A DNA stretch of 64,000 nt. Source: Mechercharimyces sp. CAU 1602 (GTDB lineage Bacteria; Bacillota; Bacilli; Thermoactinomycetales; JANTPT01). The stretch covers positions 1,321,969-1,385,968 of the forward strand of contig NZ_JANTPT010000001.1 in assembly GCF_024753565.1 (NCBI RefSeq). Reading direction: 5' to 3'. A model generated the notes under the pieces. The model was not told the DNA's origin. It searched no databases and saw only the letters and a program-made list of their open reading frames with translations. This document shows positions 1-64,000 of the stretch, in pieces; positions within the stretch are counted from its first letter, which is position 1; each line of letters begins with the position of its first letter. The translations under genes and the position numbers were made by a program.

Positions 1-137
1 GTACCGCCTTTACCTGGAGTCACACCTGCTACCACTTTGGTTCCATAGTCAAGAGCTTGCTTCGTATGGAATAGACCGTTAGCTCCTGTAATACCTTGCG
101 TAATCACTTTAGTATCTTTATTAATGAAAATGCTCAC
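1..137 (-). CDS. sucD: Succinyl-CoA synthetase alpha subunit, N-terminal part (cut by window edge)
   Basis: The frame opens with a GTG codon preceded by AAGGTGGG and begins [18 protein letters not shown], the typical SucD N-terminus leading into the CoA-binding Rossmann fold ([10 protein letters not shown], then GVTPGKGG). SucD carries the phosphorylated histidine and binds CoA, working with SucC in the TCA cycle. It starts 19 bases after sucC ends, so both are read from one transcript. Only the first 45 or so codons are inside the window. Family assignment is firm because of the adjoining sucC. Confidence 0.95.
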
Positions 138-156
138 GGGTTTCCCACCTTTCTCC

Positions 157-1317
157 TTATTTCACGAGTGAAACAATTTTTTGTGCTGCGTCTGCCATCG
201 AGTCGGCTGCTTCAATCTTCAAACCAGACTCTTGTAAGATAGCTTTTCCTCTATCTACATTGGTTCCTTCTAGCCGAACCACAAGTGGTTTGTCAAGTCC
301 GATCTGCTTAGCTGCTTCTACCACACCATTGGCAATCACATCACACTTCATGATGCCACCAAAAATGTTGATTAAGATACCTTTTACATTTTCATCAGAT
401 AAAATAATTTTAAATGCTTCTGTTACTTTCTCAGTGGTAGCACCGCCCCCTACATCTAGGAAGTTAGCAGGATCTCCACCGTAGTGTTTAATAATATCCA
501 TTGTCGCCATCGCTAGACCTGCACCATTTACCATACAGCCAATGTTACCATCGAGCGCAATATAATTAAGGTCATACTTAGAAGCTTCGATCTCCTTCGG
601 ATCTTCTTCATCTAAATCGCGCAGTGCCAAAATATCTTTATGGCGGAAAAGAGCATTATCATCAAAATTCAACTTCGCATCAAGCGCCATGACACGGCCA
701 TCACCTGTGGTAATCAAAGGATTGATTTCTGCCAGAGATCCGTCTTTTTCGCTAAACGCTTGATAAAGACCCATCATAAATTTAGCTGCTCGATTTACTA
801 ATTCGCGTGGGATATTGATGTTATAAGCTAAGCGACGCGCTTGGAATGGAAGTAGCCCTACTGCCGGGTCAATGGACTCTTTAAAGATTTTTTCTGGATT
901 TGATTCCGCTACTTCTTCGATTTCCGTACCGCCCTCTTCAGAAGCCATCATGGTAATCTGACCGGTAGAGCGATCAACTACCATCCCGACGTAATATTCC
1001 TTTGCAATATCGCACCCTTCTTCTACCAAAAGGCGTTTCACTTCTTTCCCCTCTGGCCCGGTTTGATGGGTCACCAACACTTTACCAATTAATTCTTCTG
1101 CGATTGTCTTCACTTCGTCCAAGCTGCGAGCCAGTTTCACCCCGCCTGCTTTCCCACGTCCACCCGCATGGATTTGTGCTTTTACAACCCACAGTTCTCC
1201 GCCTAGTTCTTGCGCGCAAGCTACTGCTTCTTCAGGAGTAAAAGCAACTTTCCCTTTTGGAACATCAACACCATATTGCTTTAACACTTCTTTACCCTGG
1301 TACTCATGTACATTCAT
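157..1317 (-). CDS. sucC: Succinyl-CoA synthetase (ADP-forming) beta subunit
   Basis: Beta subunit of cytosolic succinyl-CoA synthetase, which interconverts succinyl-CoA plus ADP and succinate plus ATP in the TCA cycle. The 386 residues are the normal family length. The protein opens with [12 protein letters not shown], has the ATP-grasp loop [11 protein letters not shown] near residue 50, a Mg-site EINPLI near 198, and the C-terminal CoA-ligase fold with [10 protein letters not shown] near 320. It sits directly upstream of sucD. The start is set by homology (MNVHEYQ); the best Shine-Dalgarno is unusually far upstream, with a hairpin in between (see separate entry). Confidence 0.97.
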
Positions 1318-1323
1318 GGGATC

Positions 1324-1359
1324 GGCGCATCATAAAATCATGCGCCTCTACACCTCCTT
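1324..1359 (-). promoter_or_regulatory. sucC ribosome-binding site with hairpin between SD and start codon
   Basis: On the minus strand a strong SD (AAGGAGGTG, 1351-1359) is followed by a perfect 7-bp inverted repeat, GGCGCAT and ATGCGCC with a 9-base loop (1324-1346). The sucC ATG comes 6 bases after the hairpin. Linear SD-to-ATG spacing is about 37 bases, far too long. Folding the hairpin leaves about 12 bases, a workable distance. Inside the spacer lies a tiny frame (ATG ATT TTA TGA) at normal distance from the SD. Whether the hairpin bridges the gap or the mini-frame couples translation is inference. Confidence 0.6.
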
Positions 1360-1396
1360 CATACGAATCATCATTGGTCTTACTTTGTACACACAT

Positions 1397-1424
1397 AAAA
1401 AAGAGCCTTACCTTAATCAAGGCT
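1397..1424 (-). terminator. Intrinsic terminator overlapping the end of the upstream hypothetical gene
   Basis: On the minus strand AGCCTT and AAGGCT form a 6-bp stem with a 9-base loop, followed by C and six T. The TAA stop of the hypothetical membrane-anchored gene lies in the loop. It separates that gene from sucC. Confidence 0.75.
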
Positions 1425-2516
1425 AGCATACTCACGATAAAGGCCTGAACATTGATAGGATTTCCCAGCATATTGAAACGCATCCCTAAAAATGTGAAGA
1501 GGACGTTCCTGTTCAGCTAGTTGAAAGTATAGCGTAATCTGTGGAGATTGACCAGATACTTGGGCCGATGAGTTCGAACGGCATTCCTCCACTTTGCGCA
1601 AAACGCGTAACAAACGATCTTTCTCTTTCGTAGAGCCCAACTTCACCGCTTCTCTTTCTTTATCGGTGCGTTGCTTCGCTACCCACTGAAAAGTAAAGAG
1701 CGTACGTACATCATCTGCATTAAAAGAAGGAGTAGGTAGCCACTCTTCTAAAGTAGTGACTAATTTAGCATCCACTTTATAATCCATCCGCTCTGCTCCA
1801 TAGTGGAAACGTATTGTCGTTTTATCCAACACTTCTATCCGCTCTTCGGCCACAGGATTCCCACTGGATAAATGAATCTGAAAACGAGGAAAAGAAGGCT
1901 GATCCACGTTTTTAGTCTCCTCCTTCACAATCGCGGTCTGTAGCCGCTCAAGCAGCCGCTTACTTTCACCCTTAGAAAGTTCTTTTTTTTCACCAATATC
2001 CTCTGCTCTAACTTCCATCGTCAGTGATTGAGCCTGCAATACATCCAAAAAGCTTCTTGCTGCAACCTCGCGTAAGTTTTGGTATAGAGAACGTGCCGGC
2101 TCGCCCATAAAAAGAGTATGTTCATAAATGACCCCGCTTTGACCCACACGAAAGAGTAATGGCTCTTCATCCTTCAGTCTCACGATGAGAATATAAGGAT
2201 AGTCGGAAGAAAGATCCGTTTGCTCCACGCTACGTTGATCCTCACTAACCAACAGCTCTTCAATCAAACTTATGTAGGCAGCCCCGTCCAATGGAACTTC
2301 CCCACCCGTACGCGTCACCATGTGAACCGATTCCACCATCAAAGCTTGTCCCTCTTCAGGTGAAAGGGTAAGTGAGTCGATTGAAACACTGGTCTTAGGG
2401 TTTGTAGGTTCTGTCTTTGGTCGAAAAACAGGGTCCCATTGAACGGTAAACGAAATGATCGATGTCACAATGAGCACGCCAATCAACACCCAAAACATTC
2501 GATACCGCTTAAACAC
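1413..2516 (-). CDS. Hypothetical membrane-anchored protein with three repeated modules
   Basis: I do not recognise this 367-residue protein. It has one N-terminal membrane segment (residues about 7-25, FWVLIGVLIVTSIISF), so most of it should face outside the membrane. The exposed part seems to hold three similar units, each a helical stretch then a beta-hairpin-like segment: YPYILIVRLKDEEPLLFR (about 127), FPRFQIHLSSGNPVAEER (about 215) and SPQITLYFQLAEQERPLH (about 328). There is no lipobox. The start is GTG, with GGGATGAGATAGG upstream; an in-frame ATG at codon 7 is possible. It is read toward sucC but has its own terminator. Confidence 0.6.
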   Translation of the reverse strand: MFKRYRMFWVLIGVLIVTSIISFTVQWDPVFRPKTEPTNPKTSVSIDSLTLSPEEGQALMVESVHMVTRTGGEVPLDGAAYISLIEELLVSEDQRSVEQTDLSSDYPYILIVRLKDEEPLLFRVGQSGVIYEHTLFMGEPARSLYQNLREVAARSFLDVLQAQSLTMEVRAEDIGEKKELSKGESKRLLERLQTAIVKEETKNVDQPSFPRFQIHLSSGNPVAEERIEVLDKTTIRFHYGAERMDYKVDAKLVTTLEEWLPTPSFNADDVRTLFTFQWVAKQRTDKEREAVKLGSTKEKDRLLRVLRKVEECRSNSSAQVSGQSPQITLYFQLAEQERPLHIFRDAFQYAGKSYQCSGLYREYASLD

Positions 2517-2546
2517 CCTATCTCATCCCTTCGCACGTGCAAACCA

Positions 2547-2580
2547 AAGGGCTGACCTAAAAGCTCAGCCCTTGATTTTT
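2547..2580. terminator. Terminator-like hairpin between two minus-strand genes
   Basis: AAGGGCTGA and TCAGCCCTT form a perfect 9-bp stem with a 9-base loop. The better T-run (GATTTTT) is on the plus side, but the hairpin lies just after the stop of the small minus-strand gene at 2591, so it may end that transcript or work in both directions. Confidence 0.55.
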
Positions 2581-2590
2581 AACACACGGT

Positions 2591-2722
2591 TTATACGAAA
2601 AATTCCAGCACGGTAGCAACGACTGCCATGCCAAAAAATACGGCGAACCATAAAACCGTGAATTTAACCATATCGAGAAAATCATTTTCATGCTCTTTTG
2701 TCTTCGTATTATTCACTGCCAC
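2591..2722 (-). CDS. Small membrane protein, 43 residues (YqzM-like shape)
   Basis: A short frame with a strong ribosome-binding site (GAGGAGGGG, about 6 bases before the GTG start). It encodes 43 residues: a charged N-terminus (NNTKTKEHENDFLDMVKF) and one long hydrophobic helix (about 21-43) ending at the C-terminus. The layout, including an acidic DFLDM segment before the helix, resembles the YqzM family of small Bacillales membrane proteins, but I recognise this only by shape. A second in-frame GTG two codons later is possible. A hairpin follows the stop. Confidence 0.55.
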   Translation of the reverse strand: MAVNNTKTKEHENDFLDMVKFTVLWFAVFFGMAVVATVLEFFV

Positions 2723-2934
2723 TGGTACCCCTCCTCGCTGTCCCATACTCCGTCTATAGACTGCTGTACCTTCTCACGGTTAAGTATAGCATGCTTTGTG
2801 GCTCGCGAAAATACCACACCTTTTTGTGTCAAATTGCCTCCACATTCGCACTTACCCACCCCGCTCAGGTATCATTTCTCACTTATTGTAAATAATCGTA
2901 AGAAAAGTGGATCTCACTCAAGGAGGTTCTTCCG

Positions 2935-3405
2935 ATGACTACTCGTTCTAAACAATGGCTTTATCTCCTGTTCGCCTTTACCTGTGTATTACTAGGAATG
3001 TGTATTCTCCTTCCCATACCGTGGCTCGGCGGTGAAACCGTAATGGAACAGATGACAGAAGAAGCAAGTACGACTTCACTTGACGACCAACAAGAATATC
3101 ATTTGACAACAGTCGAATATACAACCTATATCGATGAGAAAAAAGTGGAGGTTTATCGCTTTGAACCTGGAACAATCGTCGTCAATCAAGGAGACGAGGT
3201 TGTTCTTCGCCTGCACGGCATTCATGGTAAACAGCACGAGTTTACGCTCGAACATTACAACATTGATGGAACAGTCACAAAAGGAAAGGAAACCACTATC
3301 TCTTTTACTGCAGACACACCTGGTACCTTTCGATTAACATGCCACACCCACACATCAGCAAACCAAATTCCCATGGTCAGCTATATTACCGTAGTAAAAA
3401 AATAG
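2935..3405 (+). CDS. Membrane-anchored cupredoxin-domain protein
   Basis: 156 residues: an N-terminal membrane anchor (about 8-28), an acidic linker (about 35-55), then a cupredoxin-like beta sandwich to the end. Lines such as FEPGTIVVNQGDEVVLRL, FTADTPGTFRLTC and the final TCHTHTSANQIPMV match the plastocyanin/nitrous-oxide-reductase-type Cupredoxin_1 fold. Likely copper ligands are a His in the HGIHGKQHEF stretch plus the Cys, His and Met of CHTHTSANQIPM. It should bind copper outside the membrane and carry electrons or buffer copper. The spacing is not the classical CuA motif, so the metal site is inferred. AAGGAGG lies 8 bases before the ATG. Confidence 0.75.
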   Translation: MTTRSKQWLYLLFAFTCVLLGMCILLPIPWLGGETVMEQMTEEASTTSLDDQQEYHLTTVEYTTYIDEKKVEVYRFEPGTIVVNQGDEVVLRLHGIHGKQHEFTLEHYNIDGTVTKGKETTISFTADTPGTFRLTCHTHTSANQIPMVSYITVVKK

Positions 3406-3419
3406 CCACCTCCTTCAAT

Positions 3420-3443
3420 AGCAGGGAACATCCGTTTCCTGCT
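3420..3443 (+). terminator. Hairpin after the cupredoxin gene
   Basis: AGCAGGGAA and TTTCCTGCT pair over 9 bp (one G-T) with a 6-base loop, 15 bases after the stop codon. The following run is C/T-rich rather than pure T, so termination strength is uncertain. Confidence 0.5.
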
Positions 3444-3481
3444 GCCTTCCATAGTGTAAGAAAAAATGAAATCATCATACA

Positions 3482-3511
3482 TTGACAGAAATAATCTTTT
3501 TTTAATACAAT
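3482..3511 (+). promoter_or_regulatory. Sigma-A promoter for the 138-residue hypothetical gene
   Basis: TTGACA (3482-3487) and TACAAT (3506-3511) are separated by 18 bases, 32 bases upstream of the start at 3543. The -35 is a perfect consensus match. Confidence 0.7.
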
Positions 3512-3542
3512 TTCAATAAACCAGTTTACTAGGGAGGTTTGT

Positions 3543-3959
3543 ATGAATATACGATTTGGTACAAGTCATCAATATGTATTTATACATGAAAATGTAAAAC
3601 ATTTACTCCTCATATGGGAAAAGGAGACGAAAAAACAGCTATTTATTGTGATTGAAGAAGACCACGATGGCGATCTCACGCTAACACACCCGGGACAACT
3701 GTACGAAGAGATGGTACTAGATGACCTCGATTCACTCTTTTTTCAAACTCTTATAACCACTGATAAAGCAATTCAAGCGGTTTTAGGAGCTACTTTCCAC
3801 TTTGAAGGACATCTTGTTGGTATGTACTATGAACGCAACGTGGATCACCCCACCATCTCCTTTTTCTACATTGAAGATGGAGTATTAATCGATATTCCCG
3901 AGCACGAGTATGAACCAGTGGCCCAAGCTTTTCTAAACAAATTCCCTGAATACGCCTAA
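3543..3959 (+). CDS. Hypothetical cytosolic protein, 138 residues
   Basis: Not recognised. The protein is acidic, lacks a signal peptide or membrane segment, and seems to be a compact alpha/beta domain: a strand pair (QYVFIHENVKHLLLIW), EEDHDGDLTLTHPG, a helix (DSLFFQTLITTDKAIQAVL), then FYIEDGVLIDIPEHEYE and an amphipathic helix at the C-terminus. The repeated I-E/D-x-D-G pattern recalls DUF1292-type proteins, but I would not assign it. AGGGAGG precedes the ATG. It has its own promoter, so it is a real gene. Confidence 0.65.
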   Translation: MNIRFGTSHQYVFIHENVKHLLLIWEKETKKQLFIVIEEDHDGDLTLTHPGQLYEEMVLDDLDSLFFQTLITTDKAIQAVLGATFHFEGHLVGMYYERNVDHPTISFFYIEDGVLIDIPEHEYEPVAQAFLNKFPEYA

Positions 3960-4041
3960 CTTTCTCGTATTTATGTACAGACACTATCTGCTCCATAGCT
4001 GAATAGCCTATATAAGAAACTTGCTGACAGGAGGCTCTTTT

Positions 4042-5322
4042 ATGCAGATAGTGGTTGTCCGTCCCGGGGAATCGATCTGGGCGATTGCCAATCGTTTCGG
4101 TGTTTCCCCCAATGTGATCATTGACATTAATCAACTAGCAGATTCAACGAGATTGGTACCAGGCCAAGCGCTCGTCATTCCTAACTCGACTGGATATCAC
4201 ATTATTCAATCAGGCGAAAGTATTTGGGCTTTAGCTGGAAGATACGGTGTGACCGTCGATCAACTATTACAAGCTAATCCGGAAATTAATCCGATGCAAC
4301 TAACCGTAGGCACCCGTATAAAAATACCTTCAGAACCCAAACCCACCATCGAAACGAACGGTTATCTCGAGCCAAAAGGCACTGAGCGAGACGCTAAAAT
4401 TGTAAAAGAAGATGCATCTGCACTCACTTACTTTAGTCTGTTCAGCTATCAAGTAAAAAAAGATGGTAGCCTTACTCCACCTAAAGATGAAAAAGCCCTA
4501 AGCGCCATTCAGGAAACGAACTCAATGCCTATGATGGTGCTCACCAACTTCACCGAAGGTAATTTTTCTCCTGATATTACCCGCTCCATCTTTACCGATA
4601 ACGAGCGCATCAACAAGTTAATCGACTCTGTCTTAGCCACGATGAAAAGCAAAGGATATGGAGCTCTCAATATTGACTTTGAACGCATTTATCCAGATGA
4701 CCGTGAACTTTACAATGCCTTTTTACGCAAAATCGCCACGCGAGTTCGTCAAGCTGGCTACTTGATCTCCACCGCACTTGCACCGAAAAAAAGCGCAGAA
4801 CAAACAGGTCCATGGTATAGTGCACATGACTATGCAGCCCATGGACAAATCGTAGATTTCGTTATTCTAATGACATATGAATGGGGCTGGTCTGGAGGAC
4901 CTCCCATGGCAGTCTCCCCTCTTCCACAAGTAGAGGAGGTAGTAAAGTATGCACTTTCTGTCATGCCCGCCGATAAAATTATGATGAGCGCCCCCCTCTA
5001 TGGATATGACTGGACACTCCCTTATAAAAAAGGGGGGGACTTTGCGCCTCTTGTCGATCCACAAGAAGCAATCCAAATCGCCTGGAAACGAGGAGCTGTC
5101 ATCCAATACGACACCGAAGCGCAAGCGCCTTATTATAACTACTACGATGACGCTGGTAAGAAACATGTCGTATGGTTTGAAGATGCACGCAGTATCCAAG
5201 CCAAGTATAAACTGATCAAACAATGGAAGCTGCGTGGTATCAGCTACTGGGTACTAGGAAACGACTTCCCTCAAAGCTGGGCTCTTCTCCAAAGCGAATT
5301 TAACATTAAAAAGTTACGCTAA
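4042..5322 (+). CDS. LysM / glycoside hydrolase 18 spore-cortex N-acetylglucosaminidase (SleL/YaaH-like)
   Basis: About 427 residues. Two N-terminal LysM domains (about 1-45 and 50-95, VVRPGESIWAIANRFGV and HIIQSGESIWALAGRYGV) bind peptidoglycan. They are followed by a GH18 TIM barrel (about 105-425). The GH18 signature appears as GALNIDFERI, where the Glu is the expected acid/base. The arrangement and length match SleL/YaaH, which cut spore cortex peptidoglycan during germination. The absence of a signal peptide is normal for spore-coat-deposited SleL. The start is the ATG after GACAGGAGG; a TTG seven codons earlier lies over that SD and is unlikely. Confidence 0.88.
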   Translation: MQIVVVRPGESIWAIANRFGVSPNVIIDINQLADSTRLVPGQALVIPNSTGYHIIQSGESIWALAGRYGVTVDQLLQANPEINPMQLTVGTRIKIPSEPKPTIETNGYLEPKGTERDAKIVKEDASALTYFSLFSYQVKKDGSLTPPKDEKALSAIQETNSMPMMVLTNFTEGNFSPDITRSIFTDNERINKLIDSVLATMKSKGYGALNIDFERIYPDDRELYNAFLRKIATRVRQAGYLISTALAPKKSAEQTGPWYSAHDYAAHGQIVDFVILMTYEWGWSGGPPMAVSPLPQVEEVVKYALSVMPADKIMMSAPLYGYDWTLPYKKGGDFAPLVDPQEAIQIAWKRGAVIQYDTEAQAPYYNYYDDAGKKHVVWFEDARSIQAKYKLIKQWKLRGISYWVLGNDFPQSWALLQSEFNIKKLR

Positions 5323-5367
5323 ACCACTACACCCCCTAGTCGACCCAGACTAGGGGGTGTAGTGGTT
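5322..5367. terminator. Bidirectional 20-bp hairpin between convergent genes
   Basis: A perfect 20-bp inverted repeat with a 6-base loop (5322-5341 and 5348-5367; core CCCCCTAGTC / GACTAGGGGG). It lies between the convergent sleL-like gene and the reductase gene, with both stop codons touching or almost touching its ends. There is no T-run. Confidence 0.75.
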
Positions 5368-5369
5368 CG

Positions 5370-6020
5370 TTAAGCTAATTTTGCCAGTGCGGTCTGCACT
5401 TCTTCATTTCCAGAAAATAAGTCAAACGAATGGCGGAAAGTACCCGGAGCCTCCAAGGATTCTACTGCCGTCAGGGCCACATCAGCCCGTGGAATCGAAT
5501 CTGTACGATACTCCAACGAGGGAGCAATCACAATCTTACCCGTACCCTTCTCGTCCGAAAGGCGTCCGGGGCGAAGGATCGTATAATTGATCCCTTTTGT
5601 TCGTAAGTGCTTATCGGCCGCCGATTTAGCGCGCAAATAATGCTTCATCGCATCAGAAGTTGCCGCTTCTGGCTGGTCTGCTTTAATAGAGCTAATCATA
5701 ATAAAGCGATCCACCCCATATTGCTCCGCTAAATCTGCTGCTTTCTTCGCCCCTTCCTGATCAATAGCCGTCGTTTTATCTAAACCGGTATGAGCACCCG
5801 AGCCAGCCGTAAAAATGATTGCATCTGCCCCATCAATAGCATGACTAAAATCCTGCTCCAAATCAGCTATTACCGGTGTCGCTCCCAAATTTATAAAAAA
5901 AGAGGCCTGTTCTTCTTTACGGATCATCGCCCGTACCTCATGATTTCGTTCAAGTAATGTTCTCACAATCTCTCGACCAATATTCCCATTGGCACCAATT
6001 ACAGTGATGTTCAAGATCAT
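5370..6020 (-). CDS. NAD(P)-binding atypical short-chain dehydrogenase (YhfK/NmrA-like)
   Basis: 216 residues forming one Rossmann domain. The nucleotide-binding loop VIGANGNIGREIV is at residues 7-19; AIIFTAGSG (about 70) and MISSIKAD (about 107) follow, with a YLRAKSAADKHLR segment that carries the Tyr-x-x-x-Lys-like position in shifted form. LRPGRLSD (about 147) is typical of the YhfK/NmrA branch, often annotated as NAD(P)H-binding or epimerase-like. Substrate unknown. AAAGGGG precedes the ATG. Confidence 0.85.
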   Translation of the reverse strand: MILNITVIGANGNIGREIVRTLLERNHEVRAMIRKEEQASFFINLGATPVIADLEQDFSHAIDGADAIIFTAGSGAHTGLDKTTAIDQEGAKKAADLAEQYGVDRFIMISSIKADQPEAATSDAMKHYLRAKSAADKHLRTKGINYTILRPGRLSDEKGTGKIVIAPSLEYRTDSIPRADVALTAVESLEAPGTFRHSFDLFSGNEEVQTALAKLA

Positions 6021-6107
6021 TCTACCCCTTTCTCTGTGTTTGCTTCACTCCCTTTCGTTTTTCCCTACCCGTATATTGGTTAAACACGTATGCCCTAATG
6101 CCCCTTC

Positions 6108-6344
6108 CTACGGACGTTGTATAAAGTTGGCTTCCCGCACAAGCCTCCTGTGCTTCCTAAGATGTTCCTGGAGTAACATCCACTGAGAAGGGATCGCCTC
6201 ATAGTGACCTGCCTCCTGCGCGCGTCGCAATTCTTTTTTCAATGGAGCTACATGATTACTAAAATACCAATCACTTTCCTTTATCATCTTCTTTTTTGGG
6301 GAACCTTGGGCTTTTGAGGGGGTTTGTTTCTTTTTCTTAGTCAT
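6108..6344 (-). CDS. Hypothetical small basic protein
   Basis: 78 residues, rich in Lys and Arg, with no membrane segment. The N-terminus is a Lys/Ser/Pro tail (TKKKKQTPSKAQGSPKKK), followed by a helical Trp- and His-containing region (WYFSNHVAPLKKELRRAQEA, then a second helix with HLRKHRRLVREANF). Such composition fits a nucleic-acid-associated or ribosome-associated small protein, but that is guesswork. The ATG at 6344 has AGAAAGGGTGA at good distance; a GTG three codons earlier would overlap that SD. It sits between a terminator and the reductase gene. Confidence 0.55.
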   Translation of the reverse strand: MTKKKKQTPSKAQGSPKKKMIKESDWYFSNHVAPLKKELRRAQEAGHYEAIPSQWMLLQEHLRKHRRLVREANFIQRP

Positions 6345-6416
6345 GCTCTTCACCCTTTCTACCTGTGTCTATTAATCATATGCGTCTTCTAAGTAAAAGT
6401 TGTCCCCCTCCCCCAT

Positions 6417-6451
6417 CACAAAAGCCCCTCGCATCGCGAGGGGCTTTTGTG
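6417..6451. terminator. Strong bidirectional terminator after the lipase gene
   Basis: Perfect 16-bp stem (CACAAAAGCCCCTCGC and its complement) with a 3-base loop. It contains a T-run on each side of the GC-rich core, so it works for the minus-strand lipase gene ending at 6473 and could also act in the other direction. Confidence 0.85.
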
Positions 6452-6472
6452 ATTTAACTATAGAAAACTTTC

Positions 6473-8194
6473 TTATTTACTCACACCAACAGAACGAACA
6501 AGTGTCCGCTTAAACGGTTCACCATTTTTAAGTTTGCCTTCGATGTTAATTGTAACGTTATAAGAGCCAGATTTCTTCTTCGCAGTAAACGTACCATCAT
6601 AGCTTCCCTGCTTGCGATTTTTCTTCAGCTTTTTTTCTTCTTTCTTCTGTTTAGATTGCTGCTTATTCTGATCAACATCCACAATCTTCATATCTATCTT
6701 AATAGAGTCTTGATCAAACTTCTCTGGATTCTTCAATTCTATTTCGACTGGGATATCCCCTTCTCCTTCAGAAGTAGCAATATCAACTGAAGCTGTTTCT
6801 TCACCATCAAATGCGACCATCATGAAGTATGCATCATCTGATTTGCTCTTCATCTGCACCTTCCACGCCCCTGCCTCAGGCTTGGCTACCTTAAAGGCCT
6901 GAATAGTAGCTTCGTTAAAGAACTCTTTCCCTTCACCGGCAGAATAGACGCTACTCTTCTTGGTATATACTTTACCTGATGGTGAAATCAACTTGATTTT
7001 CACCTTATTCTTACTCATCACCTGGAAAACGGCTTCATCAACATCAGATTGAACAGCCACTTCTTCTACTACCGTGGCTTTCTTTTTCAATTCCCCACCT
7101 TGTAGATACTGCTCGCCACGTTCTTCCATCCCCGTTGCAGACTCTGAACTCACCTCATTTGCAGACGCCTTGCTGCCTGCCAAGCTCATAACTTTCTTTT
7201 CTGCCTTCCATTGCATGGCATTATCAAAAGATACGAGAGAAGCTGGATCATCAACAACGGACTCAATACGAGAAAATACCTTCTTACCTTCCGTGATAGA
7301 GTAATGATTTAGATCATCATCAGTAAAGAGATGCTTACCATTCATCAGTTTTGTACTCCACACGTTTACAGCGCCATCATTGGAACCATAGGAGCGTAAG
7401 TAAGCTCCTGCCAACCATAGCGAACTTCCAAAGGAACCCCAATCTTTACCTGCTACAGTGAAATACTCATTTTCGTTCACATCTTCATCAACGTCTGTAC
7501 GCTTACGAAATTGATCCATTTCCGCTGTTTGCAAAGAGTAAGTTCCATCTGACTGCATCCCGATAACATCTGCCAACCAACCTGCATACCAGCTATACGA
7601 AAGATTGGCTAAGTGAGAACCTTTATGCGGGGATGCCAAAGTAACGACGTTATCAACATAGTAATCAGCATTATAATGAATTAAAGCAGTCTGCGAATCG
7701 ATCCCGCCCTTACTGTGAGCAACAATATTTACTTTTTTTCCATAAAAATCAGAGATCTGTTGCAATTGCTCTGCAAGAATGCGTCCATTATCCCATTGAG
7801 CCGCAGCATACTTATCGCCTGCAGCATCATACAACTGTACAAAGGCTGTTTGGTAACCCTCTTCCCGCGCCACATCATACATATTCCCTGAACCTTCTAA
7901 CCAAGTAGTGGCGTTCGATCCCAATCCTTGAACAAAAACGATTGGCGATTTCTTTTCATCCACATTATTTGGTGACTCTCCTACGTACCACGTTCCTGGA
8001 ATTAATCCTGTCTCCGTTTTATTTTCCCAAGAAGCAATCTCATCTGCTGACAAAACGTTCCCTTTTTCAACCAATTGCTCTAACAGTGAAAAGTCGATCT
8101 TGTCGCTCCCTTTACCTGCCCATGCTACCGGGGATGGAAGCGCTACCACAAATAAAATTACCAAAGCTAGCAGCAGACGTGACGCCTGTCTCAA
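6473..8194 (-). CDS. Secreted alpha/beta hydrolase (lipase-like), paralogue 1
   Basis: About 573 residues. A Sec signal peptide (LLLALVILFVVALPSPVAWA) leads into a mature alpha/beta-hydrolase domain with FVQGLGSNATTW (oxyanion region, about 85) and the nucleophile elbow AHSKGG (about 160). An Asp (SNDGAVNVWS) and a His (DDLNHYSITEGKKVF) complete a plausible triad. The AxSxG elbow is usual in Bacillus secreted lipases. The C-terminal 250 residues form beta-rich domains of unknown role. The TTG start is preferred because AAAGGAGTGG lies 9 bases upstream; a TTG ten codons earlier has none. A close paralogue begins at 20225 on the other strand. Confidence 0.82.
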   Translation of the reverse strand: MRQASRLLLALVILFVVALPSPVAWAGKGSDKIDFSLLEQLVEKGNVLSADEIASWENKTETGLIPGTWYVGESPNNVDEKKSPIVFVQGLGSNATTWLEGSGNMYDVAREEGYQTAFVQLYDAAGDKYAAAQWDNGRILAEQLQQISDFYGKKVNIVAHSKGGIDSQTALIHYNADYYVDNVVTLASPHKGSHLANLSYSWYAGWLADVIGMQSDGTYSLQTAEMDQFRKRTDVDEDVNENEYFTVAGKDWGSFGSSLWLAGAYLRSYGSNDGAVNVWSTKLMNGKHLFTDDDLNHYSITEGKKVFSRIESVVDDPASLVSFDNAMQWKAEKKVMSLAGSKASANEVSSESATGMEERGEQYLQGGELKKKATVVEEVAVQSDVDEAVFQVMSKNKVKIKLISPSGKVYTKKSSVYSAGEGKEFFNEATIQAFKVAKPEAGAWKVQMKSKSDDAYFMMVAFDGEETASVDIATSEGEGDIPVEIELKNPEKFDQDSIKIDMKIVDVDQNKQQSKQKKEEKKLKKNRKQGSYDGTFTAKKKSGSYNVTINIEGKLKNGEPFKRTLVRSVGVSK

Positions 8195-8325
8195 AACGAC
8201 CCACTCCTTTAAACATAATCGCAAAGTTTGTTAGTACAAACTCTATTATATTAGATATTTTATAAAAATACTAGAGTATTTTTTGACATAACACAAAAAA
8301 TTGCAAGTTAACATCAGCTGCATAA

Positions 8326-8362
8326 AAAGCCATCCGTATATATCTTTTATACGGATGGCTTT
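8326..8362. terminator. Terminator of the neutral protease gene
   Basis: Perfect 15-bp stem (AAAGCCATCCGTATA and complement) with a 7-base loop and T-runs on both sides, 38 bases after the protease stop codon. It is positioned to end the minus-strand protease transcript before the lipase promoter region. Confidence 0.85.
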
Positions 8363-8400
8363 TCTCTCTCTCTAGATCGATATAATGTTTGGTCCCTATT

Positions 8401-10836
8401 CTAGCGAACAGGAGTCTTGGATTCAGATTTACTGCTACTTACCAATTGTTTGCTTGCATAGTATGCTACTTGATCAATATCATAGCCATATTTCGTAACA
8501 GAGGAATCTGTAACAAGATTAGCCGTGATCTTATCTGAGTCCACAATAGCCCAGAAGCCTTCTTTCTCTCCATCATGTGTCTCGATCACTTTACCTGAAC
8601 CATCCAAGATCTTCACCACATCATAACGAGCTTCAGTATCAAATTTGCTAAAATGTAAAGCTACTTTTTGTGCCCCTGCCTTACTGTAGCTCACCTTCGT
8701 GTTGCTGTTATTGGCGTATGGGTGAGGGCTGGAAAAACTTTTTTCTTCATAGTACCATTGCGCACTCTCTTCTGACGAAGACCCAGGGTAAGTCGCCCTC
8801 AATTCGTAAGACTGTGAAGACTTCGCGCCATTATACCCTACAACCAATACATAATACTTCCCTGCTGCTGCATTGCTGTACGAAATCGACTCCGCTGAAG
8901 TATTTCCGTTTTCAGATGACTTCAACTCCGTGCCAGATGCGTTGTATAGATATAAATCGTAGTCTGCTGGTAAATTGCCCAGGTCAATACTTATGGTTCC
9001 TTTCCCACCTGTGGTAAAGGAGAACCAATCTTGATCAGTACTGCTCCCGATCTGTGCCTTATACGTTTTCCCTGAAGTAATCGGACCATAAGCGGTCGCT
9101 AGCGTGTTATTCGCTTCATACGCATCGCCTTCGCTCTGATTATCATCTCCACCCGCAAACTGAGAGCCCAATCCTACAGCTGCCCAGGCATTGGTTAGTG
9201 CAATTGTTTCTTGTGCAGACGCACCGTACAGATCTGTCGATGCTTGAATGGTCGCATTGCGTGCGTCCATAAATTCAGAGCTGGAGGTAAGATATTGTGT
9301 TAAGGCACGATACCATACTTTCCCTGCTTCATCCCGTGTCACTCCAGAGGAGGTAACAAAATTGTAAAATGCTTTATTTGGAATGCTAGAGTTGATATGC
9401 ACCCCACCCCAATCGCCTGCTCTGGTATTAGGGAGATTCCGATAGTCATTCATATGTGACGGATAACCATTACTTTCCGGATTCGACATCGAGCGCAAAC
9501 CATCATTCGCAATGTTTGGTGTCCACACATCTTCACCAACTAACCACCGTTCGTCGCTCTTATTCTCAATCAAGTTCCCCAACACATCGGACCATGATTC
9601 ATTCAGCGCGCCGGATTGGTTTTGATAAATGAGCCCTGCCGTTCTCTCTGTCACTGCATGTGTAATCTCATGACCTACTACATCAAGTGCACCGGACAAA
9701 TCTTTTGACTGAGAGCCGTCCCCATCACAATAAGCCATTTGGGTTCCATCCCAAAACGCATTATTCGGACAAGCTTCCGAGCTGTAATAGTGAACGGTTG
9801 AAATCAGACTTCCACCATTACCGTCGAACGAGTTGCGTCCATGCTTTTGATAATAATAGTCGTATACCTTACCTGCATAGTTATGAGCATCTACCGCCGC
9901 TCCATCGGTCCAATAATTGTCACTGTCCGTAACATAGGAGCCAGGTAGATTAGAACCTTGATTAGCGGTATACGTCTTGATCACACCATTGTTGGAACTG
10001 TACATCGGTTTGGTCGTATCATAGAGATAATAAGTGCCGGAAGAACTATACGTATTTAGTGATTTGCGATCACCGTTAACACCTACGCCCGTACCTGTCT
10101 CAGCCGCGTGATTGCTTTTATTCACTTGATGAATCACATCGAGCGTACGTGCACTTACCACCACATCATAATACCCAGGGTTTTTTCCTTCTAACGTCGA
10201 TAAGGTTACGATGTAAGCAAGGTGATACTTACCCTTATCATCCTGATAAATCACCTTATCCGACTTTTCGATCGAAAACTTTGTCTTTTTCTCGAAGCCA
10301 ATCGTCTTTTTCGCTTTCGCTATTGCCTCTTTTGCAGAAAACTTCGCTTTTGTCTTCGGTTTTTTCTCTTTTACCTCGGGATCAAATTTACCAATAATGG
10401 AGGATGCTTTCCCCTCCTTGTCTGCGTGAATGATCAACTCTCGCCCGTAGACTGGCACTCCTTTATACTGCTGCTGGTACTTGTACTTTGAAAACCCGAG
10501 ATCATCTTTTGATTCTTCCAACAATTTAAGTTCAGAAGATGCTGAATCCATTAGATAGAGCTCTTTATTTTCTTCCATTACCTCAAGAGCATCTTCTTTA
10601 TTTTTAAGTTTTTCTGAGGAAATTTTACCTTTTACATAAGAAGGCACCTTTGTTTCTTCATCCCACGAAACTTTTTCTTTTCCTTTAGAATTTACTGATA
10701 TTTTGGATAGTTTTTCAAGTTGTTTCCCCTGCTTCGCCTTTTCTCCCTCTTGCGCCAACGCAGCCGGAGAGAGTGATGTCAGGATCACACTAGTGGCCAC
10801 CACAGAATAGGCGATCTTTTTCCACTGGATATTCAT
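8401..10836 (-). CDS. Neutral protease, thermolysin-like M4 metallopeptidase with PPC domain
   Basis: 811 residues, a secreted zinc protease made as a preproenzyme. Signal peptide (about 1-28, ending AALAQ), FTP/PepSY propeptide (about 30-245), then the M4 catalytic domain. The zinc site is GHEITHAV (HExxH, about 388) with the third ligand in ALNESWSDVLGN, and NEAFWDGTQM-type substrate loops (NNAFWDGTQMAYCDGDG). After the M4 C-terminal helical domain come a pre-peptidase C-terminal (PPC) domain (about 580-680, DQDWFSFTT and YYVLVVGY) and a final beta domain. It is longer than classical Npr (about 520-550) because of these extra domains. It has its own promoter and terminator. Confidence 0.93.
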   Translation of the reverse strand: MNIQWKKIAYSVVATSVILTSLSPAALAQEGEKAKQGKQLEKLSKISVNSKGKEKVSWDEETKVPSYVKGKISSEKLKNKEDALEVMEENKELYLMDSASSELKLLEESKDDLGFSKYKYQQQYKGVPVYGRELIIHADKEGKASSIIGKFDPEVKEKKPKTKAKFSAKEAIAKAKKTIGFEKKTKFSIEKSDKVIYQDDKGKYHLAYIVTLSTLEGKNPGYYDVVVSARTLDVIHQVNKSNHAAETGTGVGVNGDRKSLNTYSSSGTYYLYDTTKPMYSSNNGVIKTYTANQGSNLPGSYVTDSDNYWTDGAAVDAHNYAGKVYDYYYQKHGRNSFDGNGGSLISTVHYYSSEACPNNAFWDGTQMAYCDGDGSQSKDLSGALDVVGHEITHAVTERTAGLIYQNQSGALNESWSDVLGNLIENKSDERWLVGEDVWTPNIANDGLRSMSNPESNGYPSHMNDYRNLPNTRAGDWGGVHINSSIPNKAFYNFVTSSGVTRDEAGKVWYRALTQYLTSSSEFMDARNATIQASTDLYGASAQETIALTNAWAAVGLGSQFAGGDDNQSEGDAYEANNTLATAYGPITSGKTYKAQIGSSTDQDWFSFTTGGKGTISIDLGNLPADYDLYLYNASGTELKSSENGNTSAESISYSNAAAGKYYVLVVGYNGAKSSQSYELRATYPGSSSEESAQWYYEEKSFSSPHPYANNSNTKVSYSKAGAQKVALHFSKFDTEARYDVVKILDGSGKVIETHDGEKEGFWAIVDSDKITANLVTDSSVTKYGYDIDQVAYYASKQLVSSSKSESKTPVR

Positions 10837-10885
10837 TCATCTATCACTACCTTTCTCTTCTTTCGAAAATAGATCAAAAACGAAG

Positions 10886-10919
10886 GGAACACACTAAAAA
10901 TATTAATCCCCAGTGTTCC
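10886..10919 (-). promoter_or_regulatory. Inverted repeat in the protease 5' leader
   Basis: GGAACAC and GTGTTCC form a perfect 7-bp repeat separated by 20 bases, between the predicted promoter and the protease start. It could be an mRNA-stabilising 5' stem or an operator; the sequence does not decide. Confidence 0.35.
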
Positions 10920-10951
10920 TATGTAAATACTTCGTTTCTGTCTGTTAATTT

Positions 10952-10980
10952 ATATTAATCTTTAAATATGAGATTGTCAA
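10952..10980 (-). promoter_or_regulatory. Sigma-A promoter of the neutral protease gene
   Basis: On the minus strand a perfect TTGACA (10975-10980) is followed by 17 bases and TAATAT (10952-10957). This lies about 115 bases upstream of the protease ATG in an AT-rich intergenic stretch. I see no gene in the rest of this 355-base gap apart from the dynA terminator at its other end. Confidence 0.8.
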
Positions 10981-11139
10981 TAAAAAATATAAATTTTATT
11001 GATTATTTTTTCGTTTTTTAATCTATATTTTTGAAGAAAGCGCATACACTCCTCAGTCATCTAAAATTTATCCCTTACTATTTTTCATAACTTGTTATAA
11101 ATCTCCACTGTTATCTAAATCTGAATTTTTAGTTGATAG

Positions 11140-11176
11140 AAAAAGCCCCCCAACAATTCTACTTATGCTGGGGGGC
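11140..11176 (-). terminator. Terminator of dynA
   Basis: An 8-bp GC-rich stem (TGGGGGGC with GCCCCCCA) with a 16-base loop, followed on the minus strand by TTTTT. It lies 15 bases after the dynA stop. Confidence 0.85.
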
Positions 11177-11190
11177 AAATCGATAATCCT

Positions 11191-14100
11191 TTATGACATG
11201 CTAGAAAGCAATGAAGCGATCTCATCTGCACATTCTTCATACTGATGTGCATCAATATACCCAGACAAACTCTCCTCCACACTTGCATAAAAGTGATCCG
11301 TGTTTTCCCATTGCTCTTCTTTCATCACTTGAACGGCCTGCCTCCACTGTTGCTCATAATGGCTGTAACAACGGCTTTGTTCTTCTCTAATCACTGTGGC
11401 AAGAACTAACTTCCACTGAACCGCCATCTGTTCCATCATCACCATCTTCCCACCCTGTTCAAAAAAGTGCTTACTATTTTTAAATAAACCTAATGCTTTT
11501 TTAAACGATGTCGGTGTGAGATTCATAAGGGGAGATGCGATCTCCCACTCTGCAAAAGTCCATTCTGTTCGTATCTGTTGCGGTGGACGCCATTCTTTTG
11601 TCAGCGCTACACTTCCCAACATCATTCGTTCACCGTGGATCACACATTGCTCCCGCAACCATTTCTCTAAACGAAGGCTAGTTGCTTGCAACTCCTGCAC
11701 AACATCACGACGGATAAAATCAATCAAGTCCATCGTACAGCGATAGAGTACCTTTTTACTGTTGCTTTCACCCTTGCGTAAAGTCGAAGGGTGGAAAATC
11801 TCTGTAAACGCGTCGCGGTAGCGCAACATCACTCGTTGTTCTACGTAGTAAAACAACTCCTCTATCTCTTGTTTTAGTGCATGCTCTTCTGCCTCTGCAC
11901 GGTAATTGTTCAAGTATGCCTCTATCTTAGCTCGTTCGCTTACAAGCTGCTCCATCTTTTCGTCTCGTTCTTCCGTCAGACTGTGCGCAGTTGCCGCCTG
12001 TTGTCGAACGATTTGCTCGGCCCGACGCGCCTCTTCTTTCATACTGGTAATCGCCACCTGCATCAAATCATCGCGGAAAAAGGAACGAAACGCACGTACA
12101 AAAGCTTCCATTCCTGAAGCAGCACGCTCCTTCTCCAGGTGACTGCGAGCATACAAGCTTGAAATCGGAAAAAGTCGAGGAAAGCGAATCCCGTACTCTT
12201 GAAGTTGTTCTTGTAAATACATCAGTACAGCGTCCTGTTCTTCTGTCGATGTAGCTAAATCTGCTGCATTCATCAGGAAAAACATCTTATCCATGGCAAA
12301 AGTATCTTTTACTCTCCCTAACTGCAAGAGAAATTCCCGATCTGCACGAGAGAAAGCGTGATTGTAATACATTACAAAGAGCAACGCATCTGCCTCTTTC
12401 AAATAACGAAACGCTACGTCTGTATGACGGGCATGCACAGAATCTGCCCCAGGTGTATCGACCAACATAATCCCCTGTCGCGTTAATTCACAATCAAAAT
12501 AGACCTCTACCTCTTGTACGAAACATGCTGTCTCTTCCTCGGCAACATAGGGTGAAAACGTACGAACATGAGCGCTTTCCCAATCGCCCAATCTAGCTTT
12601 CATCGTGGGATAACCGCGATAAAGTGCTTGTAAAAAGGGGAGAAGGAGCTTTTCGTTACTGCTCTTTCCTTCCCGCTCTGCCGTCAACACCCTTAGCATA
12701 TCTACTAGTTCCCCTTGTGGCTGGCTGTCCGGGAAGATTAAATGCCAAATTCGTTCTATTTCCGCTTGTAGTTGTTCTTCTGACTTAAGGCGAATACGCA
12801 CATGTTGATGTGGAAATTCCGCTGTAGGTGCCACAATACGATTAATCGTTGCCGTCGTCGGATGAGGCGAAACGGGTAACACATCTTCCCCAATCAATGC
12901 GTTAGCAAATGATGATTTGCCTGCACTAAACGCTCCAAACAACGCCACTGTCCACTGTTGATTTTCCGCGCGAGCCCGCATCTGAGAAAGAGATGACCGA
13001 ATTCGCTCCACACTGGAAATCCCGGTCATCACCTTCTCAATCTGCTTTATTCGACGTAATCGATGAGATAGACGATCTTCATCCGACTGATCTACTCCTT
13101 GTCTACCTTCCACTAACTGTGGAATCTCCTTCTTTACTTGGGTAGGCATAAACTCCTCAGACAAAATCGAAGAAAGAACTACCTCTCCTTCCTCTTTTGT
13201 TACATAGTGATCGATGTCCGGCATATACCCTACTTCTTTCGTTCCTTTAAAAATAGCTTCTAACTGAGAGCGGTACGCTTCTTCTTCCTCTGCTCGATTC
13301 ACCCATTTTTGTCGCAAAATCAGATCTTCTTCCAGCTTCTTTAATTTTGTCTTCATTTCTGCTATCTGCGAATCCAACCTTTGCATCAATTCAGTCTGAA
13401 ATTGGTTAAACCACTGTCCCGCCTGCTGGCGATACAGACGTTTTACCATGTTTACCAGATCATCGGTATACTTTAATAGGTACGATCCCGAAAGCGACGC
13501 TCCTTCTTTCACGCGCTCACCAACATCACTAGCTGAAAGGGTATGCTCCCACTGCAAAATCACTTCACGGTCGGCCTCTCTATAAATACCATTCTCTTCA
13601 AAGAACTGCAAAACATAACGTTTTACATGGAAATCTACTTGCGTCTCCACCGTTTGCATCCACTTCTCATAAAAAGTGAACAACCGCTTTTGTCGCTCGG
13701 CTTCCGTTTTACTTCGGCGTCGAATAAAGCCAACCTTAAAATCCGTCAGCATTGTTTCTAAATACTGATGAGCCAGCTCACGAACGTCATATGGCATAAG
13801 GTACGTATTTTGCAACAAATCATCGAGCCCTTGATTAAAGCGAACCTCGATATTGGCACGTTCCGCAATATGTTCTGCCAGGCTCTCCCGTAACTCTTGC
13901 ACGTTCTCATTCAAGGGGGCCAACTCCAAAAGGGGGCGCGTACGCTTAGCCAATTCCTGCCTTTGTTCCTCACGCTCATGCTTGCGCCGCCCTTCTACAT
14001 GTTGCTCCAACAAATATGCCACTTCTCGCTTAGCCTGCTGGGTCAACATCATGAGGCGTTCCTCCATGCACTGATCCAACAAAACTAATAACTGATCCCA

Positions 14101-14838
14101 TTCATTGTGTATATGATCTGGGTTACGTAATGAAGTATATAAAATCCCTTTCAAATTTAATTCCCATCTCGTCAATGATTGTGTCAAGCCCTCTTGAAAG
14201 CGCACAAAGGAAAGTTCACTTTCCTGATGCTTATCTATTTGATTTACCACTAAATAAACATGCTTTCCTCTTTGGGTTACATTTTTTAAAAATTGCAGGT
14301 TGGTTTCCGACTGCACATGATTGTAATCCACAACATAAAACACAATATCGGCCAAGTGAAGAGCTGCTTCTGTTGCCGATTGATGACGATCATCAGTTGA
14401 ATCAATCCCTGGTGTATCTAAAAGAACTACCCCTTCAGGTAACCTGTTTGCTTCTTGCATCACATCAATGGCAATCACTTCATCGCCGTTTTTACACAAC
14501 TGCTTCAACTGTTTATCTGTATAGGTTCCCCGGTACACTTGTTTCTCGCCTTGGCGTGTATGAAGAATGACTTGGGCAGGTCCTTTTTGTATCCGCACCA
14601 CATTGGCACTAGTAGGAATAGGACTAGTAGGAAGAAGTTCTTCGCCCAGCACATGATTTAGCAACGTCGATTTTCCTGCTGAGAAATGTCCGCAAAATCC
14701 GATCATCAATTCTTGACGATGCACTTTACGCAATAGATCTAACATCTTGTGTGCGTATTCGTGATCTCCTCGTGCTTTCATCTGTTCATAAAAATAGGAA
14801 ATCCGCTCCAATAATGCTTCCTGCTCTATTTCAATCAT
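11191..14838 (-). CDS. dynA: Dynamin-family GTPase with two GTPase modules (DynA/YpbR-like)
   Basis: 1215 residues, close to Bacillus DynA. It contains two dynamin-like GTPase modules in tandem. Module 1 has GHFSAGKSTLLN (G1, about 49), LLDTPGIDS (G3, about 138) and NQIDKH (G4). Module 2 has GAFSAGKSSFAN (about 637), LVDTPGADS (about 807) and a NAAD G4-like site. Long helical stretches between and after them form the stalks. The protein works at the cytoplasmic membrane, where DynA tethers and fuses bilayers and helps repair membranes under antibiotic or phage stress. Only 41 bases separate it from the upstream dNTPase gene, so both probably share a transcript. Confidence 0.92.
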   Translation of the reverse strand: MIEIEQEALLERISYFYEQMKARGDHEYAHKMLDLLRKVHRQELMIGFCGHFSAGKSTLLNHVLGEELLPTSPIPTSANVVRIQKGPAQVILHTRQGEKQVYRGTYTDKQLKQLCKNGDEVIAIDVMQEANRLPEGVVLLDTPGIDSTDDRHQSATEAALHLADIVFYVVDYNHVQSETNLQFLKNVTQRGKHVYLVVNQIDKHQESELSFVRFQEGLTQSLTRWELNLKGILYTSLRNPDHIHNEWDQLLVLLDQCMEERLMMLTQQAKREVAYLLEQHVEGRRKHEREEQRQELAKRTRPLLELAPLNENVQELRESLAEHIAERANIEVRFNQGLDDLLQNTYLMPYDVRELAHQYLETMLTDFKVGFIRRRSKTEAERQKRLFTFYEKWMQTVETQVDFHVKRYVLQFFEENGIYREADREVILQWEHTLSASDVGERVKEGASLSGSYLLKYTDDLVNMVKRLYRQQAGQWFNQFQTELMQRLDSQIAEMKTKLKKLEEDLILRQKWVNRAEEEEAYRSQLEAIFKGTKEVGYMPDIDHYVTKEEGEVVLSSILSEEFMPTQVKKEIPQLVEGRQGVDQSDEDRLSHRLRRIKQIEKVMTGISSVERIRSSLSQMRARAENQQWTVALFGAFSAGKSSFANALIGEDVLPVSPHPTTATINRIVAPTAEFPHQHVRIRLKSEEQLQAEIERIWHLIFPDSQPQGELVDMLRVLTAEREGKSSNEKLLLPFLQALYRGYPTMKARLGDWESAHVRTFSPYVAEEETACFVQEVEVYFDCELTRQGIMLVDTPGADSVHARHTDVAFRYLKEADALLFVMYYNHAFSRADREFLLQLGRVKDTFAMDKMFFLMNAADLATSTEEQDAVLMYLQEQLQEYGIRFPRLFPISSLYARSHLEKERAASGMEAFVRAFRSFFRDDLMQVAITSMKEEARRAEQIVRQQAATAHSLTEERDEKMEQLVSERAKIEAYLNNYRAEAEEHALKQEIEELFYYVEQRVMLRYRDAFTEIFHPSTLRKGESNSKKVLYRCTMDLIDFIRRDVVQELQATSLRLEKWLREQCVIHGERMMLGSVALTKEWRPPQQIRTEWTFAEWEIASPLMNLTPTSFKKALGLFKNSKHFFEQGGKMVMMEQMAVQWKLVLATVIREEQSRCYSHYEQQWRQAVQVMKEEQWENTDHFYASVEESLSGYIDAHQYEECADEIASLLSSMS

Positions 14839-14879
14839 GAATCGTGTTCTCCTTCTCTTCTTCAGTTGCCTCAGTAAAC

Positions 14880-16196
14880 CTAATATGACACCTTCCCTGT
14901 TCCATACAAACTATCGTACACCTTGAGAGCATAGGGATCCGTCATCCCTGCAATATAGTCACACACTACACGTGCATGAAAAGCTTCATCCTCGTTATGC
15001 TCTGTAATCCGTCGCCGATCAGGTACAGGTAATAAGCGTTTATCGTTCATCATCGCTTCAAAAATTAGACGTACCACTCGGTCCGCTTTCCATGCTAATA
15101 CACGTACCGGTGTAGACTGAATGACACGCTCGTGCACAATCTGCTTTAAATGTTGATTCAACTTTTTTAATTCAGGAGGGAGTACAGCCTGAAAGCGTAG
15201 GCGCTTTGAAAAGATCTCCTCTCCCATTTTTTCAACGGTAATATGATTAACAAATACAGAGATCAGCAAAGCAAACACCTGCTTTAATTGGTGAAGAAAT
15301 GAATCTTGTCCGTATTTTAGTTGTTGAGCCAATCGCAAAGCATCTTTAATCTCAGCATAAGAATGAGCCCACGGCTCTTGTGACAAGATCTCACATAGTT
15401 CATGTAAATCAACCAGCTTAAGGTTAACAGCATCTTCTAAGTCATGGGTAGAATATGCAATATCATCTGCAAGCTCAATAATGGAACACTCAAATGGTTT
15501 CCGCACTGTACGCCGATACCCATCTTCCCAAGACATGGTCTCCATCAAGAAGCGCTTCTCCTGTTTTGTGAAGGGAGAAAGTGCCCAACTATAAGCTTCG
15601 TGATCATTACCATAAGCACTTGTCTTCGGAGGATGGCTCGCCTGAGAGTTAATTTTTTTCCCCCTTGCCTCTTCGTACAAGATTGGATATTTCATAACAG
15701 CAAGTAATAATCCCCTCGTCAAGTTAAGCCCCTCACCTTTTTTCCCTTCAAGGCGAGTGAGAATACGAAACGTTTGTGCATTCCCTTCAAATCCACCGTA
15801 ATGTGCCATCGCACGGTTAAGAGATTGCTCCCCCTCATGCCCGAATGGGGGATGACCAAGATCATGTGCCAGTCCGGCCGCCTCCACCAAGGATATATCG
15901 ATTTTCTCTCCCTCAGGCAACTCCGTTGCCGTTCGATTTAGAAAGAGTGCAATTCCACGTGCAATCTGCGCCACTTCCATCGAATGAGTAAGACGGGTAC
16001 GGTGCAAATCACCTGCATCAGTCCCAATAACTTGTTTTTTTGCTTGCAATCGACGAAAAGCGAAGCTATGAATAATGCGGCCATAATCACGCTCAAAAGC
16101 ATCCCGCACTTCCAAAGGGGAGCGCGTCCCCTCTTCATATCGTCTATGACGATCTTCATTCCGATAAAACGGATTTCGTTCATCCTTTAATAACAA
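14880..16196 (-). CDS. HD-domain dGTPase-like triphosphohydrolase (YwfO-like)
   Basis: 438 residues, a cytosolic HD-superfamily enzyme related to dGTP triphosphohydrolases. The N-terminus KDERNPFYRNEDRHRRYE is typical, as are THSMEVAQIARGIA (about 70), the metal motif GLAHDLGHPPFGHEGE (about 108) and ELADDIAYSTHDLEDA (about 240). B. subtilis YwfO has the same length. It should split dNTPs to nucleoside and triphosphate; nucleotide preference cannot be read here. Start is TTG, chosen because AAGGAGGG stands 7 bases upstream. It lies directly before dynA. Confidence 0.9.
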   Translation of the reverse strand: MLLKDERNPFYRNEDRHRRYEEGTRSPLEVRDAFERDYGRIIHSFAFRRLQAKKQVIGTDAGDLHRTRLTHSMEVAQIARGIALFLNRTATELPEGEKIDISLVEAAGLAHDLGHPPFGHEGEQSLNRAMAHYGGFEGNAQTFRILTRLEGKKGEGLNLTRGLLLAVMKYPILYEEARGKKINSQASHPPKTSAYGNDHEAYSWALSPFTKQEKRFLMETMSWEDGYRRTVRKPFECSIIELADDIAYSTHDLEDAVNLKLVDLHELCEILSQEPWAHSYAEIKDALRLAQQLKYGQDSFLHQLKQVFALLISVFVNHITVEKMGEEIFSKRLRFQAVLPPELKKLNQHLKQIVHERVIQSTPVRVLAWKADRVVRLIFEAMMNDKRLLPVPDRRRITEHNEDEAFHARVVCDYIAGMTDPYALKVYDSLYGTGKVSY

Positions 16197-16295
16197 TTGA
16201 TTCCCTCCTTACTCATTGCACTCGTCATGATTTCTCCTTATTTGATCATATCTTACCTCAATATAGCATGACAACTAACCGCCCTAATTGAAATA

Positions 16296-16327
16296 ACAAA
16301 AAAGGAGACCAGCATATGGTCTCCTTT
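16296..16327 (-). terminator. Terminator of the hemolysin III-family gene
   Basis: AAAGGAGACC and GGTCTCCTTT form a 10-bp stem with a 7-base loop, followed by TTTGTT on the minus strand, 6 bases past the stop codon. Confidence 0.85.
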
Positions 16328-16332
16328 CCCCT

Positions 16333-16986
16333 CTATAATCCAAGTGGCAAAATATAGCCTACCATCATAGCAAAATGAAAGCCCGTACCCGCCATAATAA
16401 ATAGGTGGAAGATCTCATGAAAACCGAAGCGGTTTGGAAAAAAATCGAGCCACTTCGTTGCATAGATAATGGCTCCTACCGTATAAGCAACGCCGCCTGC
16501 AAACATGAGTATAATCGCTCCCATAGGCAAGGAATGAATCAATTGTACAAAAGGAACAACGGCAATCCAGCCAAGAGTCAAATAGAAAGCCGTCGTAATA
16601 TAACGCGGTGCGTGTACAAACCAGATTTTCAAGATCATCCCTACCACAGCCAATACCCATACTGCTGTCAGCATCGTCCATCTCCAACCACCCTCTAATC
16701 CGTGGTAAAAGACCGGGGTGTAGGAACCTGCGATAAGAAGGTAGATCGCAATGTGATCTAGCTTGCGCAAAAACTTCTCTTTTTCTGGAGTTGTCCGCAC
16801 CCAATGATATAAGGAGCTTGCTCCATACAGTAAGATAATGCTAACACCATAGATTGTCATCGTAATCAGGGTGGATACATTTTCTCTACTCAGGAGAATG
16901 AGGAACACTAAGCCCACAATTCCCGCCAGAAAAGTGATGAAATGGGTTAATGTGTTTACAGGCTCTTTCATTCGTAAAAATTTCAT
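16333..16986 (-). CDS. Hemolysin III / PAQR family seven-helix membrane protein
   Basis: 217 residues, nearly all membrane helices (about seven). PAQR signatures are present: SSLYHW after helix 2 (about 57), LDHIAIYLLIAGSYTP (about 75) and FGFHEIFHLFIMAG near the C-terminus (about 189), whose His residues with the Ser/His/Asp of the earlier motifs form the zinc site. B. subtilis relatives are YplQ-type proteins. Bacterial members have been tied to membrane lipid homeostasis; hemolysis is an old label. It is 98 bases downstream of degV on the same strand. Confidence 0.9.
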   Translation of the reverse strand: MKFLRMKEPVNTLTHFITFLAGIVGLVFLILLSRENVSTLITMTIYGVSIILLYGASSLYHWVRTTPEKEKFLRKLDHIAIYLLIAGSYTPVFYHGLEGGWRWTMLTAVWVLAVVGMILKIWFVHAPRYITTAFYLTLGWIAVVPFVQLIHSLPMGAIILMFAGGVAYTVGAIIYATKWLDFFPNRFGFHEIFHLFIMAGTGFHFAMMVGYILPLGL

Positions 16987-17084
16987 CTTTTCAGCCTCAC
17001 TTCTATCTTCTTTGCTCTATCATATCACAATTCACACCGTCACTTCCTCACTCGCCTAAACAAAGAATCTCTCTATATCATTTC

Positions 17085-17930
17085 CTACTCTATTCTCCAA
17101 ACCAACACCATACTCCCTTTACCACCATGGACTCCAATCGTGCTACTTAACGGGCCAACCAGCACATCAACGTCTCTGTATGCTTTTTTGATGCGCTCTT
17201 TTAACGCTTCCGCTTCTTCTATAACATCCGCATGTAAGATTTGGATGCTCTGTATAACATGAATCTTACTTGCCTCCTCCAACTGCGTTAATATCGCAGC
17301 AAGCGCTCTTCTTTTGGTGCGAAACTTGCCGAAGATATGGACTGCTCCTTCTTTGATCTGCAGGATGGGATGAATTTGCAAAAGCGTTCCCACTAAACGT
17401 TGAATTCCATTGATCCTCCCGCCCTTGTATAATTGCTGTAAATCCCCTACAAGAATATAGTTACTCACTTTTTTATGCTCTGTCCGCAATATTTTTGCGA
17501 TCTGGGCCTGTTCTAACCCCTCCTCTGCCAACATCATTCCTTTCATTATCATGTGCGCCATCGGATAAGATAACAAGCGTGAATCGACTACTTCCACCGG
17601 AAAATCGACCATCGACGCGGCGATACCACTTGTGGAACAAGTTCCACTAAGGTCACTGGACAGATGAACAGCGATCGCCCCATCATACTCCTTTTTCAAC
17701 TCTTCATATACATTCATAAACGTTGCCAACGGGGGCTGTGACGTCGTCGGACACTTTTCTGATTTATCTATTTTATCGTATAATTCAGATGGAGTAAGAT
17801 CAATACCATCCTTATATATCTGCCCATGAAAAATAATTGACAATGGCACCACATATACATCTGCGTGCGTTTGTAACGAGTTTGGAAGATAAATCGAGCT
17901 ATCCGTCACCCATGCAATCTTTTTTTTCAT
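17085..17930 (-). CDS. DegV family fatty-acid-binding protein (FakB-like)
   Basis: 281 residues with the DegV fold: VTDSSIYLP at 8-16, PLSIIFHGQIYKDGIDLT (about 28-45), the lipid head-group motif CPTTSQPP (about 56) and SSDLSGTCSTSGIAA (about 91). DegV/FakB proteins hold a fatty acid for phosphorylation by the FakA kinase, feeding phospholipid synthesis. No fakA is seen here. It is transcribed divergently from the DUF1295 gene, and a CarH/LitR-like operator repeat overlaps the -35 of its likely promoter. Confidence 0.9.
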   Translation of the reverse strand: MKKKIAWVTDSSIYLPNSLQTHADVYVVPLSIIFHGQIYKDGIDLTPSELYDKIDKSEKCPTTSQPPLATFMNVYEELKKEYDGAIAVHLSSDLSGTCSTSGIAASMVDFPVEVVDSRLLSYPMAHMIMKGMMLAEEGLEQAQIAKILRTEHKKVSNYILVGDLQQLYKGGRINGIQRLVGTLLQIHPILQIKEGAVHIFGKFRTKRRALAAILTQLEEASKIHVIQSIQILHADVIEEAEALKERIKKAYRDVDVLVGPLSSTIGVHGGKGSMVLVWRIE

Positions 17931-17999
17931 TTCAACTTCTCTCCCTCTAGGAACGCTTCTTCTCTCATGGCAATGATCATGTGTCTCTGCTCTTTTTTC

Positions 18000-18071
18000 A
18001 CTGTATCACTTAATACAAAATTGTACAATATATAAAAATTAGTTGTACAAAACATGTGCAAATAGTATACT
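18000..18071. promoter_or_regulatory. Divergent promoters with TTGTACA operator repeats (CarH/LitR-like)
   Basis: Plus strand: TTGTAC (18043-18048), 17 bases, TATACT (18066-18071), leading to the DUF1295 gene. Minus strand: TTGTAC (18023-18028), 17 bases, TACAGT (18000-18005), leading to degV. Both -35 boxes lie in palindromic TTGTACAA sites exactly 22 bases (two 11-bp steps) apart, and a weaker copy (ATGTGCA, 18054-18060) continues the 11-bp phase. CarH-type regulators bind 11-bp direct repeats that cover the -35. The same core precedes the B12-binding MerR gene nearby, which makes it the likely binder. Confidence 0.7.
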
Positions 18072-18132
18072 AAATACGATCCTATACTCTTTAGTCAACG
18101 TAAGGCTCATACATCTAAAGGAGTGAATAACC

Positions 18133-18951
18133 ATGTTTTCTTTCCTACTTGTAGCAACACTATCTGTATTTATGTATATGACACTTTTTTGGCTAGTGGC
18201 ACAGTGGAAACAAGATCTGTCTATCGTCGACATTGCCTGGGGCGGTGGTTTTGTCGTTATCACCACCTCTTTGCTCTTTCTCCAAGACGAGTATACTTTT
18301 CGTCAGCTTCTTATCACTACCTTGGTCACTCTCTGGGGTGTGCGTTTAATGAACTATTTGTATCGCCGCAATCGAGGAGCAGGAGAAGATTACCGCTATA
18401 CCGCTATGCGCAAGCGCTGGTTAGCCAAAGGAAAAAGTGTCGCGTTGACTAGCTATATTCGAGTCTATCTCCTACAAGGTGTCGTCATGCTCCTTATTGC
18501 ATATCCCCTTGTAGCCGTTCATGCCTGGGACGACGGCTCATCTTTTGGGATATTAGATGGAATTGGGCTCCTCCTTTGGATCATCGGTTTCCTCTTCGAA
18601 GTAATTGGCGATTACCAATTAGAGAAGTTTAAAGAAAAGAAGCATAATAAGGGGAAAGTAATGATGTCAGGTTTATGGAAATACACCCGCCATCCCAACT
18701 ATTTCGGTGAAGCTACACTTTGGTGGGGAATCTATCTAATTGTCTGCTCCGTTCCTTATGGTTGGACTACTTTTTTTGCCCCTGCTATTCTTCACTTTTC
18801 GCTTCTCAAGGTGTCAGGGGTACCACCTCTAGAAAAAAAAGCGATGAAAAAGCCAGCTTATCGTGCTTACTCGAAGCGAACAAACCGCTTTATTCCCTGG
18901 TTCCCCAAACAAGAAACCAAGGGTGATTCCTCTAACTCCCTTCATCAGTAA
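18133..18951 (+). CDS. DUF1295 membrane protein (steroid 5-alpha-reductase-like)
   Basis: 272 residues, about six membrane helices. The conserved C-terminal motif YTRHPNYFGEATLWWGIYL (about 177-195) is the mark of DUF1295 and related steroid 5-alpha-reductase and isoprenylcysteine methyltransferase folds, where it helps bind the cofactor. RNRGAGEDYRYTAMRKRW (about 75-92) is also typical. Substrate unknown; a membrane lipid or isoprenoid is likely from the fold. AAAGGAG lies 9 bases before the ATG. The promoter carries repeats shared with the downstream B12-binding regulator. I recall DUF1295 genes in LitR regulons of other bacteria, which supports this link. Confidence 0.87.
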   Translation: MFSFLLVATLSVFMYMTLFWLVAQWKQDLSIVDIAWGGGFVVITTSLLFLQDEYTFRQLLITTLVTLWGVRLMNYLYRRNRGAGEDYRYTAMRKRWLAKGKSVALTSYIRVYLLQGVVMLLIAYPLVAVHAWDDGSSFGILDGIGLLLWIIGFLFEVIGDYQLEKFKEKKHNKGKVMMSGLWKYTRHPNYFGEATLWWGIYLIVCSVPYGWTTFFAPAILHFSLLKVSGVPPLEKKAMKKPAYRAYSKRTNRFIPWFPKQETKGDSSNSLHQ

Positions 18952-18980
18952 GACGAAGACCGTGCTCACCACTTTTTCTT

Positions 18981-19020
18981 TTTGTACACTTCTTGTATAG
19001 TATATGTATAGATTGTACTA
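18981..19020 (+). promoter_or_regulatory. Operator repeats in front of the B12-binding MerR gene
   Basis: Four copies of a TTGTACA-like core begin at 18982 (TTGTACA), 18993 (TTGTATA), 19004 (ATGTATA) and 19013 (TTGTACT), the first three spaced exactly 11 bases apart. This matches the helical-phase direct repeats known for CarH operators and points to autoregulation. Promoter elements are embedded; the pair TTGTAT (18993) and TACTAT (19016), 17 bases apart, is one candidate, but the exact -10 is unclear. Confidence 0.65.
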
Positions 19021-19050
19021 TTTTTTTCTCGCGAAAGAGTGAAATAACAA

Positions 19051-19938
19051 ATGTATAATATTCGTGCAGCAGCAGAAAAGACAGGTGTATCAGCAGGGAC
19101 TCTGCGTGCCTGGGAACGTCGTTATGGTTTATCCCCTTCAGGTCGTACTACAGGGGGGCATCGCCTCTATTCTGAAGAAGATATTGCTACCCTTACCTGG
19201 CTAAAAAAACAGATAGAGGAACAAGGGCTAACCATATCTCGGGCGATAAAGAAACTATCCGTGCAAAAAGCAGTTTCTTTCTCTTCGCCTGCAGCAACCC
19301 CATCACCAATATCCACCAACACAGATCTACAAGAGGCACTATATGAAGCACTCATCTCCTTTCAAGGAAATCAAGCCCACTCCCTTCTTGATTACGGTTT
19401 TTCCCTCTACTCCCACGAACACGTTTTTCACTATCTCCTACTCCCGATTGCACAGCGAGTGGGAGATGCGTGGGAAAAAGGAGAAATCAGTGTGGCACAA
19501 GAACATCACGCTACACAACTGTTACTACAGCGTTGTTATCGCCTCATGGAAATATTTACAACACAACCCCACCTCCCTCATATGCTCGCACTCTGTCCCG
19601 AAGGCGAGCATCATCAGATGGGGCTTCTTTTCTTTACGCTCTTCTTACGCAAAAAAGGCGTGTCCGTAATTTATCTCGGTCCCAACACCCCCTCTGCTGG
19701 GTTAACACCCATAATTTCTCAACAAAAAATCTCCCATGTATGTCTCTCCATCTCTCAAACGGAACGGCAAAAGCAACTTATCCACCTCATTAATGAGTTA
19801 CTTCTCCATCATCCTAAACTTCAATTTGTCCTCGGAGGAAAAGGGATAAAACGCATTCCTTCGCCGTACGATCAATGGGTGCTTTCAGAAGAAATAGATG
19901 CATGGGAACAGTGGTACAAACAAAACATTTTTCGTTAG
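19051..19938 (+). CDS. CarH/LitR-type MerR regulator with cobalamin-binding photosensory domain
   Basis: 295 residues. An N-terminal MerR winged-helix (1-70, IRAAAEKTGVSAGTLRAWER and TGGHRLYSEEDI) is followed by a four-helix B12-cap domain and a B12-binding Rossmann domain. Diagnostic sites are present: Wx9EH as WEKGEISVAQEH (about 144-155) and ExHxxG as EGEHHQMG (about 187), whose His is the lower cobalt ligand. This is the CarH/LitR class, which represses DNA in the dark with adenosylcobalamin and releases it in light. The residue right after the Trp is Glu rather than the His that serves as upper ligand in Thermus CarH. Repeats in front of this gene and DUF1295 are probable binding sites. 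Confidence 0.87.
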   Translation: MYNIRAAAEKTGVSAGTLRAWERRYGLSPSGRTTGGHRLYSEEDIATLTWLKKQIEEQGLTISRAIKKLSVQKAVSFSSPAATPSPISTNTDLQEALYEALISFQGNQAHSLLDYGFSLYSHEHVFHYLLLPIAQRVGDAWEKGEISVAQEHHATQLLLQRCYRLMEIFTTQPHLPHMLALCPEGEHHQMGLLFFTLFLRKKGVSVIYLGPNTPSAGLTPIISQQKISHVCLSISQTERQKQLIHLINELLLHHPKLQFVLGGKGIKRIPSPYDQWVLSEEIDAWEQWYKQNIFR

Positions 19939-19943
19939 AGCAC

Positions 19944-19982
19944 AAACAAAGGGAGACTCACCAGAGTGAGCCCCCTTTGTTT
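19944..19982. terminator. Bidirectional terminator between the regulator and a small-peptide gene
   Basis: AAACAAAGGG and CCCTTTGTTT pair over 10 bp, with an inner CTCAC/GTGAG stem above a small internal loop. It lies just after the regulator stop and just before the end of the convergent 29-residue gene. Confidence 0.75.
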
Positions 19983-19983
19983 G

Positions 19984-20073
19984 CTACTTAATCTTCTTCT
20001 TAAAAAAGCTTTTTGCCCTTTTTTTCCCCAGCTTCATCTCTTTTTTAAAATTGAGTATCACTTTTTTGATCAT
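19984..20073 (-). CDS. Small lysine-rich peptide, 29 residues
   Basis: A short frame with a good ribosome-binding site (GAGGAAGGTG, then 7 bases, ATG). The 29-residue product starts MIKKVILNFKKEMKLGKK and ends FFKKKIK, with 13 Lys/Arg and no acidic residue except one Glu. It would form an amphipathic cationic helix. It is followed directly by a shared terminator. It could be a membrane-active or nucleic-acid-binding peptide; no family is recognised. I rate it likely real on the ribosome-binding site and terminator. Confidence 0.45.
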   Translation of the reverse strand: MIKKVILNFKKEMKLGKKRAKSFFKKKIK

Positions 20074-20224
20074 ACTTTTTCACCTTCCTCTTTCTCATTA
20101 CTACCACTATATGCCGAGTAAATCAGGTTGGTGAATGTGGAAGAACAAACCTTCTCGAAAAGGGTTCACACGATGAGTACCGAATTGATTGTAGTATAAA
20201 ATTCCCTGCGAGAGGGTGACTCAC

Positions 20225-21859
20225 TTGAATTTCATCGTACGCCGCTCGACATTGTTGATTTTGTGCTCCATCGTAGGAATATTACCACTTGCTATTCTAC
20301 ACGGATGTAAACAGCGACTCGCTGCACCTGCAGGTATAGTAGAAATGGGCAATGTTCTTTCCAAGAAAGAGCAAGCCGAATGGAAAAAAAAGAGTGAGAC
20401 AGGGCTTATCCCTGGCACATGGTATGTAGGAGAAATGCCAAAAAAACAGGTCAAAGAAAAGCTTCCACTCGTCTTTGTTCAAGGGCTAGGATCCAATACG
20501 AGCACGTGGGTGAAAGGCTCCGACAACCTATATCAAACGGTTTACAAAGCTGGTTACCAGACCGCTTTTGTGCAACTATATGACGCTGCGGGAAGAGAAT
20601 TTGCCGGTAGCCAATGGGATAATGGAAAAGTATTGGCCAAACAGCTACAAAAAATATCTCAACACTATGGACAAAAAGTAAATGTGATCGCCCATAGTAA
20701 GGGGGGTGTAGATACACAAACCGCCCTCATTTATAACGGGGCAGATGCTTATGTAAATAATGTAATCACCCTTGGGTCCCCGCACTACGGCTCCAACCTC
20801 GCAAATTTGACCCACAGCTGGTACGCCGGTTGGTTAGGCAAACTGCTTGGACAAAAAAGCGCTGGTACCTATGCCATGCAGACCGGACAGATGGATAGAT
20901 ACCGCCACCAAACAGACAATCACAAAAAAGTAAATTTACATGATTATTTCACCGCCGCAGGCACCGATTGGGGTGAGGTTGGCAGTTACCTCTGGATGGG
21001 AGGTGTCTACCTCAGCACCTATGGGGAAAGTGACGGCGTCGTCAATGTGTGGAGCACCCAATTGTCTTACGCCGACCATCTCTTTACCGCTGACACGTTA
21101 AACCATGATACGATCACTGCTGGGAAAAAGGTATTCCCCCGTATCGAAAAAGCTTTAACCGCTTCCAACTCACCATCACAAAACCCACCCCCGTCGCAAA
21201 CCCACGGTGATAATGACAAATATCTACATGGAGGGGAACTTCTCCCCAACCGCACACTAGAGAAAGAAGTAGCCGTGCAGACAGGAGAAGAAAATGTGGT
21301 TATTCAAATATTGACCAAAGGTGAGGTAAACATCCACCTCGTCTCACCTACTGGACAGACATATACAAAGCAGAGCGAAGAGTATACCTTTGGTCAAGGG
21401 AAACAATATTTCGCCGATGCGCGTATTCAAGCATTTCAGCTCAAACAACCTGAGACAGGAACATGGAAAGTTACTCTTGAGGCAGATCACAAAGATGCCT
21501 ACCTCCTCATCACTACCTTCGATAAACCCGAAATCGCCACCGTTGAAGTTGATAAAAGTGATCAAGGTGAGGTTCCTGTAACTGTAAAGATACGCACCCC
21601 AGAAAAATACGACTTAGATAGCATGAAGATGACCATGAGGGTGCTCCCTATGGATGAGAAGGAGCCTAACTTCTCCACCAATCATCATCTGTCTACTTTA
21701 AAGCAGCATGCATCACAGCCTCATCAGTTTACAGGGGTTTTTAACGATACAAGTCCCACCTCAATCTACAATATCACGGTCGATATCAGTGGAAAGCGAA
21801 ACAACGGGCAACCCTTTCAGCGCACCCTTGTAAGTTCGGTATATGTGCAATCGCCTTGA
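20225..21859 (+). CDS. Secreted alpha/beta hydrolase (lipase-like), paralogue 2
   Basis: About 544 residues, clearly homologous over its length to the product of the 6473-8194 gene. N-terminal export segment (STLLILCSIVGILPLAILHGC) ending at a Cys that might be a lipoprotein site, although LHGC is a poor lipobox. Then SETGLIPGTWYVGE (shared almost exactly with paralogue 1), FVQGLGSNTSTW, nucleophile elbow AHSKGG (about 165), ESDGVVNVWS (Asp) and DTLNHDTITAGKKVF (His). The C-terminal beta domains are also shared. TTG start preferred, with GAGAGGGTGA upstream; a GTG three codons earlier overlaps that SD. Confidence 0.82.
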   Translation: MNFIVRRSTLLILCSIVGILPLAILHGCKQRLAAPAGIVEMGNVLSKKEQAEWKKKSETGLIPGTWYVGEMPKKQVKEKLPLVFVQGLGSNTSTWVKGSDNLYQTVYKAGYQTAFVQLYDAAGREFAGSQWDNGKVLAKQLQKISQHYGQKVNVIAHSKGGVDTQTALIYNGADAYVNNVITLGSPHYGSNLANLTHSWYAGWLGKLLGQKSAGTYAMQTGQMDRYRHQTDNHKKVNLHDYFTAAGTDWGEVGSYLWMGGVYLSTYGESDGVVNVWSTQLSYADHLFTADTLNHDTITAGKKVFPRIEKALTASNSPSQNPPPSQTHGDNDKYLHGGELLPNRTLEKEVAVQTGEENVVIQILTKGEVNIHLVSPTGQTYTKQSEEYTFGQGKQYFADARIQAFQLKQPETGTWKVTLEADHKDAYLLITTFDKPEIATVEVDKSDQGEVPVTVKIRTPEKYDLDSMKMTMRVLPMDEKEPNFSTNHHLSTLKQHASQPHQFTGVFNDTSPTSIYNITVDISGKRNNGQPFQRTLVSSVYVQSP

Positions 21860-21889
21860 CAGCCCTTATGCCCCAATGGAGGGGCTGTC
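21858..21889 (+). terminator. Terminator of lipase paralogue 2
   Basis: GACAGCCC and GGGCTGTC form an 8-bp stem beginning at the stop codon, followed by AAAGTTTCCTTT. The T-run is weak. Confidence 0.6.
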
Positions 21890-22044
21890 AAAGTTTCCTT
21901 TATGCATACTGATACCAAAGGGATGCCCCGCACTATAGCCACCTTCTACCATCAAGAAGGTATCTCCATAGGAAAAAGCAGAAATAAGTAACAGCTCACA
22001 GCCGCACCACAATCTATTTGCTAGTAACATACTATCTCTCTTCC

Positions 22045-23028
22045 TTATGCTATCGTTTCATCGACTCGTAGCAATACCTTCCCAATATGCTTCCTTTCCT
22101 CGATCAAGCGATGGGCGTCAGCTATATCTTCTAGTGGATATTCATTCCCCACCCTTATCTCTAACGCACCTTTAATAAGTAGTGTGAATACCTCATCCGC
22201 AACCTTTCTCAGCAGGTGTGGCCTTTTCTTTCGTGTTGTCCCCAGACTAAATCCAAGGATCGAGCGGCAACTAGCATGAAGCTGATTCGTTTGTATTTTT
22301 CCTGCCTCTCCACCGGAATTACCAAAATGAACGATTCTTCCATAAGGAGCCACACACTCCATACTCTCTTCCGTCACACTTCCTGCGATCGAGTCGAGGA
22401 CAATATCAACTCCTTTTCCCTCAGTCCACTTATTTACGCTCTCAGAAAAGTTATCATATGTACAAACATGATCTGCTCCTGATTCCCTAACTACAGCCGC
22501 TTTACCCAAATTGCTCACTGTCCCTATCACTTTTCTAGCTCCCAAGTATTTTGCTAGTTGAATCGCTGTTGTTCCCACCCCACCCGATGCCGCATGGATC
22601 AATACACTTTCACCTGGCTCTATTCGAGCCACATCACGCAGTAGTGCAAGTGATAAAAAAGAGACTGTTGGACACGCCGCCGCTACTCTCATCGATACCT
22701 GGTCGGGTATTGGAAAGGTTAAAACCGCCTCTGCTACAACATACTCCGCATACGCACCTTCCTTAGGAAAAGCGACAACGCGCTGTCCCCTTTTAATCCC
22801 TACCACGCCTTCTCCAAGTTCTTCAACCACACCTGCAACATCCAGTCCTAAAATTAGTGGAAACAATCCTCTTGCTTTTTTTCCTGTCCGATTTTTAATA
22901 TCAGCAAAGTTAACACTTGTATTAGCCACCCGAATCAATACTTCACCTGCACCCACCTGCGGCTTCTCGATTTCACAAACTCGTAACACTTCTGGACCAC
23001 CAAACTGCTCTATCACAATTGCCTTCAT
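22045..23028 (-). CDS. Zinc-independent MDR quinone oxidoreductase (NADPH-type)
   Basis: 327 residues of the medium-chain dehydrogenase/reductase superfamily, quinone-oxidoreductase branch. N-terminal MKAIVIEQFGGPEVLRV, GLDVAGVVEELGEGV (about 64), then the nucleotide-binding loop HAASGGVGTTAIQLAKYLGA (about 143-162). The Cys/His zinc ligands of alcohol dehydrogenases are missing, as expected for this branch. It probably reduces quinones or reactive carbonyls with NADPH. GGAAGTTC precedes the ATG. It is divergent from the acetyltransferase gene. Confidence 0.88.
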   Translation of the reverse strand: MKAIVIEQFGGPEVLRVCEIEKPQVGAGEVLIRVANTSVNFADIKNRTGKKARGLFPLILGLDVAGVVEELGEGVVGIKRGQRVVAFPKEGAYAEYVVAEAVLTFPIPDQVSMRVAAACPTVSFLSLALLRDVARIEPGESVLIHAASGGVGTTAIQLAKYLGARKVIGTVSNLGKAAVVRESGADHVCTYDNFSESVNKWTEGKGVDIVLDSIAGSVTEESMECVAPYGRIVHFGNSGGEAGKIQTNQLHASCRSILGFSLGTTRKKRPHLLRKVADEVFTLLIKGALEIRVGNEYPLEDIADAHRLIEERKHIGKVLLRVDETIA

Positions 23029-23089
23029 TCATGAACTTCCTTTCGTTTTAGCCTATGATATACTTACAAAAAGCGACAAGGAGGATACC

Positions 23090-23650
23090 ATGATTTCACT
23101 CAAACAGCTAACTCAGGAAGATGCGCCCCAGCTTTTCGAATTCGAATGCCAAAACCGCATCTATTTTGAAAGCATGATCCCTGGACGCGGGGATGATTAT
23201 TACCATTACCCCACTTTTCTCCAGCGCCACGATGCTTTACTAACTGAGCAAGCAGACGGTCTTTCAACCTTTCATCTTATTCTCGACGAGCATAAAAGAA
23301 TCATAGGTCGTATCAACTTGGTTGACATCCACCATCACTGTGCCCATATCGGCTACCGGATTGGAGAACACCACGTAGGAAAGGGAATCGCAACTAACGC
23401 ACTCACTCTTTTAATCTCACATACGCGTAAACTGAAGCTCATCCATACCTTATACGCCAAAACCACAACCACCAACATCCCTTCTCAGCGAGTGCTCACC
23501 CGTAATAACTTTACGTGCACTCACACTGAAACACTCGACTGCGAGGGGGAGTCTATACAATTTCTCCACTATCAACTATCTTTTCATCCTCCCCATGAGG
23601 AAGATTTACCATCGGAAATCGCGTCTAACGATAAGATATACTCCGAATAA
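23090..23650 (+). CDS. GNAT N-acetyltransferase (RimJ/RimL type)
   Basis: 186 residues with the GNAT fold. The opening SLKQLTQEDAPQLFEFECQN, the central IGRINLVDI strand, and the acetyl-CoA pyrophosphate loop HHVGKGIATNALTLL (about 96-110) are clear, ending with TNIPSQRVLTRNNF, the motif B pattern of RimJ-like enzymes. It transfers acetyl groups to protein N-termini or small molecules; the target cannot be read. A GGAGG box lies 7 bases before the ATG. A shared terminator follows. Confidence 0.85.
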   Translation: MISLKQLTQEDAPQLFEFECQNRIYFESMIPGRGDDYYHYPTFLQRHDALLTEQADGLSTFHLILDEHKRIIGRINLVDIHHHCAHIGYRIGEHHVGKGIATNALTLLISHTRKLKLIHTLYAKTTTTNIPSQRVLTRNNFTCTHTETLDCEGESIQFLHYQLSFHPPHEEDLPSEIASNDKIYSE

Positions 23651-23683
23651 CAAAGAACCACTTCTATCCACTCCTAGCATATC

Positions 23684-23720
23684 AAAAAAATGACCGCTCC
23701 TCGAAGTGGTCTCATTTTTT
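23684..23720. terminator. Bidirectional terminator between convergent genes
   Basis: AAAAATGACCGCT pairs with AGTGGTCTCATTTTT, with a two-base bulge and a 6-base loop. A- and T-runs on either side let it serve the acetyltransferase gene and the minus-strand gene whose stop codon lies inside it. Confidence 0.7.
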
Positions 23721-24584
23721 ATACACACACTCTCTCAACAACGAAGTGATCACCCCAATAAAATAATCCGACTCGCTTTTCAAGTTTTGAATTAATGCCT
23801 GTAATATCGAATCTTGCAGTACGGTTTCATTTCTCTTTAACAACTTCTCCAAAAAAGCGACAAACGCTTTACTTTGCTCTAATGAAACCACAGCCAGCTT
23901 ATTCACTGTTCTTTCCACAAAAGGATCCGCTTGATCTTTCTTGCGAAGTAAAGATTCCAACAATTGTTGAGACACATTTTTAACGGCCGTAAATTCCGCT
24001 CTAAACCGTAACAGTTTTTCTACATCCTTTTCGCCCAATGTAGGCTTCCATGTATATATAATTGTATTTCCGATCTCTTGATTTTTCCAAAAACAAATCT
24101 CCCACGCTTTCTGTACTGCAGAAGAAGGTGGGGTTACTCTTTTCTGCTCATGTTGGTGTTTACTTTCTTTCGCAAACGAATCTAAAATACCGAGGAAATA
24201 ATCCGATTCTTTATTAATATTATTTATAATTCCTAATAACCTCGCATCCGTACGTATCACTTTACTAGTAGCAGATATCTCTATATAAAAACGAAGAAAT
24301 CTTTTTGTTTCATTTGTAGAAACCTTAACTAATCGCTCAATTTTTCTCCACAACGCCGTTCCATTCGTCTCGTGCTGTGAACGGGCAAGTGTCTCCATCA
24401 ATGCAACCGCTTGACTTTCAATCCCTTTAAAAATGGTTCGAAAACGCACCAATTGCGTCTCAATACTAGTCTCCAGTCCAGGATTCCATATCTGAATATT
24501 CGTATTTCCTACTAATTGGTTTGACCAAAAAACTATCTCCCACACAATTGCGGCAGGAGACCTCTCTACTACTCGTTTCATCAT
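23712..24584 (-). CDS. DUF2935-like helical protein with internal duplication
   Basis: 290 residues, two homologous all-helical halves. Half 1 (about 8-125) has WEIVFWSNQLVGNTNIQIW and NKESDYFLGILDSF. Half 2 (about 150-280) has WEICFWKNQEIGNTIIYTW and KSESDYFIGVITSL. The FW-x-x-Q opening and two-domain layout recall DUF2935 proteins, which usually carry a His in an EHA motif that could bind metal. Here the position reads GNT, so a metal site is doubtful. Function unknown. No signal peptide. The gene has no close operon partner. Confidence 0.6.
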   Translation of the reverse strand: MMKRVVERSPAAIVWEIVFWSNQLVGNTNIQIWNPGLETSIETQLVRFRTIFKGIESQAVALMETLARSQHETNGTALWRKIERLVKVSTNETKRFLRFYIEISATSKVIRTDARLLGIINNINKESDYFLGILDSFAKESKHQHEQKRVTPPSSAVQKAWEICFWKNQEIGNTIIYTWKPTLGEKDVEKLLRFRAEFTAVKNVSQQLLESLLRKKDQADPFVERTVNKLAVVSLEQSKAFVAFLEKLLKRNETVLQDSILQALIQNLKSESDYFIGVITSLLRECVYKK

Positions 24585-24764
24585 CCCACTCCCTTATATT
24601 AGCTGCACTCTTCATATCCTATGCACCTCTAGTATTTTCGGTCATAGGTTAAGATATAATTAAAACTAAAGAGGGAGGGGTAAGGCTTTTCATCTAGTTC
24701 TTTCTATACACAAACTTAAGAGTAATCACCGCGCTCAGAATCTCTTATGTACAATGGTAAGCGA

Positions 24765-25520
24765 TTAACCCTTCCCATCCACTCCATACCACTCCACCGC
24801 ATTTTGAAAAAGAACCTTCTGAGCCATACCTTCGCCCACAGTCTCCGTGATCCATTGAATATCCAAATCCCGAAATGGGCGGGCAGCACGCGTAGATGGT
24901 AAATCAGTCCCAAAAAGAAGAGCATTAGGATTAACAGCTACAATTGTACGTAATGATTCCTTAATATCTACCTCTGTTCTACCAAATCCTGTCGCTTTTA
25001 CCCTCATGCCTCGATCTACTAACTGGAGTAAAGTGGGGAACCCCGCTCGAGTTAAACCAAGGTGATCTATTGAAACTGCTGGCAGTCGCTTGATCACGGA
25101 AGCTATCTCTGGGAGAAAACGAGATTCTATATACAATTCGACATGCCAACCTGCTAACTCATACACTCGCTTCGCTAAAGCCTCTAGGTTTAATATAGAT
25201 TCTGATCCTCCTCGTCTAACATTAAACCGAACAGCTCTCACCCTATTCCGATGTAGATAGGTAATCTCTTCATCTGTAGCCGAAAATGGCAACTGGGTTA
25301 CTCCGACGAACATCTCGCCTAATCGAGATAAAGCATCGAGAAGATAGCTTTGATCAAACGCTTGAAACGAACCAGAAACAACCGCTCCCCCCACAATGTC
25401 AAGGTGATCTGTCCGCTTGCAGTAATCTTTCACTGTATATGAGGGTGGTAGATACTCTTGATTTTTAATTAGAGGAAAACGGGGATCAATTATATGAAAA
25501 TGAGCATCAAATATTCCCAT
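24765..25520 (-). CDS. Amidohydrolase-family TIM-barrel hydrolase
   Basis: 251 residues. Opens MGIFDAHFHIIDPRFP, where the HxH pair binds metal; VSIDHLGLTRAG (about 150) provides another His, and LFGTDLPSTRAARP (about 212) the catalytic Asp. This is the amidohydrolase_2 branch (PF04909), which contains lactonases, decarboxylases and hydrolases of cyclic compounds. The substrate cannot be read. It stands alone on the minus strand, with a weak ribosome-binding site (GGAGGGTAACTG) before the ATG. Confidence 0.85.
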   Translation of the reverse strand: MGIFDAHFHIIDPRFPLIKNQEYLPPSYTVKDYCKRTDHLDIVGGAVVSGSFQAFDQSYLLDALSRLGEMFVGVTQLPFSATDEEITYLHRNRVRAVRFNVRRGGSESILNLEALAKRVYELAGWHVELYIESRFLPEIASVIKRLPAVSIDHLGLTRAGFPTLLQLVDRGMRVKATGFGRTEVDIKESLRTIVAVNPNALLFGTDLPSTRAARPFRDLDIQWITETVGEGMAQKVLFQNAVEWYGVDGKG

Positions 25521-25575
25521 CAGTTACCCTCCACTGTATGAAATCCAACGATTATGTACGATGAAAGCTATTATC

Positions 25576-25797
25576 CTATATGGAATAAATCTGTTCTTGC
25601 TCAGAGATTCCGTTTTCACCGACACTTGATTCTAGTTGCTGTCGTTCGTACTCCTCTTGTTTTTGGATATTATAAAACACGAAAATATAAGAAATTGCGG
25701 TGATAACAATTAAGATTATCAATGAAACATCAAAATAGTTTATTTTTTTAAGATTAGATTTCTCTCTAGACTGCTTCCCCTTTTTTCTACTCAACAA
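25576..25797 (-). CDS. Hypothetical small membrane protein, 73 residues
   Basis: Basic N-terminus (SRKKGKQSREKSNLKK), one membrane helix (VSLIILIVITAISYIFVFY, about 24-42) and an acidic tail (EEYERQQLESSVGENGISEQ), so the tail should lie outside. Two TTG codons in a row could start it; GGGGGGAT lies upstream. No family recognised. It follows the amidohydrolase and precedes a surface hydrolase. Confidence 0.5.
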   Translation of the reverse strand: MLSRKKGKQSREKSNLKKINYFDVSLIILIVITAISYIFVFYNIQKQEEYERQQLESSVGENGISEQEQIYSI

Positions 25798-25920
25798 AAT
25801 AATCCCCCCTATGTAACATAAATGAAAATATAAATTACTCTATCACACATCTATTCAAAATACTAGTAATTAACTCCTACAATCTCAGTTAATCGTGCTC
25901 CCAGTACGATCCCTAAAGTA

Positions 25921-25958
25921 ATAAAATAGCCCTAACACTTATATGTGTCGCGGGCTAT
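25921..25958 (-). terminator. Terminator of the surface hydrolase gene
   Basis: ATAGCCC and GGGCTAT form a 7-bp stem with an inner ACAC/GTGT stem, followed on the minus strand by TTTTATT. It lies 60 bases after the hydrolase stop. Confidence 0.75.
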
Positions 25959-26019
25959 AAATATGGTTCAAACAGAGCTAACTCTAAACTCCTGTAATAT
26001 CTTACTATAGCCCATATGA

Positions 26020-27237
26020 CTAAATCTCAGTTTCCTTATCATCTGAGAGCAGGGTACACCCTCGACCATCAGATGCTACTGTTTCTCCAATAAGAAAACT
26101 CTTAACATCTTCAAGAACAGCTGCTTCTTTTTGAATTTCTGAATGACCTGAGCCGTATGCTCTTTTACATTGAATATTACTTGTATACTTGCTTAGATAA
26201 AATGCGCTTTCAACACTGACCACACCATCGGTATGAGTGTACTTCCCTGTGATCCATGGATGTACTATTTCTTGTCTTCCTGCATAAGAGAGTACACTTA
26301 TATTTCCCGGAAAATTACCTCTTCTACTATAATGATATTTGATTGCATCAGAACCTATCGCCAAATCCCTATAAGCATCCCCTTCCTTATATAACTGCGC
26401 CAAATTAGCAAGAGGTGCTCCGTTTAGTGGACTACCTAAAGTAACTAATTTTTTCACATACTTTCCATTCGTATCAACAATATGTCTAGTTAGAGCGAGC
26501 CCACCCATGCTATGAGTGACAAAACTCATATTTTTAGCACCGAATTCATTTGAAATGTATATAGCTGCTCTATTCACCCAGACTCCTTGTTTATAGAAAG
26601 ATGCCTTGTTATCTTCAAATTCTAATGAAATAAGAGGCGAAGCTACTGTTCCACTCACTACCTTCTCAGAACTTAAAGTCCCATTTGCTGCAATTCTAAT
26701 TCGATGAGTGATTTGAGAGAATTCATTGGACAACTCTTTAACAGCTGTATTAAAAGTGTTGCTAGATGAATTGAGTCCATGAACAAAGACCGTTGGCACA
26801 ACATTAATCTCAATTGTTTGAGTGGCGCTTATCCAATTCACTTCAAACCCCAGAGCCTCAGCCACGTCTCTAATAGGTACATAAGTACTACCGTTTTCGA
26901 TATAGGGAGGATCAATACCTACGGTTTTAGTAGATGTACCCATTATTAAATAAGCATAAGACCTATTACTTTTCACTTTCAATTCTCTTCCATTCGTTTT
27001 CGCAACCGCTTGTTGTGTCGAAGAGTCCCAGTATACATACGCGCCTAATGCCTCAAATATTTCCCTAAACGGAGCATAAGATACACCGTTTTTAATTACA
27101 ATCTCCCCTTCAAGCACTTTATACTTCCCATTTACAGATAATTTTGTAGATGTTGCGGCATTTACTGGGGCGATAGGAGCAATTTGAGATAGAAATAATA
27201 GAATCGTGATGACTGTAAGTAATGATCTCTTAAACAA
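26020..27237 (-). CDS. Secreted alpha/beta hydrolase with copper-amine-oxidase-N stalk domain
   Basis: 405 residues. Signal peptide (LLTVITILLFLSQIAPIAPV, cleaved near NAATST), then two copies of the stalk module named after copper amine oxidase N-domain (about 30-145, KNGVSYAPFREIFEALGAYV and ENGSTYVPIRDVAEALGFEV), then a DUF915-like alpha/beta hydrolase. It has TVFVHGLNSSSNTF (about 153), nucleophile elbow THSMGGLALTR (about 241), THTDGVVSVESAF and a late His in GSGHSEI. The stalk repeats likely bind the cell wall, so it should be a surface esterase or lipase. It differs from the two larger lipases of the window. Confidence 0.85.
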   Translation of the reverse strand: MFKRSLLTVITILLFLSQIAPIAPVNAATSTKLSVNGKYKVLEGEIVIKNGVSYAPFREIFEALGAYVYWDSSTQQAVAKTNGRELKVKSNRSYAYLIMGTSTKTVGIDPPYIENGSTYVPIRDVAEALGFEVNWISATQTIEINVVPTVFVHGLNSSSNTFNTAVKELSNEFSQITHRIRIAANGTLSSEKVVSGTVASPLISLEFEDNKASFYKQGVWVNRAAIYISNEFGAKNMSFVTHSMGGLALTRHIVDTNGKYVKKLVTLGSPLNGAPLANLAQLYKEGDAYRDLAIGSDAIKYHYSRRGNFPGNISVLSYAGRQEIVHPWITGKYTHTDGVVSVESAFYLSKYTSNIQCKRAYGSGHSEIQKEAAVLEDVKSFLIGETVASDGRGCTLLSDDKETEI

Positions 27238-27457
27238 TTAAATCACCTTTCTTTTTTCGATTTTTACATTATCTTTGCAAAGAAAAAGAAAAAATTACTA
27301 GACAGAACTTATATATTATATATAAATACAATACTCACGTATATAGGTAAAATTTTGAAAATAATATACTATACTGGGGAGATTTTTAGGGTTTTTGTGG
27401 CACGTCCTACTCTTGGAAAGGGGTTGTTATGAAAAGAAGTAGGGCTTTGATCCAAAG

Positions 27458-27970
27458 TTAAAAACCAGTCTCTCCTCCTCCTATACCACGCCTTCCTCTT
27501 GGCCCTATTGGGCCTTGTGATCCAGTAGCTCTCGTATGAGCTACTTCACCAATTGGATCCGTGGCTCCCGTAGCCCCCGTGGCACCAACAGAGGTTAGTG
27601 ATCCTACTTTTAAGACGAAAGCATCCTGGGCTCCACCCAATTGACTCTGGAAAGCCGCTAAGGAAACGGGGAAATCAGATGGGATGGACGATCACATCTG
27701 ATTTTAACTGCTCCTCAATCCCTGAGAACACCACATCAATCCCTGGCCATACCCCTTTAAAAATGACTTGCTCATACCCATGCCCACTTTGCGTTAACCC
27801 TGCAGGCAGCACTTCATTGCATGTGTCCACAAAACGCAACATCAGTTCATCAGATCCATTCAATACCCTGACTGAAACATAAGCTTTACCCTCCGTCCCT
27901 CTGCTACAAAAAAGCCCTCCTTATCTTTTCTGAACAGAGGAGCTTGCGCCCCCTCTAAAACCTCCGCCAT
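27458..27970 (-). pseudogene. SBBP/collagen-tail protein, internally deleted and frameshifted copy
   Basis: A broken relative of the intact genes at 29674 and 38517. The N-terminal part (from ATG at 27970, SD GGAGTGAG) gives MAEVLEGAQAPLFRKDKEGF and FFVAEGRRVKL, then stops by frameshift near 27860. The next frame gives VWPGIDVVFSGIEEQLKSDV, matching EVWKGIDIIFSGTNEQLKYDV of the intact protein. It is joined directly to DFPVSLAAFQSQLGGAQDAF, the last propeller unit, and to the collagen-like tail GATGATGATD...GGGETGF. About 500 codons of propeller are missing. The joint carries a 9-bp inverted repeat, AAATCAGAT and ATCTGATTT. Confidence 0.85.
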
Positions 27971-28262
27971 CCCGTCTCACTCCTCGAATCATGTTAATTT
28001 AAATTTATGATTCGATCCCCTTGCCTCAGACGATGAACTCCCTCTCGAAAAATTTAAATCAACAAAACTTTAACTTTATCCCAGCTTTCGATAGCGGTGG
28101 TATAACAAACTTTATTAACCCTGTTAGCAATAAAAAGGCACGAAATATAGTTATCTATTACTATCAAATATATCAATACGTAAATACTATACACTATAAC
28201 TAATTTCTGAATATATATAGAAGCAGAATATAAGTAAAAAAGAAGAAGGAGTTGATTAACTC

Positions 28263-29093
28263 ATGAATATTACCCCAGTAGTCTGTGAACAATTAGGAAG
28301 AATCCTTGATGCTAGAGTTGTTGCTGTTTCACAACCAGGCCCTTCCTTTTGTATTGTTCGAAATCTGAGACCCTTTTCGGCTACCATTCTAGATAAAAAC
28401 TCAACAGAAATTCGGGAATGTCTCTATTCATTTCAACAAACTAACATTAGCGGTCAAACATTGAACCTTGGTTGGATAGCTGTACTAGAGAATGAAGTAA
28501 CCCCATTAATGAATATGTTATCTGCTCAAAACATTACCGTAACTCAATCGAGAGATTTCTCTTTATTCACCTCTCCACGAGTGATCTTAGTATATTATCA
28601 AGTGATAGAAAATCCATTTGTAACCGCAGTAAAGTTGAGAAGAATTATGAACACGTTAGGAACGGTTTTTCCTCCGCGTGTACCTCCTACACCTGCGTTT
28701 GAAAGATTATGTAGCACATTTGCACAGATTGTGCGAGCAACTGACGTAATCAATGTAACCTCAGGATTTTGTGAAACAATCGCTGTCCGTAGAATACCCA
28801 CAACTATTGATGGGCAGCTAGCGACTACTTCCCTTGTTCTCCCAAGGAGGTTTTTATTTGAATCTCTTGGATCAGATGGAAGAGCACTATGCCAAGGAAC
28901 TGTAGTTCTATTACGAAGCGAAGTGCTTACATTTTTAAATGCAATTCGCCGACAAGGAGGATTAATTGATGTTTCAATCAATGGGCGCTACTTTACTCAG
29001 CCGGATCTAAATTATTTCACCTATATCGCTTGTGAAAACCCCATTGTGTTTGCTCAAAAAACCAGTAGGGCACTAAGATCAATTGGGCTTTAA
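28263..29093 (+). CDS. DUF1259-like protein with two repeated domains
   Basis: 276 residues in two homologous halves. Half 1 (about 8-135): GWIAVLENEVTPLMNMLSAQ, then ITVTQSRDFSLFTSPRVILV and ENPFVTAVKLRRIMNTLG. Half 2 (about 145-276): GTVVLLRSEVLTFLNAIRRQ, FTQPDLNYFTYIACENP and FAQKTSRALRSIGL. The pattern 'E-V-x-P-x-x-x-x-L then P-x-x-x-x-x-x-x-x-x-x-P' resembles DUF1259 (LppY/LpqO). The His residues usual in that family (HNH-like) are absent, and there is no signal peptide. GAAGGAG lies 10 bases before the ATG. It lies between two members of the SBBP/collagen family. Function unknown. Confidence 0.6.
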   Translation: MNITPVVCEQLGRILDARVVAVSQPGPSFCIVRNLRPFSATILDKNSTEIRECLYSFQQTNISGQTLNLGWIAVLENEVTPLMNMLSAQNITVTQSRDFSLFTSPRVILVYYQVIENPFVTAVKLRRIMNTLGTVFPPRVPPTPAFERLCSTFAQIVRATDVINVTSGFCETIAVRRIPTTIDGQLATTSLVLPRRFLFESLGSDGRALCQGTVVLLRSEVLTFLNAIRRQGGLIDVSINGRYFTQPDLNYFTYIACENPIVFAQKTSRALRSIGL

Positions 29094-29163
29094 TATGAGA
29101 CTTTACTACAAGGAAACGAGGTAGACTAGACTGGGTCAGTGACAATAGATTAGACTCAGCCGA

Positions 29164-29366
29164 TCATGACGAAAATAAAGCAGCCACTAGTACAACTTCG
29201 ATGATCCAGAGTAAAGTCATTTTCTCTTGACGCTGGAGCTCGCTCACCTGGTTCAACGCGGATGTCAGCTAATAGACAAGATCTGAACTACGATGTCGTT
29301 CCTGTAAGCAGTCATCCAATCTATCCACGTCAGACTCCATTAATTCCGTGACTTCTTCAATCCATA
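29164..29366 (-). pseudogene. Remnant of a small coiled-coil/membrane-tail protein
   Basis: The frame reads WIEEVTELMESDVDRLDDCL, then DLVY, an in-frame TAG, then LTSALNQVSELQRQEKMTLL and a hydrophobic C-terminus WIIEVVLVAALFSS. Both parts share one frame and the heptad spacing continues across the stop, suggesting a single nonsense mutation in a former membrane-tail gene. No usable ribosome-binding site or start remains. It could instead be two unrelated chance frames. Confidence 0.4.
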
Positions 29367-29494
29367 TTTATGTAAGTTTGCCACATAGGTAGTTAATAAC
29401 CTTCACCTTATTATATATCCATCCAGTAGATGTAAAATCGAAGTAGTTCTCACTAAAGTGTTTACATCGTCCTATGTACTTGTTGTCGTGAACC

Positions 29495-29553
29495 GCCATT
29501 CGTCAGCATCCCGCTCGGTGCCATGAGCAGGATGCTTCTTACTGTCTGTTTAC
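29495..29553. repeat. Hairpin repeat, copy A
   Basis: About 59 bases almost identical to 32641-32696. The core folds as AGCATCCTGCTC against GAGCGGGATGCT on the minus strand (12 bp). The two copies differ at about five positions plus a three-base insertion (TGT) in this copy. Confidence 0.7.
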
Positions 29554-29673
29554 AGCTTTCCTTGCGCTTGATCTCTCCGGTAACGCCCTGTCAACTTTCT
29601 TACATGCACATGCATCAACCATTTGCTACCTCATTGTTTTTACATGGGTCGACGCTTACGGTACTTGATAAAT

Positions 29674-31695
29674 CTATAGGCCAGACTCCCCTCCCTCTAC
29701 TCCACGCGGACCTCTTGCGCCTCTCTGTCCACGAGGACCCTGTGGGCCGGTCGCGCCGATCGCACCGGTTAGCTGACCCAGTTTCATAACAAAAGCATCA
29801 GCATTTCCCCCGAATTGTTTTTGAAACGCTTGAAAAGTGACGGGAAAATTACTAGAAAAAGTTTCCCCTGTTAAATAGGTACTTCCTATTGCATCTAAAG
29901 CGACACCAAACCCCCTTTCGTCATCACTGCCACCTAGAAAAGATGAAAAAGAAATCCCTCGTCCTGAAAAACTTAATTGTGTGATAAATGCATCAGAAGG
30001 TCCGTCCAATCTATTTTGAAAAGCATCTGAGGTGATCGGAAAATTGCTCGAGAATGTTTCTCCAATAACCCAAGCCGATCCGAAGGCATCGACTGCGATT
30101 CTAAAACTAGCATCCAGGGCATCCCCTCCCAAAAACGTAGAGTATACCAACGAGCTCCCTTCTTCATTGATCTTGGTAACAAAGGCATCAATTTCACCGC
30201 CTCCAAATACCGTCTGAAAAGAATCAGGTAAGATAGGAAAGTTGGTTGAGCGGGTAAATCCTGTCACATAGGCGTTGGTCGCACCATCTAAAGCAATCCC
30301 TACACCATTATCATCTTGACTTCCCCCTAAATAGGTCGAATAAATGAGATCATTGCCTGCTGCATTTATTTTAGTAACAAACGCATCATTTAATCCCCCT
30401 AACATCGTTTGAAAAGCCCCATTCGTGGTTGGAAAATTCGTTGAATCTGTCTGTCCGGTTACATAAGCATTCGTTAATTTATCCAACGTAATACCAAGAC
30501 CAACATCATCTCTATCTCCACCTAAAAAGGTTGAATAAATCAAGCTGCTTCCCGCTGGGCTTAATTGTGTTACAAAAACTTCAACGTTTCCTCTGAAGAT
30601 CGTTTGAAATGCTCCGCCCGTTATCGGAAAATCCGTTGAGACTGTTCCTCCAATTACATAAGCATTTCCATTTTCGTTGATCGCAATATCAAAACCAGAG
30701 TCTACACTACTTCCCCCAAGGTAAGTGGAATAGAGGAGGGAAGAACCAGTCGCGTTAAGACGCGTCACAAAGGCGTCAGTTCCCCCACCGAATAGTGTTT
30801 GAAACGCGCCGGACGTAACGGGGAAATCAGTAGATGTTGTGCTTCCTGTGACAAAAGCCTGGTCACGCGAGTCGACAGCAATCCCACCAACAACGATACT
30901 AGAAAATTCTGAGCTACTTCCCCCCAGGTAGGTCGAATAAATAAGGGAAGTCCCGGTAGCATTCAGTCGAGTGATAAAAGCATCAAAGTCTCCTACCAAT
31001 ATCGTTTTAAATGCTCCAGTTGTGATAGGAAAATTCGCAGAATTCGTAATTCCTTTAATATAAGCTTCACCTTTTGCGTTAACCGCAATCCCCCTTGCCC
31101 TATCAAAATCATTTCCTCCGATATAAGTAGAGTAAAAAACTACAGGATCGATCAAGAGCGGCAAGGTAACATTATAAGAAGTTAGAGAAAATCCAATTGA
31201 AGAATCGTCAAAGAGGCGAAATGCGGTGGAAATTGATCGTTTCTCTCCGTGAACCCACTGAAAGCTGATCGGTTTTTCTTCACGAAGGACTCCGCATGAA
31301 GTTTGGATCAAGAGATCACCATGCTCGTTTAGTGTAATAGCGTCACTACCTTCGTACCTTAAACGAATATTATCTACCTCAGCACCTGCATAGACCATCA
31401 CGTCATACTTCAACTGTTCGTTAGTTCCAGAAAAAATAATATCGATACCTTTCCATACTTCTCTATATATAACCTTATTTTCAAGTGAATCTAGCTCCAT
31501 ATCCACTTGCGGATAAGCGTCTATAAACTGCAAAGAAAGGCTCGCATCCTTTTCATCTGTGGAAAACTGAAAATCGACTCTATCCCGATAAAAGAAAAAA
31601 CTACATCCTTCCCCTTCTCCCTGATATAAAAATTCCGTCTTCGTCCTTCTATCTCCAGGAACAAAAACCATCGGGCGTAAATCAATTTGATGCAC
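29674..31695 (-). CDS. SBBP beta-propeller protein with collagen-like tail, copy 1
   Basis: 673 residues. An N-terminal domain (about 1-165, with EVWKGIDIIFSGTNEQLKY and PLLIDPVVFYSTY) is followed by seven SBBP units of about 60 residues, each like YSTYLGGS...AYVTG...STNFPIT..AFQT...DAFVTK (about 165-635). It ends with a short collagen-like Gly-x-y stretch (GATGPQGPRGQRGARGPRG) and GGESGL. Seven units fit a seven-bladed propeller. There is no signal peptide. Collagen-like tails occur on spore surface proteins of Bacillales, so a spore or exosporium role is plausible but not shown. GTG start, GGGGGAA 11 bases upstream. Homologous to the gene at 38517. Confidence 0.85.
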   Translation of the reverse strand: MHQIDLRPMVFVPGDRRTKTEFLYQGEGEGCSFFFYRDRVDFQFSTDEKDASLSLQFIDAYPQVDMELDSLENKVIYREVWKGIDIIFSGTNEQLKYDVMVYAGAEVDNIRLRYEGSDAITLNEHGDLLIQTSCGVLREEKPISFQWVHGEKRSISTAFRLFDDSSIGFSLTSYNVTLPLLIDPVVFYSTYIGGNDFDRARGIAVNAKGEAYIKGITNSANFPITTGAFKTILVGDFDAFITRLNATGTSLIYSTYLGGSSSEFSSIVVGGIAVDSRDQAFVTGSTTSTDFPVTSGAFQTLFGGGTDAFVTRLNATGSSLLYSTYLGGSSVDSGFDIAINENGNAYVIGGTVSTDFPITGGAFQTIFRGNVEVFVTQLSPAGSSLIYSTFLGGDRDDVGLGITLDKLTNAYVTGQTDSTNFPTTNGAFQTMLGGLNDAFVTKINAAGNDLIYSTYLGGSQDDNGVGIALDGATNAYVTGFTRSTNFPILPDSFQTVFGGGEIDAFVTKINEEGSSLVYSTFLGGDALDASFRIAVDAFGSAWVIGETFSSNFPITSDAFQNRLDGPSDAFITQLSFSGRGISFSSFLGGSDDERGFGVALDAIGSTYLTGETFSSNFPVTFQAFQKQFGGNADAFVMKLGQLTGAIGATGPQGPRGQRGARGPRGVEGGESGL

Positions 31696-31876
31696 TTTGG
31701 CATTCCCCCAATAATCTCACCTATTGATAGTTATATATATGTGTACTCAGAAAAAATTGGAACTAAATTATACTGATGCGCATTAATCGGCCACTCTTGG
31801 CGTACTCATATTTTCACTCAAACAACCTTGATCCATCACCAGCCGCTCGGACAAAGAACAACTATACACCATTTAT

Positions 31877-32419
31877 TCACATGGATTCTCTCTTTATTCT
31901 CATTATCGGGTCCTGGTCGTGAAACGCAATACATATAGGAACAAAACTTTCAATACCCCCACAAGCCTTTTTAAAAGATACTACTGTTCTTGCCACTAGA
32001 TAAAGAGTAGAACCCAGTGCACTTTTCGTCGTGTCAAAGCCGTTCTTCAGATATAAAACACCAAACTCCTCTAGCTCTGGACCTTCTATAGTTTTCGTCC
32101 AGTCACAAGCCCACTCATCCTCTTCCAATTCCAACGTATTGTAATCATCACATATATAAAAATTACTGCTCCAATCGTTATCTAAATCATACTCAAAATA
32201 AACAGCCTTCGATCGACTTCTTTCACCTAATGCCAATGATTTTATTATTCCAGACCTCAATTCTCTAACATAGTTGTCCATGTTAATGTTGTTAATTGCA
32301 TTCGCTTGTGATACACCAGCTAATTCCTTACATATATTGTAGTACCTATTGTTTATTTCAACATAGGACATTTGAAATAAGTTCGCCTGCATCTCTGTTA
32401 AGTAATCATAAATATCCAT
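31877..32419 (-). CDS. Hypothetical protein, 180 residues
   Basis: Not recognised. It starts MDIYDYLTEMQANLFQM after AAAAGGAGAG, so the start is convincing. The middle is acidic (TLELEEDEWACDWTKTIEGPE) and a C-terminal segment has VPICIAFHDQDPIMRI. No membrane helix or signal peptide. Composition and size are like SMI1/KNR4-type or immunity proteins, but no motif confirms it. It lies in the accessory region, without an operon partner. Confidence 0.55.
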   Translation of the reverse strand: MDIYDYLTEMQANLFQMSYVEINNRYYNICKELAGVSQANAINNINMDNYVRELRSGIIKSLALGERSRSKAVYFEYDLDNDWSSNFYICDDYNTLELEEDEWACDWTKTIEGPELEEFGVLYLKNGFDTTKSALGSTLYLVARTVVSFKKACGGIESFVPICIAFHDQDPIMRIKRESM

Positions 32420-32538
32420 GTGGGCTCTCCTTTTATATCAAAGCTTGCAGTTTGACCCGAGTGCCACTATTATAAACGGTGACTCTCATAGCATTTCCAT
32501 CATCTTAAGTTGAGTTATTACGATATAATTGTATAGGA

Positions 32539-32787
32539 TTATGACAAATGACAAGTGCAAATATTCATGAAAGTGACGAGTGTATACCACCCGTCACACG
32601 GTTTTCGATCTCCGCCGATTAAATGGCGGTTTTGCGGACTGCTATTCGTCAGCATCCCGCTCGGTACCACGAGCAGGATGCTTCTTACCTGTTTACGGCC
32701 TTTTCGACCATGCAAGAACCTTATCAATGAGGTAAGGGCTCCTAATGCATAGTAAAAGGCTTTTACCAGCCAAAGAAACCATTTCAT
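32539..32787 (-). CDS. Small membrane-type protein, 82 residues, translation start in palindrome
   Basis: The first 35 residues (MKWFLWLVKAFYYALGALTS, then LIRFLHGRKGRKQVR) form one hydrophobic segment followed by a strongly basic stretch. The remainder runs through repeat copy B and is less protein-like (SGMLTNSSPQNRHLIGGD). The gene has AAAGGAG 9 bases before its ATG, but this SD and the first base(s) of the start lie inside the right arm of a perfect 40-bp palindrome. The hydrophobic/basic layout fits a type I toxin or transposon-linked peptide. The C-terminal part may be out of register with an ancestral frame. Existence is moderately supported. Confidence 0.4.
   Translation of the reverse strand: MKWFLWLVKAFYYALGALTSLIRFLHGRKGRKQVRSILLVVPSGMLTNSSPQNRHLIGGDRKPCDGWYTLVTFMNICTCHLS
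32641..32696. repeat. Hairpin repeat, copy B
   Basis: About 56 bases matching 29495-29553. On the minus strand AGCATCCTGCTCG pairs with CGAGCGGGATGCT over 13 bp (one T-G) around a TGGTAC loop. On the plus strand it is preceded by a second small hairpin, CCGCC-GATTAAAT-GGCGG-TTTT, at 32612-32633. Confidence 0.7.
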
Positions 32788-32825
32788 AGCGGTGAATCTC
32801 CTTTTGAAAGGAGATTCACCGCTAT
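32786..32825. repeat. Perfect 40-bp palindrome over a translation start
   Basis: Two 19-base arms (ATAGCGGTGAATCTCCTTT and its exact complement) with a 2-base centre. On the minus strand the second arm contains the SD AAAGGAG and ends with the AT of the start codon of the 82-residue gene. Read-through RNA would fold so that the SD and start are blocked, while RNA starting inside the palindrome would be free. It could also be a terminator, but no T-run is next to it. Confidence 0.8.
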
Positions 32826-33072
32826 CCACTCCTGCGGGCTTAGCCCTTTCATATCAAGGGGTTCATCATTCCCTTTTTACTCCAGCAGATGGTAGGTTAG
32901 ACGGCTTCATAGATGGTAACTTAGTAGAAGGCTCCATGCTCACAACGAAAAGTGAGTATAGAGTATCTACAGAGCTACTACCGAGTGGTCGTTACAAATC
33001 CCGCTCCTATTATCGGAATACAGAGATCAAAACATCAAAAAAACGCTAATGTTCTTTTCTACTTAAGTATTG

Positions 33073-33174
33073 TTATTTTTTAATGTAGTCTATAAATGAC
33101 TTAATCGCAAAAAATAATCCGATTAATCCAATTATCAAAACTATAAGCCAGAAAGGATTGAAATAGTGTTGCAT
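33073..33174 (-). CDS. Tiny membrane protein, 33 residues
   Basis: A short frame with a good ribosome-binding site (GGAGTGGAGCC before ATG). The peptide is MQHYFNPFWLIVLIIGLI, a GLFFAIKSFIDYIKK tail: one membrane helix with a basic C-terminus. Such tiny proteins include type I toxins and regulatory membrane peptides. No antitoxin RNA or family can be named. The 33 codons lack strange usage and the SD spacing is good, so it is likely expressed. Confidence 0.45.
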   Translation of the reverse strand: MQHYFNPFWLIVLIIGLIGLFFAIKSFIDYIKK

Positions 33175-33262
33175 TTGGCTCCACTCCTAAGTATTCATGT
33201 ATATCTTATTGTAACCTAAGGTATAACCGTTAAGGAACCTCCTGAATAATAGATAGTGGACT

Positions 33263-34238
33263 TGAGTCAATAAGTGAGACAGTAAAAAGTTAAGTCTAAG
33301 CTGACAGAGATTGAGTTGACCTGGTCAAGCAAAGTTGTAAAGGTCATTAGAATAAGATTAAGCTAAACGTGCCTCCATAGGGGCTTTTCCACCTAAAGCA
33401 CTGTGGGGTCTTACATGCTGGTAATAACGAAAGATATAATCTGTGATGAGATTATTGAGATGTTCATCGTTCTTGATGACGTAATGATGAAGGTGCCCAT
33501 TTTTCAGCTTGCCAAAGAAAAACTCCATGGGTGCATTATCGTAAGGACATCCCGCCTTACTCATGCTTTGTTTGATGCCGTTCTGCTCACAATAATGGAT
33601 AAAAGCTTTGGAAGTGAACTGAACCCCTTGATCACTATGTAAAATCAGTCCTGTCGTTGGGGAGTGTTGATCGAGAGCTTGTTGCAGGGTTTCGATGGCT
33701 AAGTCTGATGTAATATACGAGGCGGTTTTCGTTGCTACAATGCTACGATCCTTCAAATCCAGAATGGAACAATTGTATCTCATCCGTCCATTTGACAGGC
33801 GGATATAAGTAAAATCCGCACACCACCGCTGACCGGTGTGAGAAGGAGAGAAATCCTGGTTAAGAATATTGGGAAATACTTTGTGGGGCTTTCCCCTTAG
33901 ATAAGATGGTTTCCTTTTATAGACAATCGAACGTAGGCTGAGTTCTTTCATATATTTATGAACGGTGATCAGACTAAACGATTGACCTTCTTTGGAAAAT
34001 TGACGCTGAACCATTCGGTAGCCCATTTTTCCGTTATAACGATGGTAAATATCCTTGATTACCGATTGAGTCTCTTCCTTCCGCTTGTAGTACGCCGCTT
34101 TTCGTTCCTTTCGGTAGTTGTAGTAGGCATGGGGAGATAGTTGGAACCGTTTGAGTAGCCATCGCACACCGAATAGTCGCGATTATAGTAAGTATGACGA
34201 CCATACTTCTCTTCATAGTGTCACTTCCTTTTACTACA
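33263..34238 (-). mobile_element. IS3-family element with internal deletion
   Basis: Right-end candidate TGAGTCAATAAGTGAGACAG (plus strand, from 33263) and left-end candidate on the minus strand TGTAGTAAAAGGAAGTGACA (34217-34238) share TG and AAGTGA. Between them lies a complete IS3-type orfB but almost no orfA: only about 17 codons resembling its C-terminal end (YEEKYG...RDYSV) remain. The ~976-bp span is short for IS3 elements (about 1.2-1.4 kb), consistent with loss of orfA. Ends are approximate and no target duplication was found. Confidence 0.55.
33358..34167 (-). CDS. IS3-family transposase OrfB (DDE integrase domain)
   Basis: 269 residues. N-terminal helix-turn-helix-like segment (RWLLKRFQLSPHAYYNYRKE), then an rve integrase core: WCADFTYIRL (first Asp, about 116), LILHSDQGVQFTS (second Asp, about 175) and CPYDNAPMEFFFGKLK with the Glu (about 212), closing with YHVRPHSALGG-type ending (YYQHVRPHSALGGKAP). 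It normally acts as the fused OrfAB through a programmed frameshift. Since orfA is mostly gone here, the element is probably immobile unless helped in trans. The GTG start is only the first available codon. Confidence 0.85.
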   Translation of the reverse strand: MRWLLKRFQLSPHAYYNYRKERKAAYYKRKEETQSVIKDIYHRYNGKMGYRMVQRQFSKEGQSFSLITVHKYMKELSLRSIVYKRKPSYLRGKPHKVFPNILNQDFSPSHTGQRWCADFTYIRLSNGRMRYNCSILDLKDRSIVATKTASYITSDLAIETLQQALDQHSPTTGLILHSDQGVQFTSKAFIHYCEQNGIKQSMSKAGCPYDNAPMEFFFGKLKNGHLHHYVIKNDEHLNNLITDYIFRYYQHVRPHSALGGKAPMEARLA

Positions 34239-34301
34239 CGTCATATTCCCCTATGTTTGCAAAAATTAGAGAGAGAAATACAAACCAGGGTTTCGTCTTC
34301 T

Positions 34302-35831
34302 TCACCCCCACCACTTTCGATCCAATGTCCGATACTGGATCGCTTCGGCTACGTGTGGCAGTTGAATTTCTGGCTCCCCTCCTAAATCAGCGATGGTACG
34401 GGCCACTTTTAGGATGCGGTCATGGGCACGGGCACTTAACCCTAAGGCATCAAAAGATTGCTTTAGGAGTTGGTCTGTCTCTTTGTTTATCTTACAATAG
34501 CGGCGGATATATGCAGGGGGCATCGCTTCGTTGTGTAAAATGGTGGTACCGTCAAAGCGTTCGGCTTGCCGTTTGCGGGCTTGTACAACACGCTGACGAA
34601 TGCTGATTGAGGATTCTTCTTTTGTTCCCTCAGATAAAGTCTGATAATCCACTCGTGGGACTTCCACGTGAATGTCCATCCTATCCAACAAAGGGCCAGA
34701 GATTTTAGAGCGATAGCGCTGAACTTGTAGGGGGGTGCAGGTGCAAGCCCGGTCTTGTTCATAGCCATAAAACCCACACGGGCAAGGGTTCATCGAAGCG
34801 ATTAACATAAAGTTAGCTGGAAAAGAAAAAGTAGCACGAGCTCGGCTAACGGTAACATGGTGGTCTTCTAAAGGCTGGCGTAATACTTCCAATGCTCCCT
34901 TCGAAAATTCAGGAAGCTCATCTAAGAATAAGACGCCACGATGGGCGAGACTTACTTCGCCCGGTTTAGGGATGGAGCCACCGCCGATCAAACCTGCTGG
35001 AGAGATCGTGTGATGCGGGGCGCGAAACGGCCGATGAACTTCTCGCTTCCCCTTCTGAGTTAAAAGACCCCCAATGCTACGTATCTTTGTGACTTCAAGC
35101 GATTCACTCGCCTGCATCGGAGTAAGGATAGAGGGTATCCGACGTGCCAACATCGTTTTTCCCGATCCAGGTGGTCCAATCAGAAGAAGATTGTGCATAC
35201 CTGCCGCCGCTACTTCCATGGTCCGCTTAACATGGCGTTGACCTCGGACATCAGCAAAGTCTGCGGGAACATCTTTCGTAGTTGCTGCTGTGATAGAGGT
35301 GAGCGGAACCGGAGGTGCTTCTTCGTGACGTAAAATCGCCGCCGCTTCCTGTATCGTATTAGCTGCAAATACGATCATACCAGCAACCAGACCCGCCTCT
35401 TCTGCATTGCTAGCAGGGACGATTACTTTACGAAACCCTCCCGCTTTGCCGGCAATCACCATCGGTAACACACCTGCCAACGGGCGCAAACCACCATCGA
35501 GCGCCATCTCCCCTAACAACAACCACGAATCACTCTCTTTCCATATCAATTGCTCACTTGCAAACAGCACACCCAATGCGATTGCAAGATCAAAACCTGA
35601 CCCTTCCTTACGTAAAGCTGCAGGGGCTAAATTCGTCGTGATGCGCTGTAATGGGAATGAATATCCGCTATTTTTGATAGCGGCACGTACACGATCTCGC
35701 GCTTCCCGTACTGCAGAGTCAGGCAAGCCCACGACATCAAATGCAGGCAGGCCATTACTAATATCCACTTCCACTTCAACCACTACTCCATCTAATCCAT
35801 GTATCGAACAGCTATACAATTTTGCATACAT
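34302..35831 (-). CDS. comM: YifB/ComM family Mg-chelatase-like AAA+ ATPase
   Basis: About 509 residues. N-terminal Lon-type domain (YAKLYSCSIHGLDGVVVEVE, NGLPAFDVVGLPDSAVREA), then AAA+ core with Walker A IGPPGSGKTMLARR (about 215), Walker B GVLFLDELPEF (about 298), a zinc-type cluster CPCGFYGYEQDRACTC and a C-terminal Mg_chelatase domain (ILKVARTIADL). ComM is a hexameric helicase that aids branch migration during natural transformation. The start at 35831 is preferred (AGGGGGAAAGC upstream); a TTG ten codons earlier lacks an SD. yraN, its frequent neighbour, is found 7 kb away. Confidence 0.9.
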   Translation of the reverse strand: MYAKLYSCSIHGLDGVVVEVEVDISNGLPAFDVVGLPDSAVREARDRVRAAIKNSGYSFPLQRITTNLAPAALRKEGSGFDLAIALGVLFASEQLIWKESDSWLLLGEMALDGGLRPLAGVLPMVIAGKAGGFRKVIVPASNAEEAGLVAGMIVFAANTIQEAAAILRHEEAPPVPLTSITAATTKDVPADFADVRGQRHVKRTMEVAAAGMHNLLLIGPPGSGKTMLARRIPSILTPMQASESLEVTKIRSIGGLLTQKGKREVHRPFRAPHHTISPAGLIGGGSIPKPGEVSLAHRGVLFLDELPEFSKGALEVLRQPLEDHHVTVSRARATFSFPANFMLIASMNPCPCGFYGYEQDRACTCTPLQVQRYRSKISGPLLDRMDIHVEVPRVDYQTLSEGTKEESSISIRQRVVQARKRQAERFDGTTILHNEAMPPAYIRRYCKINKETDQLLKQSFDALGLSARAHDRILKVARTIADLGGEPEIQLPHVAEAIQYRTLDRKWWG

Positions 35832-36086
35832 GATTGCTTTCCCCCTACCCCAAGCGAACAAACCTCATTTAAGGCTACTCCATACAATAGAGCTTCCATT
35901 TCTTACGTAAAAATTCCTTCCTCTCTAGAAGTTTCTCACTCTCTTTCCAAATGAGCTTACTCACAAATGGAAAAATGAGCGTGTATTCAACGAAAGAACT
36001 GTACAAACCGCTTCCATATAAGATAGGATAAGAAGGATAGAAGGCATTGTCCAAGTCACTATGTAACTTAGCAAGGAGGGAACTTC

Positions 36087-36647
36087 ATGTTTTCCTTTAT
36101 CAAACAACTATTTCAATCTACTCCTCCACAAGAAAAGAGTGAAGAGCGGGAGCTATGGTATAACGAATTACAAGCGTTAAAAAAAGAAAATGATAAGTTG
36201 AGGCAGAAAATGTTTGCTAAAGAGAAAAAGAAAGCGGAGCCGCGGAAAATACATATCGAATTCTTCCTCTATGATCCTCATAATCGGGAAAATGCTGCTT
36301 ACTCCGAGTCCGACCTAAATCGCTATCCCATGATGGGATTTACTTTGCATGCCCTCGATGAAAAATCTCCTTGTCCTAGCCCCGTTAAATATATGGTGCA
36401 AGGGTTAGAAGATACATTTACATCATTAAAAATTACGTACCACGCTGTAAACGAACCTGCGCTATATAGCTTTTTCGTCAATATTAAATCATTTCCCCAA
36501 GTGGAAGTGAAAAAGAGCATCTATCTGCTTTTTCATCAATTGCGTGCGTGGCAGGAAAATAGCTCCGATAAGGTCTCCTTACGCATCCATGTTGGGGGCG
36601 ATGAATTACACCAAGAACTGTTAGAAAATCACCAACAAGCCGGTTAA
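36087..36647 (+). CDS. Hypothetical protein with N-terminal coiled coil
   Basis: 186 residues, not recognised. Residues about 18-50 (EERELWYNELQALKKENDKL) are a charged coiled coil with a Lys-rich end (FAKEKKKAEPRK). The rest is an alpha/beta domain (HIEFFLYDPHNRENAAYSES; YSFFVNIKSFPQVEVKKSIY). No signal peptide. AGCAAGGAGGG precedes the ATG, and a terminator follows. It is a stand-alone gene on the plus strand. Confidence 0.6.
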   Translation: MFSFIKQLFQSTPPQEKSEERELWYNELQALKKENDKLRQKMFAKEKKKAEPRKIHIEFFLYDPHNRENAAYSESDLNRYPMMGFTLHALDEKSPCPSPVKYMVQGLEDTFTSLKITYHAVNEPALYSFFVNIKSFPQVEVKKSIYLLFHQLRAWQENSSDKVSLRIHVGGDELHQELLENHQQAG

Positions 36648-36699
36648 TCCATTCTCCAGCATCCAAAAATAATGATCCACTCTTTCATTGTTAAAGCTT

Positions 36700-36735
36700 A
36701 AAAGGATACGGGGCAAATTAGTTCCGCATCCTTTT
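36700..36735 (+). terminator. Terminator after the coiled-coil hypothetical gene
   Basis: AAAAGGATACGG pairs with CCGCATCCTTTT (11 of 12 bp) around a 12-base loop, with a TTTT end on the plus strand. It is 52 bases past the stop. Confidence 0.75.
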
Positions 36736-36857
36736 ATAATAAAACCTACTATATGAAAACCCTCTCTTGAGGGATGATACCTCGCTATCTTCCTCTATCA
36801 CCACTTCGCATTTTTAATAGATACACACACCCATCCTCTTGCCACATAATGCATTCT

Positions 36858-37050
36858 CTACCCGCTAAACTCTCCTCCCGCTCCTCCGTGGACCTTGCCT
36901 TTACGATCCGATAGCTCCAGTCGAACCCGTTGCACCTATCTGCTCCCAAAAGGAATTCCTTGACCAGAAAAGCTCATCTGCGTCACAAAGGCATCATCAG
37001 CTCCTGCGTGGCAGCCTTGAAACGCATTGAATGTGACAGGAAAGTAGCAT
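36858..37050 (-). pseudogene. C-terminal relic of an SBBP/collagen-tail gene
   Basis: Reads FPVTFNAFQGCHAGADDAFV and TQMSFSGQGIPFGS, matching the last propeller units of the intact genes, then GATGSTGAIGS in another frame, a stop, and RKGKVHGGAGGEFSG, like the collagen-tail end GGGGEFSG of the gene at 38517. At least two frame changes separate these pieces and the N-terminal two thirds are gone. Confidence 0.75.
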
Positions 37051-37449
37051 CAACTCAGAAACCTCATCTAGTGTATATCGACTCCCTCTGGCACAAACGT
37101 ATCTAGATTCCCTACTCTTCGCAACATACATGTCTTCATCATTTCTTCTGTCACATCCCTTAAACTACAATCAACCATCTTTATGCTCTTCATTCCATAC
37201 CCGTCCATAGGATAAATCATAATGTTTTATCCTATGATTCAACATCTATTTTGGGTAAATTAAGATTAGTGAAACCCCGTCTATGTAGAAGAAGTAAATC
37301 GTAAAGCCGTTACATATGCCGCATCCGGGGTGACAAAGTCTCAGCTTCTTTCTGAAGATAGGAGCACGATCGCCACCACATGGATGAAATGGATCCGTTT
37401 ATGAATATAAAGAAATCCTAATATCTTAAGTGATACCCAGAAACAGAAG
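37051..37449. other. 400-base gap with possible gene remnants
   Basis: No intact gene. On the plus strand 37276-37405 reads NPVYVEEVNRKAVTYAASGV and TKSQLLSEDRSTIATTWMKW, ending IRL and a stop, with no start or SD: a likely C-terminal fragment of an unknown protein. On the minus strand a 36-codon frame (MVDCSLRDVTEEMMKTCMLR) near 37075-37185 may be another remnant. Neither is identified. Confidence 0.35.
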
Positions 37450-37475
37450 AAGCGCTAACCATATGGTTAGCGCTT
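37450..37475. terminator. 26-bp palindrome after the matrixin gene
   Basis: AAGCGCTAACC and GGTTAGCGCTT form an 11-bp perfect stem with an ATAT centre, 18 bases past the protease stop. Only a mixed T/C run follows on the minus strand. Confidence 0.65.
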
Positions 37476-37493
37476 CCACATGTTTAATCCATT

Positions 37494-38258
37494 CTACAGT
37501 TGATATAACTCTTTTACAGGACCAATATCTATACTACTAAGTTCTAATTTCTTTTCAGAATACGGTTTATGCACTAGATGATTAAACCCTTTGTACATGA
37601 CTGAGCGAGTATCGTCGGTATGATCTAAGCCCAACACATGACCCAATTCATGAATAACTGTAAAAAGGTAACTCCAACCGTTAACCGTGAAATCATCTGT
37701 ACCTATTGCTTTTTTGATTCCATCTACATTGACAGTAGAATGGGGAACTGATTTCACACTATTTACTGTGTGCTGAACAACCATTTCTGAAAACTTCTTG
37801 TCTAGTGCAAAGAAGTTAATTTTTACTGTGCCACTGTTTATTGGGAATGGAAACTTGCTCGGAGTGGAAGAGAAATTGGATGGAGTCGGGGAATACTGAT
37901 CTCCACTTTCATTTTTAAACCACTTAAGTGTCCCCCCCATTGAAAGGGGTGTTTCTGCATAAATGTAAGGGTATACCACGATATTGTTTTCGCCCAAAGC
38001 GCAGTCAAAGGCACCCCCGTTATTTTGGATTGAGGGCACACGTAGTTCAAAAGCCTTCACCTCTAGCCTCTTATTCCAATGCTCCACCGCTTCTTCTGTT
38101 ATACTATTAAGAATACTCTCTAAATCAGTGTAATTAATATTATAGTTTGCTTTTTGGTAAATTGATTTTAGTGTTGCAGAAAACGGTGAAACCGTTATTC
38201 CAATCGGAAATTTACCCACTTTTGTACCATCAAATGTTGGACCTGCCAAAACAACCAT
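37494..38258 (-). CDS. Matrixin-like zinc metalloprotease (M10-type) without signal peptide
   Basis: 254 residues. The metzincin zinc site VIHELGHVLGLDHTDD (HExxHxxGxxH, about 203-218) is followed by a Met-turn SVMYKGF, typical of matrixins. The upstream region (EAVEHWNKRLEVKAFELRVP) matches the start of the catalytic domain. The N-terminus (VVLAGPTFDGTKVGKFPIGI) is not a signal peptide, so the protease may act inside the cell, in the mother cell during sporulation, or leave by another route. There is no propeptide cysteine switch in view. It sits next to the SBBP/collagen gene, on the other strand. Confidence 0.8.
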   Translation of the reverse strand: MVVLAGPTFDGTKVGKFPIGITVSPFSATLKSIYQKANYNINYTDLESILNSITEEAVEHWNKRLEVKAFELRVPSIQNNGGAFDCALGENNIVVYPYIYAETPLSMGGTLKWFKNESGDQYSPTPSNFSSTPSKFPFPINSGTVKINFFALDKKFSEMVVQHTVNSVKSVPHSTVNVDGIKKAIGTDDFTVNGWSYLFTVIHELGHVLGLDHTDDTRSVMYKGFNHLVHKPYSEKKLELSSIDIGPVKELYQL

Positions 38259-38480
38259 CTCCCTTATTCAATCTAATTTTGTCTACAATATCATGATATA
38301 CAAGCACTTCCTCAGAGATTCATCAAAAATATGAAATTTTAAAAATATACTCTCTCTATTATTAAACTACACATGAAAAAAAATCTAATGGGGACTACCC
38401 TCTTTATGATTTTCTATCCATGTAAAGCTCAGGGTTAAGCAACTGTATCGTTAGAATGATCATCGAACCCCAGAATAGAG

Positions 38481-38489
38481 CATACCTTA
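38481..38489 (+). promoter_or_regulatory. Possible mother-cell sigma (E/K) -10 element
   Basis: CATACCTTA fits the sigma-K -10 pattern CATAnnnTA and nearly fits the sigma-E -10, 28 bases upstream of the propeller gene. No convincing -35 was found, so this is weak. Confidence 0.25.
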
Positions 38490-38516
38490 TATAAAAAAGG
38501 GAGAGGATGATGTAAA

Positions 38517-40511
38517 TTGATTCCGCTGGTGAAGGAAAACAAGAGGATTGTGATTGCGTTAAACGGAGAAAAAGTCTTCCTTCACTTTTTTTGGAATCGG
38601 ATGCAGTTATCTTTTGCGAAAAGAGGTTTATTACACGAAAAGCCCATTTCATTACTTTTTAAAGGAGCGAACCTCCGTACAAACATCTCGTATTTCTCGG
38701 GAGATAGAGGAGAAGGAATATATTACTCTAATCTATGGGAGGGTGTGGATGCCTACTTCTATGAAAGAGGAAGCGGACTAAAATATGATTTTCTTGTACG
38801 ACCAGGTATCCCACCAGGGAAGATTTCACTCAATTATTGCGGTGTGCACGATCTATCACTAACCAAGATGGGCGACTTGATCGTCTCAACTCCTAGTGGC
38901 TGTCTTATAGAGAAAGCTCCGACTAGCTTCCAACAACGAAACGGAGACACTATTGAAGAAATTCCCACAAACTTTATCCTAAGAGAAGACGGCACCATCG
39001 GCTTTTCCTTTCGTGAAGGATATGACCCCAGATATCCCCTACTTGTAGATCCATTTATTCTTTACTCCACTTATCTCGGGGGTAATAGAATGGATATTGG
39101 ACAGGGGATCGTTGTTGATTCAAGCGGAAATGCTTATGTGACAGGGCAAACCAACTCGAGTAATTTTCCTATTACGAGTGGATCATTTCAACAAACGAAA
39201 GCGAGTAATAATGATCTTTTTATATCAAAAATAAATAATACTGGTACATCATTGCTTTATTCAACATTCCTAGGGGGGAATCAGACAGACGAGGGTCGAG
39301 GAATTGCACTTGACCGAGAGGATAATGCCTATGTCACTGGATTTACTCGTTCCACCAACTTCCCCATAACGTTGGGGGCTCTGCAAAGTATCTTTGGCGG
39401 AGCGACGGATGCATTCATCTCTAAATTAAATGCTAGTGGAAATGACCTTCTCTACTCTACCTATTTAGGGGGCTCATCGAACGACCTTGCCCGTGGAATT
39501 ACCGTAAATGCCTCCAATGAAGCATTTGTGACTGGTGCGACCAGCTCTACCAATTTCCCCATCAGTACAGACGCGTTTCAAACAAGGCTTCGTGGAGACT
39601 TGAATGCCTTTGTTTCCAAAATAAATAATAGTGCGACGGCCATCGTTTATTCCTCATATCTAGGCGGGAAGCAACGAGACTTAGGAAATGGTATTGTTGT
39701 AGATGAAGTCAATCACTCGTATGTAGTAGGTGAAACATCGTCAACAGATTTTCCAGTTACCTCTGGTGTGTTCCAGTCCATGAACAATGGTGCGAGCAAT
39801 GGCTTCATCAGCAAAATAAATGCGACAGGAAACTCTTTACTTTATTCTACCTATCTAGGTGGAAGCTTTTCTGATGTCATTCTCTGTGTAGACGTAGACG
39901 TCTCAAAGGAGGCGTATGTTATAGGGACAGCAACTTCGCTTAACTTTCCAGTGACAATCGGTGCGTTCCAGACAAAATTTGCAGGTGAAGCTGAGGCGTT
40001 CGTGACAAAAATCAATGATGCGGCCTCACAATTAATATATTCCACCTTTATCGGCGGCAGTAATTTGGATGGAGGTATCGGGATTGGTGTAGACCCCTTC
40101 GGCAACGCTTGGGTAACTGGATTTACAGAATCATCCGACTTCCCTATTTCTCCAAATGCCTTTAGTCCTAGATTGACGGGAACACAAAGTGCCTTTGTTT
40201 CACAAGTGAGTCTAACAGGTGCAAACCTGATATTCTCTTCTTATTTAGGCGGGAATGGCTTCGATGATAGTGGTGGTATCGCAGTCGATGAAGTAAGTAA
40301 TGCATATGTGACAGGATTGACTGATTCGACCAATTTCCCCACAACACCAGGTGCGTTTCAGCGTCAATTACTCGGTGAATGCAATGTTTTCGTTACTAAA
40401 ATCGGACAGCCAATCGTAGAGGGAGCAACCGGTCCAACCGGTCCACCAGGATCAAGAGGCCCTCGTGGCGCACGTGGTCCCCGTGGTGGCGGTGGTGAGT
40501 TTAGTGGTTAA
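38517..40511 (+). CDS. SBBP beta-propeller protein with collagen-like tail, copy 2
   Basis: 664 residues, same layout as the gene at 29674: N-terminal domain (about 1-170, LWEGVDAYFYERGSGLKYDF and PRYPLLVDPFILYSTY), seven SBBP units of about 60 residues (YSTYLGGN...AYVTG...SSNFPIT), then a collagen-like tail (GATGPTGPPGSRGPRGARG) and GGGGEFSG. The copies are related throughout but clearly diverged. No signal peptide. The start is TTG with GGGAGAGG upstream; an ATGATG overlapping that region is closed by a stop. Likely a surface or spore-coat component, by analogy of the collagen tail only. Confidence 0.85.
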   Translation: MIPLVKENKRIVIALNGEKVFLHFFWNRMQLSFAKRGLLHEKPISLLFKGANLRTNISYFSGDRGEGIYYSNLWEGVDAYFYERGSGLKYDFLVRPGIPPGKISLNYCGVHDLSLTKMGDLIVSTPSGCLIEKAPTSFQQRNGDTIEEIPTNFILREDGTIGFSFREGYDPRYPLLVDPFILYSTYLGGNRMDIGQGIVVDSSGNAYVTGQTNSSNFPITSGSFQQTKASNNDLFISKINNTGTSLLYSTFLGGNQTDEGRGIALDREDNAYVTGFTRSTNFPITLGALQSIFGGATDAFISKLNASGNDLLYSTYLGGSSNDLARGITVNASNEAFVTGATSSTNFPISTDAFQTRLRGDLNAFVSKINNSATAIVYSSYLGGKQRDLGNGIVVDEVNHSYVVGETSSTDFPVTSGVFQSMNNGASNGFISKINATGNSLLYSTYLGGSFSDVILCVDVDVSKEAYVIGTATSLNFPVTIGAFQTKFAGEAEAFVTKINDAASQLIYSTFIGGSNLDGGIGIGVDPFGNAWVTGFTESSDFPISPNAFSPRLTGTQSAFVSQVSLTGANLIFSSYLGGNGFDDSGGIAVDEVSNAYVTGLTDSTNFPTTPGAFQRQLLGECNVFVTKIGQPIVEGATGPTGPPGSRGPRGARGPRGGGGEFSG

Positions 40512-40613
40512 GTTAATGGAAATTTGGTCGATAAACTATATTCAGGAAGCAGGTCTGTTGACTCACTGTCACGAATAACCCTTACTACAAACTACAGGAT
40601 CTAAGGAAGTGTC

Positions 40614-41039
40614 ATGATGAGAAAGAGATTTCCTTCTGAAAAAAGCCGTCTCCTAGCGATGGTTTTATTTATACCATTGCTTATTTTCCATATTTTCTTT
40701 GCAGCTTTGTTGATCGTTGATTTTGAAGTCGCTCCTCTGATTATCCTATCGCTATCCGATACCTTTATCCTTTTAACATGGTTTAGAACATACTATGAAA
40801 CAGATGATACCCATCTTTTGATCAAATCTTGTGTATTCCAATGGAAAATTCCTTATCACTCCATTGAAAGAATAGAAGAAGTTAGAAGCTTTATGTCTAG
40901 CCCTTCTCTTTCTTTCAACAGATTGGGACTCACATATAAAAGAGGCTATGTGATGATATCGCCTAAACATAAAGCAGAATTTATTTCTACTATAAGAAAG
41001 AGAAATCCCAATATAGAAGTAAAAGATAATCCTAGATGA
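40614..41039 (+). CDS. Membrane protein with bacterial PH (bPH_4/DUF1200) domain
   Basis: 141 residues. Two membrane helices (about 14-32 and 36-52, MVLFIPLLIFHIFFAALLIV and PLIILSLSDTFILLTWF) are followed by a cytosolic PH-like domain (YYETDDTHLLIKSCVFQWKI, IPYHSIERIEEV, YKRGYVMISPKHKAEFI). This layout is that of DUF1200/YyaB-type proteins. Function unknown. TTAAGGAAGTG precedes the start; ATG ATG gives two options. It follows the propeller gene by about 100 bases. Confidence 0.8.
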   Translation: MMRKRFPSEKSRLLAMVLFIPLLIFHIFFAALLIVDFEVAPLIILSLSDTFILLTWFRTYYETDDTHLLIKSCVFQWKIPYHSIERIEEVRSFMSSPSLSFNRLGLTYKRGYVMISPKHKAEFISTIRKRNPNIEVKDNPR

Positions 41040-41091
41040 GAAAATCACACCCATAAATCTCCTATAACAAATTTTTTTACTGCTCATTTAC

Positions 41092-42000
41092 TCATCTATA
41101 GCATGAAATATTTTTTATAAATGCATCTACAATAAGGTTAAAAGCAACAGGAATTTCAGCAAACGGACTATGTCCGACTGTACGCAAGGCCAATATTTTC
41201 GAATTAGGGATCACACGGTTAATTGCTATTGCTGCTTTAAATTTTATTATAGCATCATCTTTACTTTGAATTATCAAAACGGGTAGCTTGATTTGAGGCC
41301 ATACCTCTTGTAGAGTAACAGGTTCTTCTAAATTTAAGAGACCCCTAACTTGTGAAGGAACCAATGCAATATAGGAAAGAACGGTTTGCACATCACTTCT
41401 TGACAATGTGCAATTGGTCAAAAGTGAAACAAATTGTTTCACTCCCTCGGCAGTTACTTGTAAACAAGGATTCGTCAGAAGAGGGATTACACTTCGCGCT
41501 TGTGGTGTTAAGACTTCATTGGCAAAAGGCGTGTTGATTTCTACACGTGAGGAGACTAGAATAATGCCACTGATCCGGTTGGGACCAAAATATTTTAAAT
41601 ATGTTGTAAGCCATGTCCCTCCTCTGGAATGTGCGACCACAATTGCGTTTTTTAATTGCAACCGTTTAAATACGGAAGCAATATCGTTTGCATAAAGTGT
41701 TCCTTTGATATAATCTTGAGGATTAAATGACTTGGGCTGAGATTCTCCTTGCCCTCTCATATCAATGGCAATTAGTCGGTATTTTCTTAGCAGCAGGGGG
41801 CTAGCAAATTGGAAATTCCAAAGTAGCCACGCTTCACTATATCCATGAATAAATACAACTGGAATACCATGTGGATTTCCAGAAACTTTTACAGAAATAC
41901 GAAAATTATTCCCTCCTCTAACAAATAACTTTTGAATATTATTTGTATTGAGAATGGGTGACTCAGGGCATCTTTCGATCTTAAGATTACATTTATTCAT
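41092..42000 (-). CDS. Alpha/beta hydrolase
   Basis: 302 residues of the alpha/beta hydrolase superfamily. VVFIHGYSEAWLLW (oxyanion loop, about 49), LIAIDMRGQGESQ (about 76), nucleophile elbow VVAHSRGGTWLT (about 121), IQSKDDAIIKF (Asp, about 245) and GHSPFAEIP (His, about 276) make a full triad. No signal peptide, so cytosolic. Substrate unknown; the family includes haloperoxidase- and epoxide-hydrolase-like enzymes. Start ATG with AATATGGGTG-type weak SD (TTGGGGGTGT upstream). Confidence 0.85.
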   Translation of the reverse strand: MNKCNLKIERCPESPILNTNNIQKLFVRGGNNFRISVKVSGNPHGIPVVFIHGYSEAWLLWNFQFASPLLLRKYRLIAIDMRGQGESQPKSFNPQDYIKGTLYANDIASVFKRLQLKNAIVVAHSRGGTWLTTYLKYFGPNRISGIILVSSRVEINTPFANEVLTPQARSVIPLLTNPCLQVTAEGVKQFVSLLTNCTLSRSDVQTVLSYIALVPSQVRGLLNLEEPVTLQEVWPQIKLPVLIIQSKDDAIIKFKAAIAINRVIPNSKILALRTVGHSPFAEIPVAFNLIVDAFIKNISCYR

Positions 42001-42251
42001 ATTACACCCCCAATAGATATCTTCTCACTATATTACGTAAGGAGGAGATAGAAAGTGCTCACCATCGCTGACTTAAAACAGGTCCAAATTGTCATTTAAC
42101 TCTCTAAATAGATGGCGAGATCAATATGAGGTTGGAATTTTGAACTCGTTTTTTACATACACACTTTATAAATTTCTCTATACACAGAACTTATGTTCCT
42201 ATATAATATAAAGATAGTCGAACCCTATTAATGTTATTGGAGTGGTATTTA

Positions 42252-42881
42252 ATGCTTACAAAACAGGTATACCTTTATGTATTTAATACGATGTCCGATT
42301 GGGAATATGGATATTTGATTGCTGAACTAAACTCAGGAAGGTATTTCAAGAAAGGAGTAGCTCCTATAAAAGTGCTTACAGTAGGAGCCACTAAAGAAAT
42401 GGTTACTACCATGGGCGGACTACATATACAGCCAGATATGACTGTTGATGAATGTAAACTCGAAAACAAAGATCTTATCATTTTGCCTGGGGGAAATACT
42501 TGGGGAGAGAGCTTCCATCAACCTATCTTAGAGAAAGTTGAAGAAGCATTGGAACTGGGTACTGTCGTTGCCGCAATTTGTGGTGCAACTGAAGGGTTAG
42601 GAAAAATCGGGTTGCTAGATTCTAGAAAGCATACAAGTAATGACTTATCGTATTTAAAGCTGGTCTGCCCTCATTATGATGGTGAAACTTATTACGAAAT
42701 AGAGCCTGTAGTATCCGATAAAAATTTGGTTACAGCTTCAGGAGTAGCTCCTCTGGAATTTACAAGGGAAGTACTGAAGATTCTGGATGTATTTACACCA
42801 GATACATTAGACTCATGGTATAACCTCTATAAAACACAGAAATCCGAGTACTTTTTTCGATTAATGGATTCTATACAATAA
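42252..42881 (+). CDS. DJ-1/PfpI family protein
   Basis: About 209 residues with the class I glutamine amidotransferase-like fold: QVYLYVFNTMSDWEYGYL at the start, DLIILPGGNTWGE (about 84) and the nucleophile elbow VAAICGATEGLGKIG with Cys at about 110. Members act as deglycases, proteases or hydratases; which one cannot be read. The start at 42252 is preferred because GGAG lies 9 bases upstream; the ATG seven codons earlier would put that SD inside the gene. It is followed by a shared terminator. Confidence 0.85.
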   Translation: MLTKQVYLYVFNTMSDWEYGYLIAELNSGRYFKKGVAPIKVLTVGATKEMVTTMGGLHIQPDMTVDECKLENKDLIILPGGNTWGESFHQPILEKVEEALELGTVVAAICGATEGLGKIGLLDSRKHTSNDLSYLKLVCPHYDGETYYEIEPVVSDKNLVTASGVAPLEFTREVLKILDVFTPDTLDSWYNLYKTQKSEYFFRLMDSIQ

Positions 42882-42891
42882 GCAACGATCG

Positions 42892-42926
42892 GAAAGAGCC
42901 GAAGAGATATCCCTATTGGCTCTTTC
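42892..42926. terminator. Terminator between convergent genes
   Basis: GAAAGAGCC and GGCTCTTTC form a 9-bp stem around a 17-base loop, between the DJ-1-like gene and yraN. Confidence 0.65.
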
Positions 42927-42969
42927 TAGATATGCATGATAGCACATGATATACATTATTTTTTGATGA

Positions 42970-43344
42970 TTAAAAAGCTCCTTGTAAGTGGTATAATTCT
43001 GGTTCTCTCTCTATACCATTTTTAAACCATATGGAAATAACATCGAACCGTATGGGCGCATCTATTAACTGATTCTGCTGTAAGTAGAGTTGGGCCAAGC
43101 GACGAACTTGCTGCTGTTTACGTTGATCGACAGATTGAAATCCCAATCCAAAGGAAGCACCTCTCGTACTTCTCACCTCTACAAAAACCCATTTTCTCTC
43201 CTTTAAAGCAACGATATCAATCTCCCCTACTTTCGTGTGCCAATTCATCGACTTAATCACATAACCATGGGCGAGCAAGTATGCGCGGGCACACTCCTCT
43301 CCCCTACTCCCCACTCGTTTACGTATATCCCCTTGTCCAGGCAC
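42970..43344 (-). CDS. yraN: YraN family protein (UPF0102, predicted endonuclease fold)
   Basis: 124 residues. GSRGEECARAYLLAHGYVI, then KVGEIDIVALKERKWVFVEV with the PD-(D/E)xK-like triad Glu, Asp and Glu, followed by RSTRGASFG. The last motif usually reads KxR and here is RSTR, still compatible. A Holliday-junction-resolvase-like fold is predicted for this family. The GTG at codon 7 of the open frame is preferred because GAGGGGAG lies 5-6 bases upstream. It is in line with rnhB and the ribosomal cluster. Confidence 0.88.
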   Translation of the reverse strand: MPGQGDIRKRVGSRGEECARAYLLAHGYVIKSMNWHTKVGEIDIVALKERKWVFVEVRSTRGASFGLGFQSVDQRKQQQVRRLAQLYLQQNQLIDAPIRFDVISIWFKNGIEREPELYHLQGAF

Positions 43345-43503
43345 GTTACTCCCCTCTTTCACTCGCTCTTCTTCTATTCTATTAAAAGCTTATCAAAGAA
43401 GGAATCGTTTAACAACTTCGAATTAACACTACAAAAAAGAGTACCTTTCATGTCAGAGGAGATTTCTTCCCCTTACACAAAAATGATACTCTAAATGAGT
43501 CAC

Positions 43504-44316
43504 TCATTCACCTGCTGACTTCGCTTTCACATGCTGAGTATGATCTGCCCACTCTGCTACCGGAGCAAAACTCATACGATGAAGTGGAGTAGGACCCCAC
43601 TTCCGGATAGCTGCCAAATGTTCTGCTGTACCGTACCCCATATGCTTATCCAATCCATACTGGGGATAGCTCAGCGCTGCCTCTTTCATCAGCGCATCGC
43701 GGGTCGTTTTTGCTATGATTGAAGCTGCTGCAATCGAGACACTTAACTGATCTCCCTTAATGATCGATTCCTGTTTCACTTCTGTGTCCGCTAACTTCAC
43801 AGCGTCGATAAGAAGGACGTCTGGAGTAATCTTTAGTTCCATTATTGCCCGTCTCATGGCTTCGTGTGTTGCTTTTAAGATATTGTGCTCGTCGATATAA
43901 GCAGCATCCACTATTCCTACTCCCCACCCGCGAGCATACTGTTCAATTCGGGTACGTAAAAGTAAACGCTTCTCCTCTGTCAGCCGCTTAGAATCATCTA
44001 AACCCGTGCCCTCAAAATCAGGTGGTAACACGACTGCTGCTGCGACGACAGGGCCCGCCAATGGACCCCGCCCTGCCTCATCAACTCCCACGATCGCTTC
44101 GTAGCCTCTATCCCGATATGTACGCTCGTAGTTCCACATCATGGCTACTCGCTCCGCCTCTTTACGTTCCATCTCCTGCTGCCTTTGCCACTGTAACAAC
44201 AAACGCTGAACGCCTGTACGTGTATCACTTTGTAGCAAAGCAAGATCCTCTAAACTGATCTGTTCTTGTGTAGCCAGCCACGCTTTTAGCTCTGCAATCG
44301 TCCCTTGCCAGCTCAT
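43504..44316 (-). CDS. rnhB: Ribonuclease HII
   Basis: 270 residues, removes ribonucleotides from DNA and RNA primers. An N-terminal helical extension (about 1-80) precedes the catalytic core with VGVDEAGRGPLAGPV (first Asp-Glu, about 86), DDSKRLTEEKR and LLIDAVKL (further acidic ligands), then the GDQLSVSIAAASIIAKTTRD motif. The length is typical of the Bacillus type. The ATG overlaps the stop of rbgA (TGATG), with GGAGGACGCG as SD, so the two are translationally coupled; an upstream in-frame start is unlikely. Confidence 0.95.
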   Translation of the reverse strand: MSWQGTIAELKAWLATQEQISLEDLALLQSDTRTGVQRLLLQWQRQQEMERKEAERVAMMWNYERTYRDRGYEAIVGVDEAGRGPLAGPVVAAAVVLPPDFEGTGLDDSKRLTEEKRLLLRTRIEQYARGWGVGIVDAAYIDEHNILKATHEAMRRAIMELKITPDVLLIDAVKLADTEVKQESIIKGDQLSVSIAAASIIAKTTRDALMKEAALSYPQYGLDKHMGYGTAEHLAAIRKWGPTPLHRMSFAPVAEWADHTQHVKAKSAGE

Positions 44317-45185
44317 CACGCGTCCTCCATAACTTCTTCCCAATCTCGTGGCCACTCCAAAGAGATGAGTCCAATTCGTCCCGAACGAACATCGCTTAAA
44401 ACGATCGATGCAGCTTTTTCATAATCAATCTCGCCTCCACGTCGCATACAGCCACGACGACGTCCCACCTCTTCCAATAAGGCTAGAGGAGTTTGATCTG
44501 TTTCTTCTACCTGATATCGCTGACTCAGTAGCTCTGGGTATCGCCTCGAGAGCCACTCCAATAAGTAGAGCGCAATATCATCTGCGGGTAGAATATCTTC
44601 ACGAATGGCACCACTTGAGGCTAAGCGCAACCCTACTTTGGGATCATCAAACTTAGGCCACAAGATACCTGGCGTATCTAATAGTTCCATCTCTTGTCCC
44701 ACTCGTATCCATTGTTGCGCCTTCGTCACCCCTGGTCGATCCCCTGTCTTAGCTGCACTCTTACCCGCCAAGCGATTAATCAACGATGATTTACCCACAT
44801 TGGGAATCCCTAAGATCATTGCTCGAATACGCCGTGCTTGAATGCCCTTGCTCTCATTTTGAGCAATCTTATCCGCTAAAAGATCGCGCGCTAACGTCTG
44901 GATCTTTTGAATTCCCTTCCCTGAACGCGTATCTAAAGCAATCACTTTCGTCTGCGTCGACTGGAAAAATTCAATCCAGTCTGCAGTCGCCTTTGCATCA
45001 GCCATATCGCTTTTAGTCAAAACAATAATTCGTGGTTTATGAGCAAGTTCTTCAATAAAAGGATTGCGACTAGATAGCGGCAGTCGGGCATCTAATAGCT
45101 CAATCAATACATCTACTAATTTTACTTTCTCCGTTACTTCTCTCCGGGCTTTTGCCATATGTCCCGGATACCATTGAATGGTCAT
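44316..45185 (-). CDS. rbgA: Ribosome biogenesis GTPase A
   Basis: 289 residues, circularly permuted GTPase. In order: WYPGHMAKARREV, G4 LTKSDMAD (about 55), G5-like IALDTRSGKG, G1 GIPNVGKSSLINRLA (about 123), G3 LLDTPGILWPK (about 170). RbgA (YlqF) is needed for maturation of the 50S subunit, allowing L16 and others to join. Coupled to rnhB downstream and lies 14 bases after the signal peptidase gene. Confidence 0.96.
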   Translation of the reverse strand: MTIQWYPGHMAKARREVTEKVKLVDVLIELLDARLPLSSRNPFIEELAHKPRIIVLTKSDMADAKATADWIEFFQSTQTKVIALDTRSGKGIQKIQTLARDLLADKIAQNESKGIQARRIRAMILGIPNVGKSSLINRLAGKSAAKTGDRPGVTKAQQWIRVGQEMELLDTPGILWPKFDDPKVGLRLASSGAIREDILPADDIALYLLEWLSRRYPELLSQRYQVEETDQTPLALLEEVGRRRGCMRRGGEIDYEKAASIVLSDVRSGRIGLISLEWPRDWEEVMEDA

Positions 45186-45199
45186 CAGTTATTTGTCAC

Positions 45200-45757
45200 C
45201 TACCAAAGGAGCTCTATACGGTCAAAGGGCCAAAAGATTACCTCCGCCCGTCCCACAATATGATCTGTTTCCACAGGACCAAACTCACGACTATCCTTGC
45301 TGTTAATCCGATTATCCCCGATTACGAAGACACTGCCATCAGGAACCGCAACCGGACCAAAGTCATTAACACGTTTGGTGTCTGGGATATAGTCTTCCTC
45401 TATCCGTTCGCCATTAATATAAATATGATTATTCTCTGCTGACACGGTTTCTCCCGCTACAGCAATCACTCTTTTAATAAATTCCTTACCTGCATCCTCA
45501 GGTTCTGGTGCATGAAGAACCACCACATCTCCACGTTCTGGTTCCTGAAAGCGATATAAAAGTTTATTAACCATCACCTTATCTTTAGTATATAAGGTTT
45601 CTTGCATAGAGGGACCGGATACATTAAAAGGCTGAAAAATAAAAATACGAATAACGAAAAAAAGGACGACCGCGATCAAGATAGCATATGCCCACTCGCG
45701 CGTCTCTCTTTGATTTCTCTCCTTCTTTCTCTGTGACCGGGAGATATCTTCGCTCAT
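45200..45757 (-). CDS. lepB: Type I signal peptidase
   Basis: About 185 residues, membrane-anchored serine protease that cuts signal peptides outside the membrane. One helix (WAYAILIAVVLFFVIRIFIF, about 24-43), then box B with the nucleophile SGPSMQETL (about 48), box D with Lys KRVIAVAGE (about 92) and box E GDNRINSKDSREFG (about 150). This is the SipS-type short form. The start is the ATG with GAGGAGGGG upstream; longer frames start in the rplS terminator region. Confidence 0.94.
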   Translation of the reverse strand: MSEDISRSQRKKERNQRETREWAYAILIAVVLFFVIRIFIFQPFNVSGPSMQETLYTKDKVMVNKLLYRFQEPERGDVVVLHAPEPEDAGKEFIKRVIAVAGETVSAENNHIYINGERIEEDYIPDTKRVNDFGPVAVPDGSVFVIGDNRINSKDSREFGPVETDHIVGRAEVIFWPFDRIELLW

Positions 45758-45787
45758 GAAGCCCCTCCTCTTTCTTTGTAATAAAGG

Positions 45788-45813
45788 AAAAGGGCTTGCA
45801 GACAAGCCCTTTT
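45788..45813 (-). terminator. Terminator/attenuator between rplS and the signal peptidase gene
   Basis: AAAAGGGCTTG and CAAGCCCTTTT form an 11-bp stem with a 4-base loop directly after the rplS stop, with T-runs on the minus strand. It probably lowers rather than abolishes read-through into lepB. Confidence 0.8.
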
Positions 45814-45816
45814 TGA

Positions 45817-46167
45817 TTACCGACGGTGTGCTTCTTTGATGCGCGCCGCCTTCCCACGCAATTTGCGCAAGTAGTATAGTTTTGCACGACGTACTTTCCC
45901 GCGACGAATCACTTCGATCTTTTCGATCCGTGGGGAATGTAGAGGAAATGTCCGCTCTACACCGATACCGTAAGATACCTTACGAATGGTGAAAGTTTCG
46001 GAGATATTACCACCACGACGTTGAATCACAACACCTTCGAATAGCTGAATACGCTCACGCTGTCCTTCAACAACTTTCACGTGTACACGTAAGGTGTCTC
46101 CTGCACGAAAACGAGGAATATCTTGACGCAACTGTTCGTTTGCAAAATCCTGAACCAATGGTTTCAT
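45817..46167 (-). CDS. rplS: 50S ribosomal protein L19
   Basis: 116 residues, sits at the 30S-50S interface. [20 protein letters not shown] (about 20-39), [20 protein letters not shown] and [20 protein letters not shown] are the family signature. GGGAGGATATT precedes the ATG. It has a promoter of its own upstream and a terminator after it. Confidence 0.97.
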
Positions 46168-46237
46168 TGTTAATATCCTCCCTTCTTAAAGTTTCATTCG
46201 CTTTTCCTTCACAATCCGTATAATAAGCGCAGAAAAT

Positions 46238-46267
46238 ATTTTATCACAGCATGATCCTAAAACTCAA
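46238..46267 (-). promoter_or_regulatory. Promoter of rplS
   Basis: On the minus strand TTGAGT (46262-46267), 18 bases, TAAAAT (46238-46243) with the extended -10 TGA just before. It overlaps the end of trmD and gives rplS its own transcription. Confidence 0.6.
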
Positions 46268-47013
46268 TCTATCCCATCGAGTGGGTGGAAAAGAGTGCGC
46301 AAATAAGCACGATCTTCTTCACTCAACGGCGCTGATTGCAATAAATCAGGACGACGCTCGAAGGTACGACGAAGCGATTCTTGTCTGCGCCAGGTAGCGA
46401 TGTTAGCGTGATGACCTGACAGTAATATATCCGGCACCTTATATCCTCGATACTCCGCCGGGCGCGTATAGTGAGGATACTCTAGCAAACCGGTGGAAAA
46501 CGAGTCATCCACAGCCGAATCATGATTGCCCAGCACTCCTGGAAGGAGCCTAATTACACTATCCATCACTACCATCGCTGGCAATTCGCCTCCGGTCAGC
46601 ACATAGTCCCCGATAGACAACTCCTCAGTAACTACCTGTTGCCGAATTCGCTCATCAAACCCTTCATAGTGACCACATAGTAGCATCAGGCGCGAATGCG
46701 CCGCCAGCTCTTCTGCCTTTTTCTGCGTAAATCGCTCTCCCTGTGGACTCATGAGCACAATCGGGATATCTTGAGAAGCATCATCTGCCAACAAGTCATC
46801 GACTGCCTTGAAAATGGGCTCTGGCTTCAGAACCATTCCACCGCCGCCGCCATAAGGCTCATCATCTACTGTATGATGCTTATCAGTGCTATACGACCGA
46901 AAATTAGTCACACCGATCGATACTTGCCCTTTTTCCTGTGCACGCTTGATGATGCTCGTATGAAGAAATCCTGTGAACATCTCTGGGAAGAGCGATAGTA
47001 CATCAATTCGCAT
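46264..47013 (-). CDS. trmD: tRNA (guanine-37-N1)-methyltransferase
   Basis: 249 residues, SPOUT methyltransferase that uses AdoMet to methylate G37 next to the anticodon. [13 protein letters not shown] at the start, [14 protein letters not shown] (about 58), [13 protein letters not shown] (about 110) and the trefoil-knot AdoMet site [17 protein letters not shown] (about 130). A longer frame upstream exists, but the ATG with GAGGTGCAGGC fits the family. It follows rimM by 11 bases. Confidence 0.96.
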
Positions 47014-47024
47014 CGCCTGCACCT

Positions 47025-47549
47025 CTACTCTCCCAAACCTTCCATCCACTTAATCCGAACGATCTGCTTGGCGATATCGACCTCTTTTACAATCTCCTCA
47101 ATAAAAGGAATCAATAAATCGCTATCGTGGTCACGGCGAATAACCCACACATCGTTCGCACCTAATGGCAAGATTTCTTTAACGGTTCCCACGGGTTCGC
47201 CTGTCAAGGTTTCCACCTGACAACCCACGATCTCATGAAAATAATACTCATCTACTCCAGAGTCAACCGTATCCTCGCGACGGACATACAAGAGAGAGCC
47301 TTTAAATGGCTCCGCCTCTTCAATCCGATTCCACTCACGAAACCGTACAAGATAAGCGTTCTTATGCGGTCGAGCACTTTCAACAGTCAGGGAAGAAATC
47401 GCACCCGAGGAATCTTGAACGAAGAGGGATTTTCCTTTGGCAAAGCGCACCTCAGGGAAATCCGTTCGCGCCTTTACATTGACATCCCCTCTCAGGCCAT
47501 GAGTCGTGCCAATCTGGCCTACACATAAGAGAGATTCAGATGAGGTCAT
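47025..47549 (-). CDS. rimM: Ribosome maturation factor RimM
   Basis: 174 residues. N-terminal RimM barrel ([20 protein letters not shown]) and C-terminal PRC barrel ([28 protein letters not shown]-like [19 protein letters not shown]). It assists 16S maturation with S19. Start is the ATG with GGAGAGGG upstream. It lies between rpsP and trmD, as is usual. Confidence 0.94.
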
Positions 47550-47626
47550 ATAACCCTCTCCTCTCATCTACCTGAAGGGAAGGGGCAAATACGTCAAACA
47601 TAAAGGTTCCTTCCCCTACCAAGGCC

Positions 47627-47899
47627 CTACTTTTGTAATTTCTTTTCATGGAATTCTTTCATGATCCCTTCTTGACGGAAAAGGTTTTTCACCGTATCCG
47701 ACGGTTGAGCACCATTTTCCAACCACTTCATTGCCTTCTCTTTATCAATTTTCAAGACCACTGGGTCTTTCAATGGGTTATAGTAACCGATTTCTTCGAT
47801 AAAGCGACCATCACGTGGAGAACGGGAATCAGTAGCTACCAAACGGTAGAATGGTACTTTCTTAGCACCCATCCGCTTCAGACGAATTTTCACTGCCAT
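47627..47899 (-). CDS. rpsP: 30S ribosomal protein S16
   Basis: 90 residues. Opens [20 protein letters not shown], then [20 protein letters not shown], the S16 signature, and ends in a Lys-rich tail. GGGAGGTGAAATAAAC precedes the ATG. It is in the ffh-rpsP-rimM-trmD order common to Bacillota. Confidence 0.97.
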
Positions 47900-47950
47900 G
47901 TTTATTTCACCTCCCTATCCAGGATAACTGCTTCTAGGTATCTTCATACC

Positions 47951-49306
47951 TTATTGCATAAACGGAAACTTAAATGCGCCACGACGTTTCTTCTTACCGC
48001 CACTTTTTTGCATCCCTGAGAACTGTTTCATCATTTTCTTCATATCATCAAATTGCTTGATTAAGCGGTTAACATCCTGAACGGAAGTTCCACTCCCCTG
48101 CGCGATGCGCCGTCGACGACTCGCATTAATCACCTCAGGATGTGTTTTCTCCTGCTTTGTCATCGAACGGATAATCGCTTCGACACGCGTTAAATGACTC
48201 TCATCCACCTTCAAATTTTTAAGCCCCTTCATCTGACCCATCCCTGGCATCATGCCAAGTATTTCATCCAGCGGCCCCATGTTACGCACCTGCTGTAATT
48301 GGTCGATAAAGTCATCAAAGGTAAACTGTTGCGTCCGCATTTTGCGTTCTAGCTCTTTTGCTCTATCTGCATCTACATTGGCTTGCGCTTTTTCAATGAG
48401 GCTTAATACATCCCCCATCCCCAAAATACGCGAGGCCATCCGATCAGGATAAAAAGGCTCCAATGCATCCATCTTTTCGCCGAGACCGACGAATTTTATC
48501 GGACAATCTGTCACTGCCTTAACAGAGAGTGCTGCCCCACCACGTGTATCCCCATCGAGCTTCGTGAGTACAACTCCAGTCAAACCAAGATCGCTATTAA
48601 AGCTCTCTGCCACATTTACCGCATCTTGTCCCGTCATCGCATCGACAACGAGTAAAATTTCATCTGGATTCACTGCCGCACGCACTGCTTTTAACTCATC
48701 CATCATCGTCTCATCGATGTGAAGGCGACCAGCAGTATCGATAATACAGTAATCAGCACCGCTCTCTTTGGCCTGCGCCAATCCCTCAGTCGCAATTCGT
48801 ACAGGATTCTCTTTGTCACCCAGCGAGAAGACCGGTACATCCACTTGCTCACCGATCACTTCCAACTGACGAATCGCTGCCGGGCGATACACATCCCCTG
48901 CTACTAAGTAAGGTCGCTTATTCTGCTTGCTCAAGTGACGCGACAACTTACCTGCTGTCGTCGTTTTACCAGCACCCTGTAAGCCCACCATCATGATTAC
49001 AGTAGGTGACTTTGACGCTTGTGCTAATTTGCTCTGTTCTCCGCCCATTAGCTGTGTCAGCTCGTCATTAACCACCTTGATCACTTGCTGACCGGGGGTA
49101 AGACTATCCAACACTTCTTGTCCAATCGAACGTTCCCGTACTTTGGACACAAACTCTTTTACCACTTTAAAGTTAACATCCGCTTCCAAAAGGGCGAGTC
49201 GCACTTCACGCATCGCTTCCTTTACATCCGCTTCTGTCACTTTCCCTTTACGCTTTAATTTATTGAGGGCGGCCTGTAACCGTTCAGATAACCCATCTAA
49301 TGCCAT
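47951..49306 (-). CDS. ffh: Signal recognition particle GTPase Ffh
   Basis: 451 residues, binds 4.5S/6S-type SRP RNA and signal peptides and docks with FtsY. N domain (about 1-90), G domain with GLQGAGKTTTAGKLS (about 108), DTAGRLH (about 190), TKLDGDTRGGAALSV (about 248), then methionine-rich M domain (LGMMPGMGQMKGLK, MKKMMKQFSGMQ). The C-terminal tail is Lys/Arg rich. It is 52 bases from ylxM. Confidence 0.97.
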   Translation of the reverse strand: MALDGLSERLQAALNKLKRKGKVTEADVKEAMREVRLALLEADVNFKVVKEFVSKVRERSIGQEVLDSLTPGQQVIKVVNDELTQLMGGEQSKLAQASKSPTVIMMVGLQGAGKTTTAGKLSRHLSKQNKRPYLVAGDVYRPAAIRQLEVIGEQVDVPVFSLGDKENPVRIATEGLAQAKESGADYCIIDTAGRLHIDETMMDELKAVRAAVNPDEILLVVDAMTGQDAVNVAESFNSDLGLTGVVLTKLDGDTRGGAALSVKAVTDCPIKFVGLGEKMDALEPFYPDRMASRILGMGDVLSLIEKAQANVDADRAKELERKMRTQQFTFDDFIDQLQQVRNMGPLDEILGMMPGMGQMKGLKNLKVDESHLTRVEAIIRSMTKQEKTHPEVINASRRRRIAQGSGTSVQDVNRLIKQFDDMKKMMKQFSGMQKSGGKKKRRGAFKFPFMQ

Positions 49307-49358
49307 AGCGAAAGCCTCCCAACTCTATCTCGCAAGCTGTGCTTGACTCCCTGTGGGG

Positions 49359-49691
49359 CTAATCGAGTTGCAGTAGTTCTTCCAGCAAGGGGGTGATCTT
49401 CAGCTTCAGCTCTGGGTCAGACGAAACAGCCTCCGCTATTTCACCTGTAATCCGCCGCCGCTTCTGATGCTTATCGAGGAGCATCAAATGCGACTCCGTC
49501 TCCTCCAATACCCCTTGCGCACGTTTGATCGCTTCAAAAACCGCTTGGCGAGAAACTTCATATTCCGCAGCGATTTCACCTAGTGACCAGTCTTCATGAA
49601 AATACAGCTCCAACATACTTCGCTGTTTCTCTGTTAAGAGTGGAGCATAAAAATCGCATAGTAGATTGACACGCGTTGTCTTTTCTAACAC
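49359..49691 (-). CDS. ylxM: YlxM/p13-like helix-turn-helix protein
   Basis: About 110 residues. A sigma-4-like helix-turn-helix is clear: YFHEDWSLGEIAAEYEVSRQ AVFEAIKR in two parts, after LLTEKQRSMLELYF. YlxM proteins precede ffh in many Bacillota and modulate SRP; in streptococci they bind Ffh and the RNA. The second GTG of the frame is the likely start (AAGGAG, 8 bases); the first GTG overlaps that SD. Promoter just upstream. Confidence 0.92.
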   Translation of the reverse strand: MLEKTTRVNLLCDFYAPLLTEKQRSMLELYFHEDWSLGEIAAEYEVSRQAVFEAIKRAQGVLEETESHLMLLDKHQKRRRITGEIAEAVSSDPELKLKITPLLEELLQLD

Positions 49692-49742
49692 GAGCGTCAC
49701 TCCTTGGCTTCAGGTGAGTCGCAATCACAACAACCGTAACCC

Positions 49743-49771
49743 ATGATACCCAATCCCACTTCATGTGTCAA
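49743..49771 (-). promoter_or_regulatory. Sigma-A promoter for ylxM-ffh
   Basis: Minus strand TTGACA (49766-49771), 17 bases, TATCAT (49743-49748), about 50 bases before the ylxM start and just after ftsY. Confidence 0.85.
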
Positions 49772-49789
49772 GTCTTTTTCCTTGATACT

Positions 49790-50773
49790 CTATTTTTCGT
49801 CTTTTTCAAGCACTGTCCCAAATAGAGCGTGTATATACTGCTCCGCCGAGAACGGTTGCAGATCGTCCATTTGCTCCCCTAAACCTATCATTTTAACTGG
49901 TACACCTTGCTCGTGTGCAATCGCTACCACGATGCCGCCCTTGGCAGTGCCATCCATTTTCGTCAGTACAATCCCGCTCACATCGACGGCTTCGCCAAAG
50001 AGTTTCGCCTGCTGTAACGCATTTTGCCCTGTGGTTGCATCGAGCGCAAGCAATACTTCGTGAGGCCCACCGGCAATTTCACGTTCCACCACCCGCCGCA
50101 CTTTTTTCAGTTCTGCCATCAAATTAACTTGGCTGTGCAAACGACCTGCTGTATCACAGAGCAACACATCTGCCCCGCGTGCTCGTGCTGCTTGAATCCC
50201 ATCATAGATAACGGCTGCTGGATCTGCTCCCGATTGATGTTTAATCACATCCACACCGACGCGCTCGCCCCAAATTTCTAACTGCTCGATCGCTCCGGCT
50301 CGGAATGTATCCCCTGCCGCCATCACCACTTTTTTTCCTTCACCTTTTAACTTATGTGCTAGCTTTCCGATGGAAGTTGTTTTTCCCACACCATTCACAC
50401 CTACGAAGAGGATCACAGTAAGATCCTCTTCGTTCATCTTAAGCTGACTCCCTTGATCATCCTGCTCCAAGATATCTAATATAAGCTCCGACATCAGAGG
50501 CTGTAATTCTTGTGGTTCCTTAATTTTCCTTTCTTTTACCTGGGTGCGCAAACGATCGACCAATTCCATCGTCGTATTTACACCTACATCCGCACTGATC
50601 AAGATATCTTCTAGCTCTTCGTACAACTCTTCATCAATACGGCTGCGACGGAATAGATCATCCATCGCTCCCACCATCGAAGAACTGGTTTTGCTCAGCC
50701 CAGTTACAAACTTTTGCGTAACAGAATCTGTTGTTTTCGATACTTTCTCCTTTAAGCGTTTAAAAATACTCAT
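49790..50773 (-). CDS. ftsY: SRP receptor FtsY
   Basis: 327 residues, the membrane-associated partner of Ffh. It has a short N-terminal region without the acidic A domain of E. coli, then the NG domains: FVGVNGVGKTTSIGKLAHKL (about 123), DTAGRLHSQ (about 205), TKMDGTAKGGIVVAI (about 265), GLGEQMDDLQPF. GGAGGAGATGAAG precedes the ATG. It follows smc by 13 bases and is read with it. Confidence 0.97.
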   Translation of the reverse strand: MSIFKRLKEKVSKTTDSVTQKFVTGLSKTSSSMVGAMDDLFRRSRIDEELYEELEDILISADVGVNTTMELVDRLRTQVKERKIKEPQELQPLMSELILDILEQDDQGSQLKMNEEDLTVILFVGVNGVGKTTSIGKLAHKLKGEGKKVVMAAGDTFRAGAIEQLEIWGERVGVDVIKHQSGADPAAVIYDGIQAARARGADVLLCDTAGRLHSQVNLMAELKKVRRVVEREIAGGPHEVLLALDATTGQNALQQAKLFGEAVDVSGIVLTKMDGTAKGGIVVAIAHEQGVPVKMIGLGEQMDDLQPFSAEQYIHALFGTVLEKDEK

Positions 50774-50786
50774 TCTTCATCTCCTC

Positions 50787-53700
50787 CTACATATGAGTAG
50801 CAGCTACTTCTCTTTTTTCATCGTAATCTTCCAAGCGAATCGAGACGGGAGTAGAAACACCTGATTCCTGCATAGTAATCCCATATAAGACATCTGCTCC
50901 CTCCATCGTCCGCTTGCGGTGTGTAATAATAATAAACTGCGTTTCTTGCGAGAACTCTTTCAGGTAGCGCGTAAAGCGGGTCAAGTTAGCCTCATCCAGT
51001 GCAGCATCCACCTCATCCAATACACAGAAGGGCACAGGTTTAATACATAGTACCGCAAACAAGAGCGCAATTGCCGTCAGTGCCCGCTCGCCCCCTGACA
51101 ACAGCGCTAAGTTCTGTAGCTTTTTCCCGGGCGGCTGCGCCATAATTTCGATACCGGTCGTCAACAGATTTTCCGGTTCTGTTAAGACAAGATCTGCACG
51201 ACCGCCTCCAAACATTTTGACAAACACATCGCCAAAGTGGGCCCGAATCGCTTCGAAGTTTTCTATGAAGCGGGTGGACATCTCATCTTCCATGCGTTGA
51301 ATCACTTCATATAGCTTTTGCTTCGCTTCCATCAGATCATCACGCTGGGATTCGAGAAAAAAGAGCCGTTCCGATAACCGTTGGTGTTCCTCTATCGCTC
51401 CAATGTTCACATCTCCTAACGCTTGAATCTTCGTTTTAAGTGAACGCACTCCACGCTCCGCTTGCTCTGCCTGTTCAGGAACAGGGTACCTCTGGCGTGC
51501 CAATTCAAAGCTAAGCTCATACTCTTCCGCTAGCTTTTCCAGCAAGTGATTTAATTCTACATCCAGCCGAGTGGCCCGAATCTCTTCTTTGGAAAGCGCT
51601 TCTTCTTGTTGACGCAACTCTTTGGACTGCCTACGTACCACCTCTTCACGCATCTTTCGCTCCGACTGCATACGATTGCGCTCGCGTTTTCCTTCTTCTA
51701 AGGCTTGTGCTACTTCTTCTTTCCCTTTGCGCGAACCAAACGCCAACTTCCCCCATTCCTCCATCTCTTGTTGGCTCTGTGACAGCTCTACTTCTGCTTC
51801 ACGTCGCTGGGTGAGCACAGTATGCAGTTGCGCTCGAATACGTCCTTGTTCTTCCTCCGCCCGCTCTAGATTGGATAAGAGGTGCGCTAACGACTGCTCC
51901 ACATGTGCTGCCTTCACTTTCCACTCTGTCAGTGCTTGTACCGTCTCTTCACGTGCGGACGCTTGCTCCTGCGCCGATGTTTGTGCTAAACGAATCCGTG
52001 CACTCAGTTCCGCTCGCTCTTCCTCTACCTTGTGGGCACGCTCTTCATTTTGCTCGTGCTGGGCAACCAGCTTATCTATACGGGTATCAAGCGTTCTTTC
52101 TTCTGACCCCATGTGATCTACCTTCTCTGTTAATGTACGGCAGGCCATCTCTTGTTCACGTACTTGTACATACAGCTCTTGCTGACGTTGACGAAGTTGC
52201 TCCTTTTCTGTTTCGCACTGGTGCAGCCGCTGTTGGTGAATACGCCCCTTTTCATCGAGTCGTTCTAACTGCTCCCGCAGCTCTTTTTCTCTCCGCTCAC
52301 ATGCAACAACAGCTTCTTCCAATTTCTCAATCTCGCGTGCACGGCTTAATAACGCATTCTTTGCCTGTGCGCGGCTTCCTCCCGACATCGAGCCACCTGG
52401 ATTAACTACTTCCCCTTCTAAGGTGACGATGCGATAACGATAACGAAGGATGGATGCCAAGCGATGCGCTTCTTCTAATTGACGAGCCACAATAACATGA
52501 CCGAGAAGATAGGAGACCAGGGATTGATACTGAGGTTCTGTTTCGATCAAATCCGCCGCAATCCCGATAAAACCCTCGTGATGACGTACCCGCTCAAGTT
52601 CTTGTGCAGACAGGGCGCGCGCTCGGATCACATCTAAGGGTAAAAAGGTGGCGCGACCTGCCCGTTGTCGCTTCAACCATTCGATCCCATTTCGCCCAGC
52701 TGCCTCATCGGTGACAACCAGATGCTGCATCGCTCCTCCCAGAGCGATCTCCATCGCGGCCTCAACTTTCTCCGGCACCCGAATCAACTGAGCAACAGCA
52801 CCATGCACCGCTTGTAGACGTTCTTCTCCACGATCGCGCGCCTTAAGGAGCATTTTTACTCCTTGAAAAAAGCCAGCATGTTCTGCTTCCAACTCTTTAT
52901 TAAGATCAAAGCGGGAGCGCACTTTATGATGCTCCTGTTCTGCCACCTTCACCTCTCGTTCCAAATCATGAAACTGTTCCACATGGCGCTGCCATTCCCG
53001 TGTATGCTCTTCTACCTGCGAGATGACGTTCTGTTGCAGATGCTCCATATTCGTCTTCTCAGAATACAATTCCTGCAGGCGCCGCTGTGCCTGTGTCAGC
53101 TCTTTCGATACTTCCTCTTGATCCTGTTGCACTCTTTTCTGCGTAGCAAGAAGTTGCTCTCGTTGTTGCGCTAGCATACTATTTTCACTTACTACTCCCG
53201 CTAGTTGATTCCCTAGCTCCTGCCAGCGCTCTTGTTGCGCTTCCAAATAACCAGCAGCATTCTCTCCTGTCATCTGTAATCGTTCCTCACAACTGCGCAC
53301 TTCATCGGCAATCTCTATTTGTTTTTTCTCCTCTTCCCCCTTCCGTCCCGTCAACGAATCAATCTCTATCGCCAACCGCCCATCCGTTTCTAACAATTGA
53401 CGCTCACGTTCAAATGACTCCTCAATCCATGTTTTCCTTGCCTGTATTCGCTCTGCCAATACATCTTTTTGCCCCTCTGCTTTCTCTACTTCCTCACTTA
53501 CTTCAAGCAGACGAGCTTGTAGTGCTTCTACCTTCTGCTCCTGTTCCGTCAAGGTGAGAACAAATGACTCCAGCTCTGCCTCTTGACCACGAACTTCAGC
53601 CGCAAAGCGTGCGTAATCATCTTTTAACTTCTCCATTCCCTTGAGGGATTGGTTCCACTCTGCATGCAGCTGATCGATCTTATGTACATACAAACCAATT

Positions 53701-54377
53701 TCTACTTTTGTCAGCTGTTCTTTATATGCCTTGTACTTTTTTGCGCTTTCCGCTTGCTCGACCAATGGTTCAATCTGATCGCGTATCTCAATAATCAAGT
53801 CATAGAGACGTTCTAGATTTTGTTCCGTCGCCTCCAACTTCTTCTCTGCTTCACGTTTACGCGTTTTATACTTTACGATCCCCGCCGCTTCCTCAAAGAT
53901 CGCCCGTCGATCTTCTGACTTGGTGCTTAAAATGTCGTCAATTCGCCCTTGACCGATCATGGAATATGCTTCTTTACCGATCCCAGTGTCCATAAACAAC
54001 TCAGTCAAATCCTTTAAACGGCAGGTTTGATTATTGATATAGTAATGGCTCTCACCACTGCGGTAGACACGACGACTGATGCGAACTTCATCGTAATCCA
54101 ACGGTAGAGACTGATCGGTATTATCCAAGGTTAATCCGACTTCACAGTAACCAACCGGCTTACGCGTATCACTACCTGCGAAGATAACATCCTCCATCTT
54201 CACTCCGCGTAAAGACTTGGCACTCTGTTCCCCCAACACCCAGCGAATCGCATCGGTCACATTACTTTTCCCACTACCATTAGGGCCAACCACCCCGCTG
54301 ACTCCATTAGTAAAAGTCATCTCAGTACGATCAGCAAAAGACTTAAACCCGATCATCTCTAATCGCTTTAAATACAC
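50787..54377 (-). CDS. smc: Chromosome segregation protein SMC
   Basis: 1196 residues. ABC-type head split between termini: Walker A GPNGSGKSNVTDAIRWVLGE (about 32), signature LLSGGERALTAIALLFAV (about 1090) and Walker B CVLDEVDAALDEAN. Two long coiled coils flank the hinge (about 505-670, MLLKARDRGEERLQAVHGAV). It works with ScpA/ScpB to condense and segregate the nucleoid. Start is GTG with GAAGGGGGG upstream. Read with ftsY. The rnc terminator lies upstream. Confidence 0.97.
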   Translation of the reverse strand: MYLKRLEMIGFKSFADRTEMTFTNGVSGVVGPNGSGKSNVTDAIRWVLGEQSAKSLRGVKMEDVIFAGSDTRKPVGYCEVGLTLDNTDQSLPLDYDEVRISRRVYRSGESHYYINNQTCRLKDLTELFMDTGIGKEAYSMIGQGRIDDILSTKSEDRRAIFEEAAGIVKYKTRKREAEKKLEATEQNLERLYDLIIEIRDQIEPLVEQAESAKKYKAYKEQLTKVEIGLYVHKIDQLHAEWNQSLKGMEKLKDDYARFAAEVRGQEAELESFVLTLTEQEQKVEALQARLLEVSEEVEKAEGQKDVLAERIQARKTWIEESFERERQLLETDGRLAIEIDSLTGRKGEEEKKQIEIADEVRSCEERLQMTGENAAGYLEAQQERWQELGNQLAGVVSENSMLAQQREQLLATQKRVQQDQEEVSKELTQAQRRLQELYSEKTNMEHLQQNVISQVEEHTREWQRHVEQFHDLEREVKVAEQEHHKVRSRFDLNKELEAEHAGFFQGVKMLLKARDRGEERLQAVHGAVAQLIRVPEKVEAAMEIALGGAMQHLVVTDEAAGRNGIEWLKRQRAGRATFLPLDVIRARALSAQELERVRHHEGFIGIAADLIETEPQYQSLVSYLLGHVIVARQLEEAHRLASILRYRYRIVTLEGEVVNPGGSMSGGSRAQAKNALLSRAREIEKLEEAVVACERREKELREQLERLDEKGRIHQQRLHQCETEKEQLRQRQQELYVQVREQEMACRTLTEKVDHMGSEERTLDTRIDKLVAQHEQNEERAHKVEEERAELSARIRLAQTSAQEQASAREETVQALTEWKVKAAHVEQSLAHLLSNLERAEEEQGRIRAQLHTVLTQRREAEVELSQSQQEMEEWGKLAFGSRKGKEEVAQALEEGKRERNRMQSERKMREEVVRRQSKELRQQEEALSKEEIRATRLDVELNHLLEKLAEEYELSFELARQRYPVPEQAEQAERGVRSLKTKIQALGDVNIGAIEEHQRLSERLFFLESQRDDLMEAKQKLYEVIQRMEDEMSTRFIENFEAIRAHFGDVFVKMFGGGRADLVLTEPENLLTTGIEIMAQPPGKKLQNLALLSGGERALTAIALLFAVLCIKPVPFCVLDEVDAALDEANLTRFTRYLKEFSQETQFIIITHRKRTMEGADVLYGITMQESGVSTPVSIRLEDYDEKREVAATHM

Positions 54378-54485
54378 GCGTTTTCCCCCCTTCTCTTCGC
54401 TCGATGAACTCTTCTAGTTTACCATAATCCCGACACCTTGAACTTCCCTGTCTCAATCTTACTCGTCATGAACCAAACAACACAC

Positions 54486-54521
54486 AAAGACCACTGGTCC
54501 ATGGTACAACCAGTGGTCTTT
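54486..54521. terminator. Terminator at the end of the fapR-rnc operon
   Basis: AAAGACCACTGGT and ACCAGTGGTCTTT form a 13-bp stem with a 10-base loop, 14 bases after the rnc stop. It has T-runs on both sides and separates rnc from smc. Confidence 0.85.
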
Positions 54522-54534
54522 TTCACCCGTGTTT

Positions 54535-55230
54535 TTAGTTCTGAGTCTGGAATTGCTTTAATGCCATTGAAGCGGCTGCCTGTTCCGCTTCCTTTTTGGA
54601 GCGACCCGTTCCATGCCCCATGCGCCGATCGAGCAGCCACACTTCTGCGTCAAATTGCCGATCGTGGGCAGGACCCTTCACATCCACGATCCGATATTCG
54701 ACGGTTCCTTGCCCCTTCTGTTGAACCACTTCTTGTAGCATGCTTTTAGCATCTGTAATCTGTACCAGCCAGTTCTCATCGTCGATATGTGGGAACACGA
54801 TTTTCGCTAAAAATTGCTTCGCCACCTCTACCCCCTGGTCAAGAAAGAGAGCACCGATGAAAGCTTCAAATACATCTGCTAATAGTGCGGGTCGGTTGCG
54901 CCCCCCCGCCATCTCTTCTCCCTTGCCTAAAAACACATACTCTCCAAAATGAAGTCCTTTGGCAAAAGCGGCGAGCGATGGTTCGCATACGATTCGAGAA
55001 CGCAGGCGCGTCAACTCTCCCTCACTCATATCAGGAAAGCGATGATATAAATGCTCAGAAACAATCAATTCGAGGACAGCATCCCCCAAATACTCTAAGC
55101 GCTCATTATCCAATTCCACTTGTTTCCCCTTATTTTCATGCACATAAGAAGTGTGAGTAAACGCTTGTGCATATAGCTCTTTATTATGAAGCGTTTGGCC
55201 GATTTTCTCCTCCAGCCCGGATAAATCCAT
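54535..55230 (-). CDS. rnc: Ribonuclease III
   Basis: 231 residues. RNase III domain with NERLEYLGDAVLELIVSEHL (about 42-61) and the Mg residues of DVFEAFIGALFLD (about 118), then a dsRBD (about 160-228, DAKSMLQEVVQQKGQGTVEY). Cuts double-stranded RNA in rRNA processing. It starts 6 bases after fabF, and the SD GATGAGGG precedes the ATG. Position before smc is standard. Confidence 0.96.
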   Translation of the reverse strand: MDLSGLEEKIGQTLHNKELYAQAFTHTSYVHENKGKQVELDNERLEYLGDAVLELIVSEHLYHRFPDMSEGELTRLRSRIVCEPSLAAFAKGLHFGEYVFLGKGEEMAGGRNRPALLADVFEAFIGALFLDQGVEVAKQFLAKIVFPHIDDENWLVQITDAKSMLQEVVQQKGQGTVEYRIVDVKGPAHDRQFDAEVWLLDRRMGHGTGRSKKEAEQAAASMALKQFQTQN

Positions 55231-55236
55231 CCCTCA

Positions 55237-56496
55237 TCACTCCTCTACTGACGAACCTTCACTATATTGTTTTAACGCGATCGTTGCATTATGTCCACCA
55301 AAACCTAATGAGTTGGAGAGAGCCGCCCTAATATCTGCTTGCCGTGCTTCGTTGGGTACATAATCCAGATCACAGTTGGGATCAGGATGATCATAATTGA
55401 TGGTTGGCGGAATCCATTGTTGCTGCAAAGTAAGCGCCGTAGCAATCGCCTCTACCCCACCTGCTGCTCCCAACAGATGACCCATCATCGACTTGTTGGA
55501 GCTGATCGCTACTCGTTTGGCGTGTTCTCCCAAGGTCGTTTTAATGGCCATGGTCTCAAACTGATCATTCAGCTCCGTCGAAGTACCATGTGCATTGATG
55601 TAATCAATTTGTGCTGGCTCCAGTCCAGCATCTTGGATTGCCAATTTCATCGCTCTACCAGCTCCTTCTCCTTCTGGGGAGGGGCTGGTCAAATGATACG
55701 CATCTGCCGTCATTCCATACCCAACTACTTCAGCAATAATATTGGCTCCACGCTTTTGAGCATGCTCTAGCGATTCCAAAACCAGCACACCCGCACCCTC
55801 TCCCATCACAAAACCGTCTCGTTCCTGGTCAAAGGGGCGACTAGCTCTTTCTGGCTCGTCATTACGCTTAGAAAGTGCATGCATCGAAGCAAAACCCGCT
55901 ATGGCCATCGGTGTAATGGTGGCTTCAGTTCCTCCAGCGATCATGATATCGGCGTCTCCGCGTTGTACCATACGGAAAGCGTCACCAATAGCATGTGTAC
56001 CCGTCGCACACGCGGAAATGGGAGCGCTGTTGGGGCCCTTGGCACCCGTTAAGATAGAGACCTGCCCTGATGCGATGTTAGCAATCATCATCGGAATAAA
56101 GAAAGGACTGACCCGACGAGGTCCACGTTCAAGCAATGTCTTGTGCTGATCTTCAAGTGTACCTAACCCGCCAATCCCTGAACCGATATAGACTCCCACA
56201 CGATACGGATCCACTTCATCCATCTTCACCCCTGCATCCGCCAGTGCAAGTTGCGAAGACGCCACGGCAAACTGTACAAAGCGATCCATACGGCGAGCTT
56301 CCTTCTTTTGCATATATTGTAATGGATCAAAATCATTTACTTCTGCTGCAATCGTAGTAGAATAGCCACTGGGGTCAAAGTGTGAAATAGATCCCACTCC
56401 GGACTTCCCTGCGATTAAAGATTCCCAAAAGCGATCTTTCCCTATTCCAATCGGCGAAACAACGCCTACGCCTGAGATTACGACTCTATTTGTCAA
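55237..56496 (-). CDS. fabF: Beta-ketoacyl-ACP synthase II
   Basis: About 419 residues, elongating condensing enzyme of fatty acid synthesis. Opens [17 protein letters not shown]. Active-site Cys in [12 protein letters not shown] (about 164), His in [12 protein letters not shown] (about 305) and His in [14 protein letters not shown] (about 342), the Cys-His-His triad. A longer frame exists upstream, but AAAAGGGCGGTGA before the TTG start and the family start both favour this site. It lies between acpP and rnc. Confidence 0.94.
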
Positions 56497-56545
56497 AAGG
56501 TTCACCGCCCTTTTATTAGAAACATTCGTGTAAGTAAAAGTGGAG

Positions 56546-56571
56546 AAAGCCCCGCAAATGGACGGGACTTT
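56546..56571. terminator. Attenuator-like hairpin between acpP and fabF
   Basis: AAAGCCCCG against CGGGACTTT (8 of 9 bp) with an 8-base loop, between acpP and fabF. On the minus strand it ends GGGGCTTT. It may cut fabF mRNA relative to the highly expressed carrier protein. Confidence 0.5.
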
Positions 56572-56583
56572 TATCTCCAATCA

Positions 56584-56820
56584 TTACTTCACCTTGCTAT
56601 TGATATAGGTAACGATATCACCAACAGTTTCAATCTTCTCCGCTTCTTCATCGGAGATTTCCAAACCAAACTCATCTTCTAACTCTAACATTAAATCTGT
56701 AATATCTAAGGAATCTGCATCCAAATCATCTTTGACGGATGCTTCTAGGGTTACTTCAGAAGCATCAACATCTAAGCGATCGACGATGATGCGCTTTACA
56801 CGCTCTAGTGTTTCTGCCAT
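56584..56820 (-). CDS. acpP: Acyl carrier protein
   Basis: 78 residues, carries fatty-acyl chains on a phosphopantetheine arm attached to the Ser of [20 protein letters not shown]. Acidic four-helix protein. GGGGAGGTGAACGTCG before the ATG. It has a promoter-like -10 upstream. Confidence 0.97.
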
Positions 56821-56842
56821 CGACGTTCACCTCCCCTCCGTC

Positions 56843-56848
56843 ATTATA
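56843..56848 (-). promoter_or_regulatory. Possible promoter -10 of acpP
   Basis: A perfect TATAAT on the minus strand, 23 bases before the ATG. The -35 region (TAGTTT, 17 bases upstream) is poor. An extra acpP promoter is usual in Bacillus. Confidence 0.45.
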
Positions 56849-56861
56849 CGAAAAAAGATTG

Positions 56862-56889
56862 AAAAAAACTAGGATGAAAACGGTTTCAT
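56862..56889 (-). terminator. Weak terminator between fabG and acpP
   Basis: On the minus strand ATGAAA-CCGT-TTTCAT, then CCTAG and seven T. The stem is only 6 A/T-rich bp, so it may be partial. Confidence 0.45.
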
Positions 56890-56913
56890 GAAATCTTTAT
56901 CCTCACTCTTCCG

Positions 56914-57660
56914 TTAACCAGTCACCATGCCCCCATCTACATTTAATGTCTGCCCTGTAATATAACGCGCCTGATCAGAAGCGAAAAATAGTACAACATC
57001 GGCTACCTCTTCAGGGCAGCCTAAGCGCTGCAGTGGGATTTGTGCTAACAGACCAGCACGAACTTCATCTGCCAATACCGCCGTCATCTCTGTCTCGATA
57101 AAGCCAGGGGCAATCGCATTAACGGTAATGTTGCGGCTAGCTACCTCTTTCGCCGTCGCTTTCGTCAATCCAATCATGCCTGATTTTGCTGCCACATAAT
57201 TACTTTGTCCTGGGTTACCAATCACCCCCACTACAGAGCTTATATTGATAATTCTTCCACTCCGCTGTTTAATCATCGGGCGCATCACCGCCTTGGTAAA
57301 AAGAAAAGCCCCTTTTAAGTTGGTATCAATCACTTGATCCCACTCATCTTCTTTGAGGCGCAAAAGTAGGTTGTCCTTAGTGATTCCAGCGTTATTAACC
57401 AACACATCAATACGCCCAAAGTGGTCGTGAACTTGTTTTACCGCGGCAGTCACCTCGTGAGCCTCAGCTACATTGGCTTGTAGTGAGATACCTTCTTGCC
57501 CTGTTTCCCTAATCTGCTTTACTGTCTGTTCCGCCGCTTCATGATTACCGGCATAAACAATAGCCACATCTGCCCCAGCCCGCGCTAGAGCAAGTGCAAT
57601 CGCCTTACCAATGCCACGTGATCCTCCAGTTACAATCGCTTTTTTCCCTTGCAGCATCAT
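56914..57660 (-). CDS. fabG: 3-oxoacyl-ACP reductase
   Basis: 248 residues, NADPH-dependent short-chain dehydrogenase. VTGGSRGIGKAIALALARAG (about 10-29), NNAGITKDNLLLR (about 88), catalytic Ser NISSVVGVIGNPGQSNYVAA KSG where Ser, Tyr and Lys form the triad, and FIETEMT. Starts 4 bases after fabD; the ATG with AGGGGG upstream is chosen over longer frames. Confidence 0.96.
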   Translation of the reverse strand: MMLQGKKAIVTGGSRGIGKAIALALARAGADVAIVYAGNHEAAEQTVKQIRETGQEGISLQANVAEAHEVTAAVKQVHDHFGRIDVLVNNAGITKDNLLLRLKEDEWDQVIDTNLKGAFLFTKAVMRPMIKQRSGRIINISSVVGVIGNPGQSNYVAAKSGMIGLTKATAKEVASRNITVNAIAPGFIETEMTAVLADEVRAGLLAQIPLQRLGCPEEVADVVLFFASDQARYITGQTLNVDGGMVTG

Positions 57661-57664
57661 GAGA

Positions 57665-58624
57665 TCAACCCCCTGTTTGTGTTGAAGATGACCATGCTTG
57701 AGCTTGCTCCAGCGATGACGGGTCTTGAACCGAGAAGGCATCCGCCCCACGCGCAGTCCGTTTTACCAAACCAGTAAGCACTTTTCCTGGGCCTAACTCC
57801 ACAAAAGCATTTATTCCTTCTGATGCCATATAGCTGACCGATTCTTCCCATCGAACAGGCGAAGTCACTTGCTCCACTAGCAGGTGTTTAATCGAGGAGG
57901 CCTCGTTCTTATGCGGACGTGCAGTTACGTTGCTTATCACAGGGATAGTTAACTCAGATAAAGACACTTGTTCCAAACTCGCCTCTAATTTATCTGCCGC
58001 TGGTTTCATCAGGCTCGAATGAAAAGGACCGCTCACATCTAATGGCAAGACTCGTCTCGCTCCCTGTTCTTTCATCTGCACCCCCATCGCTTCCACCGCC
58101 ATGCGATGACCAGAGAGCACCACCTGACCCGGAGAATTAAAGTTGGCAGCCTCTACTACTTTTTCCTTTTGCGAAAACGCCTGACACATCGCTTCCACTT
58201 CAGATCCATCCAGGCCTATGACTGCCGCCATCGACCCTAGTCCTACAGGTACAGCTTCTTCCATGTAAAGCCCTCGCTGATGCACAAGTCGGATCGCATC
58301 TGTAAAAGAGAGCGCGCCGCTTGCCACCAATGCCGTATATTCCCCTAAACTATGGCCTGCTACTGCTGCGGGCGTGATCCCGTACTCTTGCCACTCCAGA
58401 TAAAGCGCATAGCTAACCGCTAATATTGCTGGCTGTGCATGATAGGTTAGTGTCAATTTCTCTTGCGGACCTGCAAACATCAGCTGGGTTAAAGAGAAGC
58501 CGAGTGCATCATCTGCTTCTTGGAACAGATGTCGAGCTCGTACACTTTTTTCGGCAAGCGCCTTCCCCATTCCTACTTGTTGCGCCCCTTGTCCAGGAAA
58601 AATAGCAGCTACTCGCATACTCAT
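57665..58624 (-). CDS. fabD: Malonyl-CoA:ACP transacylase
   Basis: About 319 residues, loads malonyl onto ACP. VAAIFPGQGAQQVGMGKALA at the N-terminus, nucleophile GHSLGEYTALVASG (about 95), His in SGPFHSSLMKPAA (about 205). The ATG overlaps the fabH stop (TGATG) and has GGAAGGAGGGG as SD. Read with fabH and fabG. Confidence 0.95.
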   Translation of the reverse strand: MSMRVAAIFPGQGAQQVGMGKALAEKSVRARHLFQEADDALGFSLTQLMFAGPQEKLTLTYHAQPAILAVSYALYLEWQEYGITPAAVAGHSLGEYTALVASGALSFTDAIRLVHQRGLYMEEAVPVGLGSMAAVIGLDGSEVEAMCQAFSQKEKVVEAANFNSPGQVVLSGHRMAVEAMGVQMKEQGARRVLPLDVSGPFHSSLMKPAADKLEASLEQVSLSELTIPVISNVTARPHKNEASSIKHLLVEQVTSPVRWEESVSYMASEGINAFVELGPGKVLTGLVKRTARGADAFSVQDPSSLEQAQAWSSSTQTGG

Positions 58625-59622
58625 CAATCTGCCCCTCCTTCCATCGTCCATTGAAGCACACAAGCCCCCCATGTAAGCCCTCCACCGAATCCAACGAGCA
58701 CAAGCTGATCCCCCACCTGTATCCGTCCACTCCGCACTGCTTCATCAAGAGCGATGGGGATGGAAGCAGAAGACATATTACCGTAGCGATCCAAATTAAC
58801 GATAAATGTATCACGACTTAAGCCAAGACGCTTTGCTGCTGATTCGATAATACGAATATTAGCTTGATGTGGAACGAGGAAATCAATATCTTCGCGCTTA
58901 AGACCCGCTTTTTCCAGCACCGCATCCGTCGCACTCTCCATCACACGCACCGCAAACTTAAACACTTCTCTTCCTGCCATATGAAGAGTATGGAGCTGTT
59001 TTTCTACCGTCAATGGCGAGGCGGGTAACCGTGATCCACCCGCCGGCAGACTTAACAGGTTACTTCCTGCCCCATCAGCACCTAGTTCAAATGATTGGAA
59101 TCCGCCCGTTTCTACAGGACCTAACACAGCAGCTCCTGCTCCGTCACCAAAGAGCACACAAGTGTCACGATCATCCCAGTTGACGATCTTAGACAAACAC
59201 TCCACACCGATAACAAGAGCGTGCGTATACATCCCCGTCGCAATAAATTGAGAGGCGGTCGCGATTCCATATAAAAATCCGGTGCATGCGGCTGATAAAT
59301 CAAACGTTGCCGCTTGCGGAATACCTAATCGATCTTGCACAAGACAAGCCGTAGCCGGAAACATCGTATCTGGTGTTACCGTCGCTACAATGATGAGATC
59401 GATCTCATCTTTATTGATGCCAGCAGCAGCTATTGCCTTTTCCCCTGCTCGTACAGCTAAATCCGAGGAAGCTTCATCCTCACTGGCAATATGACGCTCA
59501 CGAATTCCCGTTCTACTCACAATCCATTCATCATTAGTATCTACCATCTTTTCCAAATCGGCGTTAGTTAGAACCCGATCCGGCAGATGGGAACCTGTAC
59601 CGATGATGCTGACCGATCTCAT
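58624..59622 (-). CDS. fabH: Beta-ketoacyl-ACP synthase III
   Basis: 332 residues, starts fatty acid synthesis from acyl-CoA and malonyl-ACP. Active-site Cys in DLSAACTGFLYGI (about 115), His in VPHQANIRIIE (about 250) and Asn in YGNMSSASIPIAL (about 280). Start ATG after GAGGGGTTATGAGAG. 17 bases from plsX. Confidence 0.96.
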   Translation of the reverse strand: MRSVSIIGTGSHLPDRVLTNADLEKMVDTNDEWIVSRTGIRERHIASEDEASSDLAVRAGEKAIAAAGINKDEIDLIIVATVTPDTMFPATACLVQDRLGIPQAATFDLSAACTGFLYGIATASQFIATGMYTHALVIGVECLSKIVNWDDRDTCVLFGDGAGAAVLGPVETGGFQSFELGADGAGSNLLSLPAGGSRLPASPLTVEKQLHTLHMAGREVFKFAVRVMESATDAVLEKAGLKREDIDFLVPHQANIRIIESAAKRLGLSRDTFIVNLDRYGNMSSASIPIALDEAVRSGRIQVGDQLVLVGFGGGLTWGACVLQWTMEGGAD

Positions 59623-59639
59623 CTCTCATAACCCCTCTC

Positions 59640-60629
59640 TTACGTCGCTAACGATTCAGAGATTTTACTTACGACTTGACCTTGGACAATTTCCCGCGTA
59701 CGCCGAATGGCAATCATAAATTCATGCGCATCTGATGAACCGTGCGCTTTCACAACCACACCCTTGAGCCCCATCAGCATCGCACCATTATACTCTCTAT
59801 AATCCATTTCCTTCAGGAATCTTTTTAATCCCTTTTTTAAGATAAAAGCGGCTCCTTTTGTTAAAGCGTTACGCGTAAACTCTTGCGTAATACCTTTGAG
59901 TAGAATAGAACCCATGCCCTCTGCGCTCTTAAGTAAGATGTTTCCACTAAAACCATCACAAACAACCACTTCACACGGACCTTGCAGTACCTCACGTGCC
60001 TCCACGTTACCCACGAAGCGAATCTTCTCTTCCTGCTCGAGCAATTCATATGTTTGTTTTGTTAACTCATTCCCCTTGCCAGCTTCTGCTCCAATATTTA
60101 ATAGTCCAATGCGAGGATTTGCCACTCCACGCGCTTTCTCCATATAGATACTGCCCATCAATGCATACTGTTGTAAATGTTGCGGACGAGGGTCAATATT
60201 AGCGCCTACATCCAAAACAAGAATCCCTCTACCATCTACTGTTGGAAACATGGGCGCCAAAGCGGGACGATCAATGCCTTTAAGACGACCTGTATAAAAA
60301 AGTCCAGCCGCCATCAAAGCTCCTGTATTTCCTGCACTAACAAATGCATCTGCCTCTCCCGCTCTCACCATTTGACATCCAACCACCATCGATGAATCCT
60401 TTTTCCGACGTACGGAACGCACAGGCTCATCCGTCGCTTCAATCACCTCTGTGGTCGCCCGATAACTGATGTTGGTTAGCCTCTCTTCCTCCAGCAACGC
60501 CGTTACCTGATCCTCCTTTCCCACGAGAATAAAGTGAGTATCTGGCCACGCACGTGCGGCACGCACGGCGCCTGCTACAATTTCAGCGGGAGCATGATCG
60601 CCGCCCATCGCATCAAGTGCAATTCTCAC
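59640..60629 (-). CDS. plsX: Phosphate acyltransferase PlsX
   Basis: 329 residues, makes acyl-phosphate from acyl-ACP for phospholipid synthesis by PlsY. MRIALDAMGGDHAPAEIVAG at the start, then VSAGNTGALMAAG (about 95), LLNIGAEAGKGNELTKQ, VCDGFSGNILLK and the AHGSSDAHEF ending. The GTG start overlaps the fapR stop by 4 bases (GTGA), indicating coupling. A longer frame starting at an ATG inside fapR is possible but less likely. Confidence 0.94.
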   Translation of the reverse strand: MRIALDAMGGDHAPAEIVAGAVRAARAWPDTHFILVGKEDQVTALLEEERLTNISYRATTEVIEATDEPVRSVRRKKDSSMVVGCQMVRAGEADAFVSAGNTGALMAAGLFYTGRLKGIDRPALAPMFPTVDGRGILVLDVGANIDPRPQHLQQYALMGSIYMEKARGVANPRIGLLNIGAEAGKGNELTKQTYELLEQEEKIRFVGNVEAREVLQGPCEVVVCDGFSGNILLKSAEGMGSILLKGITQEFTRNALTKGAAFILKKGLKRFLKEMDYREYNGAMLMGLKGVVVKAHGSSDAHEFMIAIRRTREIVQGQVVSKISESLAT

Positions 60630-61213
60630 TCTTCTTTTCCTCCCCTCATCCATGCTTCTCCATCTTCCGAACGATACAGATCTAGTACTCCTTGAAAAAC
60701 AGTTTCACCCTCTACCGAGGTAATCACATCTACTTGGGTTCGACTACCCGATTCCCTTACCACATGGGCTCGTGCAGTACATTTTTCCCCCAGCCGCACG
60801 GGCCGTACAAATGAGATCCCCGCCGTTGCAGTTAATGCTACTTCTGCATCCATCAGAGCAATCGCCAGCGAATTCGCTTGCGCAAACAGATGATGTCCGC
60901 GTGCAATATGCGTGCGCGCAAACACATGCTCTTTCTTCACTTCAAATAGCGAAACCCCACTAAAACCCAGTTGGATTTCCACTATTTCTCCAATCACCTC
61001 GTCAGGAGCTAGCGAACGCACATCCTCAAGGGATTCTTCTGCCACTTGTTTAATTCGCTCCCGCAATTCCGGAATCTTTAATTCCATACGATCCAGGCGG
61101 ATCGTCTGAATGCTTACCTGGAACAAACGCGCCACTTCTTCATCTGTGAGAAACGGATCTGACTGTAACAAGTGAGCAAGCCGTTGTTGTCTTTCTTTTT
61201 TAGACGAACGCAC
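60626..61213 (-). CDS. fapR: Fatty-acid and phospholipid biosynthesis regulator FapR
   Basis: 195 residues, repressor released by malonyl-CoA. N-terminal helix-turn-helix (FLTDEEVARLFQVSIQTIRL), linker helix, then a hot-dog domain (RGHHLFAQANSLAIALMDAE) that binds malonyl-CoA. Close to B. subtilis FapR throughout. Start: the GTG giving MRSSKKERQQ, aligned to MRRNKRERQ of the family, with AAGGTGGTGGGG upstream; an earlier GTG lies within that SD. It leads the lipid operon and a FapR box lies before it. Confidence 0.95.
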   Translation of the reverse strand: MRSSKKERQQRLAHLLQSDPFLTDEEVARLFQVSIQTIRLDRMELKIPELRERIKQVAEESLEDVRSLAPDEVIGEIVEIQLGFSGVSLFEVKKEHVFARTHIARGHHLFAQANSLAIALMDAEVALTATAGISFVRPVRLGEKCTARAHVVRESGSRTQVDVITSVEGETVFQGVLDLYRSEDGEAWMRGGKEE

Positions 61214-61264
61214 GGCGCACCCCACCACCTTCTATATTTGCATTCTATTTTTTTAAGACCACCT

Positions 61265-61315
61265 ATTAAGACCAAGTATTAAATACAGTATAGCGGAGAG
61301 CATAAAAAAAAACAA
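61265..61315 (-). promoter_or_regulatory. fapR promoter with FapR box
   Basis: Minus strand TTGTTT (61310-61315), 17 bases, TATACT (61287-61292). Just downstream, 61265-61283 matches the FapR box (ATTAGTACCTAGTCTTAAT type) at about 16 of 19 positions as TTTAATACTTGGTCTTAAT. A second, weaker box overlaps it downstream (near 61250-61270). FapR binding here would block transcription start, giving autoregulation of the whole operon. Confidence 0.8.
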
Positions 61316-61344
61316 GAACCGAAAGAGTTCTTCCGGCTCCTGTT
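61303..61344 (-). terminator. Terminator of rpmF, sharing bases with the fapR promoter
   Basis: AACAGGAGCCG and CGGTTCTTGTT form an 11-bp stem (two G-T pairs), followed by nine T. The -35 of the fapR promoter starts inside the stem and its spacer includes the T-run, so both signals use the same bases. Confidence 0.75.
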
Positions 61345-61357
61345 TTTTATCCGCTCA

Positions 61358-61534
61358 TCAGTCGTTGTTCACGACCTCTGCACCTTTGTAGTAACCACAC
61401 TCTTTACATACACGGTGAGCCAACTTCATCGCATCACATTGTGGGCAACGAACCATACCTGGTACGGAAAGTTTGTAATGAGTGCGACGTTTGTTTTTCC
61501 GCGTTTTTGAAGTACGTCTAAACGGTACTGCCAT
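61358..61534 (-). CDS. rpmF: 50S ribosomal protein L32
   Basis: 58 residues. Opens [20 protein letters not shown], then four Cys in [20 protein letters not shown], the zinc-binding type of L32. AGAGGGGGTGAAAAC precedes the ATG. It is followed by the terminator. The gap to yceD is about 250 bases, larger than in most Bacillota, and I see no clear gene in it. Confidence 0.96.
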
Positions 61535-61784
61535 GTTTTCACCCCCTCTAATAAAGTTCCTATCGCGACACAGTGCTTCTATTTTACCATACTATCCGCT
61601 TCAGAACATAAGATATTTATGAAAACCTTACGCCCTCCAGGGCACACACCGATATTGAGGCGATGCATAAGACACCTAGCCTAGGCTTAAAGATCAAGGT
61701 TATAGGCTCGTCCATCAATGTTCTGATCACCTTCCACTCCATTAGAGCGGTATATTCTCTATCGTAGCGTAAAAGTTATCCATC

Positions 61785-62312
61785 TTAAGATGATGATTCC
61801 CCATCGTTTTTAAGTAGGAGCTCCAAGTCCTGTAGACGAGGGTCAATTCGATCCACATTACAATTACACGGCTGCTCATTTTGATTGCTGCCACATTTTG
61901 CACATAATCCCTTACAATCCTCAGCGCAGAGCGGTGCCAGCGGTAAACCGAGGAGGAGCGCTTCCCGTATATAAGGCAACACATCTACCTCCGCCCCTTG
62001 AATCAAGTGGACTTCTGTCTCCGCATCTTTTTCAATACGATGCGCTTGATCGGTGATTAACTGTGACCACCTCATCGTTAGCGTCGTCGTATAACGCTCT
62101 ACACAGCGTGAACAGTCAAACACCGCTTCCGCCGTTTGTTTCCCAGTAAGACGATACAATCCCTCTTCCCGCTCAGCTTTCACTTCCACCTGTAACGGAC
62201 TCAAACTTTGCAATTGAGATATCTGTGCCCAATCTTCTCTCTTCAATTCTACCGTCGCTTTCCATACCCGTGTTTCGTCCATCTGATGAAGTTCAATTAA
62301 GGAAATTTGCAA
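61785..62312 (-). CDS. yceD: YceD family (DUF177) protein
   Basis: About 175 residues. Two Cys pairs, CSRCVERY (about 80) and CAEDCKGLCAKCGSNQNEQP (about 128), probably bind zinc. The family is found next to rpmF and is linked to 23S rRNA accumulation. Start is TTG with AAGGAGTGAACAGG upstream, giving MQISLIELHQ, the family N-terminus. Confidence 0.9.
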   Translation of the reverse strand: MQISLIELHQMDETRVWKATVELKREDWAQISQLQSLSPLQVEVKAEREEGLYRLTGKQTAEAVFDCSRCVERYTTTLTMRWSQLITDQAHRIEKDAETEVHLIQGAEVDVLPYIREALLLGLPLAPLCAEDCKGLCAKCGSNQNEQPCNCNVDRIDPRLQDLELLLKNDGESSS

Positions 62313-62340
62313 CCTGTTCACTCCTTCAAAACAAAAAACA

Positions 62341-63420
62341 TTATAAGATAAGTACTTGGCTTGTGTCAAGGTTTTTAGCTTGTCGCTTTTCTGGCAAGGT
62401 CTCTAAATACATTACCGCTTCCTCCAAAGAAGAAACAGGAACGACTCTAATATCTAATCCATCTCTTTTGACTCTCTCCCTCGCATCATGTGTATTACGC
62501 TCCGTTTCTGTACGGTCTCGCGGCACGAAAAAGAGCTCCGCTCCAGCTTGCTCAGCCGCTAATACCTTATATGAAGCACCTCCGATCTGACCTACTTCTC
62601 CCGTTGTCGATAGCGTGCCAGTCCCAGCAACTTTATATCCCTTAGACAAATCCCCTTCGCTTAAAAGGTCCACCATCTGCAAAGCAAACAACAACCCTGC
62701 CGAAGGACCACCAATCTCCTCTACCGCTATCTCAACTTCTGGCTTTGTTTCAACTTCACGGTCGACGACAGGAACGATCCCCATCCCCACGTTAGCACTT
62801 GGATCCTCAGATAGCGGACGTAGGGTAATCGTCCCTTTCCTTCTTTCTCTTTGCCGTTCATACACGATATCTACCTTATCCCCTGTTTTTTTTTCATCCA
62901 ATAACTCCCCTAATTGCTCAACACTATTCACCCTCTCTCCATCGACAGCAACCAGGACATCACCGGGCATTAACTCCCTGGTTGCTCCCATCCCCTCCAC
63001 TACACGCAAAATTTTTAACCCGCGGTTATCCACTGTGACATCTTTCTCCGCAAATGTATAGGCAGCAATAATGGCCGCTTCTTGCGAGGACTCCATCATC
63101 TCCTCTTGTCGCACCCGATACTCCTGCGGGTCTTCCCCTTTTATCACTACTTCTTCCTCCGCGATCAATTCAGAATCTCGGTCTACATTGGCATACACGT
63201 ACCAAAAGATATTTCCTTTCACCAGTGAAATCGTCGTTAAATAAAAGCGATGATAGATGTCTTCTTCTCCTGCAATCGACATCATTGAACCCACATCCTG
63301 TGCTGAACCTGGTTTCATCACATAGTACGGTACCGGAACCAGCAAGATGGACAACATAAAAAACACCATGAGGATGCTTTTATAAGGTATTTTTCTAGTC
63401 CAGTTCCTTTGACTCCTCAT
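62341..63420 (-). CDS. ylbL: YlbL-type membrane-anchored Lon-like serine protease with PDZ domain
   Basis: 359 residues. N-terminal anchor (SILMVFFMLSILLVPVPYYV, about 15-34), PDZ domain (about 125-205, GATRELMPGDVLVAVDGERV) and S16 Lon protease domain with Ser in EIGGPSAGLLFAL (about 237) and Lys in GGASYKVLAAEQAGA (about 280), the Ser-Lys dyad. YlbL proteins degrade a cell-division inhibitor after DNA damage in Bacillus. Overlaps ylbK by 26 bases. Confidence 0.93.
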   Translation of the reverse strand: MRSQRNWTRKIPYKSILMVFFMLSILLVPVPYYVMKPGSAQDVGSMMSIAGEEDIYHRFYLTTISLVKGNIFWYVYANVDRDSELIAEEEVVIKGEDPQEYRVRQEEMMESSQEAAIIAAYTFAEKDVTVDNRGLKILRVVEGMGATRELMPGDVLVAVDGERVNSVEQLGELLDEKKTGDKVDIVYERQRERRKGTITLRPLSEDPSANVGMGIVPVVDREVETKPEVEIAVEEIGGPSAGLLFALQMVDLLSEGDLSKGYKVAGTGTLSTTGEVGQIGGASYKVLAAEQAGAELFFVPRDRTETERNTHDARERVKRDGLDIRVVPVSSLEEAVMYLETLPEKRQAKNLDTSQVLIL

Positions 63421-64000
63421 CTGAACCTTCTTCCCCCCAGTGATCTATCAAATGCTGAATGCGTTCCACTTGGATCGTAGCTGCCTCCACTCCACGAGCA
63501 ATACATGTTTTTGCTTCTGTAAAAGCTGTAGCACTAATTCTATCCATATCAGGGTGAATGATTACATCTGCATCCAAAATCCGCTCGCTTAAGATTTCAC
63601 GTTCCATCAAAATAATGGACTCCAAAATCACATCAAATATTGTGTTAATTTGCGTAGACGGAGAACGAGGATGTACATCGACTGCGATCACCAGATCCGC
63701 CCCCATTTCCCGCACAACTGAAATGGGGACACGGTCAATCACACCCCCATCAACAAGAACTTGCTCCCCTTGTCGAACCGGCTCAAATATACCTGGGATA
63801 GAAATACTGGCTCGAACAGCCTCGTCGGTAGGACCATGAGTGAAGACAACACGTTTTCCCTGAGTTAAATCAGTTGCCACTACTGCAGTCGGAATATCTA
63901 ACTCTTCTAACCGCTTTTTCTTTGTTAAAAGACGAACCAATTCCCGTGCTTTTTCTCCGCTTAACAAACCCTTTTTTGGAATGGTAAAGTCAAGCCAAAC
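63395..64000 (-). CDS. ylbK: Patatin-like phospholipase (YlbK/RssA family), partial
   Basis: The frame continues past the window edge. Visible: WLDFTIPKKGLLSGEKA, then SISIPGIFEPV, VLVDGGVIDRVPISVV with the Asp of the Ser-Asp dyad (DGG) and an acidic C-terminal tail. The GXSXG serine is outside the window. It overlaps ylbL by 26 bases, so the two are coupled. Confidence 0.9.
   Translation of the reverse strand, partial: VWLDFTIPKKGLLSGEKARELVRLLTKKKRLEELDIPTAVVATDLTQGKRVVFTHGPTDEAVRASISIPGIFEPVRQGEQVLVDGGVIDRVPISVVREMGADLVIAVDVHPRSPSTQINTIFDVILESIILMEREILSERILDADVIIHPDMDRISATAFTEAKTCIARGVEAATIQVERIQHLIDHWGEEGSDEESKELD

Follow-up and report, generated by a model that had tools for sequence, protein, structure and literature searches.

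A predicted CarH/LitR-type light switch over the divergent genes degV and DUF1295 in Mechercharimyces sp. CAU 1602

Carotenoid genes are the usual target of CarH/LitR regulators, although they do not define the class, and to our knowledge CarH has hardly any known role beyond the switching of carotenoid genes. The CarH operator is made of 11-bp direct repeats in tandem, nnnnTnnACAn, which overlie the promoter and number three in Thermus thermophilus and four, or three plus a degenerate one, in B. megaterium (PMC9304148, PMC8156234). AdoCbl is required for CarH to bind DNA (PMC8156234), and the motifs GxxW, EH, GxxH and GxxxP are the marks of light-responsive cobalamin domains (PMC11796333). 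In the T. thermophilus protein, His132, which is the upper ligand after light, matters for the break-up of the tetramer (PMC10442372). A further point of reference is provided by the class II LitR proteins of Pseudomonas (PplR1 and PmlR2), which work with short-LOV proteins and recognise TGTACA boxes at the -35 region, arranged as TGTACA-N12-TGTACA with an 18-bp step; the light-induced genes include that of the lipid enzyme UfaM (PMC9758184).

The regulator and the carotenoid question

The locus described here belongs to Mechercharimyces sp. CAU 1602 (NZ_JANTPT010000001.1, positions 1,321,969-1,385,968), and coordinates refer to this whole 64,000-nt stretch, the window. Its litR gene (19051..19938, plus strand) encodes a CarH/LitR-class regulator of 295 aa with MerR, B12-cap and B12-Rossmann domains (PF13411, PF02607 and PF02310 in a profile search), of which residues 2-235 align with T. 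thermophilus CarH (5c8d). All four light-response motifs are present, and W141, E151, H152, H188 and P214 are invariant in the alignment with the T. thermophilus protein, where the motif residues are W131, E141, H142 and H177. Domains, alignment and motifs thus bear out the assignment to the CarH/LitR type made in an earlier note on this DNA. As the score against the NCBIfam CarH equivalog NF052513 is 174 bits, under the cut-off of 400, the protein is placed in the B12-dependent CarH/LitR class and not with CarH itself. The same note put the regulator two genes away from its proposed targets, which is right when counted from degV and wrong when counted from DUF1295, since litR is the next gene downstream of the latter. 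A cobalamin adenosyltransferase gene is present in the genome, so that AdoCbl can be made.

In place of His132, LitR has Glu142, and the upper-ligand histidine is therefore missing. This position is variable among proven B12 photoreceptors, for which reason it is not treated here as class-defining, and Glu is also found there in Bacillota LitRs encoded beside crt-type genes (L074, L082).

Regarding the usual output of the class, no phytoene/squalene synthase (PF00494) is encoded in the genome, which is 98% complete, so that the absence of carotenoid genes, first remarked within the window, extends genome-wide as far as this family is concerned. The synthase is equally absent from G029, G132, G276 and G220, four genomes that bear the operator arrays described below, while the same search did detect it in the crt-linked G079; all five array-bearing genomes thus lack the usual CarH output. 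A photolyase gene, sought as a further target, does not occur in the genome. Two observations from other genomes touch on this subject. In G321 (L129:1736-8873), an operon of DUF2177, FakA-DegV and DUF1295 lies near crtM/crtN-type genes and has no close LitR. G067 (L074:8862-10640) has a LitR-linked crtI-type gene in a genome without a PF00494 match, so this oxidoreductase may not make carotenoids.

The same LitR and operator could also answer to AdoCbl supply or redox as the natural signal, with degV and DUF1295 repressed when AdoCbl is plentiful. A photoswitch histidine replaced by Glu would suit such an input, CarH needs AdoCbl for binding anyway, and a genome with neither photolyase nor carotenoid synthase gives little other sign of life in the light. 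Against this stand the retention of all four light-response motifs, the differences among proven B12 photoreceptors at the His132 position, targets that are not B12-metabolism genes, and the photolysis of the Co-C bond, which is an intrinsic property of AdoCbl; a signal of this kind is accordingly considered unlikely, and light is retained as the preferred input.

Two arrays of 11-bp repeats

The genes degV (17085..17930, minus strand) and DUF1295 (18133..18951, plus strand) diverge from a spacer of 202 bp in which TTGTACAA occurs twice, at 18021-18028 and 18043-18050, with a start-to-start distance of 22 bp. At 11 bp beyond the second copy lies a weaker site (18054-18061), ATGTGCA on the plus strand and TTGCACA on the minus strand. 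Together they form a predicted CarH/LitR-type operator array (18021..18061, no strand assigned), which on the minus strand reads TTGCACATGTT TTGTACAACTA ATTTTTATATA TTGTACAATTT, that is, four 11-bp registers with three perfect TnnACA repeats and one degenerate. The array overlaps both divergent putative -35 boxes. In the putative DUF1295 promoter (18043..18071, plus strand), the -35 box TTGTAC (18043-18048) is separated by 17 nt from the -10 box TATACT (18066-18071), a good sigma-A-type fit, with one array repeat inside the promoter spacer and with an overlapping match from a promoter scan. The putative degV promoter (18000..18028, minus strand) fits less well, with a -35 box TTGTAC (18028-18023) that sits within a perfect TnnACA repeat, 17 nt, and a weak -10 box TACAGT (18005-18000). 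The sequence positions agree with the earlier description of both -35 boxes in TTGTACAA sites 22 bp apart and of a weaker site 11 bp further on.

That description was incomplete in one respect, as it overlooked a second predicted operator array at the litR promoter (18982..19011, no strand assigned). On the minus strand this array consists of three perfect tandem TnnACA repeats (18983-19010), CTATACATATA CTATACAAGAA GTGTACAAAAA, best explained, by analogy with the described systems, as a site of autoregulation. A terminator was looked for between DUF1295 and litR and none was found, so read-through into litR is possible. An Rfam search of the window gave no match.

The rarity of the arrays was assessed by a strict rule that calls for three published-type TnnACA repeats in four registers at 11-bp spacing, applied to 1.664 Mb of the 2.93-Mb genome (57%). 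Exactly two places were found, the degV/DUF1295 spacer and the litR promoter, both within 1 kb and at litR, whereas control spacings of 8, 9, 10, 12, 13 and 14 bp gave 0-3 chance matches each over the same 1.664 Mb. In a weighted scan of 1.66 Mb the same two places scored 35.5 and 33.9, with nothing else above 31, and the top weighted score in ten Markov shuffles of the window was 30.5. When TTGTACA-N4-TTGTACA was sought in the whole genome with at most one mismatch, only these two places were returned.

An AT-rich promoter region could also contain TTGTAC twice by chance, and the word is indeed frequent: it occurs 42 times in the window against 26 expected, an over-representation reached in 1/100 shuffles. 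A single TTGTAC therefore means little, and the value lies in the spacing of the array. Most copies in the window are isolated and without explanation. Judging by the other periods, chance should yield about one strict array per 1.7 Mb, yet the two found here lie within 1 kb of each other at litR, and a second family (G029, below) keeps the register, which makes coincidence barely credible.

Conservation of the arrays and the gene pair

The search at the family level found the source genome only, and that at the order level covered 42 genomes. Among the latter, a full-length LitR relative was found in G029 alone, from another family, which is also the only other genome of the order with this DUF1295. 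Its gene order is degV divergent from DUF1295, a small ORF on the opposite strand, litR and a male-sterility-type acyl reductase; the last of these (L043:7236-8330), a fatty acyl reductase-like NAD-binding protein, begins 28 bp after litR. The degV/DUF1295 spacer of G029 bears the array CTGTACAATAA TAACCTTAAAC TTATACAAAAA GTGTACAAATT, with the degenerate register, on that strand, at the position it has in the window. The LitRs of the window and G029 are sisters in the tree (98/93) and only 47% identical, so that recent divergence is unlikely to be the sole reason why the spacer array is conserved. Loss of the repeats from relatives that keep the genes, named by the earlier note as grounds for refutation, is therefore not what is seen, since G029 retains the array in the same register.

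At the level of the class, this DUF1295 is rare (10/399 genomes), and in the loci inspected its neighbour is DegV, in most cases within a FakA-DegV fusion upstream of DUF1295. Its co-occurrence with LitR over the 399 class genomes (6/10 against 126/389, at a loose LitR threshold) is weak when taken alone, and the argument therefore rests on arrays and synteny. In G132, G276 and G220 (Peribacillus acanthi, L136), from two families, LitR is encoded elsewhere in the genome, and the promoter of the FakA-DegV-DUF1295 operon bears the array TTATACATAAC TTATACATATA TTATACAAAGT and variants. The same repeats, which the earlier note proposed to seek at homologues of the gene pair, are thus found in G029, G132, G276 and G220. 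Conversely, G135, G147, G137, G114 and G321, which have the operon and no close LitR, show no array at it. The DegV-DUF1295 array is consequently present in 5/5 genomes with LitR and 0/5 without a close LitR (four families against three), a comparison that is small and partly non-independent, as G132 and G276 belong to one genus and G147, G137 and G114 to another. As a positive control, the detector was run on 2.14 Mb of relatives' loci, where its matches cluster at the promoters of litR, crtI-type and DegV-DUF1295 genes, with a few extra strict-rule matches elsewhere. G132 and G276 each encode two LitR paralogues (L081, L098, L130), from two well-separated clades.

These relatives also bear on how the sites are to be read. 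The two TTGTACAA copies are perfect 8-bp palindromes, and they could serve an unrelated repressor that binds as a dimer, for instance a fatty-acid-responsive one, next to which LitR would be incidental; TGTACA boxes are used by class II LitR and by other regulators as well (PMC9758184). What the litR promoter and the relatives retain is nevertheless the 11-bp TnnACA register and not the palindrome (TTATACA, CTATACA), and arrays are found where LitR is found, so that an unrelated repressor is very improbable. For the same reason, palindromes serving a dimeric regulator were rejected as an interpretation of the sites. Of the earlier view of the spacer as palindromic sites at 11-bp steps, the stepwise repeats stand and the palindromes do not, direct repeats making better sense.

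LitR might, alternatively, control DUF1295 and itself only, with degV as a divergent neighbour under an independent promoter, as the far better quality of the DUF1295 promoter would allow. G029, however, keeps degV divergent across the same array, elsewhere DegV and DUF1295 form one operon behind it, and the putative degV -35 box lies within a perfect repeat; exclusion of degV from the regulon is for these reasons judged doubtful, and control of both genes remains the preferred reading.

In many phyla, among them Bacillota, Bacteroidota, Aminicenantes and Chloroflexi, DUF1295 is found beside DegV, a FakA(Dak2)-DegV fusion or DUF2177 (L132-L211, L122-L129), and from these gene neighbourhoods the combination appears to be a conserved module tied to the fatty acid kinase. 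In Paenibacillus terricola (L133:5178-10780), litR is opposite an operon of PAS-MCP, EAL, FakA-DegV and DUF1295 genes, with an array between them. The operon begins with the PAS-MCP signalling gene and the EAL phosphodiesterase, and light control of cyclic-di-GMP is possible in this organism. An Anaerolineales MAG has its litR, DegV and DUF1295 genes on the same strand, and three perfect repeats before litR are the only strict match in 1.3 Mb of named loci.

Predicted output and comparison with known systems

The degV product (281 aa; PF02645, E 1.6e-76) matches TIGR00762 and, in the PDB, structures of DegV and FakB; its score against the FakB1 equivalog is 180, below the cut-off of 350. It is regarded as a FakB-like, putative fatty-acid-binding protein that may pass its ligand to FakA. 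At 98 bp downstream of degV, in the same orientation, is a TrhA/haemolysin-III (PAQR) membrane-homeostasis gene (16333-16986), and the two may share a transcript; G029 lacks this neighbour. DUF1295 encodes a membrane protein of 272 aa (PF06966, E 9.6e-76), whose AlphaFold2 model (pLDDT 95) gives VIA Z values of 14.0-14.7 over 208-228 residues with delta(14)-sterol reductase and steroid 5-alpha-reductases (4quv, 7c83, 7bw1), 11.5-12.7 with ICMT methyltransferases and at most 6.6 with unrelated chains. Foldseek alone yields weak E-values, 4e-3 at best, and the fold claim therefore rests on the VIA Z values and on weak sequence matches, among them one to SRD5A2. The model thus points to the steroid 5-alpha-reductase/sterol reductase/ICMT fold and to a predicted reductase or methyltransferase, two activities that the fold does not separate, as ICMT methyltransferases share it.

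From the genes, motifs and arrays observed here, the uniqueness and conservation of the latter and their co-occurrence with LitR, we consider it likely that LitR acts as an AdoCbl-dependent dark repressor of degV, DUF1295 and itself through both arrays and is released by light, with an output on acyl chains. By analogy with CarH, an AdoCbl-LitR oligomer would bind 18021-18061 in the dark, thereby closing the two divergent -35 boxes together, and AdoCbl-LitR on 18982-19011 would close its own promoter. In the light, the Co-C bond would be broken and the oligomer would leave the DNA, turning on degV, DUF1295 and litR together. As output, the cell would make a FakB-like carrier of fatty acids and a reductase-fold membrane enzyme, so that light would probably act on a pair of genes for the handling of fatty acids and not on a pigment. 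To judge from gene families and neighbours, the purpose would most likely be to alter or recycle (salvage) membrane acyl chains under photo-oxidative stress, a leaning that derives from the crtM/crtN-type genes beside the DUF1295 operon of G321 and from the acyl reductase gene that follows litR in G029. Weighing against this reading are Glu142 in place of His132, one degenerate register, the weak degV -10 box and the small comparison. The light- or AdoCbl-controlled switch predicted by the earlier note is partly supported overall, its regulatory part by the CarH-type protein, the published operator design, the conservation and the arrays elsewhere.

A broader proposal, on which our judgement is evenly balanced, is that a second, carotenoid-free CarH regulon exists in several Bacillota families and Chloroflexi, in which a B12 photoreceptor controls FakB or FakA-DegV together with DUF1295, and light directly controls the activation of fatty acids and the chemistry of acyl chains, giving photoprotection by a route other than pigments. 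The locus is of interest because organisms that lack carotenoid synthase encode a CarH-class protein whose photoreceptor motifs are intact, and because the operator design is placed on lipid-related genes. If the reading is true, DUF1295 would gain a light-response role, the fatty acid kinase system would be linked to photo-oxidative stress, and the spacer would be a small, naturally bidirectional operator through which B12 and green light could control genes in Gram-positive hosts.

In the literature searched, with partial coverage of key papers, no paper joining CarH with DegV or DUF1295 was found, nor was a link between Fak genes and a B12 photoreceptor. The FakA/FakB system is matched by a DegV of the FakB family and, in relatives, by the FakA-DegV fusion beside DUF1295, while the likeness of DUF1295 to steroid 5-alpha-reductase, delta(14)-sterol reductase and ICMT concerns the fold of the model and a weak sequence match to SRD5A2. 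Like T. thermophilus CarH and Bacillus megaterium CarH/LitR, the regulator combines MerR and B12 domains with the light-response motifs, and 11-bp TnnACA repeats lie over the -35 region, with an array at its own promoter. It differs from these in its predicted targets, degV and DUF1295, in a genome without phytoene/squalene synthase, in the Glu at the His132 position and in one array with a degenerate third register. With Pseudomonas class II LitR it shares TGTACA boxes at -35 and lipid-related targets, here predicted, whereas the step is 11/22 bp in place of TGTACA-N12-TGTACA and the B12 motifs are complete. The locus would thus add a new regulon to a photoreceptor class that is already known, lipid targets having been described before for the differently working class II LitR of Pseudomonas.
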